This document shows positions 1 to 64,000 of a stretch of DNA of 64,000 bases, piece after piece. The notes beneath the pieces are model-generated. The model was not told where the DNA came from and made no database searches. It worked only from the letters and a program-made list of their open reading frames with translations. A program made the position numbers and the translations under genes. Within the stretch, counting starts at the first letter, position 1; every line of letters starts with the position of its first letter. This DNA comes from Acetobacter orientalis (GTDB taxonomy: Bacteria; Pseudomonadota; Alphaproteobacteria; Acetobacterales; Acetobacteraceae), in contig NZ_BAMX01000010.1 of assembly GCF_000963965.1 (NCBI RefSeq), positions 62,001 through 126,000 of the forward strand. The letters are read 5' to 3'.

Positions 1-1011
1 GCTAGACGTTGGAAACAGCCAGTCTGATGAAAAAGACACCACACAAAACCGCACCGGCGTACCTTTAAAAGCATTAGGCAGTTCACCATCATGCTCGGCA
101 GCAAGGTCAAACCAGTCCATGGCGCGGGTAATGGTCAGGTACGAGTTGGCGTCAAACCGGCGCACAAAGGCAGAGCCTTGGTAACGCAGGTACGACTCCA
201 CCTCAAACACATCACTGAACATAGACAGTGAGGCCTCTGGCGCTTGGGCGTTAGAGGGGTCTTTGCGCACCCGGCGGCCAAATTTGCGGGTTAGAGCTTC
301 TTCAGACAGGTAAGTAATATGGGCCATCATACGCGCAACAGCCAAGCCACGAGCCGGCACAACATCATGCTGCCAGTACCGGCCACCATGCCAGTCTGGG
401 TCTGCAAAAATGGACTGGCGGCCCACCTCGTTAAACGCAATATTTTGTGCCGAATGGTATGGTGCCGTGGCTATAGGCATGGCTGCCAGCATCATGTTGG
501 GGTAGGTTACAGCCCACTCCAGCACCTGCATGCCGCCCATAGACCCGCCAACCACCGCAAAGAGCCGTTCTATACCAAAATGGCGCACCAATTTGTATTG
601 CGCGCGTACCATGTCGCGCACGGTAACGGGCGGAAAGTCAGTGCCCCACCGTTCTGTGCCATCACCCACGCCATCTGTACGCAAAGAGCGCGGGCCGGTA
701 CTGCCCATGCAGCCCCCTAGCACATTCATGCAAATAACAAAAAAGCGGTTGGTATCAATAGGGCGCCCCGGCCCCACCATACGCGACCACCAGCCGGGTT
801 TGCCCGTTAGGGGGTGCTCTTCGGCCACATACTGGTCGCCTGTAAAGGCGTGGCACACCACAATGGCATTATCTTTTGTGGGAGAGAGTGTACCGTAGCT
901 GCAATACGCAACATCAAGTGCGGCAAGATGCACCCCACACTCAAGGTCTAACCCCTCGGGGAAGGTACAGTGCTGGTGCTCTCCAACATCGAGAGGGGCT
1001 GTGCTGTTCAT
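1..1011 (-). CDS. metX: Homoserine O-acetyltransferase MetX, 3' end outside window
   Basis: Transfers acetyl from acetyl-CoA to homoserine, the first committed step of methionine synthesis in the cytoplasm. Read on the minus strand from the ATG at 1011, an open frame of 337 codons runs to the window edge. It has the alpha/beta-hydrolase fold signatures of the family: CHAFTGD near residue 53, the CMGSTGP oxyanion segment near 101, and the nucleophile elbow GGSMGGMQ with Ser157. [20 protein letters not shown] follows, and SSDWLFP carries the likely catalytic Asp331. Family members run about 380 residues, so only the last 40-50 residues with the catalytic His are missing. It lies 144 bp downstream of lepA on the same strand. 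I saw no recognisable riboswitch in that gap. Confidence 0.95.
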
Positions 1012-1155
1012 GGCTTACTCGACAACTCCGGCAAGATGAACCCGACATAAGCGCACAAACAGGACTTAGCAAGTACGCTTTAGCGTGGGTGCTGGTTTGC
1101 GCTCAGGCACGCAACGGCAAAGCAGGAGCATGTAACACGCCCCTGCCCTTTTATT

Positions 1156-2961
1156 TTAGCCATCCATCTTGAGGGCAGCAAGGAAGGCACTTTGTGGAAT
1201 TTCCACCTTACCAAACTGCCGCATGCGCTTTTTACCTTCTTTCTGCTTATCCAGCAGCTTGCGCTTACGTGAAATGTCACCACCATAACATTTGGCCGTC
1301 ACGTCTTTGGAGAGTGCGCCAATGGTTTCACGCGCAATCACTTTGCTGCCAATAGCGGCCTGAATAGCAATTTTAAACAACTGGCGCGGAATAAGGTCTT
1401 TCAAGCGGGCGCAAATAGCGCGCCCACGCGCTTCTGACGCAGATCGATGCGCGATGAAAGACAGCGCATCTACCGACTCTTGGTTGACCAGAATAGAGAT
1501 ACGCACAAGATCGCTCTCTTCGTAGCCGTCCATCTGGTAGTCAAAGCTGGCATACCCGCGTGTGAGAGACTTCAAACGGTCATAGAAGTCAAACACCACT
1601 TCGTTCAAGGGTAGGCGGTAAACGGCCATAGCCCGGTTGCCCACGTAAGTTAGGTCAACCTGCACACCGCGCCGCTCTGTGCACAACGTAAGCACAGCGC
1701 CCAGATACTCGTCTGGCACCATAATGGTGGCTTTGATCCACGGTTCGTAAATCGCCTCAATCTGGGACAGGTCAGGCATATCAGCCGGGTTATGGAGTTC
1801 TTCTTCAACCCCGTTGGTCAGGGTCAGTTTGTAGACAACCGATGGTGCCGTCGCAATCAGGTCAAGGTCGAACTCACGCGATAGGCGTTCTTGAATAATT
1901 TCAAGGTGCAACAGGCCCAAAAAGCCACAGCGGAACCCAAAGCCCAACGCGGCAGAGGTTTCTGCCTCATAATGGAACGAGGCATCGTTCAGGCGTAGTT
2001 TGGCAAGGCTGTCGCGCAGTTTTTCAAAGTCATCTGCCACAATGGGGAAGAGACCACACCACACAACCGGAATAGACGGCTTAAAGCCTGCCAGTGCCGT
2101 TTCTGCCGGGCGGCGGTCGTCTGTAATGGTGTCACCCACGTTACAGTCAGCCACGGTTTTAATGGCGGCGTTAATATACCCCATCTCACCCGGGCCAAGG
2201 CTTTCAACGTTGGTCATGCGTGGGGAGAACACACCCACCTGGTCAACCAGATGCACAGCGCCGTTAGACATCATGCGAATTTTCATGCCGCGCTTCAGCC
2301 GGCCTTCTTTGATTCGCACCAGCACGATCACGCCCAGATAGGGGTCGTACCAGCTATCAACCAGCATGGCTTGTAGGGGCTTTTCAGCATCACCTACCGG
2401 TGGGGGCAAACGGGTTACAATGGCTTCCAGCACGCCTTCAATATTCAGGCCGGTTTTGGCAGAAATTTCCACCGCATCATCGGCCGGAATGCCAATCACT
2501 TCTTCAATTTGGGCTTTAACGCGCTCTGGTTCTGCTGCGGGTAGGTCAACTTTGTTGAGCACGGGCACAATTTCGTGGTTGGCATCAATGGCCTGGTACA
2601 CGTTAGCCAGTGTTTGGGCTTCTACCCCTTGAGAGGCATCAACAACCAACAAAGACCCTTCACACGCCGCCAAAGACCGACTGACCTCGTAGGCAAAGTC
2701 AACATGTCCGGGGGTGTCCATCAGGTTCAACACATAGGTGTTGCCGTCTTTGGCCGGGTAGGTCAGACGCACGGTCTGGGCCTTGATGGTAATACCCCGC
2801 TCTCGCTCCAGATCCATGTTATCGAGCACCTGATTAGACATCTCGCGGGCGGTCAAAGCCCCGCAAGCCTGAATTAGGCGGTCAGCCAGTGTCGATTTCC
2901 CATGGTCAATATGGGCGATAATCGAGAAATTGCGGATGAGCGAAAGGGGTGTGTCGGTCAT
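1156..2961 (-). CDS. lepA: Elongation factor 4 (LepA), ribosome back-translocating GTPase
   Basis: Translational GTPase that acts on stalled or mis-translocated ribosomes. The protein is 601 aa, the usual LepA length. The P-loop AHIDHGKST lies at residues 16-24, followed by the switch motif DTPGHVDF and the guanine-recognition NKVD. The LepA-specific C-terminal domain ends [17 protein letters not shown]. The open frame extends 28 codons further upstream, but the ATG at 2961 is preceded by GGGAG at good spacing and gives the family N-terminus ([20 protein letters not shown]), so I place the start there. It is upstream of metX and downstream of an S24-like regulator gene on the same strand. Confidence 0.97.
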
Positions 2962-3073
2962 GTTGCTCCCTTTAAGCGATACGGAAGCAAAAGTCAGCCG
3001 CTTACAGAAGGCTTCTTTACGCTTTTCGTGTAAATTTTTACGCAAATACGGTGTGTGCTGCCTGATGTACCCC

Positions 3074-3766
3074 TTAAAGGGTCATCATCACAATACGATG
3101 CACCCATAACCCAGATGTATTTTCGGGCACAACAATGCTCTGCAACTCGGCTGAGGGGTCGTAAAACGGGGTAATAACCGGCGGCAACCCGGCTTGCCAG
3201 ATTCCCACAACAGGGGCCTGCCCCTGCCGCACCAGCAAAACCCTGTCTGAGCGGCGCAAAGGGTGGTCTGGCAAGAGCACAAGAGAGCTGCCCTCACGCA
3301 GGGTGGGTTCTAAGGTTGGGCTGTCTACCCGCACGCTATAGGCCTCGGCTGGTAAACTACTGGGCAGCATAGCGTGCTCCCACTTTAGGCCCACTGGGTA
3401 GCCTTGCTCATCATACAAACGGGTTTCAGAAAGCCGAGACAAAGGCAGGGCTGGCGCTTGCCTTACTGCATGGCGGTGCTGCGTAGGCGCTGGCGCACCG
3501 AGCGCACTCCCGCGCAGGCCCTGCGCCTCTGCCCCTTCTACTTGTTGCGCAAAAACAGACCACGGCACATGCAAAACAGAAAGGGCTGCCAGCAAACTTG
3601 GCATAGCGGGCCAGCGGTACCCGCCATGACCACCCACACGGCGTGAAGGGTTAAAGGTTGTTGCATCTAACCCAGCCGCTTTTGCCAGAGCCGAGGGCGT
3701 TAGCCCCCGCTCAAAAGCCAATGTGTCGAGCATATGCCACACTGTCTCTGGCTGGATTGTAACCAC
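3074..3766 (-). CDS. S24 (LexA/CI-like) peptidase-domain transcriptional regulator
   Basis: 230-aa protein with an N-terminal region that could be a helix-turn-helix (residues about 15-60, [18 protein letters not shown]) and a C-terminal S24-like beta domain. The segment [12 protein letters not shown] (about 148-159) matches the family motif around the catalytic Ser (usually S-M-E-P-T-L-x-x-G-D). I see no convincing partner Lys in the expected downstream strand, where VVGIWQAGL occurs instead, so self-cleavage may be lost. The first codon is GTG at 3766, directly abutting the TAA stop of the preceding small gene, which suggests translational coupling. Targets cannot be told from sequence. Confidence 0.72.
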
Positions 3767-4036
3767 TTAGCTACCAACGCCCGGCTTAAGGGGGGCTTTG
3801 CGTTTAAGCACCTCTTGCGTATGCCGGGCCTGCCCCTCTTCTGTTATGTAAAAGCGGCCTTGGGCAGAGCGGGTTACAAACCCCATACCCTGCATGCGTT
3901 TAAGGCAGGGGTCGTCTTGCAGGCCCTCCGGCCGCCCTAGAGCGCCAGACAGGCACAGCCTGTGCAGGGCAGAGCGGCAGCAGGTCTCTAGGTAGGGTTC
4001 TTTCCAGACTTTGCTCAAAATACCCTCTTTTTTCAC
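3767..4036 (-). CDS. Small winged-helix-like conserved hypothetical protein
   Basis: 89 aa, GTG start. The C-terminal half, LKRMQGMGFVTRSAQGRFYITEEGQ, looks like the recognition helix and wing of a winged helix (pattern L-x2-G-hydrophobic-x-R...hydrophobic-T-x-E-G). It sits 14 bp downstream of the ABC-F stop codon and abuts the start of the S24-like regulator, so the three genes probably form one transcript. The function is unknown, and a DNA-binding role is inferred from the wing-like pattern only. Confidence 0.6.
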   Translation of the reverse strand: MKKEGILSKVWKEPYLETCCRSALHRLCLSGALGRPEGLQDDPCLKRMQGMGFVTRSAQGRFYITEEGQARHTQEVLKRKAPLKPGVGS

Positions 4037-4050
4037 CCGTTTGGCTGCGT

Positions 4051-5670
4051 TTAATGCAGGCCCGGTGCTTCCTGCCCGGTGCGGGCAACGTATTCTGTAT
4101 AGCCACCACCATATTGGTGCAGCCCATCTGCGCTGAGTTCAAGCACGCGGTTAGAAAGGGCTGCCAGAAAATGCCGATCATGCGAGACAAACAGCATAGT
4201 GCCTTCATAGTTTGCCAAGGCTTTAATCAACATTTCCTTAGTGCCAATGTCCAAATGGTTGGTGGGTTCGTCCAGCACCAGAAAATTGGGCGGGTCAAAC
4301 AGCATAAGCGCCATAACCAGACGGGCTTTTTCACCACCTGAAAGCACGCGGCAGCTTTTTTCAACCTCATCACCCGAAAAACCAAAGCCACCAGCCAAAG
4401 AGCGCAAAGCCCCTTGGTTAGCGAGCGGGAAAGCCCGCTCAAGCGTTTCAAAAATAGTTAAGCTGCCATCAAGCACGTCCATGGCGTGCTGGGCAAAATA
4501 CCCCATTTTCACGTTACTACCTATTGTAACGGTGCCCGCATCTGGCTGGGTTGTACCCGCTATCAACTTAAGCAGGGTTGATTTACCAGCCCCATTCACA
4601 CCCATAATACAGCACCGCTCACCACGGCGAATAAGCAGGTCTAGCCCTTTATAAATAACCTTACTGCCGTAGCTTTTATCGACCCCCTGCAAACTGGCCA
4701 CCACATCGCCCGAGCGCGGCGCAGGCGGGAACTCAAAGCTCATGGCCTGCCGCCGCTTTGGTGGCTCTACACGGTCAATTTTATCCAGCTTTTTTACGCG
4801 GCTTTGCACCTGCGCGGCATGAGACGCACGGGCTTTAAAGCGCTCAATAAAGCTCACCTCTTTAGCCAACATGGCCTGCTGGCGCTCAAACTGGGCCTGC
4901 TGCTGTTTTTCGCTTATGGCGCGTTGCTGCTCGTAAAACTCATAATCGCCTGAGTAACTGGTCAGCGTACCGCCATCAATTTCAATAACTTTATTAATAA
5001 TACGGTTCATAAACGCCCGGTCGTGCGAGGTCATGAGCAGCGCACCATCGTAACCAGACAAAAACTGCTCCAGCCAGATCAGGCTTTCCAGATCCAAATG
5101 GTTGCTTGGTTCGTCAAGCAGCATAACGTCTGGGCGCATCAGCAAAATGCGCCCTAGGGCTACACGCATTTTCCAGCCACCCGACAAATTGCCAACATCG
5201 CCATCCATCATGGCTTGGCTAAAGCCGAGCCCATGCAGCACTTCACGTGCTTTGCCGTCTAGCGCGTAACCGCCTAACTCTTCAAAACGGGCCTGCACCT
5301 CACCAAATCGCTCCAAAATGCTTTCAAGCTGGTCATACTGTTCTGGGTCGGCCATGGCGGCTTCAAGCACGGCAAGTTCTGCCGCCACCTCAGACACTGC
5401 GCCCGCCCCGTTCATGACCTCTGCCACAGCAGAGCGGCCAGACATCTCACCCACATCTTGGCTAAAAAACCCAACGCTTACGCCGCGGTCTACCAATACC
5501 TGCCCTTCATCGGGCTCTTCCTGCTTGGTCATCATACGGAAAAGCGTTGACTTACCGGCCCCATTTGGCCCCACAAGCCCTACTTTTTCGCCTTTTTGCA
5601 ACGCGGCTGAGGCTTCAATAAAAATGACGCGCTGGCCGTTATGCTTACTAATATTATCAAGGCGGATCAT
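4051..5670 (-). CDS. ABC-F family ATPase (ribosome-associated, duplicated nucleotide-binding domains)
   Basis: 539 aa with two ABC nucleotide-binding domains and no membrane segments, the ABC-F arrangement. Domain 1 has Walker A GPNGAGKST (about 34-42), signature LSGGWK and Walker B LLDEPSNHLD. The charged linker (about 240-320, EFYEQQRAISEKQQQAQ onward) is where ABC-F proteins reach the ribosomal P site. Domain 2 has GVNGAGKST, LSGGEKAR and VLDEPTNHLD. Length and linker are closest to the EttA/YbiT size class, and I do not assign a subfamily. Members act as translation factors or target-protection antibiotic-resistance proteins. Housekeeping is more likely here because the neighbour is lepA. 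Confidence 0.92.
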   Translation of the reverse strand: MIRLDNISKHNGQRVIFIEASAALQKGEKVGLVGPNGAGKSTLFRMMTKQEEPDEGQVLVDRGVSVGFFSQDVGEMSGRSAVAEVMNGAGAVSEVAAELAVLEAAMADPEQYDQLESILERFGEVQARFEELGGYALDGKAREVLHGLGFSQAMMDGDVGNLSGGWKMRVALGRILLMRPDVMLLDEPSNHLDLESLIWLEQFLSGYDGALLMTSHDRAFMNRIINKVIEIDGGTLTSYSGDYEFYEQQRAISEKQQQAQFERQQAMLAKEVSFIERFKARASHAAQVQSRVKKLDKIDRVEPPKRRQAMSFEFPPAPRSGDVVASLQGVDKSYGSKVIYKGLDLLIRRGERCCIMGVNGAGKSTLLKLIAGTTQPDAGTVTIGSNVKMGYFAQHAMDVLDGSLTIFETLERAFPLANQGALRSLAGGFGFSGDEVEKSCRVLSGGEKARLVMALMLFDPPNFLVLDEPTNHLDIGTKEMLIKALANYEGTMLFVSHDRHFLAALSNRVLELSADGLHQYGGGYTEYVARTGQEAPGLH

Positions 5671-5790
5671 ACGTAGGGTCTTTCTGGCTTATGGTGCGGC
5701 CACTTATTCCCGAAGCGAGCAAGAAGGTAAACCACCAAGGTGGGCAGCATGCCAAGAAGAGCGCGTTACACGCTCAACCAGCCCGCCTTT

Positions 5791-6660
5791 TTACCCAGCC
5801 ACCAAAGGCGGCAACGCAGCGCGCATATAGTGCATTAATGACGTTGCCCCTTTATGCGGTGCATCTGGCTGGGCGTAACGGTTGGCCACAAAAATCTCTG
5901 TCATGTGTGCGTAAGAGTGCGCTGCCTGTTCTGAAAAACCATGAGAGCGGTAGTAACTCAGCCATGCCTCTGGCGGCACCTCGTTCACTTGCACCGAGCG
6001 CCCTAAAACCTGCTCCATATTGTGCGCAACTTCTGCCGGGGTATAACGCTTAGGCCCTTCAATAAAATAAGTGCCAACCTGCTCAACCGGAGCAGCCAGC
6101 AAGTGTGCCGCAAACTGCCCAACATCGTGCGGGGCCACCATGGCAACCGGCACAGTTGCAGGCAGCACGCTTGAAAGCACACCATTTGCCAGCACCTGCG
6201 GCACGGCCGCACACCAATTGCTCATGTAATAAGCCGCACGTACGCAACATAGGGGTATGCCAAGCTGTTGCGCACCTTGTTCAAATTCATACAAAACCCC
6301 AAGGTCTGCACAATGGGCACCGGCTTGCGCCCCGTAGGTTGACTGCACGACTATTTTTTCAAGCGCCACACCGCGCAAGGCGCTTAAAATGGCGTGTACG
6401 CTTTGCCGCTCCAGCACATCTGTATTACCGCCTACTGCGGCAGGTGGGTTAAGTAAAAAAGCCCGCTTAGCGTGCTTAAAAACAGTTTTTAGGGCTTGCG
6501 TGTTGTGTATGTCCAACACGGCTGCTGCCGCATTTTTGTGCTGCCACGCGGCTGTTTTGGCCGCACTTCTAGTTACCACAGTAACGCTATGCCCTAACGC
6601 CAAAAGCGTATTGGCTACAGCAGCCCCAACATGCCCACCAGCGCCCAAAACCACATACAT
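5791..6660 (-). CDS. NmrA-like NAD(P)-binding oxidoreductase
   Basis: 289 aa. The N-terminus MYVVLGAGGHVGAAVANTL is a Rossmann nucleotide-binding loop of the atypical SDR/NmrA type (G-x-G-G-x-x-G). Later VRAAYYMSNW and GPKRYTPAEVA follow the pattern of NmrA/quinone-oxidoreductase-2 (QOR2) proteins. An upstream in-frame ATG at 6678 exists. The ATG at 6660 is preceded by AAAGG at 9-nt spacing and starts right at the Rossmann strand, so I choose it. The substrate is not evident. Members include redox sensors and quinone reductases. Confidence 0.8.
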   Translation of the reverse strand: MYVVLGAGGHVGAAVANTLLALGHSVTVVTRSAAKTAAWQHKNAAAAVLDIHNTQALKTVFKHAKRAFLLNPPAAVGGNTDVLERQSVHAILSALRGVALEKIVVQSTYGAQAGAHCADLGVLYEFEQGAQQLGIPLCCVRAAYYMSNWCAAVPQVLANGVLSSVLPATVPVAMVAPHDVGQFAAHLLAAPVEQVGTYFIEGPKRYTPAEVAHNMEQVLGRSVQVNEVPPEAWLSYYRSHGFSEQAAHSYAHMTEIFVANRYAQPDAPHKGATSLMHYMRAALPPLVAG

Positions 6661-6733
6661 GCCAGCAAACCTTTCCATACCCGCAAAACAAGAGGGAAAA
6701 GGCTAACAGAGCAGGCACTATACAGCACCCCAT

Positions 6734-6769
6734 AAAAAAACGCCTGCATGGTTACAAACCACACAGGCG
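6734..6769 (-). terminator. Intrinsic terminator of the small membrane protein gene
   Basis: Read on the minus strand, CGCCTG...CAGGCG (arms 6764-6769 and 6741-6746) with an inner TGGT/ACCA helix is followed by seven T residues. It lies about 35 bp past the stop of the gene at 6804. Confidence 0.75.
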
Positions 6770-6803
6770 CATATTTTAAAGGCTTGTTTGTAACAGGTTT
6801 AAC

Positions 6804-6974
6804 TTAAGCCTGTTCAATATTGTCCTGCTTAACACCCTGCACAACGTAACCGCCCATAAGCAGGGCTGGCACCACAAACGCAAGGCAAAATGCGGGAAAG
6901 CTCAGGTCGCTCAGCTTTGTGCCTACCAGCATCAAATCTACACCAAAAACGACAAGACTTGCATAAACGCCCAT
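6804..6974 (-). CDS. Small two-helix membrane protein, paralogue of the gene at 7947-8135
   Basis: 56 aa starting MGVYASLVVFGVDLMLVG. It has two hydrophobic stretches (about 2-18 and 27-44) joined by a short turn, then a polar C-terminus YVVQGVKQDNIEQA. The ATG at 6974 follows AAAAAAGG at 9-nt spacing, so I prefer it to the upstream in-frame ATG at 7022. It aligns end to end with the protein at 7947-8135: shared LSFPAF/LTFPEF, LMGGYV/LMSVYV and GVKQDN/GAKQEN. The function is unknown. The pair flanks a Nudix hydrolase gene on the other strand. Confidence 0.65.
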   Translation of the reverse strand: MGVYASLVVFGVDLMLVGTKLSDLSFPAFCLAFVVPALLMGGYVVQGVKQDNIEQA

Positions 6975-7410
6975 TGGGTCTGACCTTTTTTCAAATAGTA
7001 TGCCTGCATCAGAACTTTTCAAAAAAACTGAGCAAGAATACGCCTAAATGAGTGAGAACTGCGGCCCACATTGTTAGGCAACACTCTCTTGCCAGACACC
7101 CTACTATTTTGATGTAAAAAGTCAATTTATTCTTGACGAACACTAAGAGAACCGAATTGGTCTTCTTTAAATTTTCAATCTATACTGAACAGAATAAATA
7201 AATATAGTTTTTTGATTTATAGTTTCTATATATTTAAATTTTGCATGAAACATATAGAAAGAGCAGCATTTCCGCCATTTGCCTTCCCGCTCACACGGCC
7301 CATCGTAGCCCTCACCCACAGGTCAATAGCCGTGCTCTAATGCGGCATTAAGCCAGCAGCACAATCATGCTATGCCCGCATATCGCCCACTCAGCCCTAA
7401 GGAACCGGCA
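6975..7410. other. AT-rich divergent intergenic region
   Basis: About 435 bp with no gene, between the small membrane protein gene (leftward) and the Nudix gene (rightward). 7100-7260 is strongly AT-rich compared with the surrounding chromosome, with runs such as AATAAATAAATATAG and TATATATTTAAA. It should contain promoters for both directions, but I could not single out a -35/-10 pair with confidence. Confidence 0.5.
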
Positions 7411-7836
7411 ATGACTCGAGAGATTTTCCCGCGCGTTGGGTGCGGTGCAGTGTTACTTAAAAACAATGCACTCTTGCTCGTGCATAGAAAACGAGACCCA
7501 GAAAGCGACCATTGGGGGCTACCCGGTGGCAAAGTAGACCCGTTTGAAACCGTGCCCCAAGCCGTTGTGCGCGAAATTAAGGAAGAAACAGGCGTGCACA
7601 TTACACACCTCCGCCTGCTCTGCCTTGTTGACCACATTGCACCAGACCACAGCGCACACTGGGTTGCCCCAGTCTATTTGGCAGAAAAATTTGAAGGCAA
7701 ACCCAGCGTAAAAGAGCCTAACGCCTTAGCTGGCGTTAAATGGTGCCCCCTTAACGCCCTACCGGCAAAACTAACCTATGCCACCCACATTGCACTAAAA
7801 GCACTGTATGCCCAAAACATGGTAGTTCAGGCTTAA
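7411..7836 (+). CDS. Nudix hydrolase
   Basis: 141 aa that hydrolyses a nucleoside-diphosphate-X bond. A complete Nudix box, G-x5-E-x7-R-E-hydrophobic-x-E-E-x-G-hydrophobic, runs from GGKVDPFE to REIKEETGV (about residues 39-61). The motif glutamates needed for Mg2+ are present. NHWGLPGG-like SDHWGLPGG precedes it. The ATG at 7411 has AAGGAA upstream at 8-nt spacing, so I prefer it to the in-frame ATG at 7372. The substrate (ADP-ribose, oxidised nucleotide or other) cannot be read from the sequence. A 12-bp imperfect inverted repeat at 7861-7896 follows the gene but has no T-tract. Confidence 0.9.
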   Translation: MTREIFPRVGCGAVLLKNNALLLVHRKRDPESDHWGLPGGKVDPFETVPQAVVREIKEETGVHITHLRLLCLVDHIAPDHSAHWVAPVYLAEKFEGKPSVKEPNALAGVKWCPLNALPAKLTYATHIALKALYAQNMVVQA

Positions 7837-7946
7837 CGCTACAAAACCCAAGCCTACGCATTAGCTTTACGGTTTAGGCCGGAGCCGTAAAACTAAGCTG
7901 AGCTCCCCCTCCCTACAAGTAGAGCCAAGGCGTTGAATGTAAGGGC

Positions 7947-8135
7947 TTATTCACATTCTGCGCTTAGTTGCCGCTCACGGTTTTCTTGCTTTGCACCATA
8001 CGCCACATAAACACTCATAAGCACAATTGGGAAAATAAACGCCGCAGAAAACTCCGGAAATGTCAGGCTATTGTATTTTAGGCTAACAAAGATGATATCC
8101 AGCCCAATAAGCGTAAAGCAAAGAAACATACCCAT
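7947..8135 (-). CDS. Small two-helix membrane protein, paralogue of the gene at 6804-6974
   Basis: 62 aa, MGMFLCFTLIGLDIIFVSL then LTFPEFSAAFIFPIVLMSVY, ending in a charged tail YGAKQENRERQLSAECE. It has two predicted membrane helices. An in-frame ATG at 8246 would add 37 residues, but only the part from 8135 aligns with the sister protein, and GGAG lies 11 nt before that ATG. No known family is recognised. The shared segment between the helices (x-S-L-T/S-F-P-x-F) is the best-conserved piece and could be the functional motif. Confidence 0.62.
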   Translation of the reverse strand: MGMFLCFTLIGLDIIFVSLKYNSLTFPEFSAAFIFPIVLMSVYVAYGAKQENRERQLSAECE

Positions 8136-8497
8136 TTTCTTATAAACTCCAGAAAATATAGGCTTTTGCGCTGCATTGCATAAACCACGGTTGCGCAACA
8201 CCCCAATATTCCAAAATAAATTTGCAGGAATATTTTCTAATTTCATTTGGTTATTATTTTATTTATTGAGTCAATATAAATAAAAATGTGATATATAAAC
8301 AAACATTATAGAGTTTTATATTTTATTAAACACCCACACTGCAAGCCCAGCTTTACAGCCCAACAAACCAGCAGTGCGCATGCCGTATTCTCTCATAAAG
8401 CTGCCATTTTATCACCACATAGTGCGCTCTACTCTGCTTGCACAGGGAAACCCATTTTGTGGGTTTTTCTCTTTGAATGACAAAAAAGGCATTTGAA
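8136..8497. other. Intergenic region with AT-rich block and a leader hairpin
   Basis: About 360 bp between the leftward small membrane protein gene and the rightward CpxP-like gene. 8240-8335 is very AT-rich. At 8448-8466 the hairpin AAACCCA-TTTTG-TGGGTTT is followed by T residues up to 8468, about 30 nt before the next ATG. This is a terminator-like or attenuator-like structure in that gene's leader. Confidence 0.5.
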
Positions 8498-9019
8498 ATG
8501 AAAAAGGCTTTACTGGCCACCGCCCTGACATTTGGCATGCTGAGTGCTGCTGGTTCTTTGGCACGTGCAGAAGATGCACCACAGCCACCAGCTCCACCGC
8601 CGCATGGCATGCACGGCATGTGCCACCACCACGGGCCTATTCTTTCCCTTGATGGTGTTAAACTTACCTCTGCACAAAAGAAAAAAGTGCAGGCCATTCT
8701 TGATGCCAATCGCCCAGACCCCAAAGCCGACATGGAGCAAGAACGGAGCTTTCACCAGCAAATCCGTACCCTGCTAACCAGCCCCGGCCCGGTTGATACC
8801 ACGCAGCTTACTGCGCTTGAGCAGCAAATAACCACATTGCACAGCCAGCGCGAGGCCGCACGCCTTAACACGCAGGTGCAAATTCATGACGTGCTGACCA
8901 AAAAGCAGCTTAAGCAAATTGCAGACAAAGCAGAGGAAGAACGCCCCTGCCCGCCCCCACCACCACCGCCGGGTGCAGATGGCAACCCACCGCCGCCCCC
9001 TCCGGCAGCAGAGAAATAA
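8498..9019 (+). CDS. Periplasmic CpxP/Spy-like LTXXQ-type protein with His cluster and polyproline tail
   Basis: 173 aa. The N-terminus MKKALLATALTFGMLSAAGSLARA is a Sec signal peptide with cleavage about A24. Next come a Pro/His/Met-rich stretch (HGMHGMCHHHGP), LTSAQKKKVQAILDA resembling the LTxxQ motif, and a helical core that recalls Spy/CpxP chaperones (QQITTLHSQREAARLNTQV...LTKKQLKQI). The C-terminus is two proline runs. The ATG at 8498 follows AAAAAAGG at good spacing, and an upstream ATG at 8477 is rejected. Spy/CpxP proteins buffer envelope stress. The His/Met/Cys cluster makes metal binding plausible but unproven. Confidence 0.75.
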   Translation: MKKALLATALTFGMLSAAGSLARAEDAPQPPAPPPHGMHGMCHHHGPILSLDGVKLTSAQKKKVQAILDANRPDPKADMEQERSFHQQIRTLLTSPGPVDTTQLTALEQQITTLHSQREAARLNTQVQIHDVLTKKQLKQIADKAEEERPCPPPPPPPGADGNPPPPPPAAEK

Positions 9020-9028
9020 TACAAGCCA

Positions 9029-9060
9029 GAAAAGGCCACCCAAACCGGGTGGCCTTTTTT
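9029..9060 (+). terminator. Intrinsic terminator after the CpxP-like gene
   Basis: AAGGCCACCC/GGGTGGCCTT stem with a short AAACC-type loop and a run of T residues at 9055-9060, about 10 bp after the stop codon. Confidence 0.9.
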
Positions 9061-9241
9061 ATTGCCTAGCCCTACCACAGTTCACACTCCCGTGAAGTAT
9101 GCCAAAAAAACGTTCATAATTCCCTACCGCCGGTTGCACTCCTGCCCAATTTAAACAAACTCTGGCACGGAAGCAGGAGACAGCCTGAACCGGCCGACCT
9201 CCTGTATCATCGTCGCAACAAGAGTTAAGGAGGAGCACATC

Positions 9242-9322
9242 ATGGCTTGGACAACACCACAGGTTACCGAAATTCCTTTGGGCGCAGAAATTAACAGCTA
9301 CGTCTGCGGCCAAAAGAAATAA
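9242..9322 (+). CDS. pqqA: PqqA, peptide precursor of pyrroloquinoline quinone
   Basis: 26-residue peptide MAWTTPQVTEIPLGAEINSY followed by VCGQKK. Glu16 and Tyr20 (E-I-N-S-Y) are the pair that PqqE cross-links and that become the PQQ skeleton. A strong ribosome binding site TAAGGAGG at 9226-9233 is 8 nt upstream of the ATG. It is first in the pqqABCDE cluster and separated from pqqB by a terminator-like hairpin, consistent with the peptide being needed in excess over the enzymes. Confidence 0.97.
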   Translation: MAWTTPQVTEIPLGAEINSYVCGQKK

Positions 9323-9333
9323 GTGGCCCTTTG

Positions 9334-9381
9334 TGCCGCCAGAAGTGGCCCCCTTTGCGGGTTCCCTCTGGCGGCATTTTT
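9334..9381 (+). terminator. Hairpin with T-tract between pqqA and pqqB (attenuating terminator)
   Basis: Perfect 10-bp arms TGCCGCCAGA (9334-9343) and TCTGGCGGCA (9367-9376) enclose a 23-nt loop and are followed by TTTTT (9377-9381). It starts 12 nt after the pqqA stop and ends 17 nt before the pqqB ATG. The position suggests partial termination giving more pqqA than pqqBCDE message. Confidence 0.8.
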
Positions 9382-9398
9382 AGTTTAGAAGCTGTTAC

Positions 9399-10310
9399 AT
9401 GCTTGATATTATTGTCCTTGGCGCAGCCGCTGGCGGCGGTTTCCCACAATGGAACTCTAACGCCGCAGCGTGTAACCGCGCCCGTGCACAAGACCCTAAA
9501 GCCCCTGCACGCACGCAGGCCTCCTTAGCGGTAAGCGGCGATGGCGTGCATTGGTACATTCTCAATGCCTCGCCAGATTTACGCACCCAAATTAACCAGA
9601 CTCCGGCCCTACACCCCAAAACCGGCCTACGCTCTACCCCAATAAGCGGTGTGGTGCTAACCAGTGGTGAAATTGACACCATTACCGGCCTGCTTACCCT
9701 GCGCGAAAAACAGGCTTTTGCCCTTTACGCCGCCCAGCCCGTACTGGCCCAGCTTGACGCAAACCCAATATTTGAAGCCCTAGACCGCAGCTTGGTGAGC
9801 CGCTACAGCATGGCGCTTGGTCAGCCATTGGCCCTAACGCCTGCCGGTTTTAGCATCACCCCGTTTGCTGTACCCGGCAAAGTGCCATTGTATGCCGAGC
9901 AAGGGGCAAACCCCGCCGAAATTAAAATGGACGGCGAATTTATTGGCCTCGATATTTCAGACGGCCAGCGCCATGCCCTGTTTATTCCCGGTTGCGCCAT
10001 GATGACAGATCCCCTCGCCCAAAAAATAAACGGGGCAGATCTTGTCTTTTTTGATGGTACACTCTGGACAGATGATGAAATGGTGCGCGCAGGCCTAGGG
10101 GCTAAAACCGGCAAGCGCATGGGCCACATGTCTGTGGCAGACACACCAGATGGCACCCTAGCCACCTTTGCACCCCTGCATGTTGGGCGTAAAATTTTTA
10201 TTCACATCAATAACTCCAACCCTATCCTCATTTCAGACTCGCCCGAGCGGCAAGCCGTTGAGCAGGCAGGGTGGGAGGTTGCTTTTGACGGCATGAGGGT
10301 AACGCTATGA
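9399..10310 (+). CDS. pqqB: PqqB, PQQ biosynthesis metallo-beta-lactamase-fold protein
   Basis: 303 aa, the usual PqqB length, with the family N-terminus MLDIIVLGAAAGGGFPQWNS followed by C-rich NAAACNRAR. HMSVADTPDG and HINNSNPIL near the C-terminus are PqqB hallmarks. It belongs to the metallo-hydrolase fold and is proposed to act on the cross-linked tyrosine intermediate in the cytoplasm, with its exact reaction less settled than those of PqqC/D/E. The stop overlaps the pqqC start by 4 nt (ATGA), so the two are translationally coupled. Confidence 0.96.
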   Translation: MLDIIVLGAAAGGGFPQWNSNAAACNRARAQDPKAPARTQASLAVSGDGVHWYILNASPDLRTQINQTPALHPKTGLRSTPISGVVLTSGEIDTITGLLTLREKQAFALYAAQPVLAQLDANPIFEALDRSLVSRYSMALGQPLALTPAGFSITPFAVPGKVPLYAEQGANPAEIKMDGEFIGLDISDGQRHALFIPGCAMMTDPLAQKINGADLVFFDGTLWTDDEMVRAGLGAKTGKRMGHMSVADTPDGTLATFAPLHVGRKIFIHINNSNPILISDSPERQAVEQAGWEVAFDGMRVTL

Positions 10311-11047
10311 CCAACCGCCTTTTAACCCCAGATGAGCTTGAAGCCGCTTTACGCGCTATTGGGGCCGAGCGTTACCACAACCTGCACCCTTTTCACCGTG
10401 CGTTGCACGATGGCAAATTAACCAAAGGCCAAGTGCAGGCATGGGCTCTTAACCGCTATTATTATCAGGCCAGCATTCCCGCTAAAGATGCCACTTTGCT
10501 GGCGCGCCTGCCTACGGCTGAACTGCGCCGCGAATGGCGCCGCCGCCTGATAGACCATGACGGCACAGAACCCAACACAGGTGGGGTGGCCCGCTGGCTA
10601 AAACTCACCGATGGTTTGGGCCTAGACCGCGCTTATGTAGAATCGCTCGAAGGGCTTCTACCCGGCACCCGCTTTGCGGTTGAAGCCTATGTGCATTTTG
10701 TGCGCGAACGCTCCATTTTAGAAGCCATTGCCTCTTCGCTTACCGAGCTATTCTCTCCCACTATCATCAGCGAGCGTGTTTCTGGCATGCTGCGCAACTA
10801 CAGCTTTGTAACAGAAGAAACACTGGCCTACTTCAAACCACGCCTTACCCAAGCCCCGCAAGATTCTGCTTTTGCCTTGGCTTACGTTAAAGAGCACGCC
10901 CGCACGGTTGAGCAGCAAACTGCCGTGCTCAATGCGCTTAAATTTAAATGTGGGGTGCTATGGTCTATGCTGGATGAGCTAGATTACGCCTATGTAGCCC
11001 CCGGCAATATTCCCCCCGGTGCCTTTAGGCCACAGGTGGCGGTATGA
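10307..11047 (+). CDS. pqqC: PqqC, pyrroloquinoline quinone synthase
   Basis: 246 aa. PqqC catalyses the last step: ring closure and eight-electron oxidation of AHQQ to PQQ, cofactor-free with O2. The helical-bundle signature YHNLHPFHRALHDGKLTKGQ near the N-terminus and RYYYQASIPAKDA are typical, and HDG-, ER- and RYYY-type active-site residues are visible. It overlaps pqqB and pqqD by 4 nt on each side. Confidence 0.97.
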   Translation: MTNRLLTPDELEAALRAIGAERYHNLHPFHRALHDGKLTKGQVQAWALNRYYYQASIPAKDATLLARLPTAELRREWRRRLIDHDGTEPNTGGVARWLKLTDGLGLDRAYVESLEGLLPGTRFAVEAYVHFVRERSILEAIASSLTELFSPTIISERVSGMLRNYSFVTEETLAYFKPRLTQAPQDSAFALAYVKEHARTVEQQTAVLNALKFKCGVLWSMLDELDYAYVAPGNIPPGAFRPQVAV

Positions 11048-11343
11048 GTGACACCACAGCCACCACACCTTTTAGCGAAACAACACTACTGCGTTTTGCG
11101 CGTGGTAACCGCCTGCAATATGACCGCGTGCGCGAGCAATGGTTTATTCAAGCCCCAGAGCGCGCCTTTATTGCAGACCCCAACGCCGCAGAAGTTTTGC
11201 AACTTATAGACGGCAAACGCACTTTAGGTGCCATAACAGATAAACTGCACCAAAAGTTTAACGCCCCGCGTGAGGTCATTCTGCGCGATACTTTGCGCCT
11301 CACGCAGGAACTGGCCGACAAACAGGTTTTAACGGTGGTATGA
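11044..11343 (+). CDS. pqqD: PqqD, PqqA-binding chaperone
   Basis: 99 aa, a small winged-helix RiPP-recognition protein that binds PqqA and presents it to PqqE. The core [20 protein letters not shown] and [21 protein letters not shown] match PqqD. It overlaps pqqC and pqqE by 4 nt each. The N-terminal 15 residues are Thr-rich and probably disordered. Confidence 0.95.
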
Positions 11344-12440
11344 GCAATACCCCACCACCACCGATGAGCCTATTGGCAGAACTTACACACCGCTGCCCCC
11401 TGCAATGCCCGTATTGCTCCAACCCCCTCCAGCTTGATGCCCGCACAACAGAGCTTAGCACCGCAGACTGGCGGCGGGTGATAGAGCAAGCGGCAGAAAT
11501 GGGAGTGTTACAGGTACATTTTTCGGGCGGTGAGCCTATGGCCCGCCCAGACCTGCCAGAACTGGTAGCCCATGCGGTCTCTCTGGGGCTTTACACTAAC
11601 CTTATAACCTCTGGCATTTTGCTTAACCCAAAAACGCTTAAAGCCCTGAGCGATGCTGGGCTTGACCATGTGCAACTCTCTTTTCAAGACGCCACACCCG
11701 AGCAAGCTGACTATATTGGCGGCATGGCAGGGGCTCAGGCCAAAAAGCTCGAGGCTGCCCGCCTCATTGTAGAAGATGGGCTGCCACTTACCCTTAACTT
11801 TGTTATTCACCGGCAAAATGCAGAGCGCGTACCCGCCATGCTGCAAATGGCCGAAACTTTAGGCGCACGCCGCGTAGAAATTGCCCACACGCAATATTAT
11901 GGCTGGGGCCTACTTAACCGAGACGCCCTGCTGCCCTCACGCACACAGTTAGAAGAAACAGAGCGGGCCGTTGCCCAAGCCCGCGCACGCTTTGGCACCC
12001 GCATTGCCATAGATTTTGTAACCCCAGACTACTACGCAGACCAACCCAAACCCTGCATGGGCGGGTGGGGCCAACGGTTTTTAAACGTATCTCCCTCTGG
12101 CAAGGTGCTGCCCTGCCACGCGGCAGAGAGTATTCCCGGCCTGCATTTTCCGTCCGTACAGGAGGAAACACTGGCCGCTATCTGGCAAAATTCACCACTT
12201 TTCACGCTATACCGTGGCACAGACTGGATGCCGGAACCCTGCCAGTCTTGCGCTTTTAAAGAGCAAGACTGGGGCGGCTGCCGCTGCCAGGCCCTTGCCC
12301 TAACAGGTAATGCCAGCGCAACAGACCCAGTGTGTGAACGCGCGCCGGGCCACAGCGTTATACAACAAGCCATAGCCAACCGCCCCGCTGTGCCACCAGC
12401 GTTTCGGTACCGGCGTTATGGTAACGCGGAGACTGCCTGA
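11340..12440 (+). CDS. pqqE: PqqE, radical SAM PqqA peptide cyclase
   Basis: 366 aa. The radical SAM cluster motif C-x3-C-x2-C lies at Cys19, Cys23 and Cys26 (RCPLQCPYC), followed by [13 protein letters not shown], which binds SAM. The C-terminal SPASM region has the remaining cysteines for auxiliary Fe-S clusters ([21 protein letters not shown], then [18 protein letters not shown]). It forms the C-C bond between Glu16 and Tyr20 of PqqA. It is the last gene of the cluster. A 7-bp GC-rich hairpin at 12451-12471 follows without a T-tract. Confidence 0.97.
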
Positions 12441-12526
12441 AGCACATTACGCCCCTTCTCTTTTAAGGGGCTAGTCACTCTGCTTTCCCGCACGCGCTAC
12501 ATTTCGGAAAAGAGAGGCACGGCAGC

Positions 12527-13291
12527 ATGAAACACCCCCTAACCACCACCCTGAGCCTGCATGTTGCTTTAAATGTGCTGTGCGTGTCCTTACCAGTTTT
12601 TTACACTTGCGCTTACGCACAAACAGAAACGCTAGATGTGCATGCCCCCCGCCAAGTGCAGGTGCAACTGTACCAAAAGGTGGGCCGCTTTTACCGCCGC
12701 TTTGCGCAACTGCCAGAGCAAGACCGGGCGGGCTTATCTCTTAACGTCATGGGGCGTGTGCAGCCCTCTAACAAACCCTTGCCAGACGCCAACCTGCACC
12801 TACAAACCCAAGCAGGCAGCCTGCCCTTATCGCAACCGGGGAGTGATGCCTTGCGCTTTCCACTTTCAGATGCGCTATGGCAGGAAAACCCACCCATTAT
12901 GGCAACGCTTGCTCCAAACGAGCATATCCATTTTACATTTCAGATTGCGGTTAAACCCGCGCAGGCTAACAGTTTTAGCAATGCACAAGCTAAAACATGG
13001 CTTAAACAGCTCGATTTTTGCGTAAAAGACGTTGTCGGTACTGTTTTTTCTTGGTTGGTGCCACATGCCAAAATTGTAACGGTCACTCTCGCAGCCCATA
13101 GCACGCTAACTGTTACAAATAATGACCAGCCACAAACAATTTTTGAAAATACGCAAAATACACCACAAACTTACGCGCTAGAGCCCAAAAAATTTGCGCC
13201 AGAAGCAACGTTTACTTCCACACAGCCCTTTACGCACATTATGCTCACCATGCCCGTTAATTTGCATGCAGACTTAAAACGTAAAAGCTGA
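12527..13291 (+). CDS. Exported protein of unknown function
   Basis: 254 aa. The N-terminus has a basic residue then a long hydrophobic stretch ending CAYAQT (residues about 8-32), consistent with a Sec signal peptide. The rest is polar, with beta-strand-like alternation and two cysteines or fewer. I do not recognise a family. It stands alone between pqqE and the convergent ferritin-like gene. The ATG at 12527 follows GAGAGGCACGGCAGC. The codon use resembles that of its neighbours. Confidence 0.65.
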   Translation: MKHPLTTTLSLHVALNVLCVSLPVFYTCAYAQTETLDVHAPRQVQVQLYQKVGRFYRRFAQLPEQDRAGLSLNVMGRVQPSNKPLPDANLHLQTQAGSLPLSQPGSDALRFPLSDALWQENPPIMATLAPNEHIHFTFQIAVKPAQANSFSNAQAKTWLKQLDFCVKDVVGTVFSWLVPHAKIVTVTLAAHSTLTVTNNDQPQTIFENTQNTPQTYALEPKKFAPEATFTSTQPFTHIMLTMPVNLHADLKRKS

Positions 13292-13403
13292 GAACACAGC
13301 ACCAGAGGTTAGCCTGATGACCCGTAACGCATAGCATGCTGGAGCCATAAAAATAAAGGCACAGCAACCAAACGCAAAATATGTTTGAAAAATTTTTTGG
13401 AGT

Positions 13404-13440
13404 AGCAGTCTCTTTTACACCTTACGTAAAAGAGACTGCT
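13404..13440 (-). terminator. 15-bp perfect inverted repeat, terminator of the ferritin-like gene
   Basis: AGCAGTCTCTTTTAC (13404-13418) and its exact complement (13426-13440) enclose a 7-nt loop. It starts 13 bp after the stop of the minus-strand gene at 13453. No long T-run follows in either direction, but the stem is very strong. It may serve both convergent genes. Confidence 0.65.
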
Positions 13441-13452
13441 CTTAAGCCTTAG

Positions 13453-14460
13453 TTAGCGGCCTGTATTGGCTTTAACCAGCCCAGTGACAAACTGCCAGCC
13501 ACGGCAGGTGTTACGAATAGCTTTGGCAATAGCAGGGGCGGTTGTAGGCCGCAGCAGGCGGGAATCATAGCCAGCAAAACGCCGGTCATCTTCAGCCAAG
13601 CACAGATCCATAAAGTCGGGCAGGTCTAACTGCACGCTGGAAATATCTTTAGCCCCAGTTACGGTAAAGTTGTTGTCCTGTGTATGGACTTCGCCTTTAT
13701 CATCAACCGTTTTAGCAAGGCTCAGGCGCTCATACCCAAGGAAAGCCCACACGGCCCATACCTTGAGTTCAAAGAACGGGCGGCGATACCACGCCATATC
13801 TGCCCGGTACCAAGCCAGCCAGTTAGAAAACAGCAAAATATGGCGGCATTCTTCCTGCATAACAGGCTCGAATGTTTCGATCAGCTCTGCCGGGAAAAAG
13901 TTTGAGCGCTTGGCCAACTCAAACAGACCAAACGCAAAAAAGCTGTCAACACACTCAGAAAAACCGGTAACCAAATAGGCCCATTCTACATCTTTGGGTT
14001 CAATGTAGGGTGGTTCTGGTGCCATCGGAATATCATAGGCAGCTACCAGCTTGGACAGCACTTCCTTATGGCGGTTTTCTTCCCACGCATTGCGTGAAAT
14101 GGCGTCTTTAATATCCGGGTCTTGCACAAGGCGGGCGTAGGCTGCCATGCGCAGGCGGGCTTTGCCTTCAGTCTGTACCGCAATATCCCAAATTGGCAGA
14201 GACACAACCCGCTTGAGTGTTTCAGGGTCGAGCTTTGGCCACGCAATAACCGAGGGCTTGTAGGGGTTAAACGTATCTCTGAACATCTGGGCCATAGCCC
14301 GTTTATGTTCAACAGACCCCGGCACCAAGGGGCCTTTATGGCTGCTTACCCAATGCCGCGCACGGTAGTCGGCTTCAACTACGGCTTGCTCGTTAGGGGC
14401 CTGCGGCAGATCATCAACATTATCTGGCAAGCGTGAATAAATATCAGAGAGAGAACCCAT
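13453..14460 (-). CDS. Ferritin-like (di-iron carboxylate) domain protein
   Basis: 335 aa, mostly helical. Two E-x2-H type half-sites (EENRH at 127-131 and EECRH at 203-207) plus Glu98 and Glu169 are spaced as in four-helix-bundle di-iron proteins. A hydrophobic stretch around 223-240 (FFELKVWAVWAFLGYE) may touch the membrane. The substrate is unknown, and relatives include oxidases, hydroxylases and rubrerythrin-like proteins. The ATG at 14460 has no strong ribosome site visible. The gene is monocistronic and ends at the 15-bp inverted repeat. Confidence 0.75.
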   Translation of the reverse strand: MGSLSDIYSRLPDNVDDLPQAPNEQAVVEADYRARHWVSSHKGPLVPGSVEHKRAMAQMFRDTFNPYKPSVIAWPKLDPETLKRVVSLPIWDIAVQTEGKARLRMAAYARLVQDPDIKDAISRNAWEENRHKEVLSKLVAAYDIPMAPEPPYIEPKDVEWAYLVTGFSECVDSFFAFGLFELAKRSNFFPAELIETFEPVMQEECRHILLFSNWLAWYRADMAWYRRPFFELKVWAVWAFLGYERLSLAKTVDDKGEVHTQDNNFTVTGAKDISSVQLDLPDFMDLCLAEDDRRFAGYDSRLLRPTTAPAIAKAIRNTCRGWQFVTGLVKANTGR

Positions 14461-14593
14461 AGCAGGAACCCGTTAGCTGTGAGCGCATCCCCTTCCCTCC
14501 GCATACACTGTGCGAAAGGCAGGAGAAATGCCCGGTAAAACAGAACGCCCTGCCCTAACCCGTTATGGGCCAAGGGCAGAACTGCTCCCCCCT

Positions 14594-15277
14594 TTAGTGG
14601 AGGTCTGAAAGCTGCGAAATGATCTTGGTCACTAAGCCGTAATCAATCGCTTCCTGAGCAGACATCCAGTAATTGCGGTCTGTGTCTTTTGCGATTTTTT
14701 CGTATGTCTGCCCGGTTTCGCGGGCAAAAAGACGGTTCAGACGCTCACGCATCTTGATAATTTCGCGGGCTTCAATGTCGATATCGGTTGCAGGCCCGCG
14801 TACACCGCCCATGGGTTGGTGCAACAAAAAGCGAGTGTTGGGGAGGCAAAAGCGGCGGTCTTTATGCCCTGCGGCAAAAATAAGAGCCCCAGCAGAGGCA
14901 ACCCACCCTGTGCCAATCATATTCACCGGCGCCATCGAATCGACAAAGCGAATCATGTCATGAATAGTGTCACCACTCTCAACATGTCCACCGGGTGAGT
15001 TTACGTACACATCAATCGGCTTATCAGACTCGCCAGCCAAAGCCAGCAGGCGGCCTGTTACGTCACGCGCCACCTTGTCGTTAATACCGCCAAAAATCAG
15101 CACTTTACGCTGCTTAAACAGCTTGTGCTCCAGCTCTCCGGCGGGTGCGCCGGGGGCTTTGGGCTCGTCTTTTTCCGGAGCGTCTGGGGCATCTGGCCCT
15201 TCGTCATCCAGTCTGATGGGATCGTGTTTGAAAATACCCGTCATGCCTGTCTCCGCATGGTATGTGTCTCGTGTCAT
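14594..15277 (-). CDS. clpP: ClpP-family serine protease with acidic/proline N-terminal extension
   Basis: 227 aa. The catalytic triad is visible: Ser128 in [15 protein letters not shown], His153 in LLHQPMGG and Asp about 200 in [20 protein letters not shown] at 93-97 is the substrate-binding strand. The nucleophile context is SAGA rather than the usual SMGA, and the first 50 residues ([20 protein letters not shown]) replace the usual short propeptide. This resembles the second, divergent ClpP found in alphaproteobacteria. No clpX or tig is adjacent. An in-frame Met12 is an alternative start. Confidence 0.85.
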
Positions 15278-15508
15278 GCCTTATATCCTGCGCTGCCTGC
15301 GCGTTTGTGCCAAGGGGCAAATAATGCAGCAGTGCTGCCACAGCACCAGATGACCTCGCCACAACGGGCGTAAGACGGTAAGGTGGCACATAAATTTTTC
15401 TTTTGCCTGCGGAGCGTCCACCCCACCATGCAGCCAGAGTGCCCAGAGCAGCCCCAGCTTACCCCGCAACGGCCACGCCGCCGCACCCTGCTATGCCCCA
15501 CCTCCAGC

Positions 15509-16468
15509 ATGCTGCGCCTAAGCGTGTTTATGGCTGGCAGCCTGCTTAGCCTTGCCGGGTGCCAACAACACAGAGACTTTGTTGATAACACGCTGGAATG
15601 GACACAGCGCATGCGCGGCGGGGTTATTGCCGCACAACGCCCCCCACCGCCCGGTCAATACGACCCCTACCCCCATGTGGGCCTAGCCCCCACCCAAGCC
15701 CCCGAAATGCCCTCTGTGCAGGCCCGTACCCTGCTAACACAGCGGCTGGTGCGCGACCGTAACCTGACCTACCGTACCGTGGCGGCCAACGGCAGCTTAA
15801 CGCCTGTTATTCCGCCCCCACCCAACGCTGCAACTGCTGCGGGTAAAGCCACGACCTTGCCAGACAACGCCGCTGGTGCGGTTATGGACGCAGCCGACGC
15901 CCCACCACCGCCTACACTACCCAACCCGGTGGCCCCCAAACCAACGGCTACCCCAACCACTAATAGCACCCCCAAAGCGGCTACCCCCCAAACCGGTACG
16001 GGTGCCGAACTCGCTATGCCCGAAGTTGGGGAAAAAGCTCAAAAACCACCCGTGCCAGAAAGCGCCATACCGCAAATTCCCGAAGGCCCGCCTGAGCCAC
16101 CAACCTTCCCCGGTTTTAGCACTCCGTCTGATGCCCACCTTATCAGCGGGCCAACACCTGACTATGACCTGTCTGACCCCAAAGGCACGGCACTACATTT
16201 TGTACCGCAGTCAGACCAGCTCTCCAGCGGGCAAGACGCAACACTCAACAAAATTATTAGCCAAGCCCCTAAAGGGCCCTTTTATATTCGCGGCTTTGGC
16301 AACGCTCCGTCTTTGAGTACGCAAGACCAAGCCGATGCCGTACAACTTGGGCTGTTGCGCGCGCAACGTGTGGCCAAGGCGCTGTTGAGCCGTAACGTAC
16401 CTGCCACTGCCATTCATATTCGGGGGGATGCCTTTGGTACGGGGGCACGGGTCGCAACCACCCCTTAA
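15509..16468 (+). CDS. OmpA-like outer-membrane lipoprotein
   Basis: 319 aa from the ATG at 15509. MLRLSVFMAGSLLSLAGC is a lipoprotein signal with lipobox L-A-G-C, lipidated Cys about 18. A long Pro/Ala/Thr-rich spacer (about 50-200) follows. The C-terminal 100 residues (LHFVPQSDQLSSGQDATLNKI...IRGFGNAPS...RAQRVAKALLSRNVPATAIHIRG) match the peptidoglycan-binding OmpA fold in order. The frame is open further upstream (GTG 15383, ATG 15428 with a distant GGAG), but only 15509 leaves a normal lipoprotein signal. The start is therefore uncertain. Confidence 0.72.
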   Translation: MLRLSVFMAGSLLSLAGCQQHRDFVDNTLEWTQRMRGGVIAAQRPPPPGQYDPYPHVGLAPTQAPEMPSVQARTLLTQRLVRDRNLTYRTVAANGSLTPVIPPPPNAATAAGKATTLPDNAAGAVMDAADAPPPPTLPNPVAPKPTATPTTNSTPKAATPQTGTGAELAMPEVGEKAQKPPVPESAIPQIPEGPPEPPTFPGFSTPSDAHLISGPTPDYDLSDPKGTALHFVPQSDQLSSGQDATLNKIISQAPKGPFYIRGFGNAPSLSTQDQADAVQLGLLRAQRVAKALLSRNVPATAIHIRGDAFGTGARVATTP

Positions 16469-16647
16469 CGCTGTTGTCGGGGCTACGCATTGGGGCCTTT
16501 TCTGGCCCCCACCCCTGCTTTTCACCCCAAGAGTATAAGAAAGCAGACAACAGGGAGTTGCCTGATCCGTTTCTGCCAGTAGTATCACTCACCCCGCCAT
16601 CCTGCGGGGTATTCACTCTTTCCCTAATGTAGGGTTTTTAAGTATCC
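16469..16647. other. Intergenic region with two GC-rich hairpins
   Basis: TGGGGCC-TTTTCT-GGCCCC (16491-16509) lies just after the lipoprotein gene, and ACCCCGC-CATCCT-GCGGGGT (16591-16610) lies 38 bp before alaC. The first may end the lipoprotein transcript, although its T residues are in the loop. The second lies in the alaC leader. Confidence 0.4.
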
Positions 16648-17877
16648 ATGACCGAAGAATTCCATCGCATTCGCCGCCTGCCGCCCTATGTCTTTGCCTC
16701 TGTTAATCAGGCCAAAGCCGCGGCCCGAGCGCGGGGCGAGGATATTATTGACCTTGGCATGGGTAACCCAGACAGCCCCACCCCGCCGCATATTGTCGAA
16801 AAACTGGTTGAAAGCGTGCAAAACCCACGTGCGCACGGCTATTCGGTCAGTAAGGGTATTCCGGGCTTGCGCCGCGCACTGGCTGGCTATTACGAGCGCC
16901 GCTTTAACGTAAAGCTAGACCCCGAGCGCGAGGTCATTGCTACCCTTGGCTCCAAAGAAGGGTTGGCCAATCTGGCCTCTGCCATTACCAGCCCCGGCGA
17001 CACCATTTTGGTGCCTAACCCATCGTACCCCATTCACCAGTTTGGCTTTATTATTGCGGGTGCGTCTGTACGCTCTATTCCCGCAACGCCAGATGACAAC
17101 ATGCTGCGTGCACTAGAGCGTGCCGTGCGCCACTCTGTACCCAAGCCTACGGCCCTTATTGTCAACTTCCCCTCTAACCCCACGGCTTACTTGGCTGACC
17201 TAGATTTTTATAAAGAACTGGTCGCCTTTGCCCGCCGGGAAGAAATTTTCATTCTCTCAGACCTTGCCTACGCCGAAATTTATTTTGGAGATCTGGTACC
17301 CCCGTCCATTCTGGCCGTGCCGGGCGCAAAAGATATTGCGGTTGAGTTTACATCTCTGTCCAAAACCTACTGCATGGCTGGCTGGCGCATGGGCTTTGCT
17401 GCGGGTAACGAGCGGCTTATTTCTGCCCTAACCCGCATTAAGTCCTACCTTGATTACGGGGCCTTTACCCCCATTCAGGTTGCCGCCGTTGCCGCCCTTA
17501 ACGGCCCACAAGACTGTGTGGCAGATATTCGGGCGCTCTATAAAGACCGGCGCGATGTGCTGATCCGTGGCCTGCACGCCGCCGGGTGGGACGTACCCTC
17601 GCCTGAAGGGTCTATGTTTGCATGGGCCCCTATTCCAGAACCCTTCCGTGAGTTGGGTAGCGTTGAGTTCTCCAAACTTCTGCTTAAAGAAGCAGGCGTA
17701 GCCGTAGCCCCCGGCCTTGGCTTTGGTGAGCATGGTGAAGGCTTTGTGCGTATTGGGTTAGTTGAAAACACCCAACGCCTGCGCCAAGCCACACGCGCCA
17801 TTCGCGGTTTTCTTTCTGCCCATGGTGTTAAACCTGCGGCCCCTTCCTCCCCGTCTTGCAAGCCGGAGCCTGTCTAG
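16648..17877 (+). CDS. alaC: AlaC-type PLP-dependent aminotransferase
   Basis: 409 aa, fold-type I aminotransferase. RIRRLPPYVFASVNQAKAAA, DLGMGNPDSPTPPHIVEKL, GYSVSKGIPGLRRA and VPNPSYPIHQFG follow E. coli AlaC closely, which makes alanine from pyruvate and glutamate. The PLP lysine is in SLSKTYCMAGWRMGF. The same subgroup is often labelled LL-diaminopimelate aminotransferase, but the sequence is nearer AlaC. The last ten residues reach to within 3 nt of the hom start, so the two genes are surely cotranscribed. Confidence 0.88.
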   Translation: MTEEFHRIRRLPPYVFASVNQAKAAARARGEDIIDLGMGNPDSPTPPHIVEKLVESVQNPRAHGYSVSKGIPGLRRALAGYYERRFNVKLDPEREVIATLGSKEGLANLASAITSPGDTILVPNPSYPIHQFGFIIAGASVRSIPATPDDNMLRALERAVRHSVPKPTALIVNFPSNPTAYLADLDFYKELVAFARREEIFILSDLAYAEIYFGDLVPPSILAVPGAKDIAVEFTSLSKTYCMAGWRMGFAAGNERLISALTRIKSYLDYGAFTPIQVAAVAALNGPQDCVADIRALYKDRRDVLIRGLHAAGWDVPSPEGSMFAWAPIPEPFRELGSVEFSKLLLKEAGVAVAPGLGFGEHGEGFVRIGLVENTQRLRQATRAIRGFLSAHGVKPAAPSSPSCKPEPV

Positions 17878-17879
17878 TC

Positions 17880-19193
17880 GTGAGCGCATCTACTTCTTCT
17901 CCCCTTCGTCTTGGTATTGCTGGGCTTGGCACTGTTGGTGCTGGCGTTATCAAACTGCTTGAAACCAACAAAGACCTCATTACCGCCCGTGCTGGCCGTG
18001 CTTTGCAGGTTGTAGCTGTAAGTGCGCGCAACCGCACCCAAGACCGTGGGGTAAGCCTTGAAGGCCTACGGTGGTACGACAACGCCATTGACCTAGCCGC
18101 AGACCCAGAAGTTGATGTGGTGGTAGAACTCATTGGTGGGGCAGAAGGCCCCGCCCGTGCATTGGTTGAAGCCGCCCTTGCCGCAGGCAAAGCGGTTGTA
18201 ACCGCCAACAAAGCCCTTATTGCCCTGCACGGTGCCGCTTTGGCCCAAAGCAGTGCCGCCAACACTGCCCCATTGTTGTACGAAGCAGCCGTAGCTGGCG
18301 GTATTCCGGCTATTAAAACCGTGCGTGAAGGGCTGGCGGCAGACCGCCTGCTGCGCATTGGCGGTATTCTAAATGGCACCTGCAACTACATTCTTACCGT
18401 TATGCGCGAAACGGGTAAGGACTTTGCAACTGTGCTGGCCGATGCCCAAAAGCTGGGCTACGCCGAAGCCGACCCTTCAACCGATATTGACGGCTGGGAC
18501 GCAGCACACAAGCTGGCCATTTTGGCGGGTTTGGCTTTTGGCCGCCCCGTTGCATTTGAGAGCGTGCATGTTGAAGGTATTCGCCACATTGGTGCAGCAG
18601 ACCTCGATTTTGCCCGCAAACTTGGCTACCGCATTAAGCTGTTAGGGCTTGCCCGTATGGGTGATGCCGGGCTTGAAGCCCGCGTAACCCCCTGCCTTGT
18701 ACCAGAAGATGCTCCCATTGCGCAGGTTGATGGCGTATTTAACGCCGTTGTGGCCGAAGGCGCCTTTGCTGGCCGCCTAATGATAGAAGGCCGCGGCGCT
18801 GGCGAAGGCCCAACCGCCACCGCCGTCACCGCCGACCTGATTGATATTGCCCGTGGCAACACCATTCCAGTGTGGGGCGTGCAGAGCGCCACCACAGAAG
18901 TTTTGCGTGCGTGCCCTCTTTCTGCCGGAAAAGGGGCGTTCTATCTGCGCCTGCGGGTAGAAGACCGGCCCGGTGTTATTGCTGACATTACCGCTGTCCT
19001 ACGCGATTGCGGGGTTTCTTTGCGCAGCATGCTCCAACCCACACCTGTCCGGAACGAAACCGCCCCGCATGTTCCGCTGATTCTGGTAACCCACCAGACA
19101 TCAGAAGCCGCCATGCAGGACGCCGTTGCCCGCATTGACACATTAAGTGTTGTTGCAGACACACCGGTTGTTATTCGGATTGAAACGGACTGA
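17880..19193 (+). CDS. hom: Homoserine dehydrogenase
   Basis: 437 aa. It reduces aspartate semialdehyde to homoserine, the branch point to threonine and methionine. The NAD(P)-binding loop GIAGLGTVGAGV is at about 13-24. NKALIA and YEAAVAGGIP mark the dimer and active-site region, and GGILNGTCNYILT is the family signature. The C-terminal ACT domain (VEDRPGVIADITAVLRDCGV) indicates feedback control, probably by threonine. The GTG at 17880 is 2 nt past the alaC stop with GGAG upstream, so I choose it over any start inside alaC. Its product feeds MetX. Confidence 0.95.
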   Translation: MSASTSSPLRLGIAGLGTVGAGVIKLLETNKDLITARAGRALQVVAVSARNRTQDRGVSLEGLRWYDNAIDLAADPEVDVVVELIGGAEGPARALVEAALAAGKAVVTANKALIALHGAALAQSSAANTAPLLYEAAVAGGIPAIKTVREGLAADRLLRIGGILNGTCNYILTVMRETGKDFATVLADAQKLGYAEADPSTDIDGWDAAHKLAILAGLAFGRPVAFESVHVEGIRHIGAADLDFARKLGYRIKLLGLARMGDAGLEARVTPCLVPEDAPIAQVDGVFNAVVAEGAFAGRLMIEGRGAGEGPTATAVTADLIDIARGNTIPVWGVQSATTEVLRACPLSAGKGAFYLRLRVEDRPGVIADITAVLRDCGVSLRSMLQPTPVRNETAPHVPLILVTHQTSEAAMQDAVARIDTLSVVADTPVVIRIETD

Positions 19194-19243
19194 GCGTGCC
19201 AAGCAGCGCCAGTTCAACGCCTGAATTGAGAGGATCTCTTTTG

Positions 19244-20242
19244 ATGTCTGATACTCGTGAGCCAAAACAGTTTGTGGTTTCAGACCGCAATCTGGCGCTC
19301 GAACTGGTGCGCGTGACAGAAGCCGCAGCCCTGGCCTCTGCCCACTGGACAGGCCGCGGCCAGAAAAACGATGCAGACGGCGCGGCAGTAGAAGCCATGC
19401 GCATTGCCTTTGACACCGTGGCCATTGACGGCACAGTGGTGATTGGTGAAGGCGAAATGGACGAAGCACCAATGCTTTATATTGGTGAAAAAGTAGGCGC
19501 TGGCGGCCCGGCAATGGATATTGCCGTAGACCCGCTTGAAGGCACCAACCTGTGTGCCAAAGACATGCCCAACGCCCTAACCGTTGTTGCACTGGCCGAA
19601 AAAGGCAATTTTCTGCACGCGCCAGATGTGTATATGGACAAAATTGTGGTTGGCCCCAACCTACCAGACGGCGTGGTTGACCTTGAAAGCAGCATTGAGG
19701 CCAACCTGCGCAATCTGGCAAAAGCCAAAAACAAGTCTATTTCAGACATTGTTTTGTGCACCCTAGAACGCGACCGCCACGCTGAACTCATTGCCAAAAC
19801 CCGTGAGGCCGGTGCCCGCGTGCGCCTGCTCAGCGATGGTGACGTAGCCGCCGCTATTGCCGCCTGCATGGATAACAGCCAGGTGGATATTTACGCAGGT
19901 TCTGGCGGTGCGCCAGAAGGTGTGCTGGCTGCTGCTGCCGTGCGCTGCGTTAACGGCCAGATGCAAGGCCGCCTGTTGTTTGAAGATGACGCACAACGCC
20001 AGCGCGCCCTTAAAATGAACCCCGGCAAAGACCCAGACCGTAAGTTGGGCCTGCATGATATGGCCGCAGGGTCTGTACTGTTTTCTGCAACGGGGGTTAC
20101 ATCTGGCTTCCTGCTGCGTGGCATACACCGCTACACCACCCACGCTGTTACGCATTCTTTGGTGATGCGCTCTAAATCTGGCACTGTCCGGTTTATTGAA
20201 GGGCACCATAACTTCAACACCAAAACCTGGACCCCGCAATAA
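19244..20242 (+). CDS. glpX: Class II fructose-1,6-bisphosphatase GlpX
   Basis: 332 aa. It dephosphorylates fructose-1,6-bisphosphate in gluconeogenesis and the Calvin or pentose-phosphate branch. The metal and substrate motifs are present: WTGRGQKNDADGAAVEAMR, VVIGEGEMDEAPMLYIGE, DPLEGTNLCAKDMPNA and GGAPEGVLAAAAVRCV. The ATG at 19244 follows GAGAGGATC and gives the normal N-terminus, and an open frame runs further up to 19196. It is in the same run as hom and recJ. Confidence 0.96.
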   Translation: MSDTREPKQFVVSDRNLALELVRVTEAAALASAHWTGRGQKNDADGAAVEAMRIAFDTVAIDGTVVIGEGEMDEAPMLYIGEKVGAGGPAMDIAVDPLEGTNLCAKDMPNALTVVALAEKGNFLHAPDVYMDKIVVGPNLPDGVVDLESSIEANLRNLAKAKNKSISDIVLCTLERDRHAELIAKTREAGARVRLLSDGDVAAAIAACMDNSQVDIYAGSGGAPEGVLAAAAVRCVNGQMQGRLLFEDDAQRQRALKMNPGKDPDRKLGLHDMAAGSVLFSATGVTSGFLLRGIHRYTTHAVTHSLVMRSKSGTVRFIEGHHNFNTKTWTPQ

Positions 20243-20272
20243 GCGGGGCTGGCACCCAACATTTTGTCTGAC

Positions 20273-22096
20273 ATGAACGTTATTCTGCCCCAAGAGCCTG
20301 CTCTGCCTACACAGCCCCACCTTGCCCTTGGCGTACAGGCCAGCCTGTCTGGCCGGCGGTGGGTATGGCGCAGTGGGGCAGATAACCCAGACATTCAACG
20401 TTTAGGTGCCGCTATTGCCCAACGGGCAGGCCTGCCAGAAATTGTAGGCCGCCTTTTGGCACTGCGTGGTTTATCGCTAGATGGCGCAGCAGATTTTCTC
20501 GACCCCAAATTACGGGCCCTTATGCCCAACCCCTCTGTTTTGCAGGATATGGATAAAGCCGCCGCCCGCATGGCGCGCGCTATACAACACGCCGAAACAG
20601 TGGGCATTTTTGGGGATTACGATGTCGATGGGGCCTGTGCCTCTGGCATTTTAGCCAGCTTTTTTGAAGAAGCAGGCTGCGCTGTTCATACTCATATTCC
20701 CGACCGTATGACCGAGGGTTACGGCCCTAACGCACCAGCGCTTGAAGGGCTTATTGCCCAAGGTGCCTCCCTTATTATTTGTGTAGATTGCGGCACGGCC
20801 TCGGCTGATATTTTAAACCCGCTACACAGCAAAGCTGACATTGTGGTGCTAGACCACCATAAGTCTGAAGATGCACTGCCAGCTATTTTGGCAACGGTTA
20901 ACCCCAACCGGCCAGACTGTACCTCTGGCCTTAACCATGTCTGTGCAGCAGCCCTCGCTTTTTTAGCTGCCGCTGCCACCGTGCGCGACCTACGGGCTAC
21001 CGGCTGGTTTGAAAACCACCCCGCCCCCGACCTTTTACGCCAGCTTGACCTGGTGGCGTTAGCTACCGTGTGTGACGTCATGCCCTTACAAGGGCTTAAC
21101 CGTGCTTTTGTAACCCAAGGGCTTAAAGTTATGGCCCGCCGCCAACGGGTGGGCCTAACCGCCCTGCTTGAGATTGCGGGCGTTACCAAAGCACCCGATG
21201 CATTTTCTTGCGGGTTTGCACTTGGCCCCCGTATTAACGCCGGTGGCCGCATAGCCGAGGCAGCGTTAGGCCTACGCCTGCTCCGGTGTGAAGACACGCA
21301 CGAAGCCAAACTGATGGCGGAAAGGCTCGATGCCGTAAACCGCAAACGCCAAGGGGTAGAGGCCGATATTCTTGACCTTGCCATGCAACAAGCCGCAGCA
21401 CAGCGCGAGGCTGGCCATGCCGTTATTTTGCTGGCTGGCAAAAACTGGCACCCCGGCGTGGTTGGTATTGTGGCAGGGCGTATTAAAGAGCAGTTTAACC
21501 GCCCGGCGCTTGTTGGTGCAGAGTTAGAAGATGGCGCAGTTAAAGGCTCCGGCCGCTCGGTACCGGGGCTAGACCTTGGCACCGTTATTATTGCGGCACG
21601 CCAAGCCGGTTTGCTTACCACAGGTGGTGGGCATGCCATGGCCGCTGGCTTCTCTCTCCCCGTTAGCAATGTTGAAAAATTTCACGCATTTTTAGATGCC
21701 CGCCTAGCGGGTGCGGCTGAACTGCCTAACGCGGTTGACCTTGATATTGATGCGGCCCTTGCCGTAAGTGGCGCTACGGTTGAACTTGCCCAAAGCATGG
21801 CCACACTGGCCCCCTTTGGCGCAGGCAATGCCGAACCTTTAGTGGCACTTTCTAACGTACAAGTTGTCAAATCAGACCGTATTGGCCGAGACGGCAACAC
21901 CTTGCGCCTGCTCTTACGCGGTGCAGACGGTGGGCGCTTAAAAGCCTTGGTGTTTCGGGTAGAAAACAGCCCCCTTGCCCCCATGCTAGAAGACACAACC
22001 CGCCCGCCCTTGCATCTGGCTGGCTACCTCCGCGCTGAAAGCTGGAATGGCCGCACAGACGTAACCTTCTTTATTCAAGACGCCGCCCGCGCGTGA
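20273..22096 (+). CDS. recJ: Single-stranded-DNA 5'-3' exonuclease RecJ
   Basis: 607 aa. The DHH phosphoesterase motifs are present: GDYDVDG (about 111), DCGTAS (about 160) and VVLDHHKSE (about 188). The DHHA1 motif GGGHAMAAGFS lies around 444 and an OB-like C-terminal domain follows. It works in recombinational repair and mismatch repair. A TTG at 20264 is in frame three codons upstream, and I take the ATG at 20273. It overlaps the next gene by 4 nt. Confidence 0.95.
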   Translation: MNVILPQEPALPTQPHLALGVQASLSGRRWVWRSGADNPDIQRLGAAIAQRAGLPEIVGRLLALRGLSLDGAADFLDPKLRALMPNPSVLQDMDKAAARMARAIQHAETVGIFGDYDVDGACASGILASFFEEAGCAVHTHIPDRMTEGYGPNAPALEGLIAQGASLIICVDCGTASADILNPLHSKADIVVLDHHKSEDALPAILATVNPNRPDCTSGLNHVCAAALAFLAAAATVRDLRATGWFENHPAPDLLRQLDLVALATVCDVMPLQGLNRAFVTQGLKVMARRQRVGLTALLEIAGVTKAPDAFSCGFALGPRINAGGRIAEAALGLRLLRCEDTHEAKLMAERLDAVNRKRQGVEADILDLAMQQAAAQREAGHAVILLAGKNWHPGVVGIVAGRIKEQFNRPALVGAELEDGAVKGSGRSVPGLDLGTVIIAARQAGLLTTGGGHAMAAGFSLPVSNVEKFHAFLDARLAGAAELPNAVDLDIDAALAVSGATVELAQSMATLAPFGAGNAEPLVALSNVQVVKSDRIGRDGNTLRLLLRGADGGRLKALVFRVENSPLAPMLEDTTRPPLHLAGYLRAESWNGRTDVTFFIQDAARA

Positions 22097-23226
22097 AAGG
22101 CATCATCTCAGCAGCGCATGCAACCCGCCTTGCCTTTTTTATTGGTGGGTTTGCTGTGGCATGCTGGGCCCCCTTGGTGCCTTTTGCCAAAGAGCGGCTA
22201 CACGCTAACGATGGCTCTATAGGCGCACTGCTTTTATGCCTTGGCACAGGCTCTGTACTGACCATGCTGCTAACGGGGGCGCTTAATAGTAAATTTGGCA
22301 GCAAGCCACTTATTGTTGCTGGCAGCCTTGGGCTTATCTTAACCCTACCCGGCTTAGCCTTTAGCCACGCGGCCCTTACTTTGGCCTTAGTCCTGCTTGG
22401 CTTTGGGGCAAGCCTTGGCGTGCTAGATGTCGCCATGAATATTCATGGCGCAGAGGTAGAGCGCCTAACACAACGCGCCTTAATGGCAGGGTTTCATGGG
22501 TTTTTCAGCATTGGGGGCTTTGCTGGCGCCATTGCCATGACCGCCCTGCTTTCTGCACACATCACGCCTTTTTATAGCACGCTCGCCTGCTCCGCCCTTA
22601 TGGGGGTGTTGTTGCTCGTGGCGTTCCCAAGTTTTGTAAAAACCAAGCAAGCAGAAAACGAACCATTTCTTGCCGTACCCCACGGCATTGTGCTGCTGCT
22701 CTCATTTTTGGCTGCCATTGCGTTTTTGGCAGAGGGTGCAATGCTAGACTGGGGGGCGCTCTTTATTATAACCGCCAAACTGCTGCCCGTTGCACAAGCG
22801 GGTATGGGCTACATTCTCTTTTCTAGCGCCATGACAGTAGGCCGTTTATTGGGTGATACAGTAACCCATAAACTCGGTGCCTTGCCCATGTTGGTGGGCG
22901 GCTCTGCCCTTGCTATTTTGGGTATAATTACCCTGCTGCTTGTACCCATACCGGCCTTTGCCCTCAGCGGCTTTGTCCTGCTTGGGCTGGGTATTGCTAA
23001 TATTGCCCCTATTTTATTCAGGCTGGCAGGTAAGCAAACGCTTATGCCAACCGGGCTGGCCATAGCCACCCTCACTACCATTGGTTATGCAGGCGTATTG
23101 CTTGGCCCCGCAGGCATTGGCTTTGCGGCAAGCTTGCTCACGCTTAAAGGGGCATTTTGGCTGCTGGCCGCCCTACTGGCCATTATACCACTATGCGCAC
23201 GCCGCGCCGTACGCACTCCTCATTAA
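22093..23226 (+). CDS. MFS transporter, 12 membrane helices
   Basis: 377 aa, almost wholly hydrophobic, GTG start overlapping the recJ stop (GTGA). The loop between helices 2 and 3, LNSKFGSKPLIVAGSLG, is the MFS G-x3-D/K-R-x-G-type signature. DVAMNIHGAEVER in the first half resembles the YbjJ-like/fucose-permease-like subgroup. The substrate is unknown. Translational coupling with recJ is curious and probably reflects compaction, not function. Confidence 0.82.
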   Translation: MKGIISAAHATRLAFFIGGFAVACWAPLVPFAKERLHANDGSIGALLLCLGTGSVLTMLLTGALNSKFGSKPLIVAGSLGLILTLPGLAFSHAALTLALVLLGFGASLGVLDVAMNIHGAEVERLTQRALMAGFHGFFSIGGFAGAIAMTALLSAHITPFYSTLACSALMGVLLLVAFPSFVKTKQAENEPFLAVPHGIVLLLSFLAAIAFLAEGAMLDWGALFIITAKLLPVAQAGMGYILFSSAMTVGRLLGDTVTHKLGALPMLVGGSALAILGIITLLLVPIPAFALSGFVLLGLGIANIAPILFRLAGKQTLMPTGLAIATLTTIGYAGVLLGPAGIGFAASLLTLKGAFWLLAALLAIIPLCARRAVRTPH

Positions 23227-23591
23227 ACGCCCTTTTGGACATTCTGGATCGCCAAAATGAGCAAAGCAATTCGCAGTGCGGCCAACAATGCCCCATTGTT
23301 GTGTGAAGCAGCAGTAGCTGTCTGCTTCACACAAGAGCCGCATAAGGCTGGGGGCAAGCACCATGGGTATGTTCCGCAAGGTTTATTTAACGCCAGATTG
23401 TGAGGGCCTCTAAAGACCTTGAGCGAGGCATTCCCACTACCGTCTAGGCTAGTTTAGCTTGCCTTTTTGCTCCTTCAATCCGGCGGGCTTTAGGCCCCCT
23501 TGCGCATCGCGCTGCGGCTACAAACTACTGTGGCATAACACATGCCCAACAAGGCCGTGCCACGGCCCTGTTTAAAACAACCTCTCCGCTT
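23227..23591. other. Gene-free region holding a decayed hom-like fragment
   Basis: About 365 bp between convergent genes. 23274-23322 matches part of hom (below). The rest shows stop codons in all frames within short distances. I saw no clear terminator or RNA. Confidence 0.5.
23274..23322 (+). pseudogene. Relic of a homoserine-dehydrogenase-like gene
   Basis: About 48 bp line up with 18251-18299 inside hom with roughly six mismatches and no gap. Translated in the same frame it reads SAANNAPLLCEAAVA against SAANTAPLLYEAAVA in hom. After that the frame continues unrelated (VCFTQEPHKAGG) to a stop. It is either a degraded second hom-like gene or a small ectopic duplication. Confidence 0.5.
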
Positions 23592-24182
23592 TTAGCGTTT
23601 AAGCCCGTGCAGCAAATGCATTTTTACCGCGGGCCATTCAGCAGCTACAATGCTATACACGCAGGTATCCCGTAGTGAGCCATCGGGCATTCTGGTATGG
23701 CTGCGTAAAATACCGTCCAGCTTTGCACCTAAACGCTCAATCGCTTTACGGCTTTTCTGGTTTAAAAAATGCGTTCTAAACTCAACACAGTGGCAGCCCA
23801 TGCTCTCAAACGCATGCGTTAAAAGCAGCGTTTTGGCGGCAGTATTGACCCCCGTGCGCTGTGCGCTTGCCGCATACCATGTTGAGCCAATTTCTACACG
23901 GGGCACGCTGCGGTCTATGTTCATATAAGTGGTCATGCCCACAACCGTGTTGTCTGCAACGCGCACAACATAGGGCAGCATACTACCTGCGGCTTGCAAC
24001 TTTAAACGGCGCTCTATTTCCTGCGCCATGCCCTCGGGCTTAGGGACAATAGTGCACCAAACCTGCCAAAGCTGGCCATCTTGCACAGCATCTTGCAAGG
24101 CACGGCAATGGCTATGCTGCAAAGGCTCTAGGCGTACGCTGGCCCCCTCTAAAAGCGTGGGCTGGTTGGGTATGGACACCAT
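23592..24182 (-). CDS. GNAT acetyltransferase, RimJ/RimL-like
   Basis: 196 aa. GASVRLEPLQHSHCRAL at the start, VVGMTTYMNIDRSVPRVEIGSTWY in the middle, and VEFRTHFLNQKSRKAIERLGAKLDGILRSH follow the RimJ/RimL pattern, where N-x2-S-x-x-x-I-x-x-x-G-A binds acetyl-CoA. YAASAQRTGVNTAAKTLLL takes the place of the usual pyrophosphate-binding loop. It could acetylate ribosomal N-termini, amino acids or small amines. It is separated from rpoH upstream by a terminator. Confidence 0.82.
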   Translation of the reverse strand: MVSIPNQPTLLEGASVRLEPLQHSHCRALQDAVQDGQLWQVWCTIVPKPEGMAQEIERRLKLQAAGSMLPYVVRVADNTVVGMTTYMNIDRSVPRVEIGSTWYAASAQRTGVNTAAKTLLLTHAFESMGCHCVEFRTHFLNQKSRKAIERLGAKLDGILRSHTRMPDGSLRDTCVYSIVAAEWPAVKMHLLHGLKR

Positions 24183-24207
24183 TGGTCTTTCTTCTTTCTC
24201 ACAACAA

Positions 24208-24233
24208 AAAAGGGAGGCCGAAACCTCCCTTTT
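24208..24233 (-). terminator. Intrinsic terminator after rpoH
   Basis: On the minus strand a 10-bp AAAAGGGAGG/CCTCCCTTTT stem with a 6-nt loop is followed by TT to give a six-T tract. It lies about 40 bp past the rpoH stop and just before the acetyltransferase start. Confidence 0.85.
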
Positions 24234-24270
24234 GCAAAACTGCTTTACCTGAGAGTGCTAACCAAGCGTT

Positions 24271-25161
24271 TTATTGGCCCGCTTGAATAGCCCCACGGCG
24301 TGCCTCAACTTCCTTCTTCATAGCCGCCTGCACTTTTTCAAAAGCGCGCACTTCAATCTGGCGCACGCGCTCGCGCGAAATGCCATATTCGTGGGCAAGG
24401 TCTTCAAGGGTAGAAGGCTCGTCTTTTAAGCGGCGCTCGGTGAAAATATGCTTTTCACGCTCGTTAAGCATAGACATAGCAGAAGAGAGCATGGCTTTGC
24501 GGCCAGACATTTCCTCATTTTCAGCATAAACCTCTTCTTGGTTGTGTTGGTCATCAACCAAGCGGTCTTGCCACTCGCTGCTTTCGTCTGTGCGCATGGG
24601 CGCGTTCAAGCTGTGGTCTGGGGCCGCCATACGGCGGTTCATGTTCACCACGTCTTGCTCTGGCACGCCCAGAGTGGTGGCAATTTTGTTCACCTGTTCA
24701 GGCTGTAAATCACCATCTTCAATAGCCTGCATCTGGCCTTTAAGACGGCGCAGGTTAAAGAACAGTTTTTTCTGGGCGGCCGTGGTGCCCATTTTAACCA
24801 AAGACCAGCTATGCAGAATATATTCCTGAATAGCGGCGCGTATCCACCACATGGCATAAGTTGCCAAACGAAAGCCTTTATCGGGGTCGAAGCGGCGCAC
24901 GGCCTGCATCATACCCACATTGCCTTCGCTAATCAGTTCGTTAATGGGTAGGCCATAGCCACGGTAGCCCATGGCAATTTTAGCAACCAAACGCAGGTGA
25001 GAGGTCACCAGTGTATGGGCTGCCTGCACATCGCCTTTATCTTTCCATAGGTGGGAAAGGCGCAGTTCTTCCTCCGGGGTAAGGAGGGGGTATTTACGGA
25101 TGTCCTGAAGATACCTTGACAGATTGTTTTCAGAACCAACATTGATGACAGAAGACACCAT
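24271..25161 (-). CDS. rpoH: Heat-shock sigma factor RpoH (sigma-32)
   Basis: 296 aa, the normal sigma-32 length. Region 2 is intact (LVTSHLRLVAKIAMGYRGYGLPINELISEGNVGMMQAVRRFDPDKGFRLATYAMWWIRAAIQEYI). The RpoH box-like QKKLFFNLRRLK, region 3, and region 4.2 with the recognition helix LEDLAHEYGISRERVRQIEVRAFEKVQ follow. The ATG at 25161 has GAGGAG at 10 nt, so the 60 additional upstream codons are not used. It directs transcription of chaperone and protease genes. Confidence 0.96.
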   Translation of the reverse strand: MVSSVINVGSENNLSRYLQDIRKYPLLTPEEELRLSHLWKDKGDVQAAHTLVTSHLRLVAKIAMGYRGYGLPINELISEGNVGMMQAVRRFDPDKGFRLATYAMWWIRAAIQEYILHSWSLVKMGTTAAQKKLFFNLRRLKGQMQAIEDGDLQPEQVNKIATTLGVPEQDVVNMNRRMAAPDHSLNAPMRTDESSEWQDRLVDDQHNQEEVYAENEEMSGRKAMLSSAMSMLNEREKHIFTERRLKDEPSTLEDLAHEYGISRERVRQIEVRAFEKVQAAMKKEVEARRGAIQAGQ

Positions 25162-25545
25162 GGTAGCACTCCTCTGAACTGGAAAACTCCCTGTCTTGCA
25201 CCTGAAACGGCAGGGTTTTGGCGCAATGATGAAAAGAGGCGAGCTCCAGCCAAAAGTGGTAGGACTTAACGCCCTCTTTGTCGGCCCCCAATTTGGGCAG
25301 TCGAGAAAAGAAGCGTCCATTTTCAGCAATGCATAAAGCACGCCAATTAGGTTTGGGCAGGGTGCGCCGTAAATTGCGCTATGTCAAGAAAAGCAGGGTT
25401 TACCCCCGTTTAACGTTCTTGGGGGCAGCAAAGTTCCCTTTGGTTTCTGCACTTTGCCCCATTTTGCGTCTGTTTTCCCTTATTGCCGAGTCTCTCATTT
25501 GCCGCTTTGCATCATATAATAGCGCTATACCGCGCCAAGAGGGCT
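25162..25545. other. Upstream region of rpoH
   Basis: About 385 bp between rpoH and the permease gene, both on the minus strand. A CCCCC...GGGGG dyad at about 25403-25425 and a CCCTG/CAGGG pair close to the rpoH start (25170-25215) could be leader structures. RpoH messages in other bacteria are thermosensor-controlled, but I cannot show that here. No gene is supported. Confidence 0.4.
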
Positions 25546-26901
25546 TTATGCGCCTTCGCGTGCTGCTGTAGCGCGCATTTTTAACCAGCCAATAGCGCTT
25601 AAACAGGCTAAGGCAATGGCCCCCACTCCAAGCTCTTTTCTGCTGTCTGGCATGCTTAACATTGCCACCAGCGCCGTTGCCAAAAGCACAAGGGCTAACC
25701 ACCCTTTCCATGCTTGGGTTTTACACAGCCGCAAGCGGCTCCACACTATCAGGCTGTTATAAAACATAATGCATGTCCCAACGATGGACACCAGAAACGC
25801 AAAAATAAGAGTGGGCGAAATAACCGCCAGCGTAGAAATAGCCAAGGTGGCGCAGGCGCTGGCTATAACGGCCCGGCGTGGTAGCTGCCCGCCTGTGCTG
25901 GTAGCCTGAAAAAAGCGCGGCATATCGCCCCGGTGCGCCATTTCCAGAATAATGCGTGAGGTTGCGTACAGGCCAGAATTAAGCGTTGAAAGCGTTGCCG
26001 ACAAAATAACGATCGTCATTAAGCTGGCGGCATATGGCACATGAAAGCGCTCTAAAACAGCCAAAAAAGGCGAGACCCCACGCACCTGATCCGACCACGG
26101 CATAACACATAAAATAAGCGTTAAAGAGGTAAGGTAAAACAACAAAAGCCGCACGGCCACGGTGCGCGTAACACGGGCAATATTGCGGTCTGGCTCGTCT
26201 GTTTCTAGGGCGGCAATGGTAGCAACTTCACTCCCGGTCATGGAAAACAGAGCTGTGGGCACGGCAGCCAAAAATGCAAAATACCCATTAGGGGCCAGCC
26301 CGCCATGCCCAAACACATTGTTTGCAACCGGCATTGCCTGCCCAGCCAGCAAATACACAGCCACCCCAATAAAGCTGATAATCGCCACAATTTTTATCAT
26401 GGCCAGCCAATATTCAAACTCGCCATAATGCCGCACAGAAAGCAGGTTAATGGCGGTAATACTGCCTAAAATAAGCAACTCTATTGCGGCAAAGGGCAAC
26501 GGCACAAAGGGGGCAATAAGGGTCGCTGCGGCAATAACCTCTACCCCCAAGGCGGTTATCCACACCAGCCAATAGACCCAGCCCGCAACAAAACCCGCCA
26601 ATGGCCCCAAGGCATACTTAATCTGGCCAATAAAAGACCCCCGCCCCGGTGCTGCGCGGGCAATATCGCGCAGCATAACATTCACCAAAAACATAATGCC
26701 GCCAGCCAGCAGGTAAGACAGCAACACGCTTGGCCCCGCCGTAGCAATAGCCCCACCAGACCCCACAAAAAGCCCGGCACCAATAACACCACCCAGAGAA
26801 ATCATGCTGACATGGCGGGCTTTTAAAACAGAGTTTTGCTGCTTACCCGGCTGTGGTGGCAAAGCCTGCCCTGCTTGCTCTGTTGAGCCCTGTTGCCCCA
26901 T
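25546..26901 (-). CDS. APC-family amino-acid permease
   Basis: 451 aa, about 12 membrane helices. The first helix carries the APC signature HVSMISLGGVIGAGLFVGSGGAIATAGPSVLLSYLLAG with the glycine-rich unwound segment that binds the amino-acid backbone. GSFIGQIKYALGPLAGFVAGWVYW and FSMTGSEVATIAALETDEPDRNIARV follow, typical of the AAT (AroP/GabP/AnsP) group. The ATG at 26901 follows AAAGGCGGG, and a GTG at 26931 is less likely. The substrate is not determinable. Confidence 0.87.
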   Translation of the reverse strand: MGQQGSTEQAGQALPPQPGKQQNSVLKARHVSMISLGGVIGAGLFVGSGGAIATAGPSVLLSYLLAGGIMFLVNVMLRDIARAAPGRGSFIGQIKYALGPLAGFVAGWVYWLVWITALGVEVIAAATLIAPFVPLPFAAIELLILGSITAINLLSVRHYGEFEYWLAMIKIVAIISFIGVAVYLLAGQAMPVANNVFGHGGLAPNGYFAFLAAVPTALFSMTGSEVATIAALETDEPDRNIARVTRTVAVRLLLFYLTSLTLILCVMPWSDQVRGVSPFLAVLERFHVPYAASLMTIVILSATLSTLNSGLYATSRIILEMAHRGDMPRFFQATSTGGQLPRRAVIASACATLAISTLAVISPTLIFAFLVSIVGTCIMFYNSLIVWSRLRLCKTQAWKGWLALVLLATALVAMLSMPDSRKELGVGAIALACLSAIGWLKMRATAAREGA

Positions 26902-27209
26902 GCCACCCGCCTTTATTGTGCTACTTGCCACTTAAAATTCCATACAGGCTGCTACGGGCACCCCACAGACCCAGCCACTTTAACCTAACTGACACATAAT
27001 GTGCGCTGTTCATAAAGCAGTGTTTTAGCGCTGTCTTGTGCCAAAGGGCCAAAAAGCCGCTTTCTACACATCAGATTATAGCGAATACTCACCCCACCAA
27101 TGCATTATCAGGCCTTTTTACGCGCCCCTCGCATACGCCCCACCGTGCAACGCTCAGGGTTTGTGGGGGGTCTTACTTCTTGTCATTCTCGTTTTGCAGG
27201 CGTTTGTCC
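26902..27209. other. Divergent intergenic region
   Basis: 308 bp between the permease (left) and the aldose epimerase (right). The epimerase frame is open through most of it, but no start with a ribosome site is visible before 27210. No other feature was recognised. Confidence 0.4.
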
Positions 27210-28433
27210 ATGTCCTACCTTACCCCTCACCCAGCCCCAAGGCGCTGCCGCCCCGCTATTTTTATGCGTTTTGCCTGTTTATTTTTTGCCGGAGGGTTAC
27301 TGCCCAGCATGACCATGCCCCATACAAGCCATGCCGCCACCTTTTTTAGTGCAGAACCCTACGGTAGCCTCCCTAACGGGCAAAAAATAGAGCGCTATAC
27401 ACTGCGCAATAAAGCGGGCCTGAGTGTGCAGTTTATCTCATACGGCGGTATTATTACCGCCATTGACGTGCCAGACAGGCACGGCAGGTTTAGCAACATT
27501 GCCTTGGGCTTTCCCGACCTTGAAGGCTATGTGGTCAAAGACGCGCAGGCCAATATCTGTTTTGGCGCACTTATTGGCCGTTACGCCAACCGCATTGCCA
27601 ACGGCACGTTTACGCTAGACGGTGTGCGGGTACAGACTACCCGCAATACACCCCCCAACACCCTACATGGCGGGGCAAACGGTTTTCATAAAAAGCTTTG
27701 GCATGTACGCCGCCTTATGGGCCTGCCCCATGCCACCGGTGCAGAGCTAACCCTAACCAGCCCAGATGGAGATGAAGGCTTTCCCGGCACGTTGCATGTA
27801 AGTGTGCGCTATATTTTAGACGACACAAACCGCCTAACCCTGCAATACCGCGCCACAACAGACAAACCCACTGTGGTCAACCTTACCAACCACACTTATT
27901 TCAATTTAAACGGCGAGGGCTCTGGCTCGGTTGAAAACCACCACCTACACATTAATGCAGACCACTTCACCCCTACCGACGCAGCCTCCATTCCCACCGG
28001 CAAGCTGGCAGATGTAAGCAACACCCCATTTGACTTCCGTACGGCCCATAGCATTGCCCAACACCTGCGCGATACCAACCCGCAGCTTCTGGCCGCACAT
28101 GGTTATGACCAAAACTGGGCAATAAACGGCTATGACGGCAAAACCCTAAGGCCCGCCGCCACCCTGACAGACCCCGCATCGGGCCGGGTTTTAACAGTTT
28201 TAACCCCCCTGCCGGGCTTGCAGGTTTATACTGCCAACGGCCTTAACGGGGCCTATGCGGGCACATCTGGCCGTATTTACCGCCAAACAGATGCCGTCGC
28301 ACTTGAAACCCAATTCTACCCCGATGCCCCAAACCACCCCAATTTTCCTAGCGCCACCTTACGGCCCGGTGTTGTTTACAATCACACCACCGTTTTTGCC
28401 TTTGGCACAGACAGCACCACCCAAACGCCGTAA
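27210..28433 (+). CDS. galM: Exported aldose 1-epimerase (mutarotase)
   Basis: 407 aa. It interconverts alpha and beta anomers of glucose, galactose and similar sugars. Active-site landmarks are GALIGRYANRIANGTF (substrate Arg), NTLHGGANGFHKKLW (His), TVVNLTNHTYFNLNGEG (catalytic His) and ALETQFYPDAPNHPNFPS (catalytic Glu). The N-terminus has a signal peptide (MRFACLFFAGGLLPSMTM then PHTSHAAT), so the enzyme is exported. The start could be the ATG at 27210 (GCAGG upstream) or the ATG at 27264, which begins the signal directly. The location suits supply of beta-D-glucose to the periplasmic glucose dehydrogenase. Confidence 0.9.
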   Translation: MSYLTPHPAPRRCRPAIFMRFACLFFAGGLLPSMTMPHTSHAATFFSAEPYGSLPNGQKIERYTLRNKAGLSVQFISYGGIITAIDVPDRHGRFSNIALGFPDLEGYVVKDAQANICFGALIGRYANRIANGTFTLDGVRVQTTRNTPPNTLHGGANGFHKKLWHVRRLMGLPHATGAELTLTSPDGDEGFPGTLHVSVRYILDDTNRLTLQYRATTDKPTVVNLTNHTYFNLNGEGSGSVENHHLHINADHFTPTDAASIPTGKLADVSNTPFDFRTAHSIAQHLRDTNPQLLAAHGYDQNWAINGYDGKTLRPAATLTDPASGRVLTVLTPLPGLQVYTANGLNGAYAGTSGRIYRQTDAVALETQFYPDAPNHPNFPSATLRPGVVYNHTTVFAFGTDSTTQTP

Positions 28434-28438
28434 GGCAT

Positions 28439-28469
28439 AAAAAAACGCGGCCCCCAAATGGGAGCCGCG
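28439..28469 (-). terminator. Intrinsic terminator of glnA
   Basis: On the minus strand, CGCGGCTCCC/GGGGGCCGCG (one mismatch) with an ATTT loop is followed by seven T residues, 36 bp beyond the glnA stop. Confidence 0.9.
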
Positions 28470-28504
28470 CTTTCTGCCTTGGTCTTTACCGAAAAGGGTA
28501 AAGA

Positions 28505-29950
28505 TTAGACGGAGTAGTACATTTCAAATTCAACTGGGTGTGGTGTGTGTTCAAAACGGTACACATCTTCCCACTTCACGTTCACGTAGCTTTCGATCTG
28601 GTCTTTGGTGAACACGCCACCAGCCAGCAGGAACTCGTGGTCAGCCATCAAAGCTTCAAGCGCTTCACGTAGAGAACCCGCAACAGTTGGGATCTGCTTC
28701 AGTTCTTCTGGGGGCAGGTCGTACAGATCTTTATCCATGGCATCGCCAGGGTGGATCTTGTTCTTGATGCCGTCCAGACCAGCCATCAGCATGGCAGCAA
28801 ATGCCAGGTAGGGGTTTGCTGTGGGGTCGGGGAAGCGCACTTCAACGCGCTTGGCTTTTGGGTTGGTTGCGTATGGAATACGGCAAGAAGCAGAGCGGTT
28901 GCGGGCAGAGTAAGCCAGCAGCACTGGGGCTTCAAAACCCGGAATCAGACGCTTGTAAGAGTTGGTTGAAGGGTTGGTGAAAGCATTAAGCGCTTTAGCG
29001 TGCTTAATAATACCACCAATGTAGTACAGAGCCGTGTCAGACAGGTCTGCATAGCCGTTGCCAGCAAAGGTTGGTTTGCCGTCTTTCCAGATAGACTGGT
29101 GAACATGCATGCCAGAGCCGTTATCGCCATAAATTGGCTTAGGCATAAAGGTGGCTGTTTTGCCATAAGAGTGGGCAACGTTGTGCACGCAGTATTTGTA
29201 AATCTGCATAAAGTCGGCAGAGCGTACCAGCGTATCAAACTTGGTGCCCAGCTCGTGCTGAGACTGCGCCACTTCGTGGTGGTGCTTTTCAATGGGCAGG
29301 CCCATTTCACCCATGGTCGCCAGCATTTCTGCGCGCAGGTCAACTTCGCTATCAATCGGCGCAACAGGGAAGTAGCCCCCTTTGGGGCCTGGGCGGTGGC
29401 CCATATTGCCTTCTGGGTAGTCTTTCAAAGACGCACCAGGGCCTTCAATGCTGTCGAGCTGGTAGGTGCCAAAGTTAGGGCCGGTACCAAAACGCACGCT
29501 ATCAAAGATAAAGAATTCAGCTTCTGGGCCAAAGAAAGCCGTATCACCCAGACCAGAAGACTTCAGGTACTGCTCAGCCAGTTTAGCGGTAGAGCGTGGG
29601 TCACGGTTGTAAGGCTGGCCGGTTGAAGGCTCGATAATGTCGCAGAACAGGATCAACTGCGGGCGGGCAGAGAACGGATCCATCACGGCTGTTTCAGGGT
29701 CGGGCAGCAGCACCATGTCGCTTTCATTGATGGCTTTCCAGCCAGCAATGGAAGAACCATCGAACATGAAGCCTTCTGTGAAGGTGTCTTCTTCAATGGT
29801 GGTTACGTACTGGGCCGTGTGGTGCCATTTGCCGCGTGGGTCGGTAAAGCGCAGGTCAACCAGCTCAACCGAATGTTCCTGAATCAGGTCAAAAACCTTG
29901 GCGACAGCCGCAGCTTTTGCATCACCCGCAGATGTTGTTTTCTTAACCAT
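28505..29950 (-). CDS. glnA: Glutamine synthetase type I
   Basis: 481 aa. It makes glutamine from glutamate, ammonia and ATP in a dodecamer. The family signatures are [32 protein letters not shown] (metal glutamates), [27 protein letters not shown] and [19 protein letters not shown] near residue 400 is the adenylylation site Tyr, so GlnE control is expected. The ATG at 29950 follows AGAGAG, and another ATG lies four codons upstream. It is downstream of glnB (117 nt) and ends at a strong terminator. Confidence 0.97.
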
Positions 29951-30069
29951 TCTCTCTATCACCTACAACCTGTTGCGTACCGGAACCGTCCGGCACAGCT
30001 AGGATTATCAAATGCACGCCGTGCGGCAGAGCAGTAGGGCTCTTCTGCTAAGCAGCCCCACGCCCTCCC

Positions 30070-30414
<345 letters not shown>

Positions 30415-30474
30415 TCATCAATATATTACTGCTGCACCCTGTTTGAGGGGTCCGTCTTTTGTGCAGCCATGCTT

Positions 30475-30491
30475 TTGCAGCATGAGTGCCC
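30475..30491 (-). promoter_or_regulatory. Candidate sigma-54 (-24/-12) promoter for glnB
   Basis: On the minus strand the sequence reads GGGCAC-TCATG-CTGCAA, with GG (30490-30489) and GC (30478-30477) separated by exactly 10 nt, as required for RpoN promoters (consensus TGGCAC-N5-TTGCA). The predicted start would be about 60 bp before the glnB ATG. No NtrC site was pinned down. Confidence 0.5.
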
Positions 30492-30645
30492 AAGCCGAAC
30501 CCGGGTAAACTTGCACGGGTTGGCCGTGTGGGCAATCGGTCAGATACGAAATAGTATCGATAAAGCACTGACCCACCCCTTGCATTAAAGGCATCTGGCC
30601 CTTTTTATCACGAACATAGCTGCTGCTCGTTTAAGGATTACTGAC

Positions 30646-31818
30646 ATGACAAAACCACTCAACCCACTGCTTGAAGCGCAGCCAACCACCATTTTTACTG
30701 TCATGTCTGCTCTGGCCCGCCAGCATGAAGCCATTAATCTGGGCCAAGGCTTTCCCGATACGGAAGGCCCACACGACATGGTGCAAAAAGCAGCCGATGC
30801 CCTGCTTGATGGGCAAAACCAATATGCCCCCCTTACTGGCCTGCCAGAACTACGGCAGGCCGTTGCCGAGTCTAACGCCCGCTTTCAAGGGTTAAACATT
30901 AACCCCGATTCTGAAGTGATTGTGACCTCTGGCGCGACCGAGGCTCTGGCCGCCTCTCTCATGGCTTTGCTTGAGCCGGGCGATGAAGTGGTTTTAATCG
31001 AGCCGCTTTATGACACTTATCTACCAATTATCCGCCAGCTTGGCGCTGAACCCCGCCTTGTGCGCCTACAACAACCAGACTGGACACTCCCGCAAGACGC
31101 TTTGGCCAAAGCTTTTTCTGCCCGCACCAAGGCCATGGTGCTTAACAGCCCCATGAACCCCACCGGCAAGGTATTTACGCGAGACGAGCTTACTTTCATT
31201 GCCAGCTTGCTGCGCCACTACAATGCCTACGCCGTATGCGATGAAGTGTATGAACACCTAACCTTTGGTGCCCCGCATATTTCCCTCATGACCCTGCCAG
31301 ACATGCGTGAGCGGTGCATACGCATTGGCAGTGCTGGCAAAAGCTTTTCGCTTACCGGCTGGAAAGTGGGCTATATTACAGCCCCCGCCCCCCTTGCAGG
31401 CGTTATTGCCAAAGCCCACCAAAACCTTGTGTTTGCCACAGCCCCCAACCTACAACGGGCCGTAGCGTTTGGCCTGCGCAAAGACACCACCTACTTTGCC
31501 ACACTGGCAGCAGATATGGCCCATAAGCGCGATATTTTGTCTGAAGGTTTACGCAGTGTGGGGCTAGAGGTTCTACCCTGCCACGGCAGCTATTTTGTTA
31601 TGGCCGATATAGCGCCCCTCGCGGCCGGGAAAGACGATGTTGCTTTTGCCCACCAACTCACTATTGAGGCAGGCGTTGCCACCATTCCCGCCTCTGCCTT
31701 TTATGACAGCAGCAACGGCACCCCACCCCGCCACCTGTTACGCTTTGCCTTTTGCAAACAGGAGCACATTCTGCGCGAAGCCATTGCCCGCATTGCCGCA
31801 TGGGCCAGCAAACGCTGA
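30646..31818 (+). CDS. Class I/II PLP-dependent aminotransferase
   Basis: 390 aa. INLGQGFPDTEGP, QYAPLTGLPELRQAVAES, VTSGATEALAASLMAL, NSPMNPTGKVFTRDEL, CDEVYEHLTF and the PLP lysine segment SAGKSFSLTGWKVGY are all present. The pattern is that of the kynurenine/methionine/glutamine-oxoacid (YbdL-like) group. The exact donor and acceptor are open. Transcribed alone, followed by tRNA-His. Confidence 0.88.
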   Translation: MTKPLNPLLEAQPTTIFTVMSALARQHEAINLGQGFPDTEGPHDMVQKAADALLDGQNQYAPLTGLPELRQAVAESNARFQGLNINPDSEVIVTSGATEALAASLMALLEPGDEVVLIEPLYDTYLPIIRQLGAEPRLVRLQQPDWTLPQDALAKAFSARTKAMVLNSPMNPTGKVFTRDELTFIASLLRHYNAYAVCDEVYEHLTFGAPHISLMTLPDMRERCIRIGSAGKSFSLTGWKVGYITAPAPLAGVIAKAHQNLVFATAPNLQRAVAFGLRKDTTYFATLAADMAHKRDILSEGLRSVGLEVLPCHGSYFVMADIAPLAAGKDDVAFAHQLTIEAGVATIPASAFYDSSNGTPPRHLLRFAFCKQEHILREAIARIAAWASKR

Positions 31819-31890
31819 CTTTTTTATACCTCTATGCAAACTACCCCTTGACGGACACAGCGCTGTTTACTAAACGACCCCTAGCTGTGT

Positions 31891-31967
31891 GGCGGACGTA
31901 GCTCAGTTGGTAGAGCGCCGGTTTGTGGTACCGGTTGTCGCGGGTTCGATCCCCGTCGTTCGCCCCA
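31891..31967 (+). tRNA. tRNA-His (GTG anticodon)
   Basis: Full cloverleaf: acceptor GCGGACG/CGTTCGC, D-arm GCTC...GAGC, anticodon arm CCGGT-TTGTGGT-ACCGG with GTG, and T-arm GCGGG-TTCGATC-CCCGT. The 3' CCA is encoded. The extra G at 31891, opposite discriminator C at 31964, is the G-1 diagnostic of tRNA-His. Its last bases (from 31951) form the left attachment repeat of the adjoining element. Confidence 0.97.
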
Positions 31968-31980
31968 GCCATATATTTCC
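31951..31980 (+). repeat. attL: 30-bp direct repeat overlapping the tRNA-His 3' end
   Basis: Identical over 30 bp to 38430-38459. The first 17 bp are the 3' end of tRNA-His including CCA, so the tRNA is kept intact after integration. Confidence 0.92.
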
Positions 31981-32082
31981 TTTAAAAATCAATACGTTAC
32001 CAAAGCCAAGCGTCATAGGGCTGTAGTCGTGCGTCATAGGTCTAGCGTCATACCCAAGCAGAGCGCCAAGGGTAAGCATGAC

Positions 32083-33693
32083 ATGCAGAACATGACTAAA
32101 CGGGGCAACGTTTACTACGTCCGTTTTATCGTACCTAAAGAGCGTTGGCATGATGTTGGTATGGTGACAGGTGCCCGTAACGGGACACGCAAAGACATTA
32201 CCAAGTCTCTGAGCACCAAAGAGTATCGAGAAGCCCTTGTTAGGCGTGACGCAGCCCTTACGGTAATCAGGGAAGAAACGAATGCGGCACTAGCCCAGCA
32301 CAAGCTCCCTCCGTTGCACGGTGATTGGAAGCCTTCTTGGGGCAGCTTACAGCAACAGCTTACAGAACAAGCCCTAGAAGCCCGTAAAGCACTAGAAGAA
32401 GCGGATACATACCGCACGCCTTACTATGAGAATGACGACCCACACACGGGCCGTATTGTCGCAGAGGCTATTTCAGACCAAGACTTTGGTACCGATGTTG
32501 TAAGGGAAGAACTCTGGGCAACCGCGCAGAATATCGAAACACAAAGCACAGACAAACAAAACGGGCTAAGACAGGCACAAGCAGCCTATGAGCAGGCGTT
32601 AGGCATTGCTACGGGCACTGCAACGCCCCTTAGCGTTCTCCTTGACCGCTGGTTACCCCAGCTAGAAGGGCACGTTACCCAAGAGCTGATAGATAGACAC
32701 CACAGGACTTTACGCCGTTTTGGGGCTTATCTAGCAGAAGCACACGGCTTGCAAACAGACGACCCAGAGAGCTATGCCAGAAGTACACCGATAGAAAGCA
32801 TAGACAGAAAGACAGCGGGCCTATTCAGAGAGTGGTTAGAGAGACTGCCCAATGTTGGCCCCCGCGTAGTAGGCTTTCATCTTTCAACCATGAATACATT
32901 CTGGAAATGGGCACAGGACGTTGGTTATGCAGAGGTTAATCCGTGGGAGGGAGCAACACGGGGCCTTAAGAAGAAGATTGCCAAGGCTTCCAGAGTACGA
33001 GGGGAGAAACGGCCCTATACCGATGCCGAATTGATAGCCCTACTCACACAAGCCAGAGAACGCCTAAAACAGCCTAAGAAATGGCCTTGGGCACGGGTTA
33101 TCTATGACATGCTACGCTTAGCCCCGCTTACAGGGTGCAGGCAAAACGAACTAGCCAGCTTAACGGTAGATCGCGTTATCAAACCAACACAACCTGAGCA
33201 GCTTTGGCGTATCTCTGTCACTGAAGAAGTAAGCAAAACACGCTCTTCTACTAGAGAAGTGCCGCTACACCCAATAGCTCAGGCGGTTATTGCGCAGCGC
33301 CTTGCAGAACTACCCGCAGAACATACCCAAGACGCACCGCTATTCCCTGAGTGTAAACCCGGAGGGCGTGACAATAAGCCGGGGCATTACCTGTCTAAAC
33401 GCTACGCCACCTTTCTACGCTCTGTGCTCGGTGAAAACCCCGAGATCGACTTTCACAGCTTCCGTAGATGCTTTTCCACCTTCATGGCTACGGCAGAAGC
33501 TAACGGAGCACAGCACTGCCCTGAATTAGTGCTAGAGCATCTTATTGGGCACAAGCCTGTCTCGCTCGCGCATAACACCTACGCAGCAAAGCGGTTTGAT
33601 TGGTCTGTATATGACAATGCAATCATGGAAATGGTCAGTAAGGGTGTAAGTGAGCACGTTCGCGACTCCATGAGTATTGTATGCTCTATTTAA
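32083..33693 (+). CDS. Tyrosine recombinase (phage-type integrase)
   Basis: 536 aa. The N-terminal part (MTKRGNVYYVRFIVPKERWHD) is the DUF6538-like arm-binding domain common in alphaproteobacterial prophage integrases. A SAM-like core-binding domain lies at about 185-300. The catalytic domain has Arg in LTGCRQNELASL, H-x2-R in DFHSFRRCF, His in LIGHKPVS and the nucleophile Tyr in AHNTYAAKRFDW. The ATG at 32083 follows AAGGG, and the frame is open back to 32029. It integrates the element at tRNA-His, whose end is 116 bp upstream. Confidence 0.93.
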   Translation: MQNMTKRGNVYYVRFIVPKERWHDVGMVTGARNGTRKDITKSLSTKEYREALVRRDAALTVIREETNAALAQHKLPPLHGDWKPSWGSLQQQLTEQALEARKALEEADTYRTPYYENDDPHTGRIVAEAISDQDFGTDVVREELWATAQNIETQSTDKQNGLRQAQAAYEQALGIATGTATPLSVLLDRWLPQLEGHVTQELIDRHHRTLRRFGAYLAEAHGLQTDDPESYARSTPIESIDRKTAGLFREWLERLPNVGPRVVGFHLSTMNTFWKWAQDVGYAEVNPWEGATRGLKKKIAKASRVRGEKRPYTDAELIALLTQARERLKQPKKWPWARVIYDMLRLAPLTGCRQNELASLTVDRVIKPTQPEQLWRISVTEEVSKTRSSTREVPLHPIAQAVIAQRLAELPAEHTQDAPLFPECKPGGRDNKPGHYLSKRYATFLRSVLGENPEIDFHSFRRCFSTFMATAEANGAQHCPELVLEHLIGHKPVSLAHNTYAAKRFDWSVYDNAIMEMVSKGVSEHVRDSMSIVCSI

Positions 33694-33732
33694 CTCCACT
33701 TAGCCAAAACCAGCACACCCAACGCTGCCCCG

Positions 33733-33754
33733 GATAGTTTACATACTAACTATC
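33733..33754. repeat. Inverted repeat between convergent recombinase genes
   Basis: GATAGTT (33733-33739) and AACTATC (33748-33754) are separated by 8 nt, between the 3' ends of the integrase and serine recombinase genes and touching the latter's stop. It is AT-rich with no T-tract, so a protein-binding dyad is as likely as a terminator. Confidence 0.45.
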
Positions 33755-34420
33755 TTACCCAAGGCACCTTTTTACAGCCGCAGGAGTCCACTCAGTCTTC
33801 CTTCGGCTAGTCCTAACCCCCATAGCCTCTAGACGCCCTGCTATGGCCCGTAGAGACAACCCTTGACTGTGTAAAGTGGCGATGGTTGGCCCCACCCTTT
33901 CCTTGAACCCTTGCGCCTTCTCTTGCAGTGCTAGAGTGCCTTTCTGGTTATCTGGTGCGGGGCCACCTTTATACCCACCCAACACAACCCCACGCTTCTT
34001 TGCCGCAGCAAGAGCAGCTTTGGTGCGTTCGCTAATTACACAGCGTTCTTTCTCAGCCATAGCGGCCCATATGTGCAACATAAAGGGATCAGCATCTTTG
34101 CCTAACTCAGCCACGATAAACGGAACACGGTTAGCCATAAGCCCAGCTATGAACGCCACATCACGGCTAAGGCGGTCTAGCTTGGCTACCAGCACAGGGC
34201 ATTGCATGACCTTGGCCTTATCCAATGCGGCAGAGAGCTGGGGGCGCTTAAAGAGAGCATCACTCCCCTTGCCTGTCTCAACCTCTGTAAACACTTCTAC
34301 TACGTCAAAGCCCTCCGCCTGAGCAAAGCTGTGTATGGCTGCAAGCTGTGCTTCCATTCCAAGGCCACTTTTACCCTGCTTGGTTGTGCTTACTCGGATA
34401 TAGGCAACAGCTTTGGTCAT
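33755..34420 (-). CDS. Serine recombinase (resolvase/invertase family)
   Basis: 221 aa. The N-terminal catalytic domain starts [12 protein letters not shown] with nucleophile Ser11. [11 protein letters not shown] carries the conserved arginines. The E-helix region ([28 protein letters not shown]) leads to a C-terminal helix-turn-helix ([23 protein letters not shown]). The size and domain order are those of small resolvases/invertases, not of large serine integrases. A perfect 7-bp dyad lies 13-32 bp upstream of its ATG. It is convergent with the integrase, and the partner site or invertible segment was not found. Confidence 0.92.
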
Positions 34421-34432
34421 AGTGTTTCATTC

Positions 34433-34452
34433 CAGACAATGAACGTTGTCTG
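34433..34452. promoter_or_regulatory. Perfect dyad upstream of the serine recombinase gene
   Basis: CAGACAA-TGAACG-TTGTCTG, with 7-bp arms and a 6-nt spacer, 13 bp before the recombinase start. This is the usual place for a resolvase binding site that also represses its own gene. Confidence 0.5.
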
Positions 34453-34587
34453 TTTTGATACAGAGTAAACGGAGGGCCAGCCACACTCAATTCTGAATCC
34501 GTCCTATGCCGTTCATGAATCAATACAGGGGTTGGGCTGTAAATCGTGTTTCTCCTGATTTAATCAAGCATTTATCAGAAAACCCCT

Positions 34588-34620
34588 AATTAGCGGCCTC
34601 ATTAGAGAAGCGCCCCTAAA
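34588..34620 (+). repeat. Element intergenic repeat, copy 1
   Basis: Begins AATTAGCGGCCTCATTAGAG and ends GCGCCCCTAAA. Copy 2 at 34893-34925 has the same length with about three substitutions. Confidence 0.75.
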
Positions 34621-34892
34621 AGATACCACAGACAACCACGCCTATCACAACCTTGCGGGACTCAAAACGGGTACCCTTGCCCCACGGTTTCATGGTCACC
34701 GATCGACTTCAAGAAAGGGGGCTTAAGCCGTTGTTGTTGTTCAGTGGCAGACCACGAAAACATTCTCAGGGAAAACTCTATAAATGCACAGAATTAAGGG
34801 ACCCCTTTTGGTTACCTTTTGGGGCCTTTTTAGGGTCTTAGACGAAACTATGAATTTTATAGGTTTTTCAATGGGTTACGGTGAAAATAGGG

Positions 34893-34925
34893 AATTAGCG
34901 GCCCCATTAGAGGAACGCCCCTAAA
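34893..34925 (+). repeat. Element intergenic repeat, copy 2
   Basis: Begins AATTAGCGGCCCCATTAGAG and ends ACGCCCCTAAA. It lies about 97 bp before the KTSC start codon. Confidence 0.75.
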
Positions 34926-35021
34926 GGTAAGGGTATAGAGGGAGAGCGTTCACCCACTTCTAGCCTTGCCTAGGTGTACGTTTACATCAACCAATCAATA
35001 ATAATCACTTAGGGGAAATGC

Positions 35022-35249
35022 ATGCTCTTTAATACCATAGTAACCCGCCCACTGATGATAAGCGGTAGCAGCGTAATAAGCTCAGCCGAATATGATGCAT
35101 CAATCTTAGAGCTAACAATCACATTCAGGCGGGGTCAGACTTACACCTATTCTGGCGTTAGTCTCAAGGTGGCGGAGGGCTTAGAAATGGCTACTTCCCC
35201 CGGTGCTTACTATGATGCACGGATACGTGGTCACTACACACGTAGCTAG
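35022..35249 (+). CDS. KTSC-domain small protein
   Basis: 75 aa. The segment SSAEYDASILELTITFRRGQ then YTYSGVSLKVAEGLEMATSP and GAYYDARIRGHY follows the KTSC domain (S-S-x-hydrophobic-x2-Y-D...L-x-V/I-x-F...Y-x-Y-x-G-V...S-x-G-x-Y-x2-x-I-R). Stand-alone KTSC proteins are common in phages and bacteria, and their role is not established. The ATG follows TTAGGGGAAATGC. It sits between copies 2 and 3 of the element repeat, which suggests its own transcription unit. Confidence 0.78.
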   Translation: MLFNTIVTRPLMISGSSVISSAEYDASILELTITFRRGQTYTYSGVSLKVAEGLEMATSPGAYYDARIRGHYTRS

Positions 35250-35251
35250 GG

Positions 35252-35276
35252 AATTAGTGGCCCATTAGGGGATACC
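35252..35276 (+). repeat. Element intergenic repeat, copy 3 (shorter, diverged)
   Basis: AATTAGTGGCCCATTAGGGG then ATACC. It shares the left half with copies 1 and 2. It begins 3 bp after the KTSC stop and about 200 bp before the next gene. Confidence 0.65.
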
Positions 35277-35451
35277 ATAATCACCTACCCCTTAATCTGA
35301 CTGTGTTGTGGTTAAATAGACATTGTTTCCACCCTGCCTGTTTAGCCTGAGCACAGCCGTGCCAAGCTCAACTCATAGCGTAGTACATTAGGCACATCTA
35401 CAAAGGTACAACATAACAGTTTGATACCAATAATGATAAGAACAGGAACTA

Positions 35452-36669
35452 ATGGGAAAAAGTAAGACTAAGACAACTACAGACGCAAGCTCACAGACAA
35501 AGCCCCTAGACTGGCAAGAGGGGCCACTTAAGGGTGCATTTAACACTGCGCAGGGCATCTACAACCAGCAAAGCTCAGACCCTAATCAGCCTAACTGGAA
35601 TGTCTATTCCACCCTTAATGACACTGAGAAGGCGGCCTTATCTAACGCGGGCACAAACAGCGTAAACCAGAGCAATATGGGCAATACCCTTATGAATACT
35701 GGTACAGGTCTGTTAAGCAATAGCACCTCTGGCACCACAAACATGGGAACAGCAGCTAATACAGCAGCACAGTTTGCCAATGGTGGCTTTAATCAGGGGT
35801 CTACAACAGCCTCTAATGCTGTAGCGAGTAATGCAGGGGCTTACGGTAATCAGGGCTTAACCAACCTTCAGAATGCCTCTAATTTAGCCAACACAGATGC
35901 TACGGCTCAAAATACAGCCGATGCAACTGCATATGCGAATTCTTCAGGTGTTCAGAATGCAATCAAAGCAGCTAACGCCTATGCTGACCAGATGTACCAA
36001 CGTACAACAGGTACAGACCTGAATGCACAGGCAGTTGTGGGTGGTAACTTGAATAGCTCCCGTGCTGGTGCTGCAAGCGCTGTGTCTCAGGCGCTTCAGA
36101 ATGCCCAAGATGAAAACAACGCAGCCACCATGTATCAGAATGCGTACAATACGGGTCTTTCTACGGCAGAGCAGGCCCGCCAGAGCAATATGAGCGGTCT
36201 ACTTAATGGAGCTGCCACAGGCATCTCAGGGGCAAACTCTGGTGTTGAAGCGCAGCAGGCAGGCAACGCTCAGGTTAATGCTAACAATGCTACGCAGCAG
36301 AATGGGGCCTCTATCCTGAGTAATATCGGCTCCAATCAGGTTGGAGCGGCGAGTACAGGAAGTAATATAGCATCTCAGGGGGTTACACTTCAGAATATTG
36401 CTAACACAGCAGCATACAATGCAGGTAAAATTGCCCAAGACGACCAGAATAACGCCAATAAAGCTGCTGTAGAGGGCTATCAAGCGCAAAACCAAAACCA
36501 GTGGACTCAGCTTGATAACCTTTACAATATCATTGGCGGAACCACTTGGGGCGGGAACTCTACCGGCCATTCCACGAGCACAGTCGTTCAGACCCCTAGT
36601 ACCATGTCCATGATCCAAGGTGCTATCGGTACTGTGGGTAGCCTAGCAGGTGGTGTTGGCCTGTTATAA
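35452..36669 (+). CDS. Phage-virion-like Asn/Gln/Ala/Ser/Gly-rich protein
   Basis: 405 aa. It begins MGKSKTKTTTDASSQTKPLDWQ, a Lys/Thr-rich head followed by a Trp motif, then LKGAFNTAQGIYNQQ. The body is very rich in N, A, Q, S, T and G, with many short Q-N-A and N-A-x-x-x-N repeats and no transmembrane or signal segment until a hydrophobic Gly-rich C-terminus (MIQGAIGTVGSLAGGVGLL). From memory, this layout resembles proteins near the tail and ejection genes of podophages. I infer a virion or DNA-ejection role but cannot prove it. The ATG follows AGGAAC. Confidence 0.55.
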   Translation: MGKSKTKTTTDASSQTKPLDWQEGPLKGAFNTAQGIYNQQSSDPNQPNWNVYSTLNDTEKAALSNAGTNSVNQSNMGNTLMNTGTGLLSNSTSGTTNMGTAANTAAQFANGGFNQGSTTASNAVASNAGAYGNQGLTNLQNASNLANTDATAQNTADATAYANSSGVQNAIKAANAYADQMYQRTTGTDLNAQAVVGGNLNSSRAGAASAVSQALQNAQDENNAATMYQNAYNTGLSTAEQARQSNMSGLLNGAATGISGANSGVEAQQAGNAQVNANNATQQNGASILSNIGSNQVGAASTGSNIASQGVTLQNIANTAAYNAGKIAQDDQNNANKAAVEGYQAQNQNQWTQLDNLYNIIGGTTWGGNSTGHSTSTVVQTPSTMSMIQGAIGTVGSLAGGVGLL

Positions 36670-36762
36670 GAGCGAGACCAACACCAAAAAGAAAATACAA
36701 ATACACAGAATAGAATCTGATTTAGTGATTTAGTGATTTAGTGGGTTAATTGTTTCTCGCTC
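36670..36762. repeat. Tandem 8-mers inside an inverted repeat after the virion-like gene
   Basis: TGATTTAG is repeated three times in perfect tandem (36718-36741). It lies between GAGCGAGA (36670-36677) and its complement TCTCGCTC (36755-36762). AT-rich sequence follows to 36800. Confidence 0.6.
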
Positions 36763-36891
36763 TATTACACAATTTAGTAAAAATTACTATATTATTATTT
36801 TCGATACGAGCCATTCTTGCTTGCCTATTGCGGCTAAACTCTAGTTTAAATACCCGTCTATTGCCCATCAACTGCAATAGAAGGTGTCGGT

Positions 36892-37071
36892 ATGACCCCG
36901 CCCGCTTACCCCTCCGAAGAAACCACAGACATAATTACAGCGGCAGCCCTTGGCCGGATAGAGCCAAGCAATCTCGAAGAGCTGGCCCAACACTTCATCA
37001 ATGAAGCTCAGTTTCTCAGAAGCGCGGCGCAAAGACTTACACAGCGCGGCCTAATCTCAGGGCACCACTAA
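36892..37071 (+). CDS. Small acidic hypothetical protein of the element
   Basis: 59 aa, MTPPAYPSEETTDIITAAAL then GRIEPSNLEELAQHFINEAQ and FLRSAAQRLTQRGLISGHH. It is probably helical, with no known family. AAGG lies 7 nt upstream of the ATG, and the next gene starts 40 nt downstream, so it fits into a small operon with the HNH gene. Helical, Gln/Glu-rich small proteins of this sort are common in phages. Confidence 0.6.
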   Translation: MTPPAYPSEETTDIITAAALGRIEPSNLEELAQHFINEAQFLRSAAQRLTQRGLISGHH

Positions 37072-37110
37072 CAAACCTTCATGACTAAACAGAAAAGGCA
37101 GGAGCCACTC

Positions 37111-37857
37111 ATGAACAAAACAAAACCACAACCCCAGAAAACCAATCAGGAAAAACGCCGTGTACTAGAGCATTACCTAGCCATACCTGATAACCATAAG
37201 ACTGCTACGCGGCGGCTCATGGATAAGGTAGACACTAATGGGCCTATTCCAGAGCATCGCCCTGAGCTTGGCCCATGCTGGCTCTGGAAGGGTGCCACGA
37301 ACGGCCTAAAACCCCCGTATGGTAAGTTCCCCATAAGAGCAATAGACCAGCAACCAAGGGCGCATGTTGTTTCCTACCTGCTAAGGAACGGCGTTACGCC
37401 TGAAAACCAACCAGTTATTGACCACCTGTGTGGCAATACAATGTGCGTAAACCCAGACCACCTAGAAGCAGTGACGCAAAAAGAGAATATGCGGAGGGCT
37501 AAGAAAGTGAAAGCGCAGCCCCCTATGGATTCCGCAAGCCGTGATGCTCGGGTTTTTGAAGCCGTCTCATATGAAATAGAAAACTTAACCATCTCTCAAA
37601 TAATGGAGAAGACGGGTAGGTCACAAAGCAGCGTAAGCAGCCACCGTAAGGCTATAAAGGAGGGGCCGCTGGGGCGTGTGGTGGAACGATCTAAAAAACA
37701 GAGAAAGCTGCTTTTTCAGGCCAAGGCAGAGATTGCCAAACTTGCAAGCGCATGGCGTGCCGACCCCACCCCAAAACTAGAACGCCTGCCCGCCGATCTT
37801 AAACACAAAGCACAAAAATATTACACCACTGAAGGGCAGCCCAATCATGACCAGTAA
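37111..37857 (+). CDS. HNH homing-type endonuclease with C-terminal DNA-binding helix-turn-helix
   Basis: 248 aa. The HNH core is AHVVSYLLRNG...VIDHLCGNTMCVNPDHLEAV, with His in IDHLC, Asn in CVNPDH and the final His. Two cysteines (LCGNTMC) match zinc-stabilised HNH folds. A helix-turn-helix follows (LTISQIMEKTGRSQSSVSSHRKAI), typical of phage-borne homing endonucleases. The ATG at 37111 follows GGAG, so I prefer it to the ATG at 37081. It overlaps the next gene by 11 nt. Confidence 0.85.
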   Translation: MNKTKPQPQKTNQEKRRVLEHYLAIPDNHKTATRRLMDKVDTNGPIPEHRPELGPCWLWKGATNGLKPPYGKFPIRAIDQQPRAHVVSYLLRNGVTPENQPVIDHLCGNTMCVNPDHLEAVTQKENMRRAKKVKAQPPMDSASRDARVFEAVSYEIENLTISQIMEKTGRSQSSVSSHRKAIKEGPLGRVVERSKKQRKLLFQAKAEIAKLASAWRADPTPKLERLPADLKHKAQKYYTTEGQPNHDQ

Positions 37858-38140
37858 AACACCCATCGCACAGCTCGCCTCTGTATTGGAGGCCATACCG
37901 AGCGAGTATGCTTCGTATCTGAACGTGGGAGACCTACGCGCCCTTGTACGCCTTAGCATCGCCCCAGAAGCAGCTAGAAGCTCTTATCTACCAATCGTGG
38001 ACACCCCACGGCTGTGTAATATGTCAAAGGGCCGCTTTCGCTTCGTCAAGCTACTTGCAAACGAAGAGCGTAACCTTGAAGCCTTCAGCTTAACAGAAGA
38101 AGGGCTTAGACTAATTACAAGCCTATCTAGAGGCATATAG
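37847..38140 (+). CDS. Small hypothetical protein of the element
   Basis: 97 aa, starting inside the end of the HNH gene with AAGGGCAG upstream. The C-terminal part, FVKLLANEERNLEAFSLTEEGLRLITSL, has the look of a winged-helix wing (F-S-L-T-E-E-G). No family is recognised. Overlap with the HNH gene suggests cotranslation. Confidence 0.6.
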   Translation: MTSKTPIAQLASVLEAIPSEYASYLNVGDLRALVRLSIAPEAARSSYLPIVDTPRLCNMSKGRFRFVKLLANEERNLEAFSLTEEGLRLITSLSRGI

Positions 38141-38252
38141 CCCTCAGAGACTCGCAGGAGACCACACAGGGCCTTCTAGGTTTACCTTAATGCACCACAC
38201 CAGCCTAGCACCACAGACCACTCTAGGGCGGCATTTTGAGGGATTTAGCATC

Positions 38253-38384
38253 ATGCTGTTTCCTTTGAATGCTGCCCTTTTGTTTTGGCTCTTGCCTATC
38301 AGTTCTCGACTCTGCATGATGGTTTGCAAGAAGGGTATGCGGGTCAGACGTGCCGATACAACCGAAAACGCTACAGGTTTTTGA
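38253..38384 (+). CDS. Possible one-helix membrane peptide of the element
   Basis: 43 aa, MLFPLNAALLFWLLPISSRL then a basic tail CMMVCKKGMRVRRADTTENA. One membrane helix and a positive C-terminus, with GAGGGAT 9 nt upstream. It could be a small holin-like or regulatory membrane peptide, or chance. Confidence 0.3.
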   Translation: MLFPLNAALLFWLLPISSRLCMMVCKKGMRVRRADTTENATGF

Positions 38385-38429
38385 TATAAGCATCTGATTT
38401 ATAACGGTTTTATATGATTAGGTGTAGAG

Positions 38430-38459
38430 CCCCGTCGTTCGCCCCAGCCATATATTTCC
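38430..38459 (+). repeat. attR: right 30-bp direct repeat
   Basis: Exact copy of 31951-31980, lacking the rest of the tRNA. Confidence 0.92.
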
Positions 38460-38600
38460 CTTAAAAATTAAAACGTTACCAAAAACCAAGCTCTTTGGCT
38501 TTAGTCGTGTGCCATAGATCTAGCGTCATGCCCAAGCTGCGTGCCAAGGGGGCGCATAATCAGGCAGAGCACGAGCAAGTGGGGTAACGCTGAATTAAGG
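38460..38600 (+). pseudogene. Remnant left end of a related element, with decayed integrase start
   Basis: Continues the match to the element's left end beyond the att repeat: 38460-38600 is collinear with 31981 to about 32117, roughly 75-80% identical by eye with a few 1-nt gaps. It includes the stretches ACGTTACC, TAGTCGTG and TCTAGCGTCAT. The last part corresponds to the first codons of the integrase, here without an intact ATG. This DNA lies outside the present element. Confidence 0.65.
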
Positions 38601-38621
38601 TGGGGTAACGCTTAATTTAAG
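38579..38621 (+). repeat. Two tandem copies of a 21-22 bp sequence
   Basis: GTGGGGTAACGCTGAATTAA (38579-38598, plus G) is followed at once by GTGGGGTAACGCTTAATTTA (38600-38619, plus AG). The first copy overlaps the decayed integrase start. Confidence 0.7.
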
Positions 38622-39002
38622 TAAGCCAGCTTTCTTGTCTCTCACGCGTAGTAGCATGAGGTGTGCGCACTCTCCATCATCACCCTACCATCCTCATTGC
38701 TCGCAAAGCGGCATCGTGTTCTTTTTTATTTAAAAATGATCACTCTTTCCCATTATTCCAGACAACACACGGCAATAAGGCTCTCTAAATCCTTAGCATA
38801 TAGAGTAATGTGTGGGAATTATGCATTTTACGATTACATCATAACTCCTCTCTTCTTCTCTTTACATTTAAATTTGAAAAATAACCCTTTTTATACAATC
38901 CATCCCTTCAAATTTACCGGATTTTCGAGATAGTCATTCATTTTCTTTATAAAATATCGTATCTGTTATGCACTTTCCCTCAGATATTGATGGTTCTTCT
39001 GC
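38622..39002. other. AT-rich region upstream of gcd
   Basis: 380 bp with no supported gene. A 90-codon frame at 38661-38933 has no ribosome site and unlikely composition. The last 200 bp are AT-rich and should hold the gcd promoter. Confidence 0.4.
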
Positions 39003-41408
39003 ATGACAACATCACCACCCCGCTCTGGGTTGCCTGTGACCCTTACCGTAATCCTCTTTCTTATTCTTGGGCTTTTTCTAACCCTTGGCGGCGCATGGCT
39101 GGCCGTTTTAGGGGGCTCTTACTTTTACCTGTTTAGTGGCGTTGTGCTGCTGGTTACCGCGGTGCTGCTGCTTAAACGCTGGCGCGAGGCCCTGTGGCTG
39201 TACGCGGCACTGGTTTTTATCACGCTGGCTTGGTCGGTATGGGAAGCCGGGTTTGACTTCTGGGCACTCGCCCCGCGGGGTGATGTTATTTTGCCGCTTG
39301 GCCTGTGGCTGTTGTTACCGTTTGTCTCTCGCGCGTTATTACCGGCCAGTACACTTAACCGCATACCACTTGCCGCAGGCATTGTAGTGGGCCTTGGGGT
39401 TTATGGCTTTGCCCTAACCCAAGACCCGCAAGATATTGCTGGCGTACTCCCCTCCGTTACCCAGCAAGGCGGTGCCTTAACCCCGGCAGATAGCGCAGAA
39501 GCCCCAGCCGCAGACTGGCCAGCTTATGGCCGCACGCAGTTTGGCAACCGCTACTCCCCGCTCGCGCAAGTGACACCAGCTAACGTAAGCAAGCTCAAAG
39601 TGGCATGGGTTTTTCAAACACATGACCTAAAAACCCCTAACGACCCCGGTGAAATTACCGATGAGGTCACACCTATTAAAGTGCGCGACACGCTCTATCT
39701 GTGCTCGCCCCACCAAATGGTGTTTGCGCTTGATGCCGCAACGGGCAAACAAAAATGGAAGTTTGACCCCAAAATTGCATACAACCCCACCTTTCAGCAC
39801 ATGACCTGCCGCGGCGTGTCTTACGCTGAAACCCACGAGGGTGACGTAACAAGCGATGGCACACCCGCACCAACTGAGTGCGCGCACCGCATTTTTCTCC
39901 CTACAAACGATGGCCGCCTGATTGCCCTGAACGCAGACACGGGTGCAACCTGCCCCAGCTTTGGCAACAATGGCAGCCTAGACCTGTCTGATGGCATGCC
40001 CATGCACGAGGCTGGTTTTTACGAGCCTACCTCTCCGCCAATTGTGACCCACAAGGTCGTTATTATTTCTGGCGCGGTAACAGACAACTATTCAACACAC
40101 GAGCCATCAGGCGTTACCCGCGCGTACGACCTCTATACCGGCCATCTGGTCTGGGCGTTTGATGCAGGCAACCCCAACCCTAACGAACTCCCCTCTGCCA
40201 CCCACCATTACGTGGCAAACTCCCCCAATTCATGGATTACGTCTGCTTATGACGCTAAACTGAACCTCATTTATATTCCAACCGGCGTTGCAACCCCAGA
40301 CATCTGGGGCGGTCACCGCTCTGCCGACCAAGAACGTTATGCCTCTGGCATTTTGGCACTCAATGCCGATACGGGCGAGAAAGTCTGGTTCTACCAAACC
40401 GTGCACCACGACTTGTGGGACATGGACATTCCCGCCCAGCCAAGCCTTGTGGATATTCGCCAACAAGATGGCTCCATTGTGCCTGCCCTGTATGCCCCAG
40501 CCAAAACCGGCAATATTTTTGTGCTAGACCGCCGCAACGGCCACTTGATTGTACCAGCACCAGAAACCCCCGTGCCACAGGGCGCTGCACCGGGCGACCA
40601 CGTCTCACCCACGCAGCCTTACTCTGCCCTTACCTTCCGGCCTAAAAAGAACCTGACCGATGCAGACATGTGGGGCGGCACCATGCTGGATCAGATGGTG
40701 TGCCGTATCATGTTCAAAAAACTGCGTTATGAAGGGCCGTTTACCCCACCCTCTGAGCAAGGCACGTTGGTGTTCCCCGGTAATTTGGGCATGTTTGAAT
40801 GGGGTGGTTTAGCGGTAGACCCTGTGCGGCAAGTGGCTTTTGCCAACCCTATTGCCATTCCGTTTGTGTCTACGCTTATTCCACGTGGGCCTAAAAACCC
40901 GGCACAGCCAGACCCAAATGCAGGGCCATCTGGGTCAGAAAGTGGTGTGCAGCCACAATACGGCACACCCTATGGGGTAGACCTGCACGCCTTTCTGTCT
41001 CCACTCGGTGTGCCGTGCAAACAGCCGGGTTGGGGGTATGTGGCAGGCATAGACCTAAAAACCAACACCATTAAATGGATGCACCGTAACGGCACCGTGC
41101 GCGACAGCTCCCCCCTGCCCTTGCCGTTTAAAGTTGGCATTCCCTCCCTTGGTGGGCCACTTACCACAGCGGGTGGCGTTGCTTTCCTGACCTCAACAGC
41201 CGATTATTATATTCGTGCGTATGATGTCACGACCGGCAAACAGCTTTGGCAAGACCGCCTGCCCGCTGGTGGCCAATCTACCCCCATGACCTACGAAGCC
41301 AACGGACGCCAGTTTATTGTAACAGCCGATGGTGGCCACGGATCTTTTGGCACCAAACTGGGTGACTACATTGTGGCCTATGCTTTACCAGACGGCACAC
41401 AGCCCTAA
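39003..41408 (+). CDS. gcd: Membrane-bound PQQ-dependent glucose dehydrogenase
   Basis: 801 aa, the normal size. Five N-terminal membrane helices (about 10-140) anchor it and pass electrons to ubiquinone. The rest is a periplasmic eight-bladed propeller with tryptophan-docking repeats (GRLIALNADTGATC, GILALNADTGEKVWFYQ, DVTTGKQLWQDRLPAGGQST). Typical motifs are DWPAYGRTQFGNRYSPL, HMTCRGVSYAETHEGD and FPGNLGMFEWGGLAVDP. It oxidises D-glucose to gluconolactone outside the cytoplasm and uses the cofactor made by the pqq cluster in this window. An inverted repeat at 41423-41468 (GGCATGTG/CACATGCC) follows it. Confidence 0.95.
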   Translation: MTTSPPRSGLPVTLTVILFLILGLFLTLGGAWLAVLGGSYFYLFSGVVLLVTAVLLLKRWREALWLYAALVFITLAWSVWEAGFDFWALAPRGDVILPLGLWLLLPFVSRALLPASTLNRIPLAAGIVVGLGVYGFALTQDPQDIAGVLPSVTQQGGALTPADSAEAPAADWPAYGRTQFGNRYSPLAQVTPANVSKLKVAWVFQTHDLKTPNDPGEITDEVTPIKVRDTLYLCSPHQMVFALDAATGKQKWKFDPKIAYNPTFQHMTCRGVSYAETHEGDVTSDGTPAPTECAHRIFLPTNDGRLIALNADTGATCPSFGNNGSLDLSDGMPMHEAGFYEPTSPPIVTHKVVIISGAVTDNYSTHEPSGVTRAYDLYTGHLVWAFDAGNPNPNELPSATHHYVANSPNSWITSAYDAKLNLIYIPTGVATPDIWGGHRSADQERYASGILALNADTGEKVWFYQTVHHDLWDMDIPAQPSLVDIRQQDGSIVPALYAPAKTGNIFVLDRRNGHLIVPAPETPVPQGAAPGDHVSPTQPYSALTFRPKKNLTDADMWGGTMLDQMVCRIMFKKLRYEGPFTPPSEQGTLVFPGNLGMFEWGGLAVDPVRQVAFANPIAIPFVSTLIPRGPKNPAQPDPNAGPSGSESGVQPQYGTPYGVDLHAFLSPLGVPCKQPGWGYVAGIDLKTNTIKWMHRNGTVRDSSPLPLPFKVGIPSLGGPLTTAGGVAFLTSTADYYIRAYDVTTGKQLWQDRLPAGGQSTPMTYEANGRQFIVTADGGHGSFGTKLGDYIVAYALPDGTQP

Positions 41409-41663
41409 AGCAGCCACAAAAAGGCATGTGGTTTTCAGGTTTTTACCAAAACTGTGAGATCACATGCCGTGCCTTTACAAAATACAAGGCCGTTAAACAC
41501 GCCAAAGTAAAAGAGTGTGTGAGCATGAAAGAAAAAAGACACCATGCCCACACGCCCTTTTGCGCGTTGACGCCTTAGGGCATCACACGTAAAAGTCCGC
41601 TTTCCTAAACAGCCAAGCCCCACCAGGCGCAACTTTACTGAGCGCCGGAGGCGCCGCTTGACC

Positions 41664-42947
41664 ATGCCCACAACATTTGCAGACCTCTCTTTAGCCGCTC
41701 CCATTTTGCAAGCACTGGCAGAAGAAGGTTACACAACCCCTACCCCCATTCAGGCCCAGTCCATTCCGCTATTGCTTGAAGGGCAAGACCTGTTGGGCAT
41801 GGCCCAAACAGGCACAGGTAAAAGTGCGGCGTTCTCTCTGCCGCTCTTGCATCGTATGGCCGCAACGCCTCGCCCTGCCCCCAAAGGGGGTGCGCGCGTG
41901 CTCATACTCGCCCCCACACGTGAGCTGGTATCGCAAATTGCAGATGGGCTTGAAAAATTTGGCCGTCATCTGTCTTTCAGTGTCACCACAATTTTTGGGG
42001 GTGTCAGCCAGTTTCACCAAATTAACGCACTCGCAAATGGGGTGGATTTTATTGTCGCCACACCGGGGCGCTTGTTAGACCTTATCTCTCAAGGCCTGTG
42101 CGACCTGTCTCAGCTTGAAGCACTGGTGCTTGATGAAGCCGACCAAATGCTGGACATGGGTTTTGCAAAACCCATTGAGCGCATTGTGGCTATGCTGCCC
42201 AAAGACCGGCACACCCTGCTGTTTTCAGCAACCATGCCAAAATCTATTACGGCACTAGCTGAAAGCCTGCTGCGTAACCCTGCAAAAGTTGAAATCAGCC
42301 CGCCCTCAACCACGGTTGAGCGTATTGAGCAGTCGGTTATGTTCCTGAACGCAGCTGATAAAAAAGAGGCCCTTCTGGCGCAACTTAAGGCACCGGGCAT
42401 TGGTCAGGTTGTTGTCTTTACGCTGCAAAAAAACATTGCCAACGAGGTCTGCTCCTTCCTGACCGAAGCAGGCATTACGGCAGAGGCCTTACACGGCAAT
42501 AAGTCACAAGGCCAGCGTGAGCGGGCGTTAGATGCGTTCCGGGCTGGCAGTGTGCAGGTTTTGGTTGCAACCGACATTGCCGCACGCGGTATTGATGTTG
42601 ATACCGTAACCCATGTTTTTAACCACGACCTGCCCCACCAGCCTGAAAGCTACGTGCACCGTATTGGCCGCACGGGCCGTGCCGGGCGCACCGGCTTTGC
42701 CATTACCCTATGCGATGCCGAGCAACGGGCATGGCTGCACGCAGTAGAGCGCGAAATTGGCCGCGCCCTGAGCATTGATACAGACCACCAATGGCACTCA
42801 GATGAGGCACAGCACTCAACCCTGCCAGCCCCTGTTTTAGGGGGTGGGCCGGTTAAGCAGGTCAAACCGCAGCAAAAACGCGAACGGAAAGTCTGGACTG
42901 AAGAAGAAAAACAAGCAGCACGCGCTGCTGCAAAAGCAACAGCTTAA
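41664..42947 (+). CDS. DEAD-box RNA helicase, RhlE type
   Basis: 427 aa. All helicase motifs are present in order: Q motif (TPTPIQAQSIPLLL), I (AQTGTGKS), Ia (PTRELVSQI), Ib (TPGR), II (DEAD in VLDEADQMLD), III (SAT), IV, V (ATDIAARGIDV) and VI (HRIGRTGRAGRTG). A short basic C-terminal tail (KQVKPQQKRERKVWTEEEKQ) probably binds RNA. The ATG at 41664 is used here. A TTG at 41658 has better spacing to GGAGG, so the start is uncertain by two codons. Confidence 0.93.
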   Translation: MPTTFADLSLAAPILQALAEEGYTTPTPIQAQSIPLLLEGQDLLGMAQTGTGKSAAFSLPLLHRMAATPRPAPKGGARVLILAPTRELVSQIADGLEKFGRHLSFSVTTIFGGVSQFHQINALANGVDFIVATPGRLLDLISQGLCDLSQLEALVLDEADQMLDMGFAKPIERIVAMLPKDRHTLLFSATMPKSITALAESLLRNPAKVEISPPSTTVERIEQSVMFLNAADKKEALLAQLKAPGIGQVVVFTLQKNIANEVCSFLTEAGITAEALHGNKSQGQRERALDAFRAGSVQVLVATDIAARGIDVDTVTHVFNHDLPHQPESYVHRIGRTGRAGRTGFAITLCDAEQRAWLHAVEREIGRALSIDTDHQWHSDEAQHSTLPAPVLGGGPVKQVKPQQKRERKVWTEEEKQAARAAAKATA

Positions 42948-42974
42948 AACAGCTTATTTTTTCGAAAAAATTAC

Positions 42975-43009
42975 AGGTCTGGCGCATTTTTATGTGCCAG
43001 ACCTTTTTT
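42975..43009 (+). terminator. Intrinsic terminator between the convergent helicase and rluD genes
   Basis: AGGTCTGGC(GCA)/(TGT)GCCAGACCT stem with a TTTTTA loop, then six T residues ending at 43009. The rluD stop is at 43008, so the structure also serves the opposite strand. Confidence 0.9.
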
Positions 43010-44024
43010 ACTCTTGCGCGGCCAAAGCTTGCCCAAGTTGTTGCATATCTTCGGGCATAGGAGCCTCAAAGCTCAGGGTTTCGCCCGTGCGGGGGTGCTT
43101 AAACCCCAAGCGGGTTGCATGCAAAGCCTGCCGCGGAAAGTCTAAGGCGGCAGCCCGTGCATCTGGCGTTAAACCCTTTGCCGCTGCGGGTACACGGCGC
43201 AAATAGACAGGGTCACCTATTAACGGGTGGCCATGAGCTGAAAAATGAACCCGTATTTGGTGGGTACGGCCCGTTGCCAACTTGCAGGTTACAAGAGCGG
43301 CCCCCATCGCAAATGCTTTAAGCGTGCGGTAATGGGTTAAAGCCCATTTGCCATTATGCGTTACAATGGCCATGCGCTTACGGTCGCGCTTATCACGGCC
43401 AATATCTCCCTCATAATCCCCCTCGGCTGGGTTGGGGCACCCCCAGCAAAAAGCCAAATAGGCACGGTCTATACGCCGGGCCGCAAAGTCTTCTGAAAGC
43501 GCCAAATGCGCTTTTTCTGTTTTTGCCGCCACCATTAAGCCAGAGGTATCTTTATCCAGCCGGTGCACAATACCGGGCCTGCGCTCCCCCCCAATACCTT
43601 TTAGGCTACTGCCACAGTGGGCAATAAGGCCGTTTACCAATGTGCCTGTTTCATTACCCGGTGCCGGGTGCACCACCAACCCTGCGGGCTTGTTAAGCAC
43701 AATCAGATCATCATCTTCGTAAAACACATCAAAGGGCACGTGCTCGCCTTCAGGCACGGCCGGGGCGGCGGGCGGTATGTGCAACACATAATGCTGGCCC
43801 GCTTTCACCAGTTCGGCGGGTTCTGTTACGGTTTTGGGGCCGCAACTCAGGCAGCCTTCTTCAATAAGGGTTTTAACGCGTGAGCGTGACAGCCCACCAG
43901 AATGGGCTGAAACAAAGCGGTCTACCCGCTCGCCACCTTGGTCTGACAGCACCTCAAAAAACAATGTGGTGCCTTGCGTGGCCTTGGCTTGGTTGGGGGT
44001 AAGAGAAAAACCAGAATCTGTCAC
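43008..44024 (-). CDS. rluD: Ribosomal large-subunit pseudouridine synthase, RluD type
   Basis: 338 aa. An N-terminal S4 RNA-binding domain (VDRFVSAHSGGLSRSRVKTLIEEG) precedes the RluA-family catalytic domain, with Asp in GIVHRLDKDTSGLMVAAKT. LATGRTHQIRVHFSAHGHPLIGDPVY is the conserved pocket. RluD modifies helix 69 of 23S rRNA, and the C-terminal FPRQALHATRLGFKHP pattern matches RluD better than RluC. Length is normal. The first 25 residues are a loose extension. Confidence 0.9.
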   Translation of the reverse strand: MTDSGFSLTPNQAKATQGTTLFFEVLSDQGGERVDRFVSAHSGGLSRSRVKTLIEEGCLSCGPKTVTEPAELVKAGQHYVLHIPPAAPAVPEGEHVPFDVFYEDDDLIVLNKPAGLVVHPAPGNETGTLVNGLIAHCGSSLKGIGGERRPGIVHRLDKDTSGLMVAAKTEKAHLALSEDFAARRIDRAYLAFCWGCPNPAEGDYEGDIGRDKRDRKRMAIVTHNGKWALTHYRTLKAFAMGAALVTCKLATGRTHQIRVHFSAHGHPLIGDPVYLRRVPAAAKGLTPDARAAALDFPRQALHATRLGFKHPRTGETLSFEAPMPEDMQQLGQALAAQE

Positions 44025-44284
44025 ACGCTCTGTCCTGCCACGTTTATAAAAATAGGCTTGGGCTTAACGCCTGCCTGCCCCTGCTTTGCCTTTGTGCACA
44101 AAGCCTACTCCCCCCTTAGCCGTCAAGCATAGCACGCCAGCACCTACGCTGTTGCGTGCCTTTAATAGGCTTTTAGCACGCGCTAACTATTTCCCACCGT
44201 GCATAGCAAGTGCTAGGCAGGCATACTCAGTTCTGCCACGCAGGCTCTGCCGTTTTACACGCCTAAACCAAGAGTGCTTTGCCC

Positions 44285-45394
44285 ATGCCCCACCCGCCAG
44301 CTTCTGGCCCCCACCAAGGTGCTGCCTCTGGCTTTAGGCCCGATGCACGCCTAACCGTGCAGGCCATTCAAGCAGCGTACCGGGCAACATTGCGCAAACG
44401 CTGCCAAAAGCTGGCCCTGCTGGTGCTAGCTATTATTGCGTCTTGCATGGCAGACTTTGCCATTGGGCCTGCGGGGCTTTCACCCACAACCATACTGCAC
44501 GTGTTGCTCCACCCGACTACGGCTCCAGCAACACAAAGCATTATTATTTGGCAAATACGCCTGCCTTACACGCTTATGGCTGTGTGTGTTGGGGCAGCCC
44601 TTGGCCTTGCCGGGGCTGAAATGCAAACCATTTTAGCAAACCCGCTTGCCAGCCCGTTTACACTTGGCCTTTCTGCAGCCTCTGCCTTTGGGGCATCACT
44701 TATTATTGTGCTTGGCCTACAGGCTGCCGGAATTTCTGAAAACTTACTTATAACAGCAAGCTCTTTTTTCTTTGCTCTTATATCAGCCTTATTGCTTGAT
44801 GGTGTAAGCCGCACACGCCAAGCCAGTACCAGCACAGTTGTGCTTTTTGGCATTGCTTTGGTTTTTAGTTTTCAAGCGCTTGTGTCACTCATGCAGTTTT
44901 TAGCCAGTGAAGACGCCCTGCAAGACCTCGTATTCTGGACATTGGGCAGCTTAACGCGGGCCACATGGCCAAAAGTTGGGCTACTTGCCAGTGTTGGTGC
45001 GCTTATAAGCCTTTTTTCTTACCGTGCGGCATGGAGCCTGACCACCCTACGCATGGGCGAAGAGCGCGCCGCAAGCCTTGGGGTTGATGTGCCCCGCATA
45101 CGCCGGGCCGCCTTACTACGCATAAGTTTGCTGTCTGCACTGGCCGTATCTTTTGTAGGTATTATTGGCTTTGTGGGCTTGGTAGCCCCCCATATAGCCC
45201 GCCGCCTACTGGGGGAAGACCACCGCTTTTACCTACCCGGCAGCATGGCGGCGGGGGCACTTATTCTCTCCCTTTCAGCCCTAGCGGCACGGGTATTGGT
45301 GCCGGGTATTGTTGTGCCCACAGGTATTGTCACCTCTTTGGTGGGCATTCCCTTTTTTTTAGCCATTGTACTCCGCCGAGAAGACGGGGTGTAA
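44285..45394 (+). CDS. FecCD-family iron(III)/corrinoid ABC transporter permease
   Basis: 369 aa with about ten membrane helices. Signatures: RLPYTLMAVCVGAALGLAGAEMQTILANPLASPFTLGLSAASAFGA and the cytoplasmic coupling helix LGVDVPRIRR, then GFVGLVAPHIARRLLGEDHRFYLPGS. The permease for iron-siderophore, haem or vitamin B12 works as a homodimer with the ATPase encoded next (3 nt apart). The ATG at 44285 is used; a TTG two codons upstream also fits. No periplasmic binding protein gene is adjacent. Confidence 0.9.
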   Translation: MPHPPASGPHQGAASGFRPDARLTVQAIQAAYRATLRKRCQKLALLVLAIIASCMADFAIGPAGLSPTTILHVLLHPTTAPATQSIIIWQIRLPYTLMAVCVGAALGLAGAEMQTILANPLASPFTLGLSAASAFGASLIIVLGLQAAGISENLLITASSFFFALISALLLDGVSRTRQASTSTVVLFGIALVFSFQALVSLMQFLASEDALQDLVFWTLGSLTRATWPKVGLLASVGALISLFSYRAAWSLTTLRMGEERAASLGVDVPRIRRAALLRISLLSALAVSFVGIIGFVGLVAPHIARRLLGEDHRFYLPGSMAAGALILSLSALAARVLVPGIVVPTGIVTSLVGIPFFLAIVLRREDGV

Positions 45395-45397
45395 AAT

Positions 45398-46219
45398 ATG
45401 GTTATGGCCACACCCAGTTCCACCCCCTCCTACCCCAACGCCTTATTGGCCACGCATGTCAGCGTGCGCTATGGGCACAACACCATTTTGCACGATGTGA
45501 CTGCTGGCCCGTTTCAGCCTGGCAAAATGAGTGCACTACTTGGCCCTAACGGCAGCGGTAAATCTACGCTCATGCGGGCCATAGCCGGACTTGCCCCCAT
45601 TACGGGGGCAGCATGCGTTACCCTTGGGGGCCCCCCCCTGTCTGGCATGCCCTTGGCTAAACGCACACAACACTGCCTGTATTTACCACAAGCTTTACCA
45701 GCCCCAGCACAACTGCCAGTGCTAGAAGCCCTTATAGCCGCCCGCCATACAGGGGCACTCCCCCCTTCTTGTTTACAGGAAGATGACGTGGAAGCCGCTA
45801 TGAACTGGCTAGAAAAATTCGAAATTGCGCATTTAGCCATGCGTAACATGAGCACACTTTCAGGCGGGCAACGACAGTTGGTGGGCCTAGCCCAAGCCCT
45901 AAGCCGCAACCCTAAAGCGCTCTTGCTCGATGAGCCCTTAAGCGCCCTAGACCTACACCACCAATACGCCGTTATGGCGCTGCTACGCCGCGAAACCACA
46001 CAGCACCAACTTGTAAGCGTACTCGTTTTGCATGACCTCAACATAGCCCTCAACATGACAGACCACGTTGTTGTGGTGCACGAAGGCCACCTAAAAGCAG
46101 CAGGCCCACCAACAGACGTGCTAACCCCCGCTTTGCTACGAGACGTTTACAAAGTAAACGCTCATATAGAGCAAGGGTCTGACGGCAAATACTTTGTAAG
46201 TGTTGACGGTATATCCTAA
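45398..46219 (+). CDS. FecE/BtuD-type ABC transporter ATPase
   Basis: 273 aa. Walker A LLGPNGSGKSTLM (about 49-61), Q-loop YLPQALPAP, signature LSGGQRQLVGLAQAL, Walker B ALLLDEPLSALDL and H-loop VLVLHDLNIALNM are all intact. The substrate class follows from the adjoining FecCD permease. It is followed by a short hairpin (TAAGGGC/GCCCTTA, 46294-46313) shared with the end of selO. Confidence 0.92.
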   Translation: MVMATPSSTPSYPNALLATHVSVRYGHNTILHDVTAGPFQPGKMSALLGPNGSGKSTLMRAIAGLAPITGAACVTLGGPPLSGMPLAKRTQHCLYLPQALPAPAQLPVLEALIAARHTGALPPSCLQEDDVEAAMNWLEKFEIAHLAMRNMSTLSGGQRQLVGLAQALSRNPKALLLDEPLSALDLHHQYAVMALLRRETTQHQLVSVLVLHDLNIALNMTDHVVVVHEGHLKAAGPPTDVLTPALLRDVYKVNAHIEQGSDGKYFVSVDGIS

Positions 46220-46310
46220 AAGTTTATCAAAACAGACATTACCCTTACCAACATTATGCGCTGGCCAAAAGCTTTAGACCACACAAACAGCGTTAAGGGC
46301 CAAAACGCCC

Positions 46311-47819
46311 TTACGTACCACAAAAAGTATGCTCTACCACCTCATGCGGTTGCGCTGGGCGTGCATACTGCGCCCGGCCTGTCTGTTCTTGGTATGGGTT
46401 TGTTGTTACTGCCAACAAGGTTTCAAACGCGCTATCATCTTCTTGTCTTATAGCTTTACTAATCATGTCTTCAACCAAATGGTTGCGGGGAATATAAAGG
46501 GGGTTTACCGCTTGCATTGCCGCTGCTCGCGCGGCGGGTGTAACCGCCCCCTCTTGCGCAAGCCTATGCCGCCATGCTGGCAACCATTCGGCTAAAGCGC
46601 TTAGCACTCTATGGCTTGCAGGTAACTGTGCACCAACGGCTAGGGTATGCTCGGCAAGCTCTGGCGTGGGCTGCATCACTTCAGTTTGGCTCAAGGTTCT
46701 AAAGGTTTGTGTAAAATCGAGCCTGTTTTTGTGCATGACGGTTAGTAATTTCTGCACCAACGCACCATCTTCAGCCAAGGGTTGGGTTAACCCAATTTTG
46801 GCCCGCATACCTGCCAAATACGCGGTTTGAAATTGCGCCTCAAACTGGTTTAACGCCTTTTGGGCCAGTTCAATGGCGACAGTCTCTTCTTCTGCCAGCA
46901 AAGGCAGTAGGGCTTCGGCTAGGCGGGTTAAGTCCCACAGGGCCATACTGGGTTGGTTGGCATAAGCATAGCGGCCGCGCTCATCAATAAAGCTAAAAAC
47001 CGTGCTAGGGTCGTAGTGTTCCATAAAAGCGCATGGGCCGTAATCGAGCGTTTCACCCGATATAGCCATATTGTCTGTGTTCATCACACCATGAATAAAG
47101 CCAAGGTTCATCCATTTTGCCACCAACTGGGCTTGGGCGATAATAACGCTTTCTAAAAATACTAGATACGGCATAGCACTCTGCGCGGCCTGCGGGTAAT
47201 GCCGTGCTATAGCGTAGTCAGCCAATAACCGCAGGCCAGCATGGTCTTCTCGCGCGGCAAAAAACTGGAACGTACCCACCCGAATATGGCTTGCCGCCAC
47301 ACGCGCCAACACGGCACCGGGTAGGGGTGTTTCGCGGTAAACACGCTCGCCCGTGCGTACGGCGGCAAGGGCGCGCGTTGTTGGCACGCCAAGAGCCGCC
47401 ATGGCCTCGCTCATCACATATTCACGCAGTACCGGGCCAAGGGCTGCGCGGCCATCCCCCCTACGAGAAAAAGCCGTGCGCCCTGCCCCTTTAAGCTGAA
47501 TTTCGCGCACATGGCCGCTTGCGTCTGTTACATCTCCCAACAGCATGGCGCGGCCATCACCTAATTGGGGTACAAAATGGCCAAACTGGTGCCCGGCATA
47601 GGCTAGAGCTATTGGCGTTACCCCCTCTGGCATGGTGTGCCCGGCCAGCATGTTTATACCCTCAGCACTGGCAAGCCATACTGGGTCTAGCCCCAAGGTT
47701 TGGGCCAAAGGGGTATTGAGCTTAATCAAACTTGGGCTGCTCACAGGGGTTAGGCTTGCGGGCGCGTAAAACCGCTCAGGCAAGGCGGCATAACTTTGGG
47801 TGAGCGTAAAATGTGTCAT
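46311..47819 (-). CDS. selO: SelO-type protein adenylyltransferase (pseudokinase fold)
   Basis: 502 aa. SelO transfers AMP from ATP to hydroxyl residues of redox-related proteins. Landmarks: LAYAGHQFGHFVPQLGDGRAMLLGD, REIQLKGAGRTAFSRRGDGRAALGPVLREYVMSEAMAALGVPTTRALA (nucleotide-binding loop and Lys), and HGVMNTDNMAISGETLDYGPCAFM with the catalytic Asn/Asp pair. The C-terminal Cys in FCGT is at the position that is redox-active (Sec in animals). It is convergent with the FecE-like gene. The ATG at 47819 gives the usual N-terminus SYAALPERFYA. Confidence 0.94.
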   Translation of the reverse strand: MTHFTLTQSYAALPERFYAPASLTPVSSPSLIKLNTPLAQTLGLDPVWLASAEGINMLAGHTMPEGVTPIALAYAGHQFGHFVPQLGDGRAMLLGDVTDASGHVREIQLKGAGRTAFSRRGDGRAALGPVLREYVMSEAMAALGVPTTRALAAVRTGERVYRETPLPGAVLARVAASHIRVGTFQFFAAREDHAGLRLLADYAIARHYPQAAQSAMPYLVFLESVIIAQAQLVAKWMNLGFIHGVMNTDNMAISGETLDYGPCAFMEHYDPSTVFSFIDERGRYAYANQPSMALWDLTRLAEALLPLLAEEETVAIELAQKALNQFEAQFQTAYLAGMRAKIGLTQPLAEDGALVQKLLTVMHKNRLDFTQTFRTLSQTEVMQPTPELAEHTLAVGAQLPASHRVLSALAEWLPAWRHRLAQEGAVTPAARAAAMQAVNPLYIPRNHLVEDMISKAIRQEDDSAFETLLAVTTNPYQEQTGRAQYARPAQPHEVVEHTFCGT

Positions 47820-48136
47820 TCTTCTTTTTATCCCAGCTTGAGCAAAAGCGTGTCCGGTGCTGCCGGGCTGCCCACACTCCCTTTTCTAAATAGGGTGGCA
47901 AGCACGGCAATACTAGGCACGAAGGCTGCCAAACAGGGGGCTAGACTGACGCAGCCCAGCAGTAAACGGCACTAAAACCGTGCAACGCTGTGCTTATCGT
48001 TGTGGCTCTGGCCCTGCCTGTATGATCATGTTAGGGTTCGGCCCCTTAAAAAGGCTATTGTTACCCTGCTACCATATAGCCCCCAAATAAACCGGACACT
48101 CGTCCAGCCCCTAAGGCCGCGGAGACGCCACACGTT
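47820..48136. other. Divergent intergenic region
   Basis: About 315 bp between selO (left) and ilvE (right). It should hold both promoters. No hairpin, repeat or small frame stands out. Confidence 0.4.
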
Positions 48137-49231
48137 ATGAGCACGAAAAGAGAGACTGCCTTTAAAATTACCCCAAAGGCCGATGCCATTTCCGCCACAG
48201 AGCGCGCAGCTCTGTTGGAAAACCCCGGTTTTGGCCGCGTCTTTTCGGATCATATGGCTGTTGTAACCTACACAGAGGGCAAAGGCTGGCACTCAGCCGA
48301 AATTCTGCCCCGCCAGCCCTTGCTGCTAGACCCCGCTGCCTCTGTACTGCACTACGCGCAGGAAATTTTTGAGGGCATGAAGGCCTACCGCGCTCCTAAC
48401 GGCCAGCCGCAGTTTTTCCGCCCAGATGCAAACGCCCGCCGTTTCCGCAAATCGGCTGAGCGTATGGCTATGGCACAAGTGCCAGAAGAACTGTTTTTGG
48501 ACGCGGTTAACCAGCTTGTAAAAATTGATGCTGGCTGGATTCCTGACCCAGAAGTAGGCACGCTCTATCTGCGCCCCTTCATGATTGCGACCGAAACCGC
48601 ATTGGGCGTTAAGCCATCTTCTGAATACAAATTTATTGTTATTGCGTGTGCTGCTGGCGAATATTTCTCCAAAGATGCAGGCCCGGTAACAGTTTGGGTT
48701 GAAGAGCGCACCGTGCGGGCTTCTCGCGGTGGAACGGGTGAGGCCAAATGCGGTGGCAACTACGCCGCAAGCCTTACCGCCCAGCAGGAAGCCAAAGCCA
48801 ATGGCTGCCACCAAGTGCTCTTTCTTGACGCAAACGAGCGTAAATGGATTGAGGAAATGGGCGGCATGAACGTAATGGCCGTTATGGATGACGGCTCGCT
48901 CATTACCCCCCCCCTTGGCGGCACCATCCTGCCCGGCATTACCCGTGACTCCCTGCTAACACTAGCACGGGACAAAGGCTTGAGTGTACGTGAAGAGCCC
49001 TATGCTATTGAACAGCTCTATGCTGATGCAGCCTCTGGCCACCTGCGCGAGCTCTTTGCCTGTGGCACAGCAGCCGTTGTTACCCCCATTGGTACGCTAA
49101 AAAGTGCAGAAGGCACGCACCAGATTAGCAACCAAACCGGCAAGGTTACCGCAGAACTGCGCAAAGCCCTGTGCGACATACAGTTTGGCCGTGCGCCAGA
49201 CCCGCACAACTGGGTACACACAGTTGGCTAA
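48137..49231 (+). CDS. ilvE: Branched-chain amino-acid aminotransferase
   Basis: 364 aa, fold-type IV PLP enzyme. YAQEIFEGMKAYR, RPFMIATETALGVKPS and the PLP lysine in GTGEAKCGGNYAASL are family markers. EEMGGMNVMAVMDDG and LPGITRDSLLTLARD follow. The size fits the longer BCAT class seen in alphaproteobacteria and eukaryotes. It performs the last step of valine, leucine and isoleucine synthesis. A strong terminator follows. Confidence 0.95.
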   Translation: MSTKRETAFKITPKADAISATERAALLENPGFGRVFSDHMAVVTYTEGKGWHSAEILPRQPLLLDPAASVLHYAQEIFEGMKAYRAPNGQPQFFRPDANARRFRKSAERMAMAQVPEELFLDAVNQLVKIDAGWIPDPEVGTLYLRPFMIATETALGVKPSSEYKFIVIACAAGEYFSKDAGPVTVWVEERTVRASRGGTGEAKCGGNYAASLTAQQEAKANGCHQVLFLDANERKWIEEMGGMNVMAVMDDGSLITPPLGGTILPGITRDSLLTLARDKGLSVREEPYAIEQLYADAASGHLRELFACGTAAVVTPIGTLKSAEGTHQISNQTGKVTAELRKALCDIQFGRAPDPHNWVHTVG

Positions 49232-49280
49232 TAGCCTGTGCCTACACTGCAAAAGAGCGTAACCTCTTTTGCAAGCTTAC

Positions 49281-49309
49281 AACGCCCGGCCTTACCGCCG
49301 GGCGTTTTT
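49281..49309 (+). terminator. Intrinsic terminator of ilvE
   Basis: AACGCCCGGC-CTTACC-GCCGGGCGTT stem-loop followed by T residues to 49309, about 50 bp after the stop. Confidence 0.92.
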
Positions 49310-49310
49310 G

Positions 49311-50168
49311 TTATGGGCTGGGTGTTAAAGGAGAATGGTGCGCTGCATCTTCCTCTATCGCGCAGGTTTGGGCATCGGGTTGAGTGCCGTGGGCTTTTAG
49401 GATTGCCAATTCTGCTCGGGCTGCCTCCATATCAGCACGGAAGTCTGCATCACCGTGCATGGTGGCAATTTCTGCCGCCCCAACAAGGTAGCCTTCCTGC
49501 ACATCGCTTACCCAATGCACACCGCATATAATCCGGCTTTCGCCGTACACACGCCCCCGCTGGAGCAAAGCGGTGCTCCGTTCTGGCAAAAGCTCAGACA
49601 GCACCAAAGCTGTACTCCACCCCCATGTTGTATGCCCAGACGGATACGCCCCAGAACTTGAAAGCCGCCACCTATCACCTTCCGTGCAAACGGCTTCATG
49701 CGTACCCACAAATGGGCGCGGGCGCTGCCAATGGTCTTTGGCCAGCTTAACATCTGCCTTTTCTGATTGGCGCACTTTATGCAGTAGCGCTACAAGATGG
49801 GGGGCTTTGTCTGCATCCAGCACAAAACCTGCCGCGCAAGAAAACCCTTTAAGCATAGCCGGAATATGCTCAACAGCATCGGCTTGCGCTAAAGCCCAGC
49901 GCGCACTGCCTTGTAGGGCACGGGTCTGGGCAAATACGGTATCATCTTCTTGTTGGCGGGCGGTACCGGCAACAGGGGGTGGGGGCAAATAAGCCGTAGC
50001 ATCAGGTGCCGTATCAGCAACATGGTAGGGCGCAGTATGACGCACCTGTGTTGGCTCTAATACTGTCTGGTTTTGTGCACGCGCAGCATACAAGCCGCCG
50101 CTTAAAGCCGCACCGGCTACAACACACAAAAGCATCAATCGTTTAGCGTGCATGCTGCTCTTTTTCAC
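49311..50168 (-). CDS. Class A non-specific acid phosphatase (PAP2 superfamily), exported
   Basis: 285 aa with a signal peptide (MLLCVVAGAALSGGLYAARA). The PAP2 catalytic triplet is complete: KDHWQRPRP (K-x6-R-P), PSGHTTWGWS and SRIICGVHWVSD. These are the Lys/Arg, His and Arg-His residues of vanadate-binding phosphatases. GAYPSGHT is the class A acid phosphatase signature. It works in the periplasm on phosphomonoesters. Either the ATG at 50168 or Met6 could start it. The stop lies at the ilvE terminator. Confidence 0.92.
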   Translation of the reverse strand: MKKSSMHAKRLMLLCVVAGAALSGGLYAARAQNQTVLEPTQVRHTAPYHVADTAPDATAYLPPPPVAGTARQQEDDTVFAQTRALQGSARWALAQADAVEHIPAMLKGFSCAAGFVLDADKAPHLVALLHKVRQSEKADVKLAKDHWQRPRPFVGTHEAVCTEGDRWRLSSSGAYPSGHTTWGWSTALVLSELLPERSTALLQRGRVYGESRIICGVHWVSDVQEGYLVGAAEIATMHGDADFRADMEAARAELAILKAHGTQPDAQTCAIEEDAAHHSPLTPSP

Positions 50169-50413
50169 CCTTTACTCTGTAATCTTTTATTGCTGTGCCA
50201 GTTAGCCTAGCAAACGCACAACATACCACCCAATGACCCTACTGGCTGCAGCGGTTATGGGCCACGCAAGTGTTTACGCATACAGCACTCAAAAACTTAA
50301 GCATGAAAATACCTCAGAAAAGGCCTTTTCATAAAACTGTCACATGACCTTTATTTATAAAAATTTCTTTAACTATAAAAAAACTCTAATAAAACACATA
50401 AATAACTCCTCCT

Positions 50414-50743
50414 TTAGTGCGTACGCGAAAACAAATTAATCACCAAAACACCCGCCATAATAAGTGCTATTCCTATTATAGCCGCCCAATCCAGAGATTG
50501 CTTAAACACAAAAAAACCAATGAGAGAAATAAGAACAATGCCAACACCCGACCAAATGGCATACACAATACCTGTTGGAATTGTTTTCATGGTTAGAGAC
50601 AACAAATAAAACGCGCAGCAATACCCAATCACACTCAGCACTGTAGGCCATAGGCGGCTAAACCCGTTACTGGCTTTAAGGCACGACGTAGCAAACACCT
50701 CGCTCACTATGGCTCCGGCCAGGCACAGGTAGGTTTTATCCAA
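50414..50743 (-). CDS. Small multidrug resistance (SMR/EmrE-like) transporter
   Basis: 109 aa, four membrane helices. The essential Glu lies in LCLAGAIVSEVFATSCLKAS, matching EmrE Glu14. IPTGIVYAIWSGVGIVLISLIG is the conserved helix-3 segment. The frame is open to 50785 inside the porin gene. The TTG at 50743 has AAGGAA at 9 nt and gives the normal SMR length, so I choose it. It pumps cationic drugs or guanidinium by proton exchange as a dual-topology dimer. It follows the porin on the same strand. Confidence 0.9.
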   Translation of the reverse strand: MDKTYLCLAGAIVSEVFATSCLKASNGFSRLWPTVLSVIGYCCAFYLLSLTMKTIPTGIVYAIWSGVGIVLISLIGFFVFKQSLDWAAIIGIALIMAGVLVINLFSRTH

Positions 50744-50756
50744 AACAGGGCTTTCC

Positions 50757-52640
50757 TTAAAAAGACAGGCGTGAGTGTAGGCCAAATATCAGCTCATCAG
50801 CCACTTTATGGCCCGGCCAGTTACTATTTTCCAACCCGCCAGATGGGTTAAAAATATACTGAAAATCTGGCTGCAAAACAAACCACGGCTTTACCTCTGC
50901 TTGGTACGTAACTTCTAGGTGGTTTTCCGTACCCGGTGGCCGCAAACCCTGCGTGCGGTAATACATACGTGCACCATAGCTACCACGCCCAAGCCCCCAG
51001 CCTAAACCCAGCGTGTCGTTCTCGCGGTTGGGGAAAGGGGCTTTCAGGTTTACCCCGGCATCTACACCGTAGCTTATTAAGTTACGGTCGCCCTCATTAC
51101 CGGTAGCCCGCGCAAAAACACCCAACGATGTTGGAGATTTTCGGTAAGGCCGCCACACCATTTGGTCTATAATGCCATAAAGCAGCCAATTACCCCGCAC
51201 CATGCGGGGCTGTACGTTTTGCCCCTGTGCATAGGCAGCACCCAACACTTGCCCTGTGCTGGTATAGCGCCAGTCTGGAAAGCGGGCCGTGTCATAATAC
51301 CCACCCAGCTTATACACACCGGGCAGGCCATGTGCTTTGGCACTCCTGCCCTCTGGCGCATCATGGCCTTCTGCATTCAGGGCGTATTGTATTTCACCCA
51401 TAAGCAAAGCCCCTGTGCCCATATTAAAACGGCAGCCACAAGCGTTATGAGTATTCTGGCTTGTGGGGTCAGCCACATTGCCTAGCCCACCATTTTGCGC
51501 ATCAAACGAGTTCCAACGGTTGCCCGGTGGGTTGTCATCTGCTGCGGCAAACATCAAGGTTAGGTTGGTTGCGGGCCTATAACGCACCCTCACGGCAGGA
51601 GAGGCCAACGGCCACGAAGGCCCGCCCGCATATAAATTGGCAGATGGCCCCATAGGCCAGCTAAAATTGGCGTTAAGATACAAAGCACCATACGTGCTTA
51701 TAACAAATTCTGTATCCAGATCCTGCTGGCCAATTTTAATATCCAGCTTATCGTCCCAAAAACCTTGTTCGTACCACAACTCAAACAAACGGGTGGAACG
51801 GTCTGCCTCAATACCGCTTACCGGGTTGTAGTTAAACAAACGATCTTGCGTAATTGAACGCCCATGAATTTGCAGAGCGCTCACATTAAACACGCCGTCT
51901 TTAAGGCCAATTAGTTTTTCAAGGTCAACAGTTAAAGTGGGCATGGTTACGCCATTAAAGGCAGGGCCTGTGCCAGCCCCCCGCCCCCCTGCAGGCGGCA
52001 CGCCGCCAGTCAGGTTGCCCCAAAGCTCATCTACTTCCTGAATATCCAGCGTCACGCCATAATGGCTTAACCACGGCCTAAGCCCCCAGACAGTGCCTAA
52101 TAGGGTGTCATCTGTATCTGAGTCTGTATCTGTTGTTACGTCATTATCTGTATCGGGCGCAGGGGGCGGTGTGGGCAGCGCGTTTTTACCCCGGCCAATG
52201 CGGCCTTGTGTGGCTTTGCCCGGTGCAAGCCCAACCCCACGCTGCGCCCCTGCCATACGCCGCATACGCATAGAAGCCGGGCCTATTCTTTGCACGGCGG
52301 GGCCAGAGTCCCCCAACCATTCTTGGTCTATAACAACCACGCGGCGGTCTGGCCGGGGGGCAAGCATGCGAGCGGGTATTTCAGGCGGGATCAGGGGCTC
52401 AGCCTCTACCGCGCGGTCTTCTGGCTGCACACCTTCTGGCGGTAGGTCTTGCGTGCTCTCTTCTGGGGGCAACGTTTCACGCACGCTTAGGCCAAGCCGC
52501 GTTGTCTGGGCCAAGCCACCTAGCGGGTATAGACTTACGCTGCCCCATAAACACACGGCCCCCAGCACGCGCATATGCCCGGCTATAACCCTGCCCCTTA
52601 TGCGGTGCGGTTTTGCTCTGCTCCCGGCTGTGGCGCTCAT
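50757..52640 (-). CDS. OprB-family carbohydrate-selective porin
   Basis: 627 aa. The C-terminal 430 residues are an OprB barrel: GVTLDIQEVDELWGNLTGG, LWYEQGFWDDKLDIKIGQQ, GLGWGLGRGSYGARMYYRTQG, YQAEVKPWFVLQPDFQYIFNPSGG and a terminal Phe. Ahead of it lie a signal peptide and about 150 residues of Pro/Arg-rich and Asp/Thr-rich sequence (PDTDNDVTTDTDSDTDD around 165-180), longer than in typical OprB. It would admit glucose and similar sugars. The ATG follows AAGGAG. Confidence 0.9.
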   Translation of the reverse strand: MSATAGSRAKPHRIRGRVIAGHMRVLGAVCLWGSVSLYPLGGLAQTTRLGLSVRETLPPEESTQDLPPEGVQPEDRAVEAEPLIPPEIPARMLAPRPDRRVVVIDQEWLGDSGPAVQRIGPASMRMRRMAGAQRGVGLAPGKATQGRIGRGKNALPTPPPAPDTDNDVTTDTDSDTDDTLLGTVWGLRPWLSHYGVTLDIQEVDELWGNLTGGVPPAGGRGAGTGPAFNGVTMPTLTVDLEKLIGLKDGVFNVSALQIHGRSITQDRLFNYNPVSGIEADRSTRLFELWYEQGFWDDKLDIKIGQQDLDTEFVISTYGALYLNANFSWPMGPSANLYAGGPSWPLASPAVRVRYRPATNLTLMFAAADDNPPGNRWNSFDAQNGGLGNVADPTSQNTHNACGCRFNMGTGALLMGEIQYALNAEGHDAPEGRSAKAHGLPGVYKLGGYYDTARFPDWRYTSTGQVLGAAYAQGQNVQPRMVRGNWLLYGIIDQMVWRPYRKSPTSLGVFARATGNEGDRNLISYGVDAGVNLKAPFPNRENDTLGLGWGLGRGSYGARMYYRTQGLRPPGTENHLEVTYQAEVKPWFVLQPDFQYIFNPSGGLENSNWPGHKVADELIFGLHSRLSF

Positions 52641-52815
52641 TACGCGCGTGGCTCCTTCTTTCTAACGCTCTTCAAACACTCACTATTCTCCTTAAGTGGG
52701 GCTTTGTTCAGCTTCCTGTCAGGTTGGTGCGGTATGTCTGCCCCTACCCTAAACAGTTTAACCCCATGCAGCCTTCCCTAAAGGCTACATACCCCACATA
52801 AGGTTTGAGCAGGAC

Positions 52816-54210
52816 ATGAGGCTGCCCGCCCGCTTTTACCCCTTGCTTGCGCTTATTTATGGCATGCCGGGTTTTGGCATGCCGCTACCAGCCCATGCAA
52901 CAACATGGCAGGTAAGCAGCCTTACCGTGCAACCCGCTGCAACAGCGCCCCTGCCTTTTACCACAGCTTTGGCCCAAGCGTGGCAGCTTGACCCCAACCG
53001 CACCACGCTCACCACCAACCGCAAAGGGGCAGAAGCCCGCGCCCGCGCCGCAGGCTCTTGGTTTGCTGGTGGCCCAAGCCTAAACGGCTCTTATTTTGAT
53101 GACCACGCCATAGGCAGCAACGAAGGCTACACCACTTACCAAGGCGAGGTCAGCGTACCTCTTTGGCTACCCGGCCAAGGGAGTGCCACAAAAGCCGTGG
53201 CCCAAGCTGAAGCAAACACAGCCGAAAAACGCGCCGGCATGGCACATATGGCGCTTGCCGTAAACTTGTTAGGGGCAACATCAGCCGCGCTCCTCGCCCA
53301 AAAACGCCTTGCCACAACCCATGCTTATTACACAAGCACGGCCCAAATTTGTGCAGACGTAACCCGCGCCACCACTGCGGGTGAAACAACACAGGCAGAC
53401 CTGCAACAAGCCACTGCCACCCAAGAAGCCGCTTTGGCAGACAACACCGCAGCCCGAGAAGAAGCACAAACAACCGCTGCAACCCTTGAGGCCCTGCTTG
53501 GCAGCCCCGCCATACCCGATATTGAAAATTTTAGCGCAACAGAGAGCGCTTTAAACACGCTTAGCTCTCTGCCCACCCTAGAGAGCAACGACCCCCGCCT
53601 GCAGGCAGCCAAAACTGAAAGTGCCGCAGCACAAGCCGCCCTAAAGCTGGCACGCCGCTCTTTTATGCCCAACCCAGAAATTGGCGTTGGGGCCATACAC
53701 GAAAAACAATATGGCAGCCCGTGGGACAACCGGGTGGGTATTTCTTTTACCATGCCCCTACCCAGCAGCGTGCATAACGCCCCGCTGCTTTCTGCTGCAA
53801 AAGACCGCGTAGCCGCCGCAGATCAGCAAGAAATTTTAACACACCGCATGATAAAGCAAGAGGCCGCACAAATTAGGGCACAGCTTATTGCCGCCACACA
53901 AAACCTTAAGGCCACCAAAATAGCCGCAACAAACCTGCTTAACCGCGCCACACTGCTAGAACGCTCATGGAAACTGCGTGAAACCCCATTTGATGACGTA
54001 GCCCGCGCCCGCCAAATGGCCTACACCGCCCGCCTAGCCCAAGATAAAGCCGAAATTGCCTGGCACACCGCCATAGTGCGCGCCCTTATTGCAAGCCAAA
54101 CCTTGCCGGGGCTGAGCACACTACACGCCAGCACAGCCCCCACGCAGGCACCCACTCTGGCCATACCCGCCGCACTCGACAGCCTAGAGACACAAACCCC
54201 CGCGCCATGA
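52816..54210 (+). CDS. TolC/CzcC-type outer-membrane efflux protein
   Basis: 464 aa. A signal peptide (MRLPARFYPLLALIYGMPGF then GMPLPAHA) precedes two OEP repeats rich in Ala/Gln coiled-coil helices. There are many A-x-x-A heptads (GAEARARAAGSWFAGGPSLNG; RLAQDKAEIAWHTAIVRALI). First gene of the efflux operon: its stop overlaps the adaptor start by 4 nt. It forms the trimeric exit channel of the tripartite pump. The Pro/Thr-rich C-terminal tail is odd but common in the group. Confidence 0.88.
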   Translation: MRLPARFYPLLALIYGMPGFGMPLPAHATTWQVSSLTVQPAATAPLPFTTALAQAWQLDPNRTTLTTNRKGAEARARAAGSWFAGGPSLNGSYFDDHAIGSNEGYTTYQGEVSVPLWLPGQGSATKAVAQAEANTAEKRAGMAHMALAVNLLGATSAALLAQKRLATTHAYYTSTAQICADVTRATTAGETTQADLQQATATQEAALADNTAAREEAQTTAATLEALLGSPAIPDIENFSATESALNTLSSLPTLESNDPRLQAAKTESAAAQAALKLARRSFMPNPEIGVGAIHEKQYGSPWDNRVGISFTMPLPSSVHNAPLLSAAKDRVAAADQQEILTHRMIKQEAAQIRAQLIAATQNLKATKIAATNLLNRATLLERSWKLRETPFDDVARARQMAYTARLAQDKAEIAWHTAIVRALIASQTLPGLSTLHASTAPTQAPTLAIPAALDSLETQTPAP

Positions 54211-55544
54211 CCCGCCATACCGCCCCCCACCAAAAAGAGAGCCGCACAGCAGTGTTTACCCTGTCACACGCTATAGGCACAGCACGCGCCCCGGCTCCTT
54301 GCGGGGCAAAGCGCTTGCGGTCTTTAACGCCCCCCCAACAGGGCAACCACGCCCCCCTAAAACCCTACACAATGCCGCGCATGGCACAGACAGTGTGTGT
54401 TCTTTTGGGGCTTACTGTTTTTATGGGCAGCATACCTAAAAGCCTTTTTGCACAAACAGCGTTTGCGCCGCTCACTCTTTCTGCCCAAATAGCAAAAGCC
54501 GAGCATATTTCTTATACTACCGCCACCACCGGCACATTATACCGCATGCTGCCCACTATGGCGCGTGTGCAGGCAGACACAACACATACCGTGAGCATTC
54601 AACCCGCAGGCAGCGGCAAAGTGCTCGATATTTTGGTACTGCCCGGCCAAGCCGTACAACAAGGCCAAGCCCTGCTACACTACCAAAACCACAGTTTGCA
54701 TATTGCCCGCCTACAAGAAACCCAAACACGCACAGCCTTGGCAGCAACCCTTGCCACCCAGCAAGAGGCCAGCCAAGCTTACACCCGCGGCAAAGCCCTT
54801 GCGGGCCAAACCGTATCTGTTGGTGAAATGCAAAAAAGGCTTGCCGCCTTGCAACAAGCCAAAGAAAACGTAGCCGCCCGCCAAGCAGAACTGGCTGTAC
54901 TCAAACACAGATTTGACGAAGAATATACCTCACCCACAGAGCAGCACGCCACACAAGACGAAACATCAACCCTTGTAGCCCCTTTTGCGGGCACCATTAC
55001 CCGCCTAAACACAGCCATCGCAGCAGATGTAGACCCAAACCTGCCCTTACTCACGTTAAGCGATAGCCAGCATGTTTGGCTGGTGTCTGACATTGCCCCT
55101 CAAGAAGCCGCACTGTTAGCCCCCACAGGCCAACAACTTACCACTCTACCCGATGGCACAGCCACACAACCGCTCCATACCGTTATAGAAACCATTGGCG
55201 CAGTAGCAGACCCCACAACAGGGTTGGTGCCTGTGCTCAGCCGGGTTGATAACAGCCAAGGCCATTTACGCCCCGGCATGGTGCTTAATAGTTTGCTACA
55301 AACCACACAAAGCCAAAGTGGCCTTCTTGTGCCAGCCGATGCTGTGCAAACAGTTAACGGGCAAAACGTTGTTTTTCAGACAGTGTCAGACACCACTATA
55401 CGCCCCACCCCGGTTGAAACAGGGCTAGAAGAAAACGGGCAAATTGTTATTCTGTCTGGCCTACAAACCGGTGCACGTATTGTGCAACATGGCAGCTTGG
55501 CCCTAAAAGCCATGATGGTGCTGCCCGCCATGGATGCGGAGTAA
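54207..55544 (+). CDS. RND efflux periplasmic adaptor (CzcB/CusB type)
   Basis: 445 aa from the overlapping ATG. The signal peptide starts only at Met56 (MPRMAQTVCVLLGLTVFMGS), so the true start may be 54372. A lipoyl domain (VSIQPAGSGKVLDILVLPGQAVQQGQALLHY), a coiled-coil hairpin (about 180-240), a second lipoyl half (STLVAPFAGTITRLNTAIAADVD) and a beta-barrel follow. There is no His-rich metal-binding N-terminus as in some CusB/CzcB. It bridges inner and outer membrane components. Confidence 0.88.
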   Translation: MTRHTAPHQKESRTAVFTLSHAIGTARAPAPCGAKRLRSLTPPQQGNHAPLKPYTMPRMAQTVCVLLGLTVFMGSIPKSLFAQTAFAPLTLSAQIAKAEHISYTTATTGTLYRMLPTMARVQADTTHTVSIQPAGSGKVLDILVLPGQAVQQGQALLHYQNHSLHIARLQETQTRTALAATLATQQEASQAYTRGKALAGQTVSVGEMQKRLAALQQAKENVAARQAELAVLKHRFDEEYTSPTEQHATQDETSTLVAPFAGTITRLNTAIAADVDPNLPLLTLSDSQHVWLVSDIAPQEAALLAPTGQQLTTLPDGTATQPLHTVIETIGAVADPTTGLVPVLSRVDNSQGHLRPGMVLNSLLQTTQSQSGLLVPADAVQTVNGQNVVFQTVSDTTIRPTPVETGLEENGQIVILSGLQTGARIVQHGSLALKAMMVLPAMDAE

Positions 55545-55547
55545 GCC

Positions 55548-58500
55548 GTGTCTGGTTTTTTCAATAAACTTATACAGGCACGGTTTTTACTGCTTAGCCT
55601 ACTGGCACTCGTTATTGCAGGCGGCATTGGGGCCACACTTGGTTTGCCAGTTGAGGCCGTGCCAGATATCTCCCCCCAGCAGGTATTGGTGACTGCTATT
55701 GCACCGGGCCTTGCGACTGAAGAAGTCGAAAAATTCATTACTTTCCCTGTAGAAAGCAGTATGGCTGGGCTGCCGGGCATAAGCGACCTTCGCTCTATTT
55801 CCCGCTCGGGCGTTTCTGTTGTTTACATTCAGTTTGACGACAAAACCGATATCAACCTTGACCGCGCGCGGGTAAGCGAGCGCATGGCGCAAGCCAAGGC
55901 CCTTATTACCATGCCCAATGTAAGCCTTAGCATGGGCCCACTCAGCACTGGTTTGGGTGAGATCTTTCAGTTTCAGCTTAAAGGGACAGGTTATAGCTTG
56001 ATGGATCTGAACAGGCTTATGACCTGGACAGTCGCACCACAGCTCAAACTTGTACCCGGCGTGGTAGATGTTAATATTGGTGGCGGCGCTGAAGAAACAT
56101 GGGCCATAACCCTAGACCCCACCCGCCTGCAGGCTTACGGCCTATCCATTGGTGAAGTTTTTCAGGCCATAGAAGCCAGCAATGCTGCCTCTGGCGGTGG
56201 CTGGATAGAACACCACGCAGAACAGCAAATTGTTGTAGGCCGTGGCCTTGTGCGTAACCTGCAAGACTTTGGGGCCATAGCCGTTAAAGTGCGGGCAGGT
56301 GCCACCCCCATTTACCTACGCGACCTAGGCCAGATAAGCACCCAACCCCGCACCCGCCTTGGTGCCGTAACCCGAAACGGCACAGGTGAGATTGTAACAG
56401 GTGTGGTCATGATGGAGCGCGGCGGCAGCTCTAACGCTACACTGGCGGCCATACAGGCAGCGCTGCCCAGCATAACCCAAACCCTACCTGCCGGTGTAAC
56501 GCTGGAGCCATTTTATACCCGCGCAGCCCTAACAGAGCGCACGCTGGACACTGTAAAAGAAAACTTGCTGCTAGGTGCAGCCCTTGTTGTAGTTGTGTTG
56601 CTTGCCGTGTTGGGCAGTATACGCGCCGCTTTGCTTGTGGCCTCGGTTATTCCCTTCGCGCTGTTGTGCGCCATGACCGGCATGCGCCTGTTTGGTATTT
56701 CTGCCAATTTGCTCAGCCTTGGCGCCATAGATTTTGGCATGATTGTTGATAGCTCTTTGGTTGTTATCGAGCATATTCTCACACGCCGTAAACGCGAGGG
56801 CACCGTGCCCTTTACAGACCTTGTTGTGTCCTCCACCCAGCAAGTTGTACGGCCCGTTAGCTTTGCCATTCTTGTTATTATGATGGTGTATCTACCCATT
56901 TTAACGCTAGAGGGCATAGAGGGGCATATGTTCCGCCCCATGGCGCAAACTGTTATTATGGCACTAGCGGCCTCTTTGCTGTACTGCCTGCTCTGGGTGC
57001 CAGTGCTAAGCGCACTTGTGCTCTCCCGTTTGCCCGCATTGTCAGAAACTAGGCTGGTTGCCACAGTGCGCCGGTATTATGTACCTCTTTTGCAAAAAAG
57101 TGCGCGTAGGCCACGCATTGTATTTAGCTGTGTGGGGCTTGTGTGTGTGTGCGCGCTCCTACTCGCTGCATCTTTAGGGAGCGAATTTGTACCCCAGTTA
57201 GAAGAAGGCGCACTGGTTGTACACAGCATGCGCCTGCCTAGTATTTCCTTGGCCAGTGCGTTGGAAAGTGTCACGCAGGAAGAAACAATTTTAAAATCTT
57301 TCCCTGAAGTTAAAACCATCATTAGCAATACAGGCACAGCCGCCATACCCACAGACCCCATGGGGCAAAACGAAACAGACAGCTTTATTATTTTAAAAAA
57401 TGATGGCCATGGCCGCTCCCAGTCTGAACTGGTCGAGGCCATGAACACCGCCTTACAAGCCAACCTACCAGATGCGCTTTATTCTTGGAGCCAACCTGTG
57501 CAAATGCGCATGGACGACCTACTCTCTGGCGTGCGCACCCAAATTGCCATTTCCATTTACGGAGAAGACCTACCCACCCTTTCCCGCTTAACAGAGCGCG
57601 TGGTTAAAACGGTGCAGGGTGTACGTGGTGCAGCAGATGTTATGGCCGGAGATGACGGGCAGGTGCCGTTTATACAAATTACCATAAACCGTGAAAACGC
57701 GGCCCGCCTCAGTGTGCGTGAACAAGATATTCATGACACAATAGAGGCCATTGGTGGGCATATTGGCCGCCCCGTAACCCAAGGCAATGCCATGCTTGCA
57801 ACCCAAGTGCGCCTGTTGCCCGCCTATACCACATCAGCCAATGCCATAAAACATTTAACCGTGCGCCAAGCTGATGGAAAAGGCGTTGTGCTGCTTTCTC
57901 AGGTGGCAGATATTGCCGTACAAGATGGCCCGCCCCGCATTAGCCGCGATAGTATTCACCGCCGTATGGTAGTTGAGGCCAACGTGCGCGGGCGCGACAT
58001 TGCCTCTTTTGTAACAGAAGCCCAAAAAGCCGTGCAAAAAGCGGTACCACTCCCACGGGGTTATACCATTAAGTGGGATGGCCAGTTTCGTAATCTACAA
58101 TCTGCCTCTAAACGTTTAGCCATTGTGGTGCCTATTGCTTTGGCGCTTATTTTTATACTGCTGGTAGCGGCTCTTGGCTCTGCACGGTTAGCGGGCCTTG
58201 TGTTTTGCAATTTACCCCTTGCGGCTTCTGGCGGGGTGTTTGCACTGGTGCTCCGTGGCCTGCCCTTTAGTATTTCTGCCGGTATAGGGTTTATTGCGCT
58301 CTTTGGGGTGGCTGTGCTCAATGGTGTGGTGCTTGTTAGCACGGCAGAGCACATTCGCCAGCGCGGCGTTGGCCCCTTACGGGCTGGGTTAAGTGCCGCG
58401 CATGAGCGGCTACGCCCGGTTATGGCCACCGCACTGGTAGCAAGCCTTGGCTTTTTTCCCATGGCGTTTTCTACCTCTGCCGGGGCAGAAGTAGAGCGCC

Positions 58501-58652
58501 CTTTGGCCAGCGTTGTTATTGGTGGGCTTGTTACCTCTACTCTGCTCACATTGCTGGTGCTGCCACTCCTGTATGGTCGTTTTGCGCCCAACAAAAGGGC
58601 AAAACATGGTGCGCAGGCCAGTGGCCTTCCCTCCGGGCAGGAGGGCGCGTAA
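55548..58652 (+). CDS. Heavy-metal-efflux RND pump (CzcA/CusA type)
   Basis: 1034 aa, twelve membrane helices in the RND order. Helix 4 carries the HME signature LGAIDFGMIVDSSLVVIEHI with Asp395, Asp401 and Glu408 for proton relay. This D-F-G-x-x-x-D-x6-E pattern marks divalent or monovalent metal exporters rather than drug pumps. VEAVPDISPQQVLV at the N-terminus is the CzcA/CusA motif. It uses the proton gradient to expel metal ions. The next genes are a two-component system, so metal-inducible control is likely. Zn/Co/Cd versus Cu/Ag cannot be settled by eye. Confidence 0.93.
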   Translation: MSGFFNKLIQARFLLLSLLALVIAGGIGATLGLPVEAVPDISPQQVLVTAIAPGLATEEVEKFITFPVESSMAGLPGISDLRSISRSGVSVVYIQFDDKTDINLDRARVSERMAQAKALITMPNVSLSMGPLSTGLGEIFQFQLKGTGYSLMDLNRLMTWTVAPQLKLVPGVVDVNIGGGAEETWAITLDPTRLQAYGLSIGEVFQAIEASNAASGGGWIEHHAEQQIVVGRGLVRNLQDFGAIAVKVRAGATPIYLRDLGQISTQPRTRLGAVTRNGTGEIVTGVVMMERGGSSNATLAAIQAALPSITQTLPAGVTLEPFYTRAALTERTLDTVKENLLLGAALVVVVLLAVLGSIRAALLVASVIPFALLCAMTGMRLFGISANLLSLGAIDFGMIVDSSLVVIEHILTRRKREGTVPFTDLVVSSTQQVVRPVSFAILVIMMVYLPILTLEGIEGHMFRPMAQTVIMALAASLLYCLLWVPVLSALVLSRLPALSETRLVATVRRYYVPLLQKSARRPRIVFSCVGLVCVCALLLAASLGSEFVPQLEEGALVVHSMRLPSISLASALESVTQEETILKSFPEVKTIISNTGTAAIPTDPMGQNETDSFIILKNDGHGRSQSELVEAMNTALQANLPDALYSWSQPVQMRMDDLLSGVRTQIAISIYGEDLPTLSRLTERVVKTVQGVRGAADVMAGDDGQVPFIQITINRENAARLSVREQDIHDTIEAIGGHIGRPVTQGNAMLATQVRLLPAYTTSANAIKHLTVRQADGKGVVLLSQVADIAVQDGPPRISRDSIHRRMVVEANVRGRDIASFVTEAQKAVQKAVPLPRGYTIKWDGQFRNLQSASKRLAIVVPIALALIFILLVAALGSARLAGLVFCNLPLAASGGVFALVLRGLPFSISAGIGFIALFGVAVLNGVVLVSTAEHIRQRGVGPLRAGLSAAHERLRPVMATALVASLGFFPMAFSTSAGAEVERPLASVVIGGLVTSTLLTLLVLPLLYGRFAPNKRAKHGAQASGLPSGQEGA

Positions 58653-58704
58653 AAAGGTAGTAGCCCGCCTGCACCCAACGCTGCATAAAGGATCATCTCT
58701 GCCC

Positions 58705-59373
58705 ATGCGTATATTGGTTATTGAAGATGAACCGCATCTTGGGGCCGCCGTGCAAGAGCATGTGCAGCAAGCTGGCCACACGGTAGACTGGTTTACAACC
58801 CTAGAAGAAGCCCGCGCCGCCCTTGCCGCAGTGCAATATGACTGCCTACTGCTTGACCTAGGCCTGCCCGATGGTCATGGCCGCACCTTGCTGCGCGAAA
58901 TAAGGCGCACCAACTCGCCGCTTTCCATTCTCATCACCACAGCCGAAAACCAGATTAGTGACCGCATAGCGGGCTTGTCTGAGGGGGCTGATGACTACCT
59001 GGCCAAACCCTACAACCTAGATGAACTATTGGCGCGTATAACTGCCGTAGGCCGCCGCTACCGCCCCCTTATTGATAACCGCCTAAACGTAGGTGAGAGC
59101 GAAATAGACCTTGAGCGCAAACGCCTAACACGCAATGGCCAATTAATAGACCTAACCGCCCGTGAATGGGCCTTGGTTGAACTGTTAGCCCGCAGGCCCG
59201 GTGCCATTTGCTCCCGCCAACAAATAGAAGACGCGCTTTATAATCTAGAAGAAGAAATAGACAGTAATGCCATAGAAGTTTTTGTAAGCCGTGTCCGTAA
59301 AAAATTAGGGGCCGATGCCATTCGCACAGTGCGCGGGCGGGGCTATTACCTTGAAAACACGACGGCTCCATGA
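58705..59373 (+). CDS. OmpR/CusR-type response regulator
   Basis: 222 aa. The receiver domain has the acidic pair EDE at 7-9, phosphorylated Asp51 (LLLDLGLPDGHG), Thr/Ser switch (LITTAEN) and Lys in YLAKPYN. The C-terminal winged helix ends VFVSRVRKKLGADAIRTVRGRGYYLE. The ATG at 58705 follows AAAGGA and starts exactly at the receiver strand; an upstream 64-codon extension is rejected. It overlaps the kinase by 4 nt and probably controls the pump operon. Confidence 0.93.
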   Translation: MRILVIEDEPHLGAAVQEHVQQAGHTVDWFTTLEEARAALAAVQYDCLLLDLGLPDGHGRTLLREIRRTNSPLSILITTAENQISDRIAGLSEGADDYLAKPYNLDELLARITAVGRRYRPLIDNRLNVGESEIDLERKRLTRNGQLIDLTAREWALVELLARRPGAICSRQQIEDALYNLEEEIDSNAIEVFVSRVRKKLGADAIRTVRGRGYYLENTTAP

Positions 59374-60857
59374 GCAATACTTTTTTAGCAAACCCCCAAC
59401 ACCCCCCAAAAGCATGGCGGCTTTCTACCCGGCTGTTACGCGGTGTTACCGGCATCGTTGGCGGTTGCCTGCTTATTGTTAGCCTTATGGTCATTGGGTT
59501 TACAAAATTTGAGATAGCAGAAAGGCTTGATGATTCTTTACAAGAAGTAGCCGAGCGCCTGCAATTTGCAGTCCTTCTGCTTAATCAGCCCGGCAATGTA
59601 CAGGCTGTGGCGCACCTCTCGCACATTACGCCGCTCTCTTTGGCATACCAAATTACAGATACACAGGGCCATGTGCTGCTCCGCTCAGCCAATGCACCGG
59701 TTGAGGCCTTTGTAACACCCATACACGCCGGGTTTTACGGGCAAAAAGCATTTCGGGTTTATGTTATGCCTGCCGCCCAACCAGACCGCTTTATTTTAGT
59801 AGGAGAGCCCCAGTTCCACCGTGCGCAAGCAACGCACCATGCCATTTTTATTGCAGTGCTGCCTATTTTAGGCGCCATTCCGTGCATTTGGGTGCTGGTT
59901 ATGTGGCAAGTGCGCCGTAGCATGGCCCCATTAGTACGCCTACAAGATGAAATAAAAGAACGGGGCAGCGGTAACCTTAACCCCGTGCCTAACCTTAACC
60001 TGCCAACAGAGCTGGCCACCATACAAACAGCGGTAAACCTCCTGCTAGAACGCGTGCATAAAGCCCTAGCCGCAGAGCGCGCCTTTGCTGCCAACGCAGC
60101 ACACGAACTCCGCAACCCTATTGCCGCGTTATTAGCCCAAGCCCAAACACTACACAGCACAATAACGGCATACCCTGCCACCGACCAAACCAGCGCTATA
60201 GCGCAACGCCTTACAACCATGACCGAGCAAATACAGCGCTTGGGCCGTATTACAGAAAAACTGCTCCAACTTTCACGTGCAGTAGCTGGCACTGGCCTGC
60301 AACGTAACCGGTTTGACATGCTCTCTGTGCTGCATGTGGTAGCAGATGAGCTAGACCCACCCCACAACACAACGCCCCAGCGGCTCGTGCTAGAAACAGG
60401 CGCATTTACCAGCCTCACCGTTATGGGAGACATGGACGCAACAGGCATTTTACTGCGTAACCTGCTTGAAAATGCCTTATGCCATAGCCCCACAGGCTCT
60501 GCGGTGCACGTAAACCTTTATGCCGAAACACCCCAAAACCAAACCTGCACGACGCAGCAACACACCACGCTACAGCATACCGCCAAAACAACGCCACCTT
60601 TTGCACCAACGCTAAAAACTATTTTACTTACTATAGAAAACCAGTCTACCGCCCTCTCACCCACAACCCTTACCGCCCTGACAGACCCGTTTGTACGCGG
60701 CTGCACACAAGCAGAAGGGAGCGGCCTAGGGTTGGCCATTGCCCGCACCATTAGCAACCATATGGGCGTACCCATGCAGTTATTCTCGCCTATACCCGGC
60801 CACAAAACAGGTTTTATGGTGCGCTTATCTTTTCCTGTTGTTACTGAAAAAACGTAA
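59370..60857 (+). CDS. Sensor histidine kinase of the metal-efflux cluster
   Basis: 495 aa. A membrane helix at about 27-46, a periplasmic sensor of about 110 residues and a second helix at 159-180 are followed by a HAMP-like linker. The H-box is FAANAAHELRNP with His245. The N-box is LLRNLLENALCHSP and the G-box is GSGLGLAIART. A Thr/Gln-rich insertion (CTTQQHTTLQHTAKTTPPFA) splits the ATPase domain between the N and G boxes. It is paired with the preceding regulator. The ligand is presumably the exported metal. Confidence 0.92.
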   Translation: MSNTFLANPQHPPKAWRLSTRLLRGVTGIVGGCLLIVSLMVIGFTKFEIAERLDDSLQEVAERLQFAVLLLNQPGNVQAVAHLSHITPLSLAYQITDTQGHVLLRSANAPVEAFVTPIHAGFYGQKAFRVYVMPAAQPDRFILVGEPQFHRAQATHHAIFIAVLPILGAIPCIWVLVMWQVRRSMAPLVRLQDEIKERGSGNLNPVPNLNLPTELATIQTAVNLLLERVHKALAAERAFAANAAHELRNPIAALLAQAQTLHSTITAYPATDQTSAIAQRLTTMTEQIQRLGRITEKLLQLSRAVAGTGLQRNRFDMLSVLHVVADELDPPHNTTPQRLVLETGAFTSLTVMGDMDATGILLRNLLENALCHSPTGSAVHVNLYAETPQNQTCTTQQHTTLQHTAKTTPPFAPTLKTILLTIENQSTALSPTTLTALTDPFVRGCTQAEGSGLGLAIARTISNHMGVPMQLFSPIPGHKTGFMVRLSFPVVTEKT

Positions 60858-61041
60858 GAAAAATTAAGCAATACTCTTTTAAGGCGTTACTTAAAAACGA
60901 TAGACTTAAAAGGTTGCTCGTTATTTTTATGGTTGATTAAGCTGTTTATTACGGCACTACCGCATCTACACAAACAACAATACATTTCAACGCAAAAGAA
61001 CTGAACAAACCAAGGTATTTTTGAAATACCCTACGCACTTC

Positions 61042-61073
61042 ACCCTCAGATTCAAAATTTTGAAGCTGAGGGT
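61042..61073. repeat. Inverted repeat between converging genes
   Basis: ACCCTCAG (61042-61049) and CTGAGGGT (61066-61073) flank the palindrome TTCAAAATTTTGAA (61051-61064), with one mismatch between. It is downstream of the sensor kinase and of the propeller gene and is possibly a two-way terminator, although T-runs are missing. Confidence 0.5.
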
Positions 61074-61100
61074 AAGCTATGCACACAGGCTTTAAAGCAT

Positions 61101-62237
61101 TTACTTTGTTTGGTCTGCAACCGTATCGGGCAAAGTAATACGCACCAGAATATAGGGGCGCTCTTGCTTATCTTGCCCGGCATTAAATACTGGTAGGCGT
61201 GACCACTGGCCAACGGTTAACAGCAGGCTGTTACCATCTTGGGCAATACTATCTGGTGCAATAAGTCGCGCATCTTGCGCCACGATAGACAATTTACCAT
61301 CTGGCGCACGGCGTATAATAGCGTGGCGCTCAATATCGGTTAGTAGCAGGCTACCATCTGGCGCTGTCGCCATACCGTCCATAATGCCAACCTCGCCCTC
61401 ATCTTTCACCGCGGCTTCCAACGCAGCTTCTGGCGTGTTCCAGTCTGCCAACACGGCTGTGGGCGCACTATAAAGCCTGCGCGATGAAAGGGGCGACCAA
61501 TAAAGCCGCGTAGAATCTTGGCTCAGCGCCACGCCATCTACCCCGCCTTGGGCCACTATAGGGCTTGGGTCTGTGTCGCGCCCCAGTTTGCCATCTGCCT
61601 CTAACACCAAGCCCGGCACGGCACTTACCGAAACAGTTTCGGGCAGTATGCGGCGCATTTTACCGCTGGCTAGGTCAACCACTATTAAAGCTGGGTGTGT
61701 GGTTTGTGAGGTATCACTAACAAACGCCGTGCCTGCTGCGCCGTGGGTTAGGTCAATACGCACATCGTTTACATGGCTGTCTGGCAAAACAGCGGGCGCC
61801 ACAAAAGGGTAGCGCTTAACTATTGTGTTTGTGCTTGGGTCTATATGCAGCAATGCCGGTTTGGCTTTAGCTTTACTGCCCGCTTTTACCCCTTCATCTA
61901 GCAGCCAAAGCTGGCCGCGTGTATCAACCGTCATGCCTAAAGGGGAAATAAGCGTGTGCTGTGCCTGCGCGCTAGGGTAAGGCGTTAAGCTACCGGCCTG
62001 CCATACAGCCAAAACCGGGCCGGGGTGGCGTTGCGCACTGGTGGGAAAAGACAACACAACCCGCCCATCTTGCAAATGCGCAATGCCAGAGGGTTGGGCT
62101 TTCATAAAGCGGTCAACCACGGTCACGTTGCCTGTGCCCAAAGACCCATAGTCAACGCTTTCTGCCGCCCATAGGGGGGCAGAAAGACTACCCAATAGCA
62201 CACTTACCAGTGCCATTTTCAAAGAACGGTGCTGCAT
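61101..62237 (-). CDS. Exported major-royal-jelly-protein (MRJP/Yellow)-like beta-propeller
   Basis: 378 aa with a signal peptide (MALVSVLLGSLSAPLWAA). The propeller repeats include HTLISPLGMTVDTRGQLWLLDEG, SHVNDVRIDLTHGAAGTAFVSDTS, LIVVDLASGKMRRIL, GGVDGVALSQDSTRLYWSPLSSRRLY and DGMATAPDGSLLLTDIERHAIIRR. These match the MRJP/Yellow family and its SMP-30-like relatives. Bacterial members may be lactonases or ligand-binding proteins, and no activity can be assigned. It is transcribed alone, away from the TonB receptor. Confidence 0.82.
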   Translation of the reverse strand: MQHRSLKMALVSVLLGSLSAPLWAAESVDYGSLGTGNVTVVDRFMKAQPSGIAHLQDGRVVLSFPTSAQRHPGPVLAVWQAGSLTPYPSAQAQHTLISPLGMTVDTRGQLWLLDEGVKAGSKAKAKPALLHIDPSTNTIVKRYPFVAPAVLPDSHVNDVRIDLTHGAAGTAFVSDTSQTTHPALIVVDLASGKMRRILPETVSVSAVPGLVLEADGKLGRDTDPSPIVAQGGVDGVALSQDSTRLYWSPLSSRRLYSAPTAVLADWNTPEAALEAAVKDEGEVGIMDGMATAPDGSLLLTDIERHAIIRRAPDGKLSIVAQDARLIAPDSIAQDGNSLLLTVGQWSRLPVFNAGQDKQERPYILVRITLPDTVADQTK

Positions 62238-62571
62238 GGTTTCTCCTCTTCATTGCCACATTATGACGCATGGTTAAGCTACCCACGCCAAAGTGACAGC
62301 ACCCTAACACACTCTAACCGCCAACCCTGCCCCTTAGCATAATAAAAAATATCACCTTATCACGACGCAAACCCCCTTAATCCATTTCTAGAAAATATTT
62401 ATAAAATCATCATTTATCTTAATTTCTCATTCTCACCACCACTCACCGTTTTAGGCATAGCCAAAGCATTTTTTCCAAACATGGAGAAAACCCTTCCATT
62501 TCGTCACTTGATTATGCAAATGATTCGCAATATCGGAAGCTCCCATTCTCACCGCATAAGAGTTTTTTCAC
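62238..62571. other. Divergent intergenic region, iron-responsive candidate
   Basis: 334 bp between the propeller gene and the TonB receptor. 62340-62440 is AT-rich, and the palindrome at 62515-62529 is listed separately. Confidence 0.45.
62515..62529 (+). promoter_or_regulatory. Fur-box-like 7-1-7 palindrome
   Basis: TGCAAATGATTCGCA, arms of seven separated by one base with one mismatched pair. This matches the 7-1-7 architecture of Fur sites (TGATAATNATTATCA). It lies 43 bp before the receptor ATG, where a repressor would block transcription. Confidence 0.55.
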
Positions 62572-64000
62572 ATGTGCCCGGATACACGCCGCAGTAAAAT
62601 ACTTTACGCCCTACCCCTCTCCCTCCTTGTTAGTGGAGAGGTCTGGGCGGCAGATCCGGAACATAGCGCGCCCTCCAACACCTCAGCCTCCTCATCCCAC
62701 GCGGCACAAAAAGCGGCAAAAAACGGCAAAGCAGCTTCAGAAAGTGTTGAGGTACGCGGTAGACGCATTTCAACCATTGCGTCCTCTGCCACCAAGTCAG
62801 ACACACCATTGATTGAAACTGCACAATCGGTCACGGTTATTACCCGCAACGAAATGAACATTCGTGGTGTGCTTAACCTTAACCAAGCTATTCGGTATGC
62901 GGCCGGTATTACATCAGACCTACGTGGTGGGGGCGTAGGCACCCGGTATGACCAGTTCCAGCTCCGTGGTTTTACTGTACCCACTTTTCTGGACGGCTTA
63001 AAATTACAACCCAGCACAGGGTATGCCACAGCCCAGACCGATACCTCGCGCCTTGAAAGGGTAGAGGTGCTTAAAGGCCCCTCCTCCGCTTTGTATGGCC
63101 AGTCTAGCCCCGGTGGGTTGGTAGCTCTGTCTAGCAAAACGCCCCTAGACCAGAAATTTTATGGTGACATTGCCGCAACAGGGGGCAGTTTTGACCTGTA
63201 TAGGGTTGATGCAGACGTAGGCGGGTACGCCACAAAAGATGGCTTTGTGCGCTACCGTCTATACGGCACGGCCAACGGCCAACATAGCCAGCTAAGCCGC
63301 ACAGGTAGCCGCCGTTTTTCAATCAGCCCTTCTTTTTCGTTTGGTGGCAACGGCCCCACAACACTCACACTTATTGGCAATTACCAATACGACCCAGAAA
63401 ACGGCACTTATGGTGGTGCACCTTTACTTGGCTCGCTTGTACGCGCACCTTTTGGCTACCTACCCCGCAATTTTTATGATGGTGACGCCTCTTTTGAGAA
63501 GTTCAACCGCCGCCAAGGGGCCATTACTTACATCTTTAATCACCAGTTCAACAAAGACTGGAGCTTTTCAACCCGTGGCCGCTACGACGATATTATGGCA
63601 CAGTACCGTAGCGTATATGATAGCGGCTACTATACTGGTCCCACAACGCTGGCACGTTCTGCCATTCAAACAAACGAGCACACCCACAATCTAGCCTTTG
63701 ACAGTGCGTTTAAAGGTAAAGTGTATACAGGCCCCCTCACACATTCCATGATGTTTGGGTTTGATTACATGCAGCAAAGTGCCTCAGAAGTAGGGCTTTA
63801 TGGCTCAGCCGAGAGCATGGACGTACTGCACCCCAACTACCACATGGCCTACCCCACCCTCTCGCCATGGATAAACTACCAAACAGATTCTCATCAGATT
63901 GGTGTTTATGGACAAGACGAAATTCGATACAAAGGTCTGGTATTAACAGGCAGTTTGCGTAACGACTGGTACCGCTCCAACCAGCTAAACCGCGCAAATA
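62572..64000 (+). CDS. TonB-dependent siderophore receptor, 3' end outside window
   Basis: At least 476 residues, open to the right edge. Signal peptide MCPDTRRSKILYALPLSLLV ends WAA. A TonB-box/linker region (SESVEVRGRRI) precedes the plug domain: LIETAQSVTVITRNEMNIRG, FQLRGFTVPTFLDGLKL and TSRLERVEVLKGPSSALYGQ, then SSPGGLVALSSK. After that the beta-barrel begins. The plug motifs are those of the FpvA/FhuA-type ferric-siderophore receptors. It imports a ferric siderophore using TonB-ExbBD. No ribosome site stands out at the ATG. A Fur-like box lies upstream. Confidence 0.92.
   Translation, partial: MCPDTRRSKILYALPLSLLVSGEVWAADPEHSAPSNTSASSSHAAQKAAKNGKAASESVEVRGRRISTIASSATKSDTPLIETAQSVTVITRNEMNIRGVLNLNQAIRYAAGITSDLRGGGVGTRYDQFQLRGFTVPTFLDGLKLQPSTGYATAQTDTSRLERVEVLKGPSSALYGQSSPGGLVALSSKTPLDQKFYGDIAATGGSFDLYRVDADVGGYATKDGFVRYRLYGTANGQHSQLSRTGSRRFSISPSFSFGGNGPTTLTLIGNYQYDPENGTYGGAPLLGSLVRAPFGYLPRNFYDGDASFEKFNRRQGAITYIFNHQFNKDWSFSTRGRYDDIMAQYRSVYDSGYYTGPTTLARSAIQTNEHTHNLAFDSAFKGKVYTGPLTHSMMFGFDYMQQSASEVGLYGSAESMDVLHPNYHMAYPTLSPWINYQTDSHQIGVYGQDEIRYKGLVLTGSLRNDWYRSNQLNRAN

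Follow-up and report, generated by a model that had tools for sequence, protein, structure and literature searches.

The window, that is, the whole stretch of 64,000 nucleotides of Acetobacter orientalis DNA analyzed here, contains a tRNA-His gene occupied at its 3' end by an element of about 6.5 kb, hereafter the resident (Table 1). A 16-nt core is present in two copies, at 31951-31966 and 38430-38445, and no third copy was found in the window when up to 3 mismatches were allowed. The translation of 32080-33693 matches the Pfam family Phage_integrase (E 5.5e-07) and phrog_1 (E 1.6e-32), motifs of the R-H-R-H-Y type can be recognized by eye, and the reading frames of the integrase and of the serine recombinase are both open. 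With an integrase gene beside the tRNA gene and a core repeat at both ends, the resident appears, judging from its sequence, to be a tyrosine-recombinase integrative element. It looks phage-derived, and no conjugation gene stood out among the genes identified in it.

Table 1. Features of the tRNA-His locus and of its right flank, in positions of the window.
Feature	Position	Strand	Basis or remark
tRNA-His (GTG) gene	31892..31967	+	ARAGORN; 3' end is the integration target
attL core block	31951..31980	+	30 nt identical to 38430-38459
Left-end leader of the resident (putative P' arm)	31997..32082	+	kept in the left ends of K. xylinus L023, G060:C41, G020 and G185
Resident tyrosine integrase	32083..33693	+	longer version from GTG 32029 possible
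Serine recombinase, DNA-invertase-like	33755..34420	-	Pfam Resolvase 1.4e-25; phrog_125
KTSC-domain protein	35022..35249	+	family match
Phage DNA-ejection-protein-like gene	35452..36669	+	phrog_4287 E 1.2e-07; without Pfam match
HNH endonuclease close to the right end	37081..37857	+	family matches
Resident right end	38347..38410	+	blastn 75%, 65 columns, to the K. xylinus right end, L023 16533-16596
attR core block	38430..38459	+	exact identity block, 30 nt
Very probable eroded left end of another element of this family, spanning trailer, P' arm, leader and about nine initial integrase codons	38447..38589	+	alignment and profile
21-nt tandem repeat	38579..38620	+	the similarity stops 11 nt into it
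Chromosomal spacer	38927..38995	+	blastn 74%, 69 columns, to the element-free G001 site

The resident has relatives in other genomes (in what follows, G numbers denote genomes and L numbers loci). Elements in tRNA-His are found in two genera, at window positions 31951-38445, at L023 8873-16631 in K. xylinus and at L061 301-10174 in G011, with sizes of about 6.5, 7.7 and 9.8 kb, respectively. These three share a skeleton that consists of a left-end integrase, a DNA-invertase-like gene on the minus strand and an HNH endonuclease towards the right end, and differ in cargo, which includes an anti-repressor in K. xylinus and an endolysin-like gene in G011. The three may be satellites of phages or prophages that have been reduced. 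In G060:C41 (L103 near 4449; L024 near 8888, probably the same record), this left end and integrase follow a sequence that is not the end of tRNA-His, and the family may thus have more than one target. By eye, that preceding sequence resembles a tRNA 3' end, although tRNA calling on L024 reported no tRNA gene at this place.

Beyond attR, the chromosome continues collinear with the resident's own left end, as the earlier note on this DNA had claimed. The local alignment of 38447-38589 with 31968-32110 scores 132, whereas none of 1000 dinucleotide-preserving shuffles exceeds 28, and the two segments are 79.3% identical over 145 columns. The collinearity itself is thereby borne out, with the difference that the similarity stops at 38589 and not, as first described, at 38621. 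It is weakest over 38551-38589, the stretch that holds the integrase codons, where about two-thirds of the positions are identical by eye, and one blastn run ended at 38550 (84%, 106 columns). Little weight is given to the ~28 nt that directly follow the tRNA gene, because a similar trailer follows tRNA-His in relatives that lack the element, for example, G008, G056 and G003. The remaining 115 left-end positions are 73% identical, and the alignment beyond 38460, which had been proposed as a check, turns out to be far above random. Chance resemblance is ruled out by the gap between the observed score and the shuffle maximum. Additionally, a profile built from five left ends, with the flank excluded, assigns the flank 67.9 bits (E 1.7e-20), compared with 5.7 bits for the best reversed-sequence control; with a second profile, representing a divergent subfamily (leftB), the flank is not recovered at E <= 1. 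What had been called a broken copy of the first integrase codons proves right in substance: the flank retains about nine codons following the equivalent of ATG 32083, with one base inserted, and both candidate start codons (ATG 32083 and 32092) are altered; the counterpart of GTG 32029, a possible alternative start, is intact.

A relative inserted in the same tRNA gene in K. xylinus (L023), with an integrase about 73% identical to that of the resident, serves as a control for a single insertion. Its attL and attR agree at every position for 26 nt before diverging a few nucleotides later, no leader repeats are present in its right flank, and nothing beyond the att core is duplicated. This agrees with the argument of the earlier note that a single insertion, which duplicates the core alone, cannot give the arrangement seen in the window. 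The left end recurs in K. xylinus, G020, G185 and G060:C41 and is, therefore, a property of the element family. A pattern search of genome contigs yielded two relatives among 20 pattern matches; among the viral contigs, two stretches fit a pattern in the scan with the integrase, neither of them a relative, and the scan with the leader pattern gave no match.

The resident's leader carries three direct repeats of the GCGTCATA type, at 32010-32019, 32031-32040 and 32045-32054, and we infer that they act as integrase arm sites. By itself, the 10-mer is not enriched in the window (54 matches at up to 2 mismatches; shuffle mean, 47), and what gives it weight is that it is conserved between elements. 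Of the three copies, the flank has lost the first and differs at three positions in the second and at one in the third. More broadly, 18 of the 71 columns that are invariant in four other left ends are altered in the flank, and 14 of 57 in the stub of G064 (see below). When each of the four left ends is compared with the other three, 5/76, 8/79, 6/77 and 9/80 columns are altered, the first value being that of the resident; one of these four references, G020, runs into insertion-like sequence and may itself be broken. The pooled Fisher P of 4e-4 treats columns as independent and combines comparisons that use 4 and 3 reference rows. With 18 of 71 invariant columns changed and the repeats lost or altered, we reject the possibility that the flank is a kept, working arm region.

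To the right, the similarity ends within the tandem repeat, and 38590-38926 had no clear match in empty sites. The chromosomal spacer follows, and after it a gene starting at 39003, which we take to be dehydrogenase-like. A gapped alignment of 38687-39002 with the element-free G001 site scores 97, just above the best of 200 simple shuffles (93), and the same boundary alignment with G064 scores 29, the best of 200 simple shuffles being 45; in this region, 38927-38995 is the only part that G001 clearly has in common with the window. The right end of the second element was not found in the window; as this end and a third core are both missing there, the right part of that element has presumably been lost.

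The genus was surveyed with 49 genomes, one per species. A recognizable tRNA-His gene is present in 47 of these, and the downstream DNA came from 46 fetched sequences plus the window. Left-end traces, scored over the first 1500 nt after the tRNA gene, on one strand, at E < 1e-5 with either of two profiles, were detected at 11 of the 47 sites: our own, G011, G060, G020, G045, G041, G064, G043, G055, G050 and G015. Five of these (our own, G020, G011, G045 and G060) belonged to a training set, and the other six lay outside it. Seven of the 11 traced sites are stubs, namely G041, G045, G043, G055, G064, G050 and G015. Integrase similarity ends at residue 109 in G041, 78 in G045, 74 in G043 (by the G011 integrase; 43 by the window's integrase) and 37 in G055; in G064, G050 and G015, 3 kb of sequence gave no such similarity at E <= 0.01. 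The full-length integrase is open in our genome and in G011 and frameshifted in G060. The left end of G020 is followed, by eye, by an insertion sequence and then by the contig end, and so it is not callable as a stub; a breakpoint common to the flank and G020 is likewise rejected, since G020 runs into the insertion-like sequence and the other breakpoints differ.

Among the sites with a stub and no detected element is G064, where the tRNA-His gene is followed by ~102 nt of the left end and then by other genes, including the same dehydrogenase gene (tblastn); it shows what the window's site would look like if the resident were absent. The open reading frames after the stubs look chromosomal by eye, with the exception of a transposase-like one in G050. 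In G041, G064, G043 and G055, a search of 10 kb turned up no core besides that of the tRNA gene itself; the tRNA ends of G045, G050 and G015 do not match the core pattern used.

The layout of the window, element and then stub, is repeated in G011. The order there is a tRNA-His gene, an element with integrase, invertase and HNH endonuclease, a second complete tRNA-His gene, and an integrase stub (residues 12-86) whose similarity stops inside an open reading frame of 199 residues. The two complete tRNA-His copies of this locus (L061, G011:C4:171188-187361) are identical and lie at 301-376 and 10099-10174, the second at the right end of the element; the usual aminotransferase gene is found upstream of the first copy only.

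Several other occupied sites came to light. In G185, which belongs to another genus, a left end with an integrase stub reaching residue 71 follows tRNA-His on the minus strand (L053, 1443 and 2545), and the sequence of the tRNA 3' end recurs ~1.1 kb further on; this locus may be a short remnant in which both att sites survive. At L078, L096 and L098 (G023, G005 and G047, respectively), a second exact tRNA-His core lies ~6.9 kb downstream of the tRNA gene, and no match to the integrase studied here was found at these loci, which perhaps hold other occupants of the tRNA-His site.

Taken together, the alignment, the profile and the single-insertion control make it very probable that what lies to the right of attR is an eroded left end belonging to a second element related to the resident, in whichever order the two arrived. 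We consider it likely that the second element arrived before the resident. In the scenario that we favor, an earlier relative would have integrated into the 3' end of tRNA-His and deletion would then have removed almost the whole stretch between its early integrase codons and its right end, the latter included, leaving a P' arm that presumably drifted. The resident would have integrated later, via the tRNA core; because site-specific insertion at the core displaces whatever lies downstream to the outer side of attR, the stub would have become the right flank of the newcomer. A pre-existing stub is plausible given that other species carry stubs at tRNA-His with no resident detected. The proposal of the earlier note that the site had probably been occupied before by a relative is thus upheld by the single-insertion control, the genus survey, the stubs at tRNA-His and the tandem in G011. 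We infer the deletion and the order of arrival, as we do the arm-site role of the repeats.

The same layout would arise if the order were reversed, with the resident first and a relative entering at the core of the resident's attR, after which the distal newcomer decayed. This variant is compatible with the core claim of a second element. We hold it to be less likely, with perhaps a modest chance of being correct, because the stub is far more decayed than the left end of the resident (18/71 against 5/76 altered columns), the integrase of which is open, and because stubs that lie directly at tRNA-His, with no resident detected, are common in other species.

A different possibility is that the stub was left behind by a trimmed tandem dimer of the resident and not by a distinct relative. 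Over the 115 columns, the flank is indeed nearest to the left end of the resident (73% identity, compared with 62-64% for three other close left ends), and the left-end tree made from these columns leaves it unplaced, with a support of 48. The 27% difference, however, exceeds that between the left ends of the resident and of the K. xylinus element from another genus (79% identity), so such a dimer would have to be old; yet the integrase and recombinase frames of the resident are open. We regard a dimer as improbable.

The possibility that the sequence after attR is an ordinary tRNA-His trailer of the host, and that the left end of the element derives from that trailer, has very little to recommend it beyond the first ~28 nt, which do resemble the trailers of G008, G056 and G003. 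Past that point, 38447-38760 matches only 3 of the 49 genus genomes at E <= 0.001, namely its own, G020, where the match sits in the left end at tRNA-His, and G060, where it lies on C41 just before the family integrase. Both non-self matches are thus in left-end copies of the family, and that in G060:C41 stands behind sequence other than the tRNA-His end. In the element-free G001, tRNA-His is followed by a spacer of 538 nt and then by the dehydrogenase gene (92% identical), without the flank sequence. The comparison with empty sites that had been suggested at the outset, here run on other species, accordingly came out in favor of an element origin: element-free tRNA-His sites lack the flank sequence. 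For 38475-38589, the ordinary trailer is rejected in the genomes examined. An assembly artefact, namely a collapsed or misjoined repeat in a draft genome of 66 contigs, can practically be dismissed, considering that the copies differ at about 1 base in 5, that both lie within one contig of 239 kb and that searches of the same genome with either copy find just these two places.

Across the traced sites (loci L057-L102), similarity to the integrase either covers its full length, or nearly so, or stops before about residue 110; lengths in between are missing. One could imagine that the left-end stubs at tRNA-His are not merely neutral debris and that a specific process lies behind the cutting of the integrase within its first ~110 residues, an idea to which we give scant credence. 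Deletions might, for example, recur on one side only and leave the leader in place; alternatively, retaining the leader could be of advantage, either because it serves as the trailer of the tRNA or because it forms a hybrid attachment site by which subsequent insertions are biased.

The locus offers a readable case of what is very probably the serial occupation of one tRNA gene, with a resident and the remnant of another element side by side. Sister species show the same tRNA-His site with the stub only, the element only or both, and, given these stages, the site could be used to count and order insertions in the genus. It also carries a warning: similarity that extends past the att core at the right edge of an element can stem from another element and not from the resident's own ends.

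The arrangement can be set against known cases of accretion. One is the tandem accretion of integrative elements at a shared att site, where an ICE or IME may stand beside a partner that has decayed (CIME). Our locus, and its parallel in G011, are like tandem accretion in that two elements of like specificity lie side by side at one att site. Core copies at the junctions are present at 31951 and 38430, and none was found at the far end of the remnant. The locus is unlike tandem accretion with a CIME in that the decayed partner here kept its left end only. A CIME retains attL and attR and has lost its integration and transfer genes, and no right-hand att was found for the remnant at <=3 mismatches, a threshold that a more decayed copy would escape; with no second att site found, the remnant does not fit the CIME definition.

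Integration at the end of a gene, decay and renewed integration by an element of the same site specificity have been described for integrative elements (PMC5704250, which cites work on ICESt1 of Streptococcus thermophilus). For the ssrA gene of Dehalococcoides, serial island insertions at one small-RNA gene are reported, bounded by direct repeats, with integration genes often at the left edge (PMC3146451). The multiple tandem islands of ssrA are unlike our locus, which holds one resident and one stub. Closer to the host is the prophage phiAP1 of Acetobacter pasteurianus, which is described as temperate, with a tyrosine-type integrase, a target at the tRNA-Ser 3' end and an att of 24 bp (PMC8566455). 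The prophage is like the resident in its occurrence in acetic acid bacteria, its tyrosine-type integrase and its tRNA 3' end, and differs in the tRNA used. A limited literature search found no published account of this tRNA-His site. The serial occupation of one att site is an established principle, of which the tRNA-His case described here is a further example.
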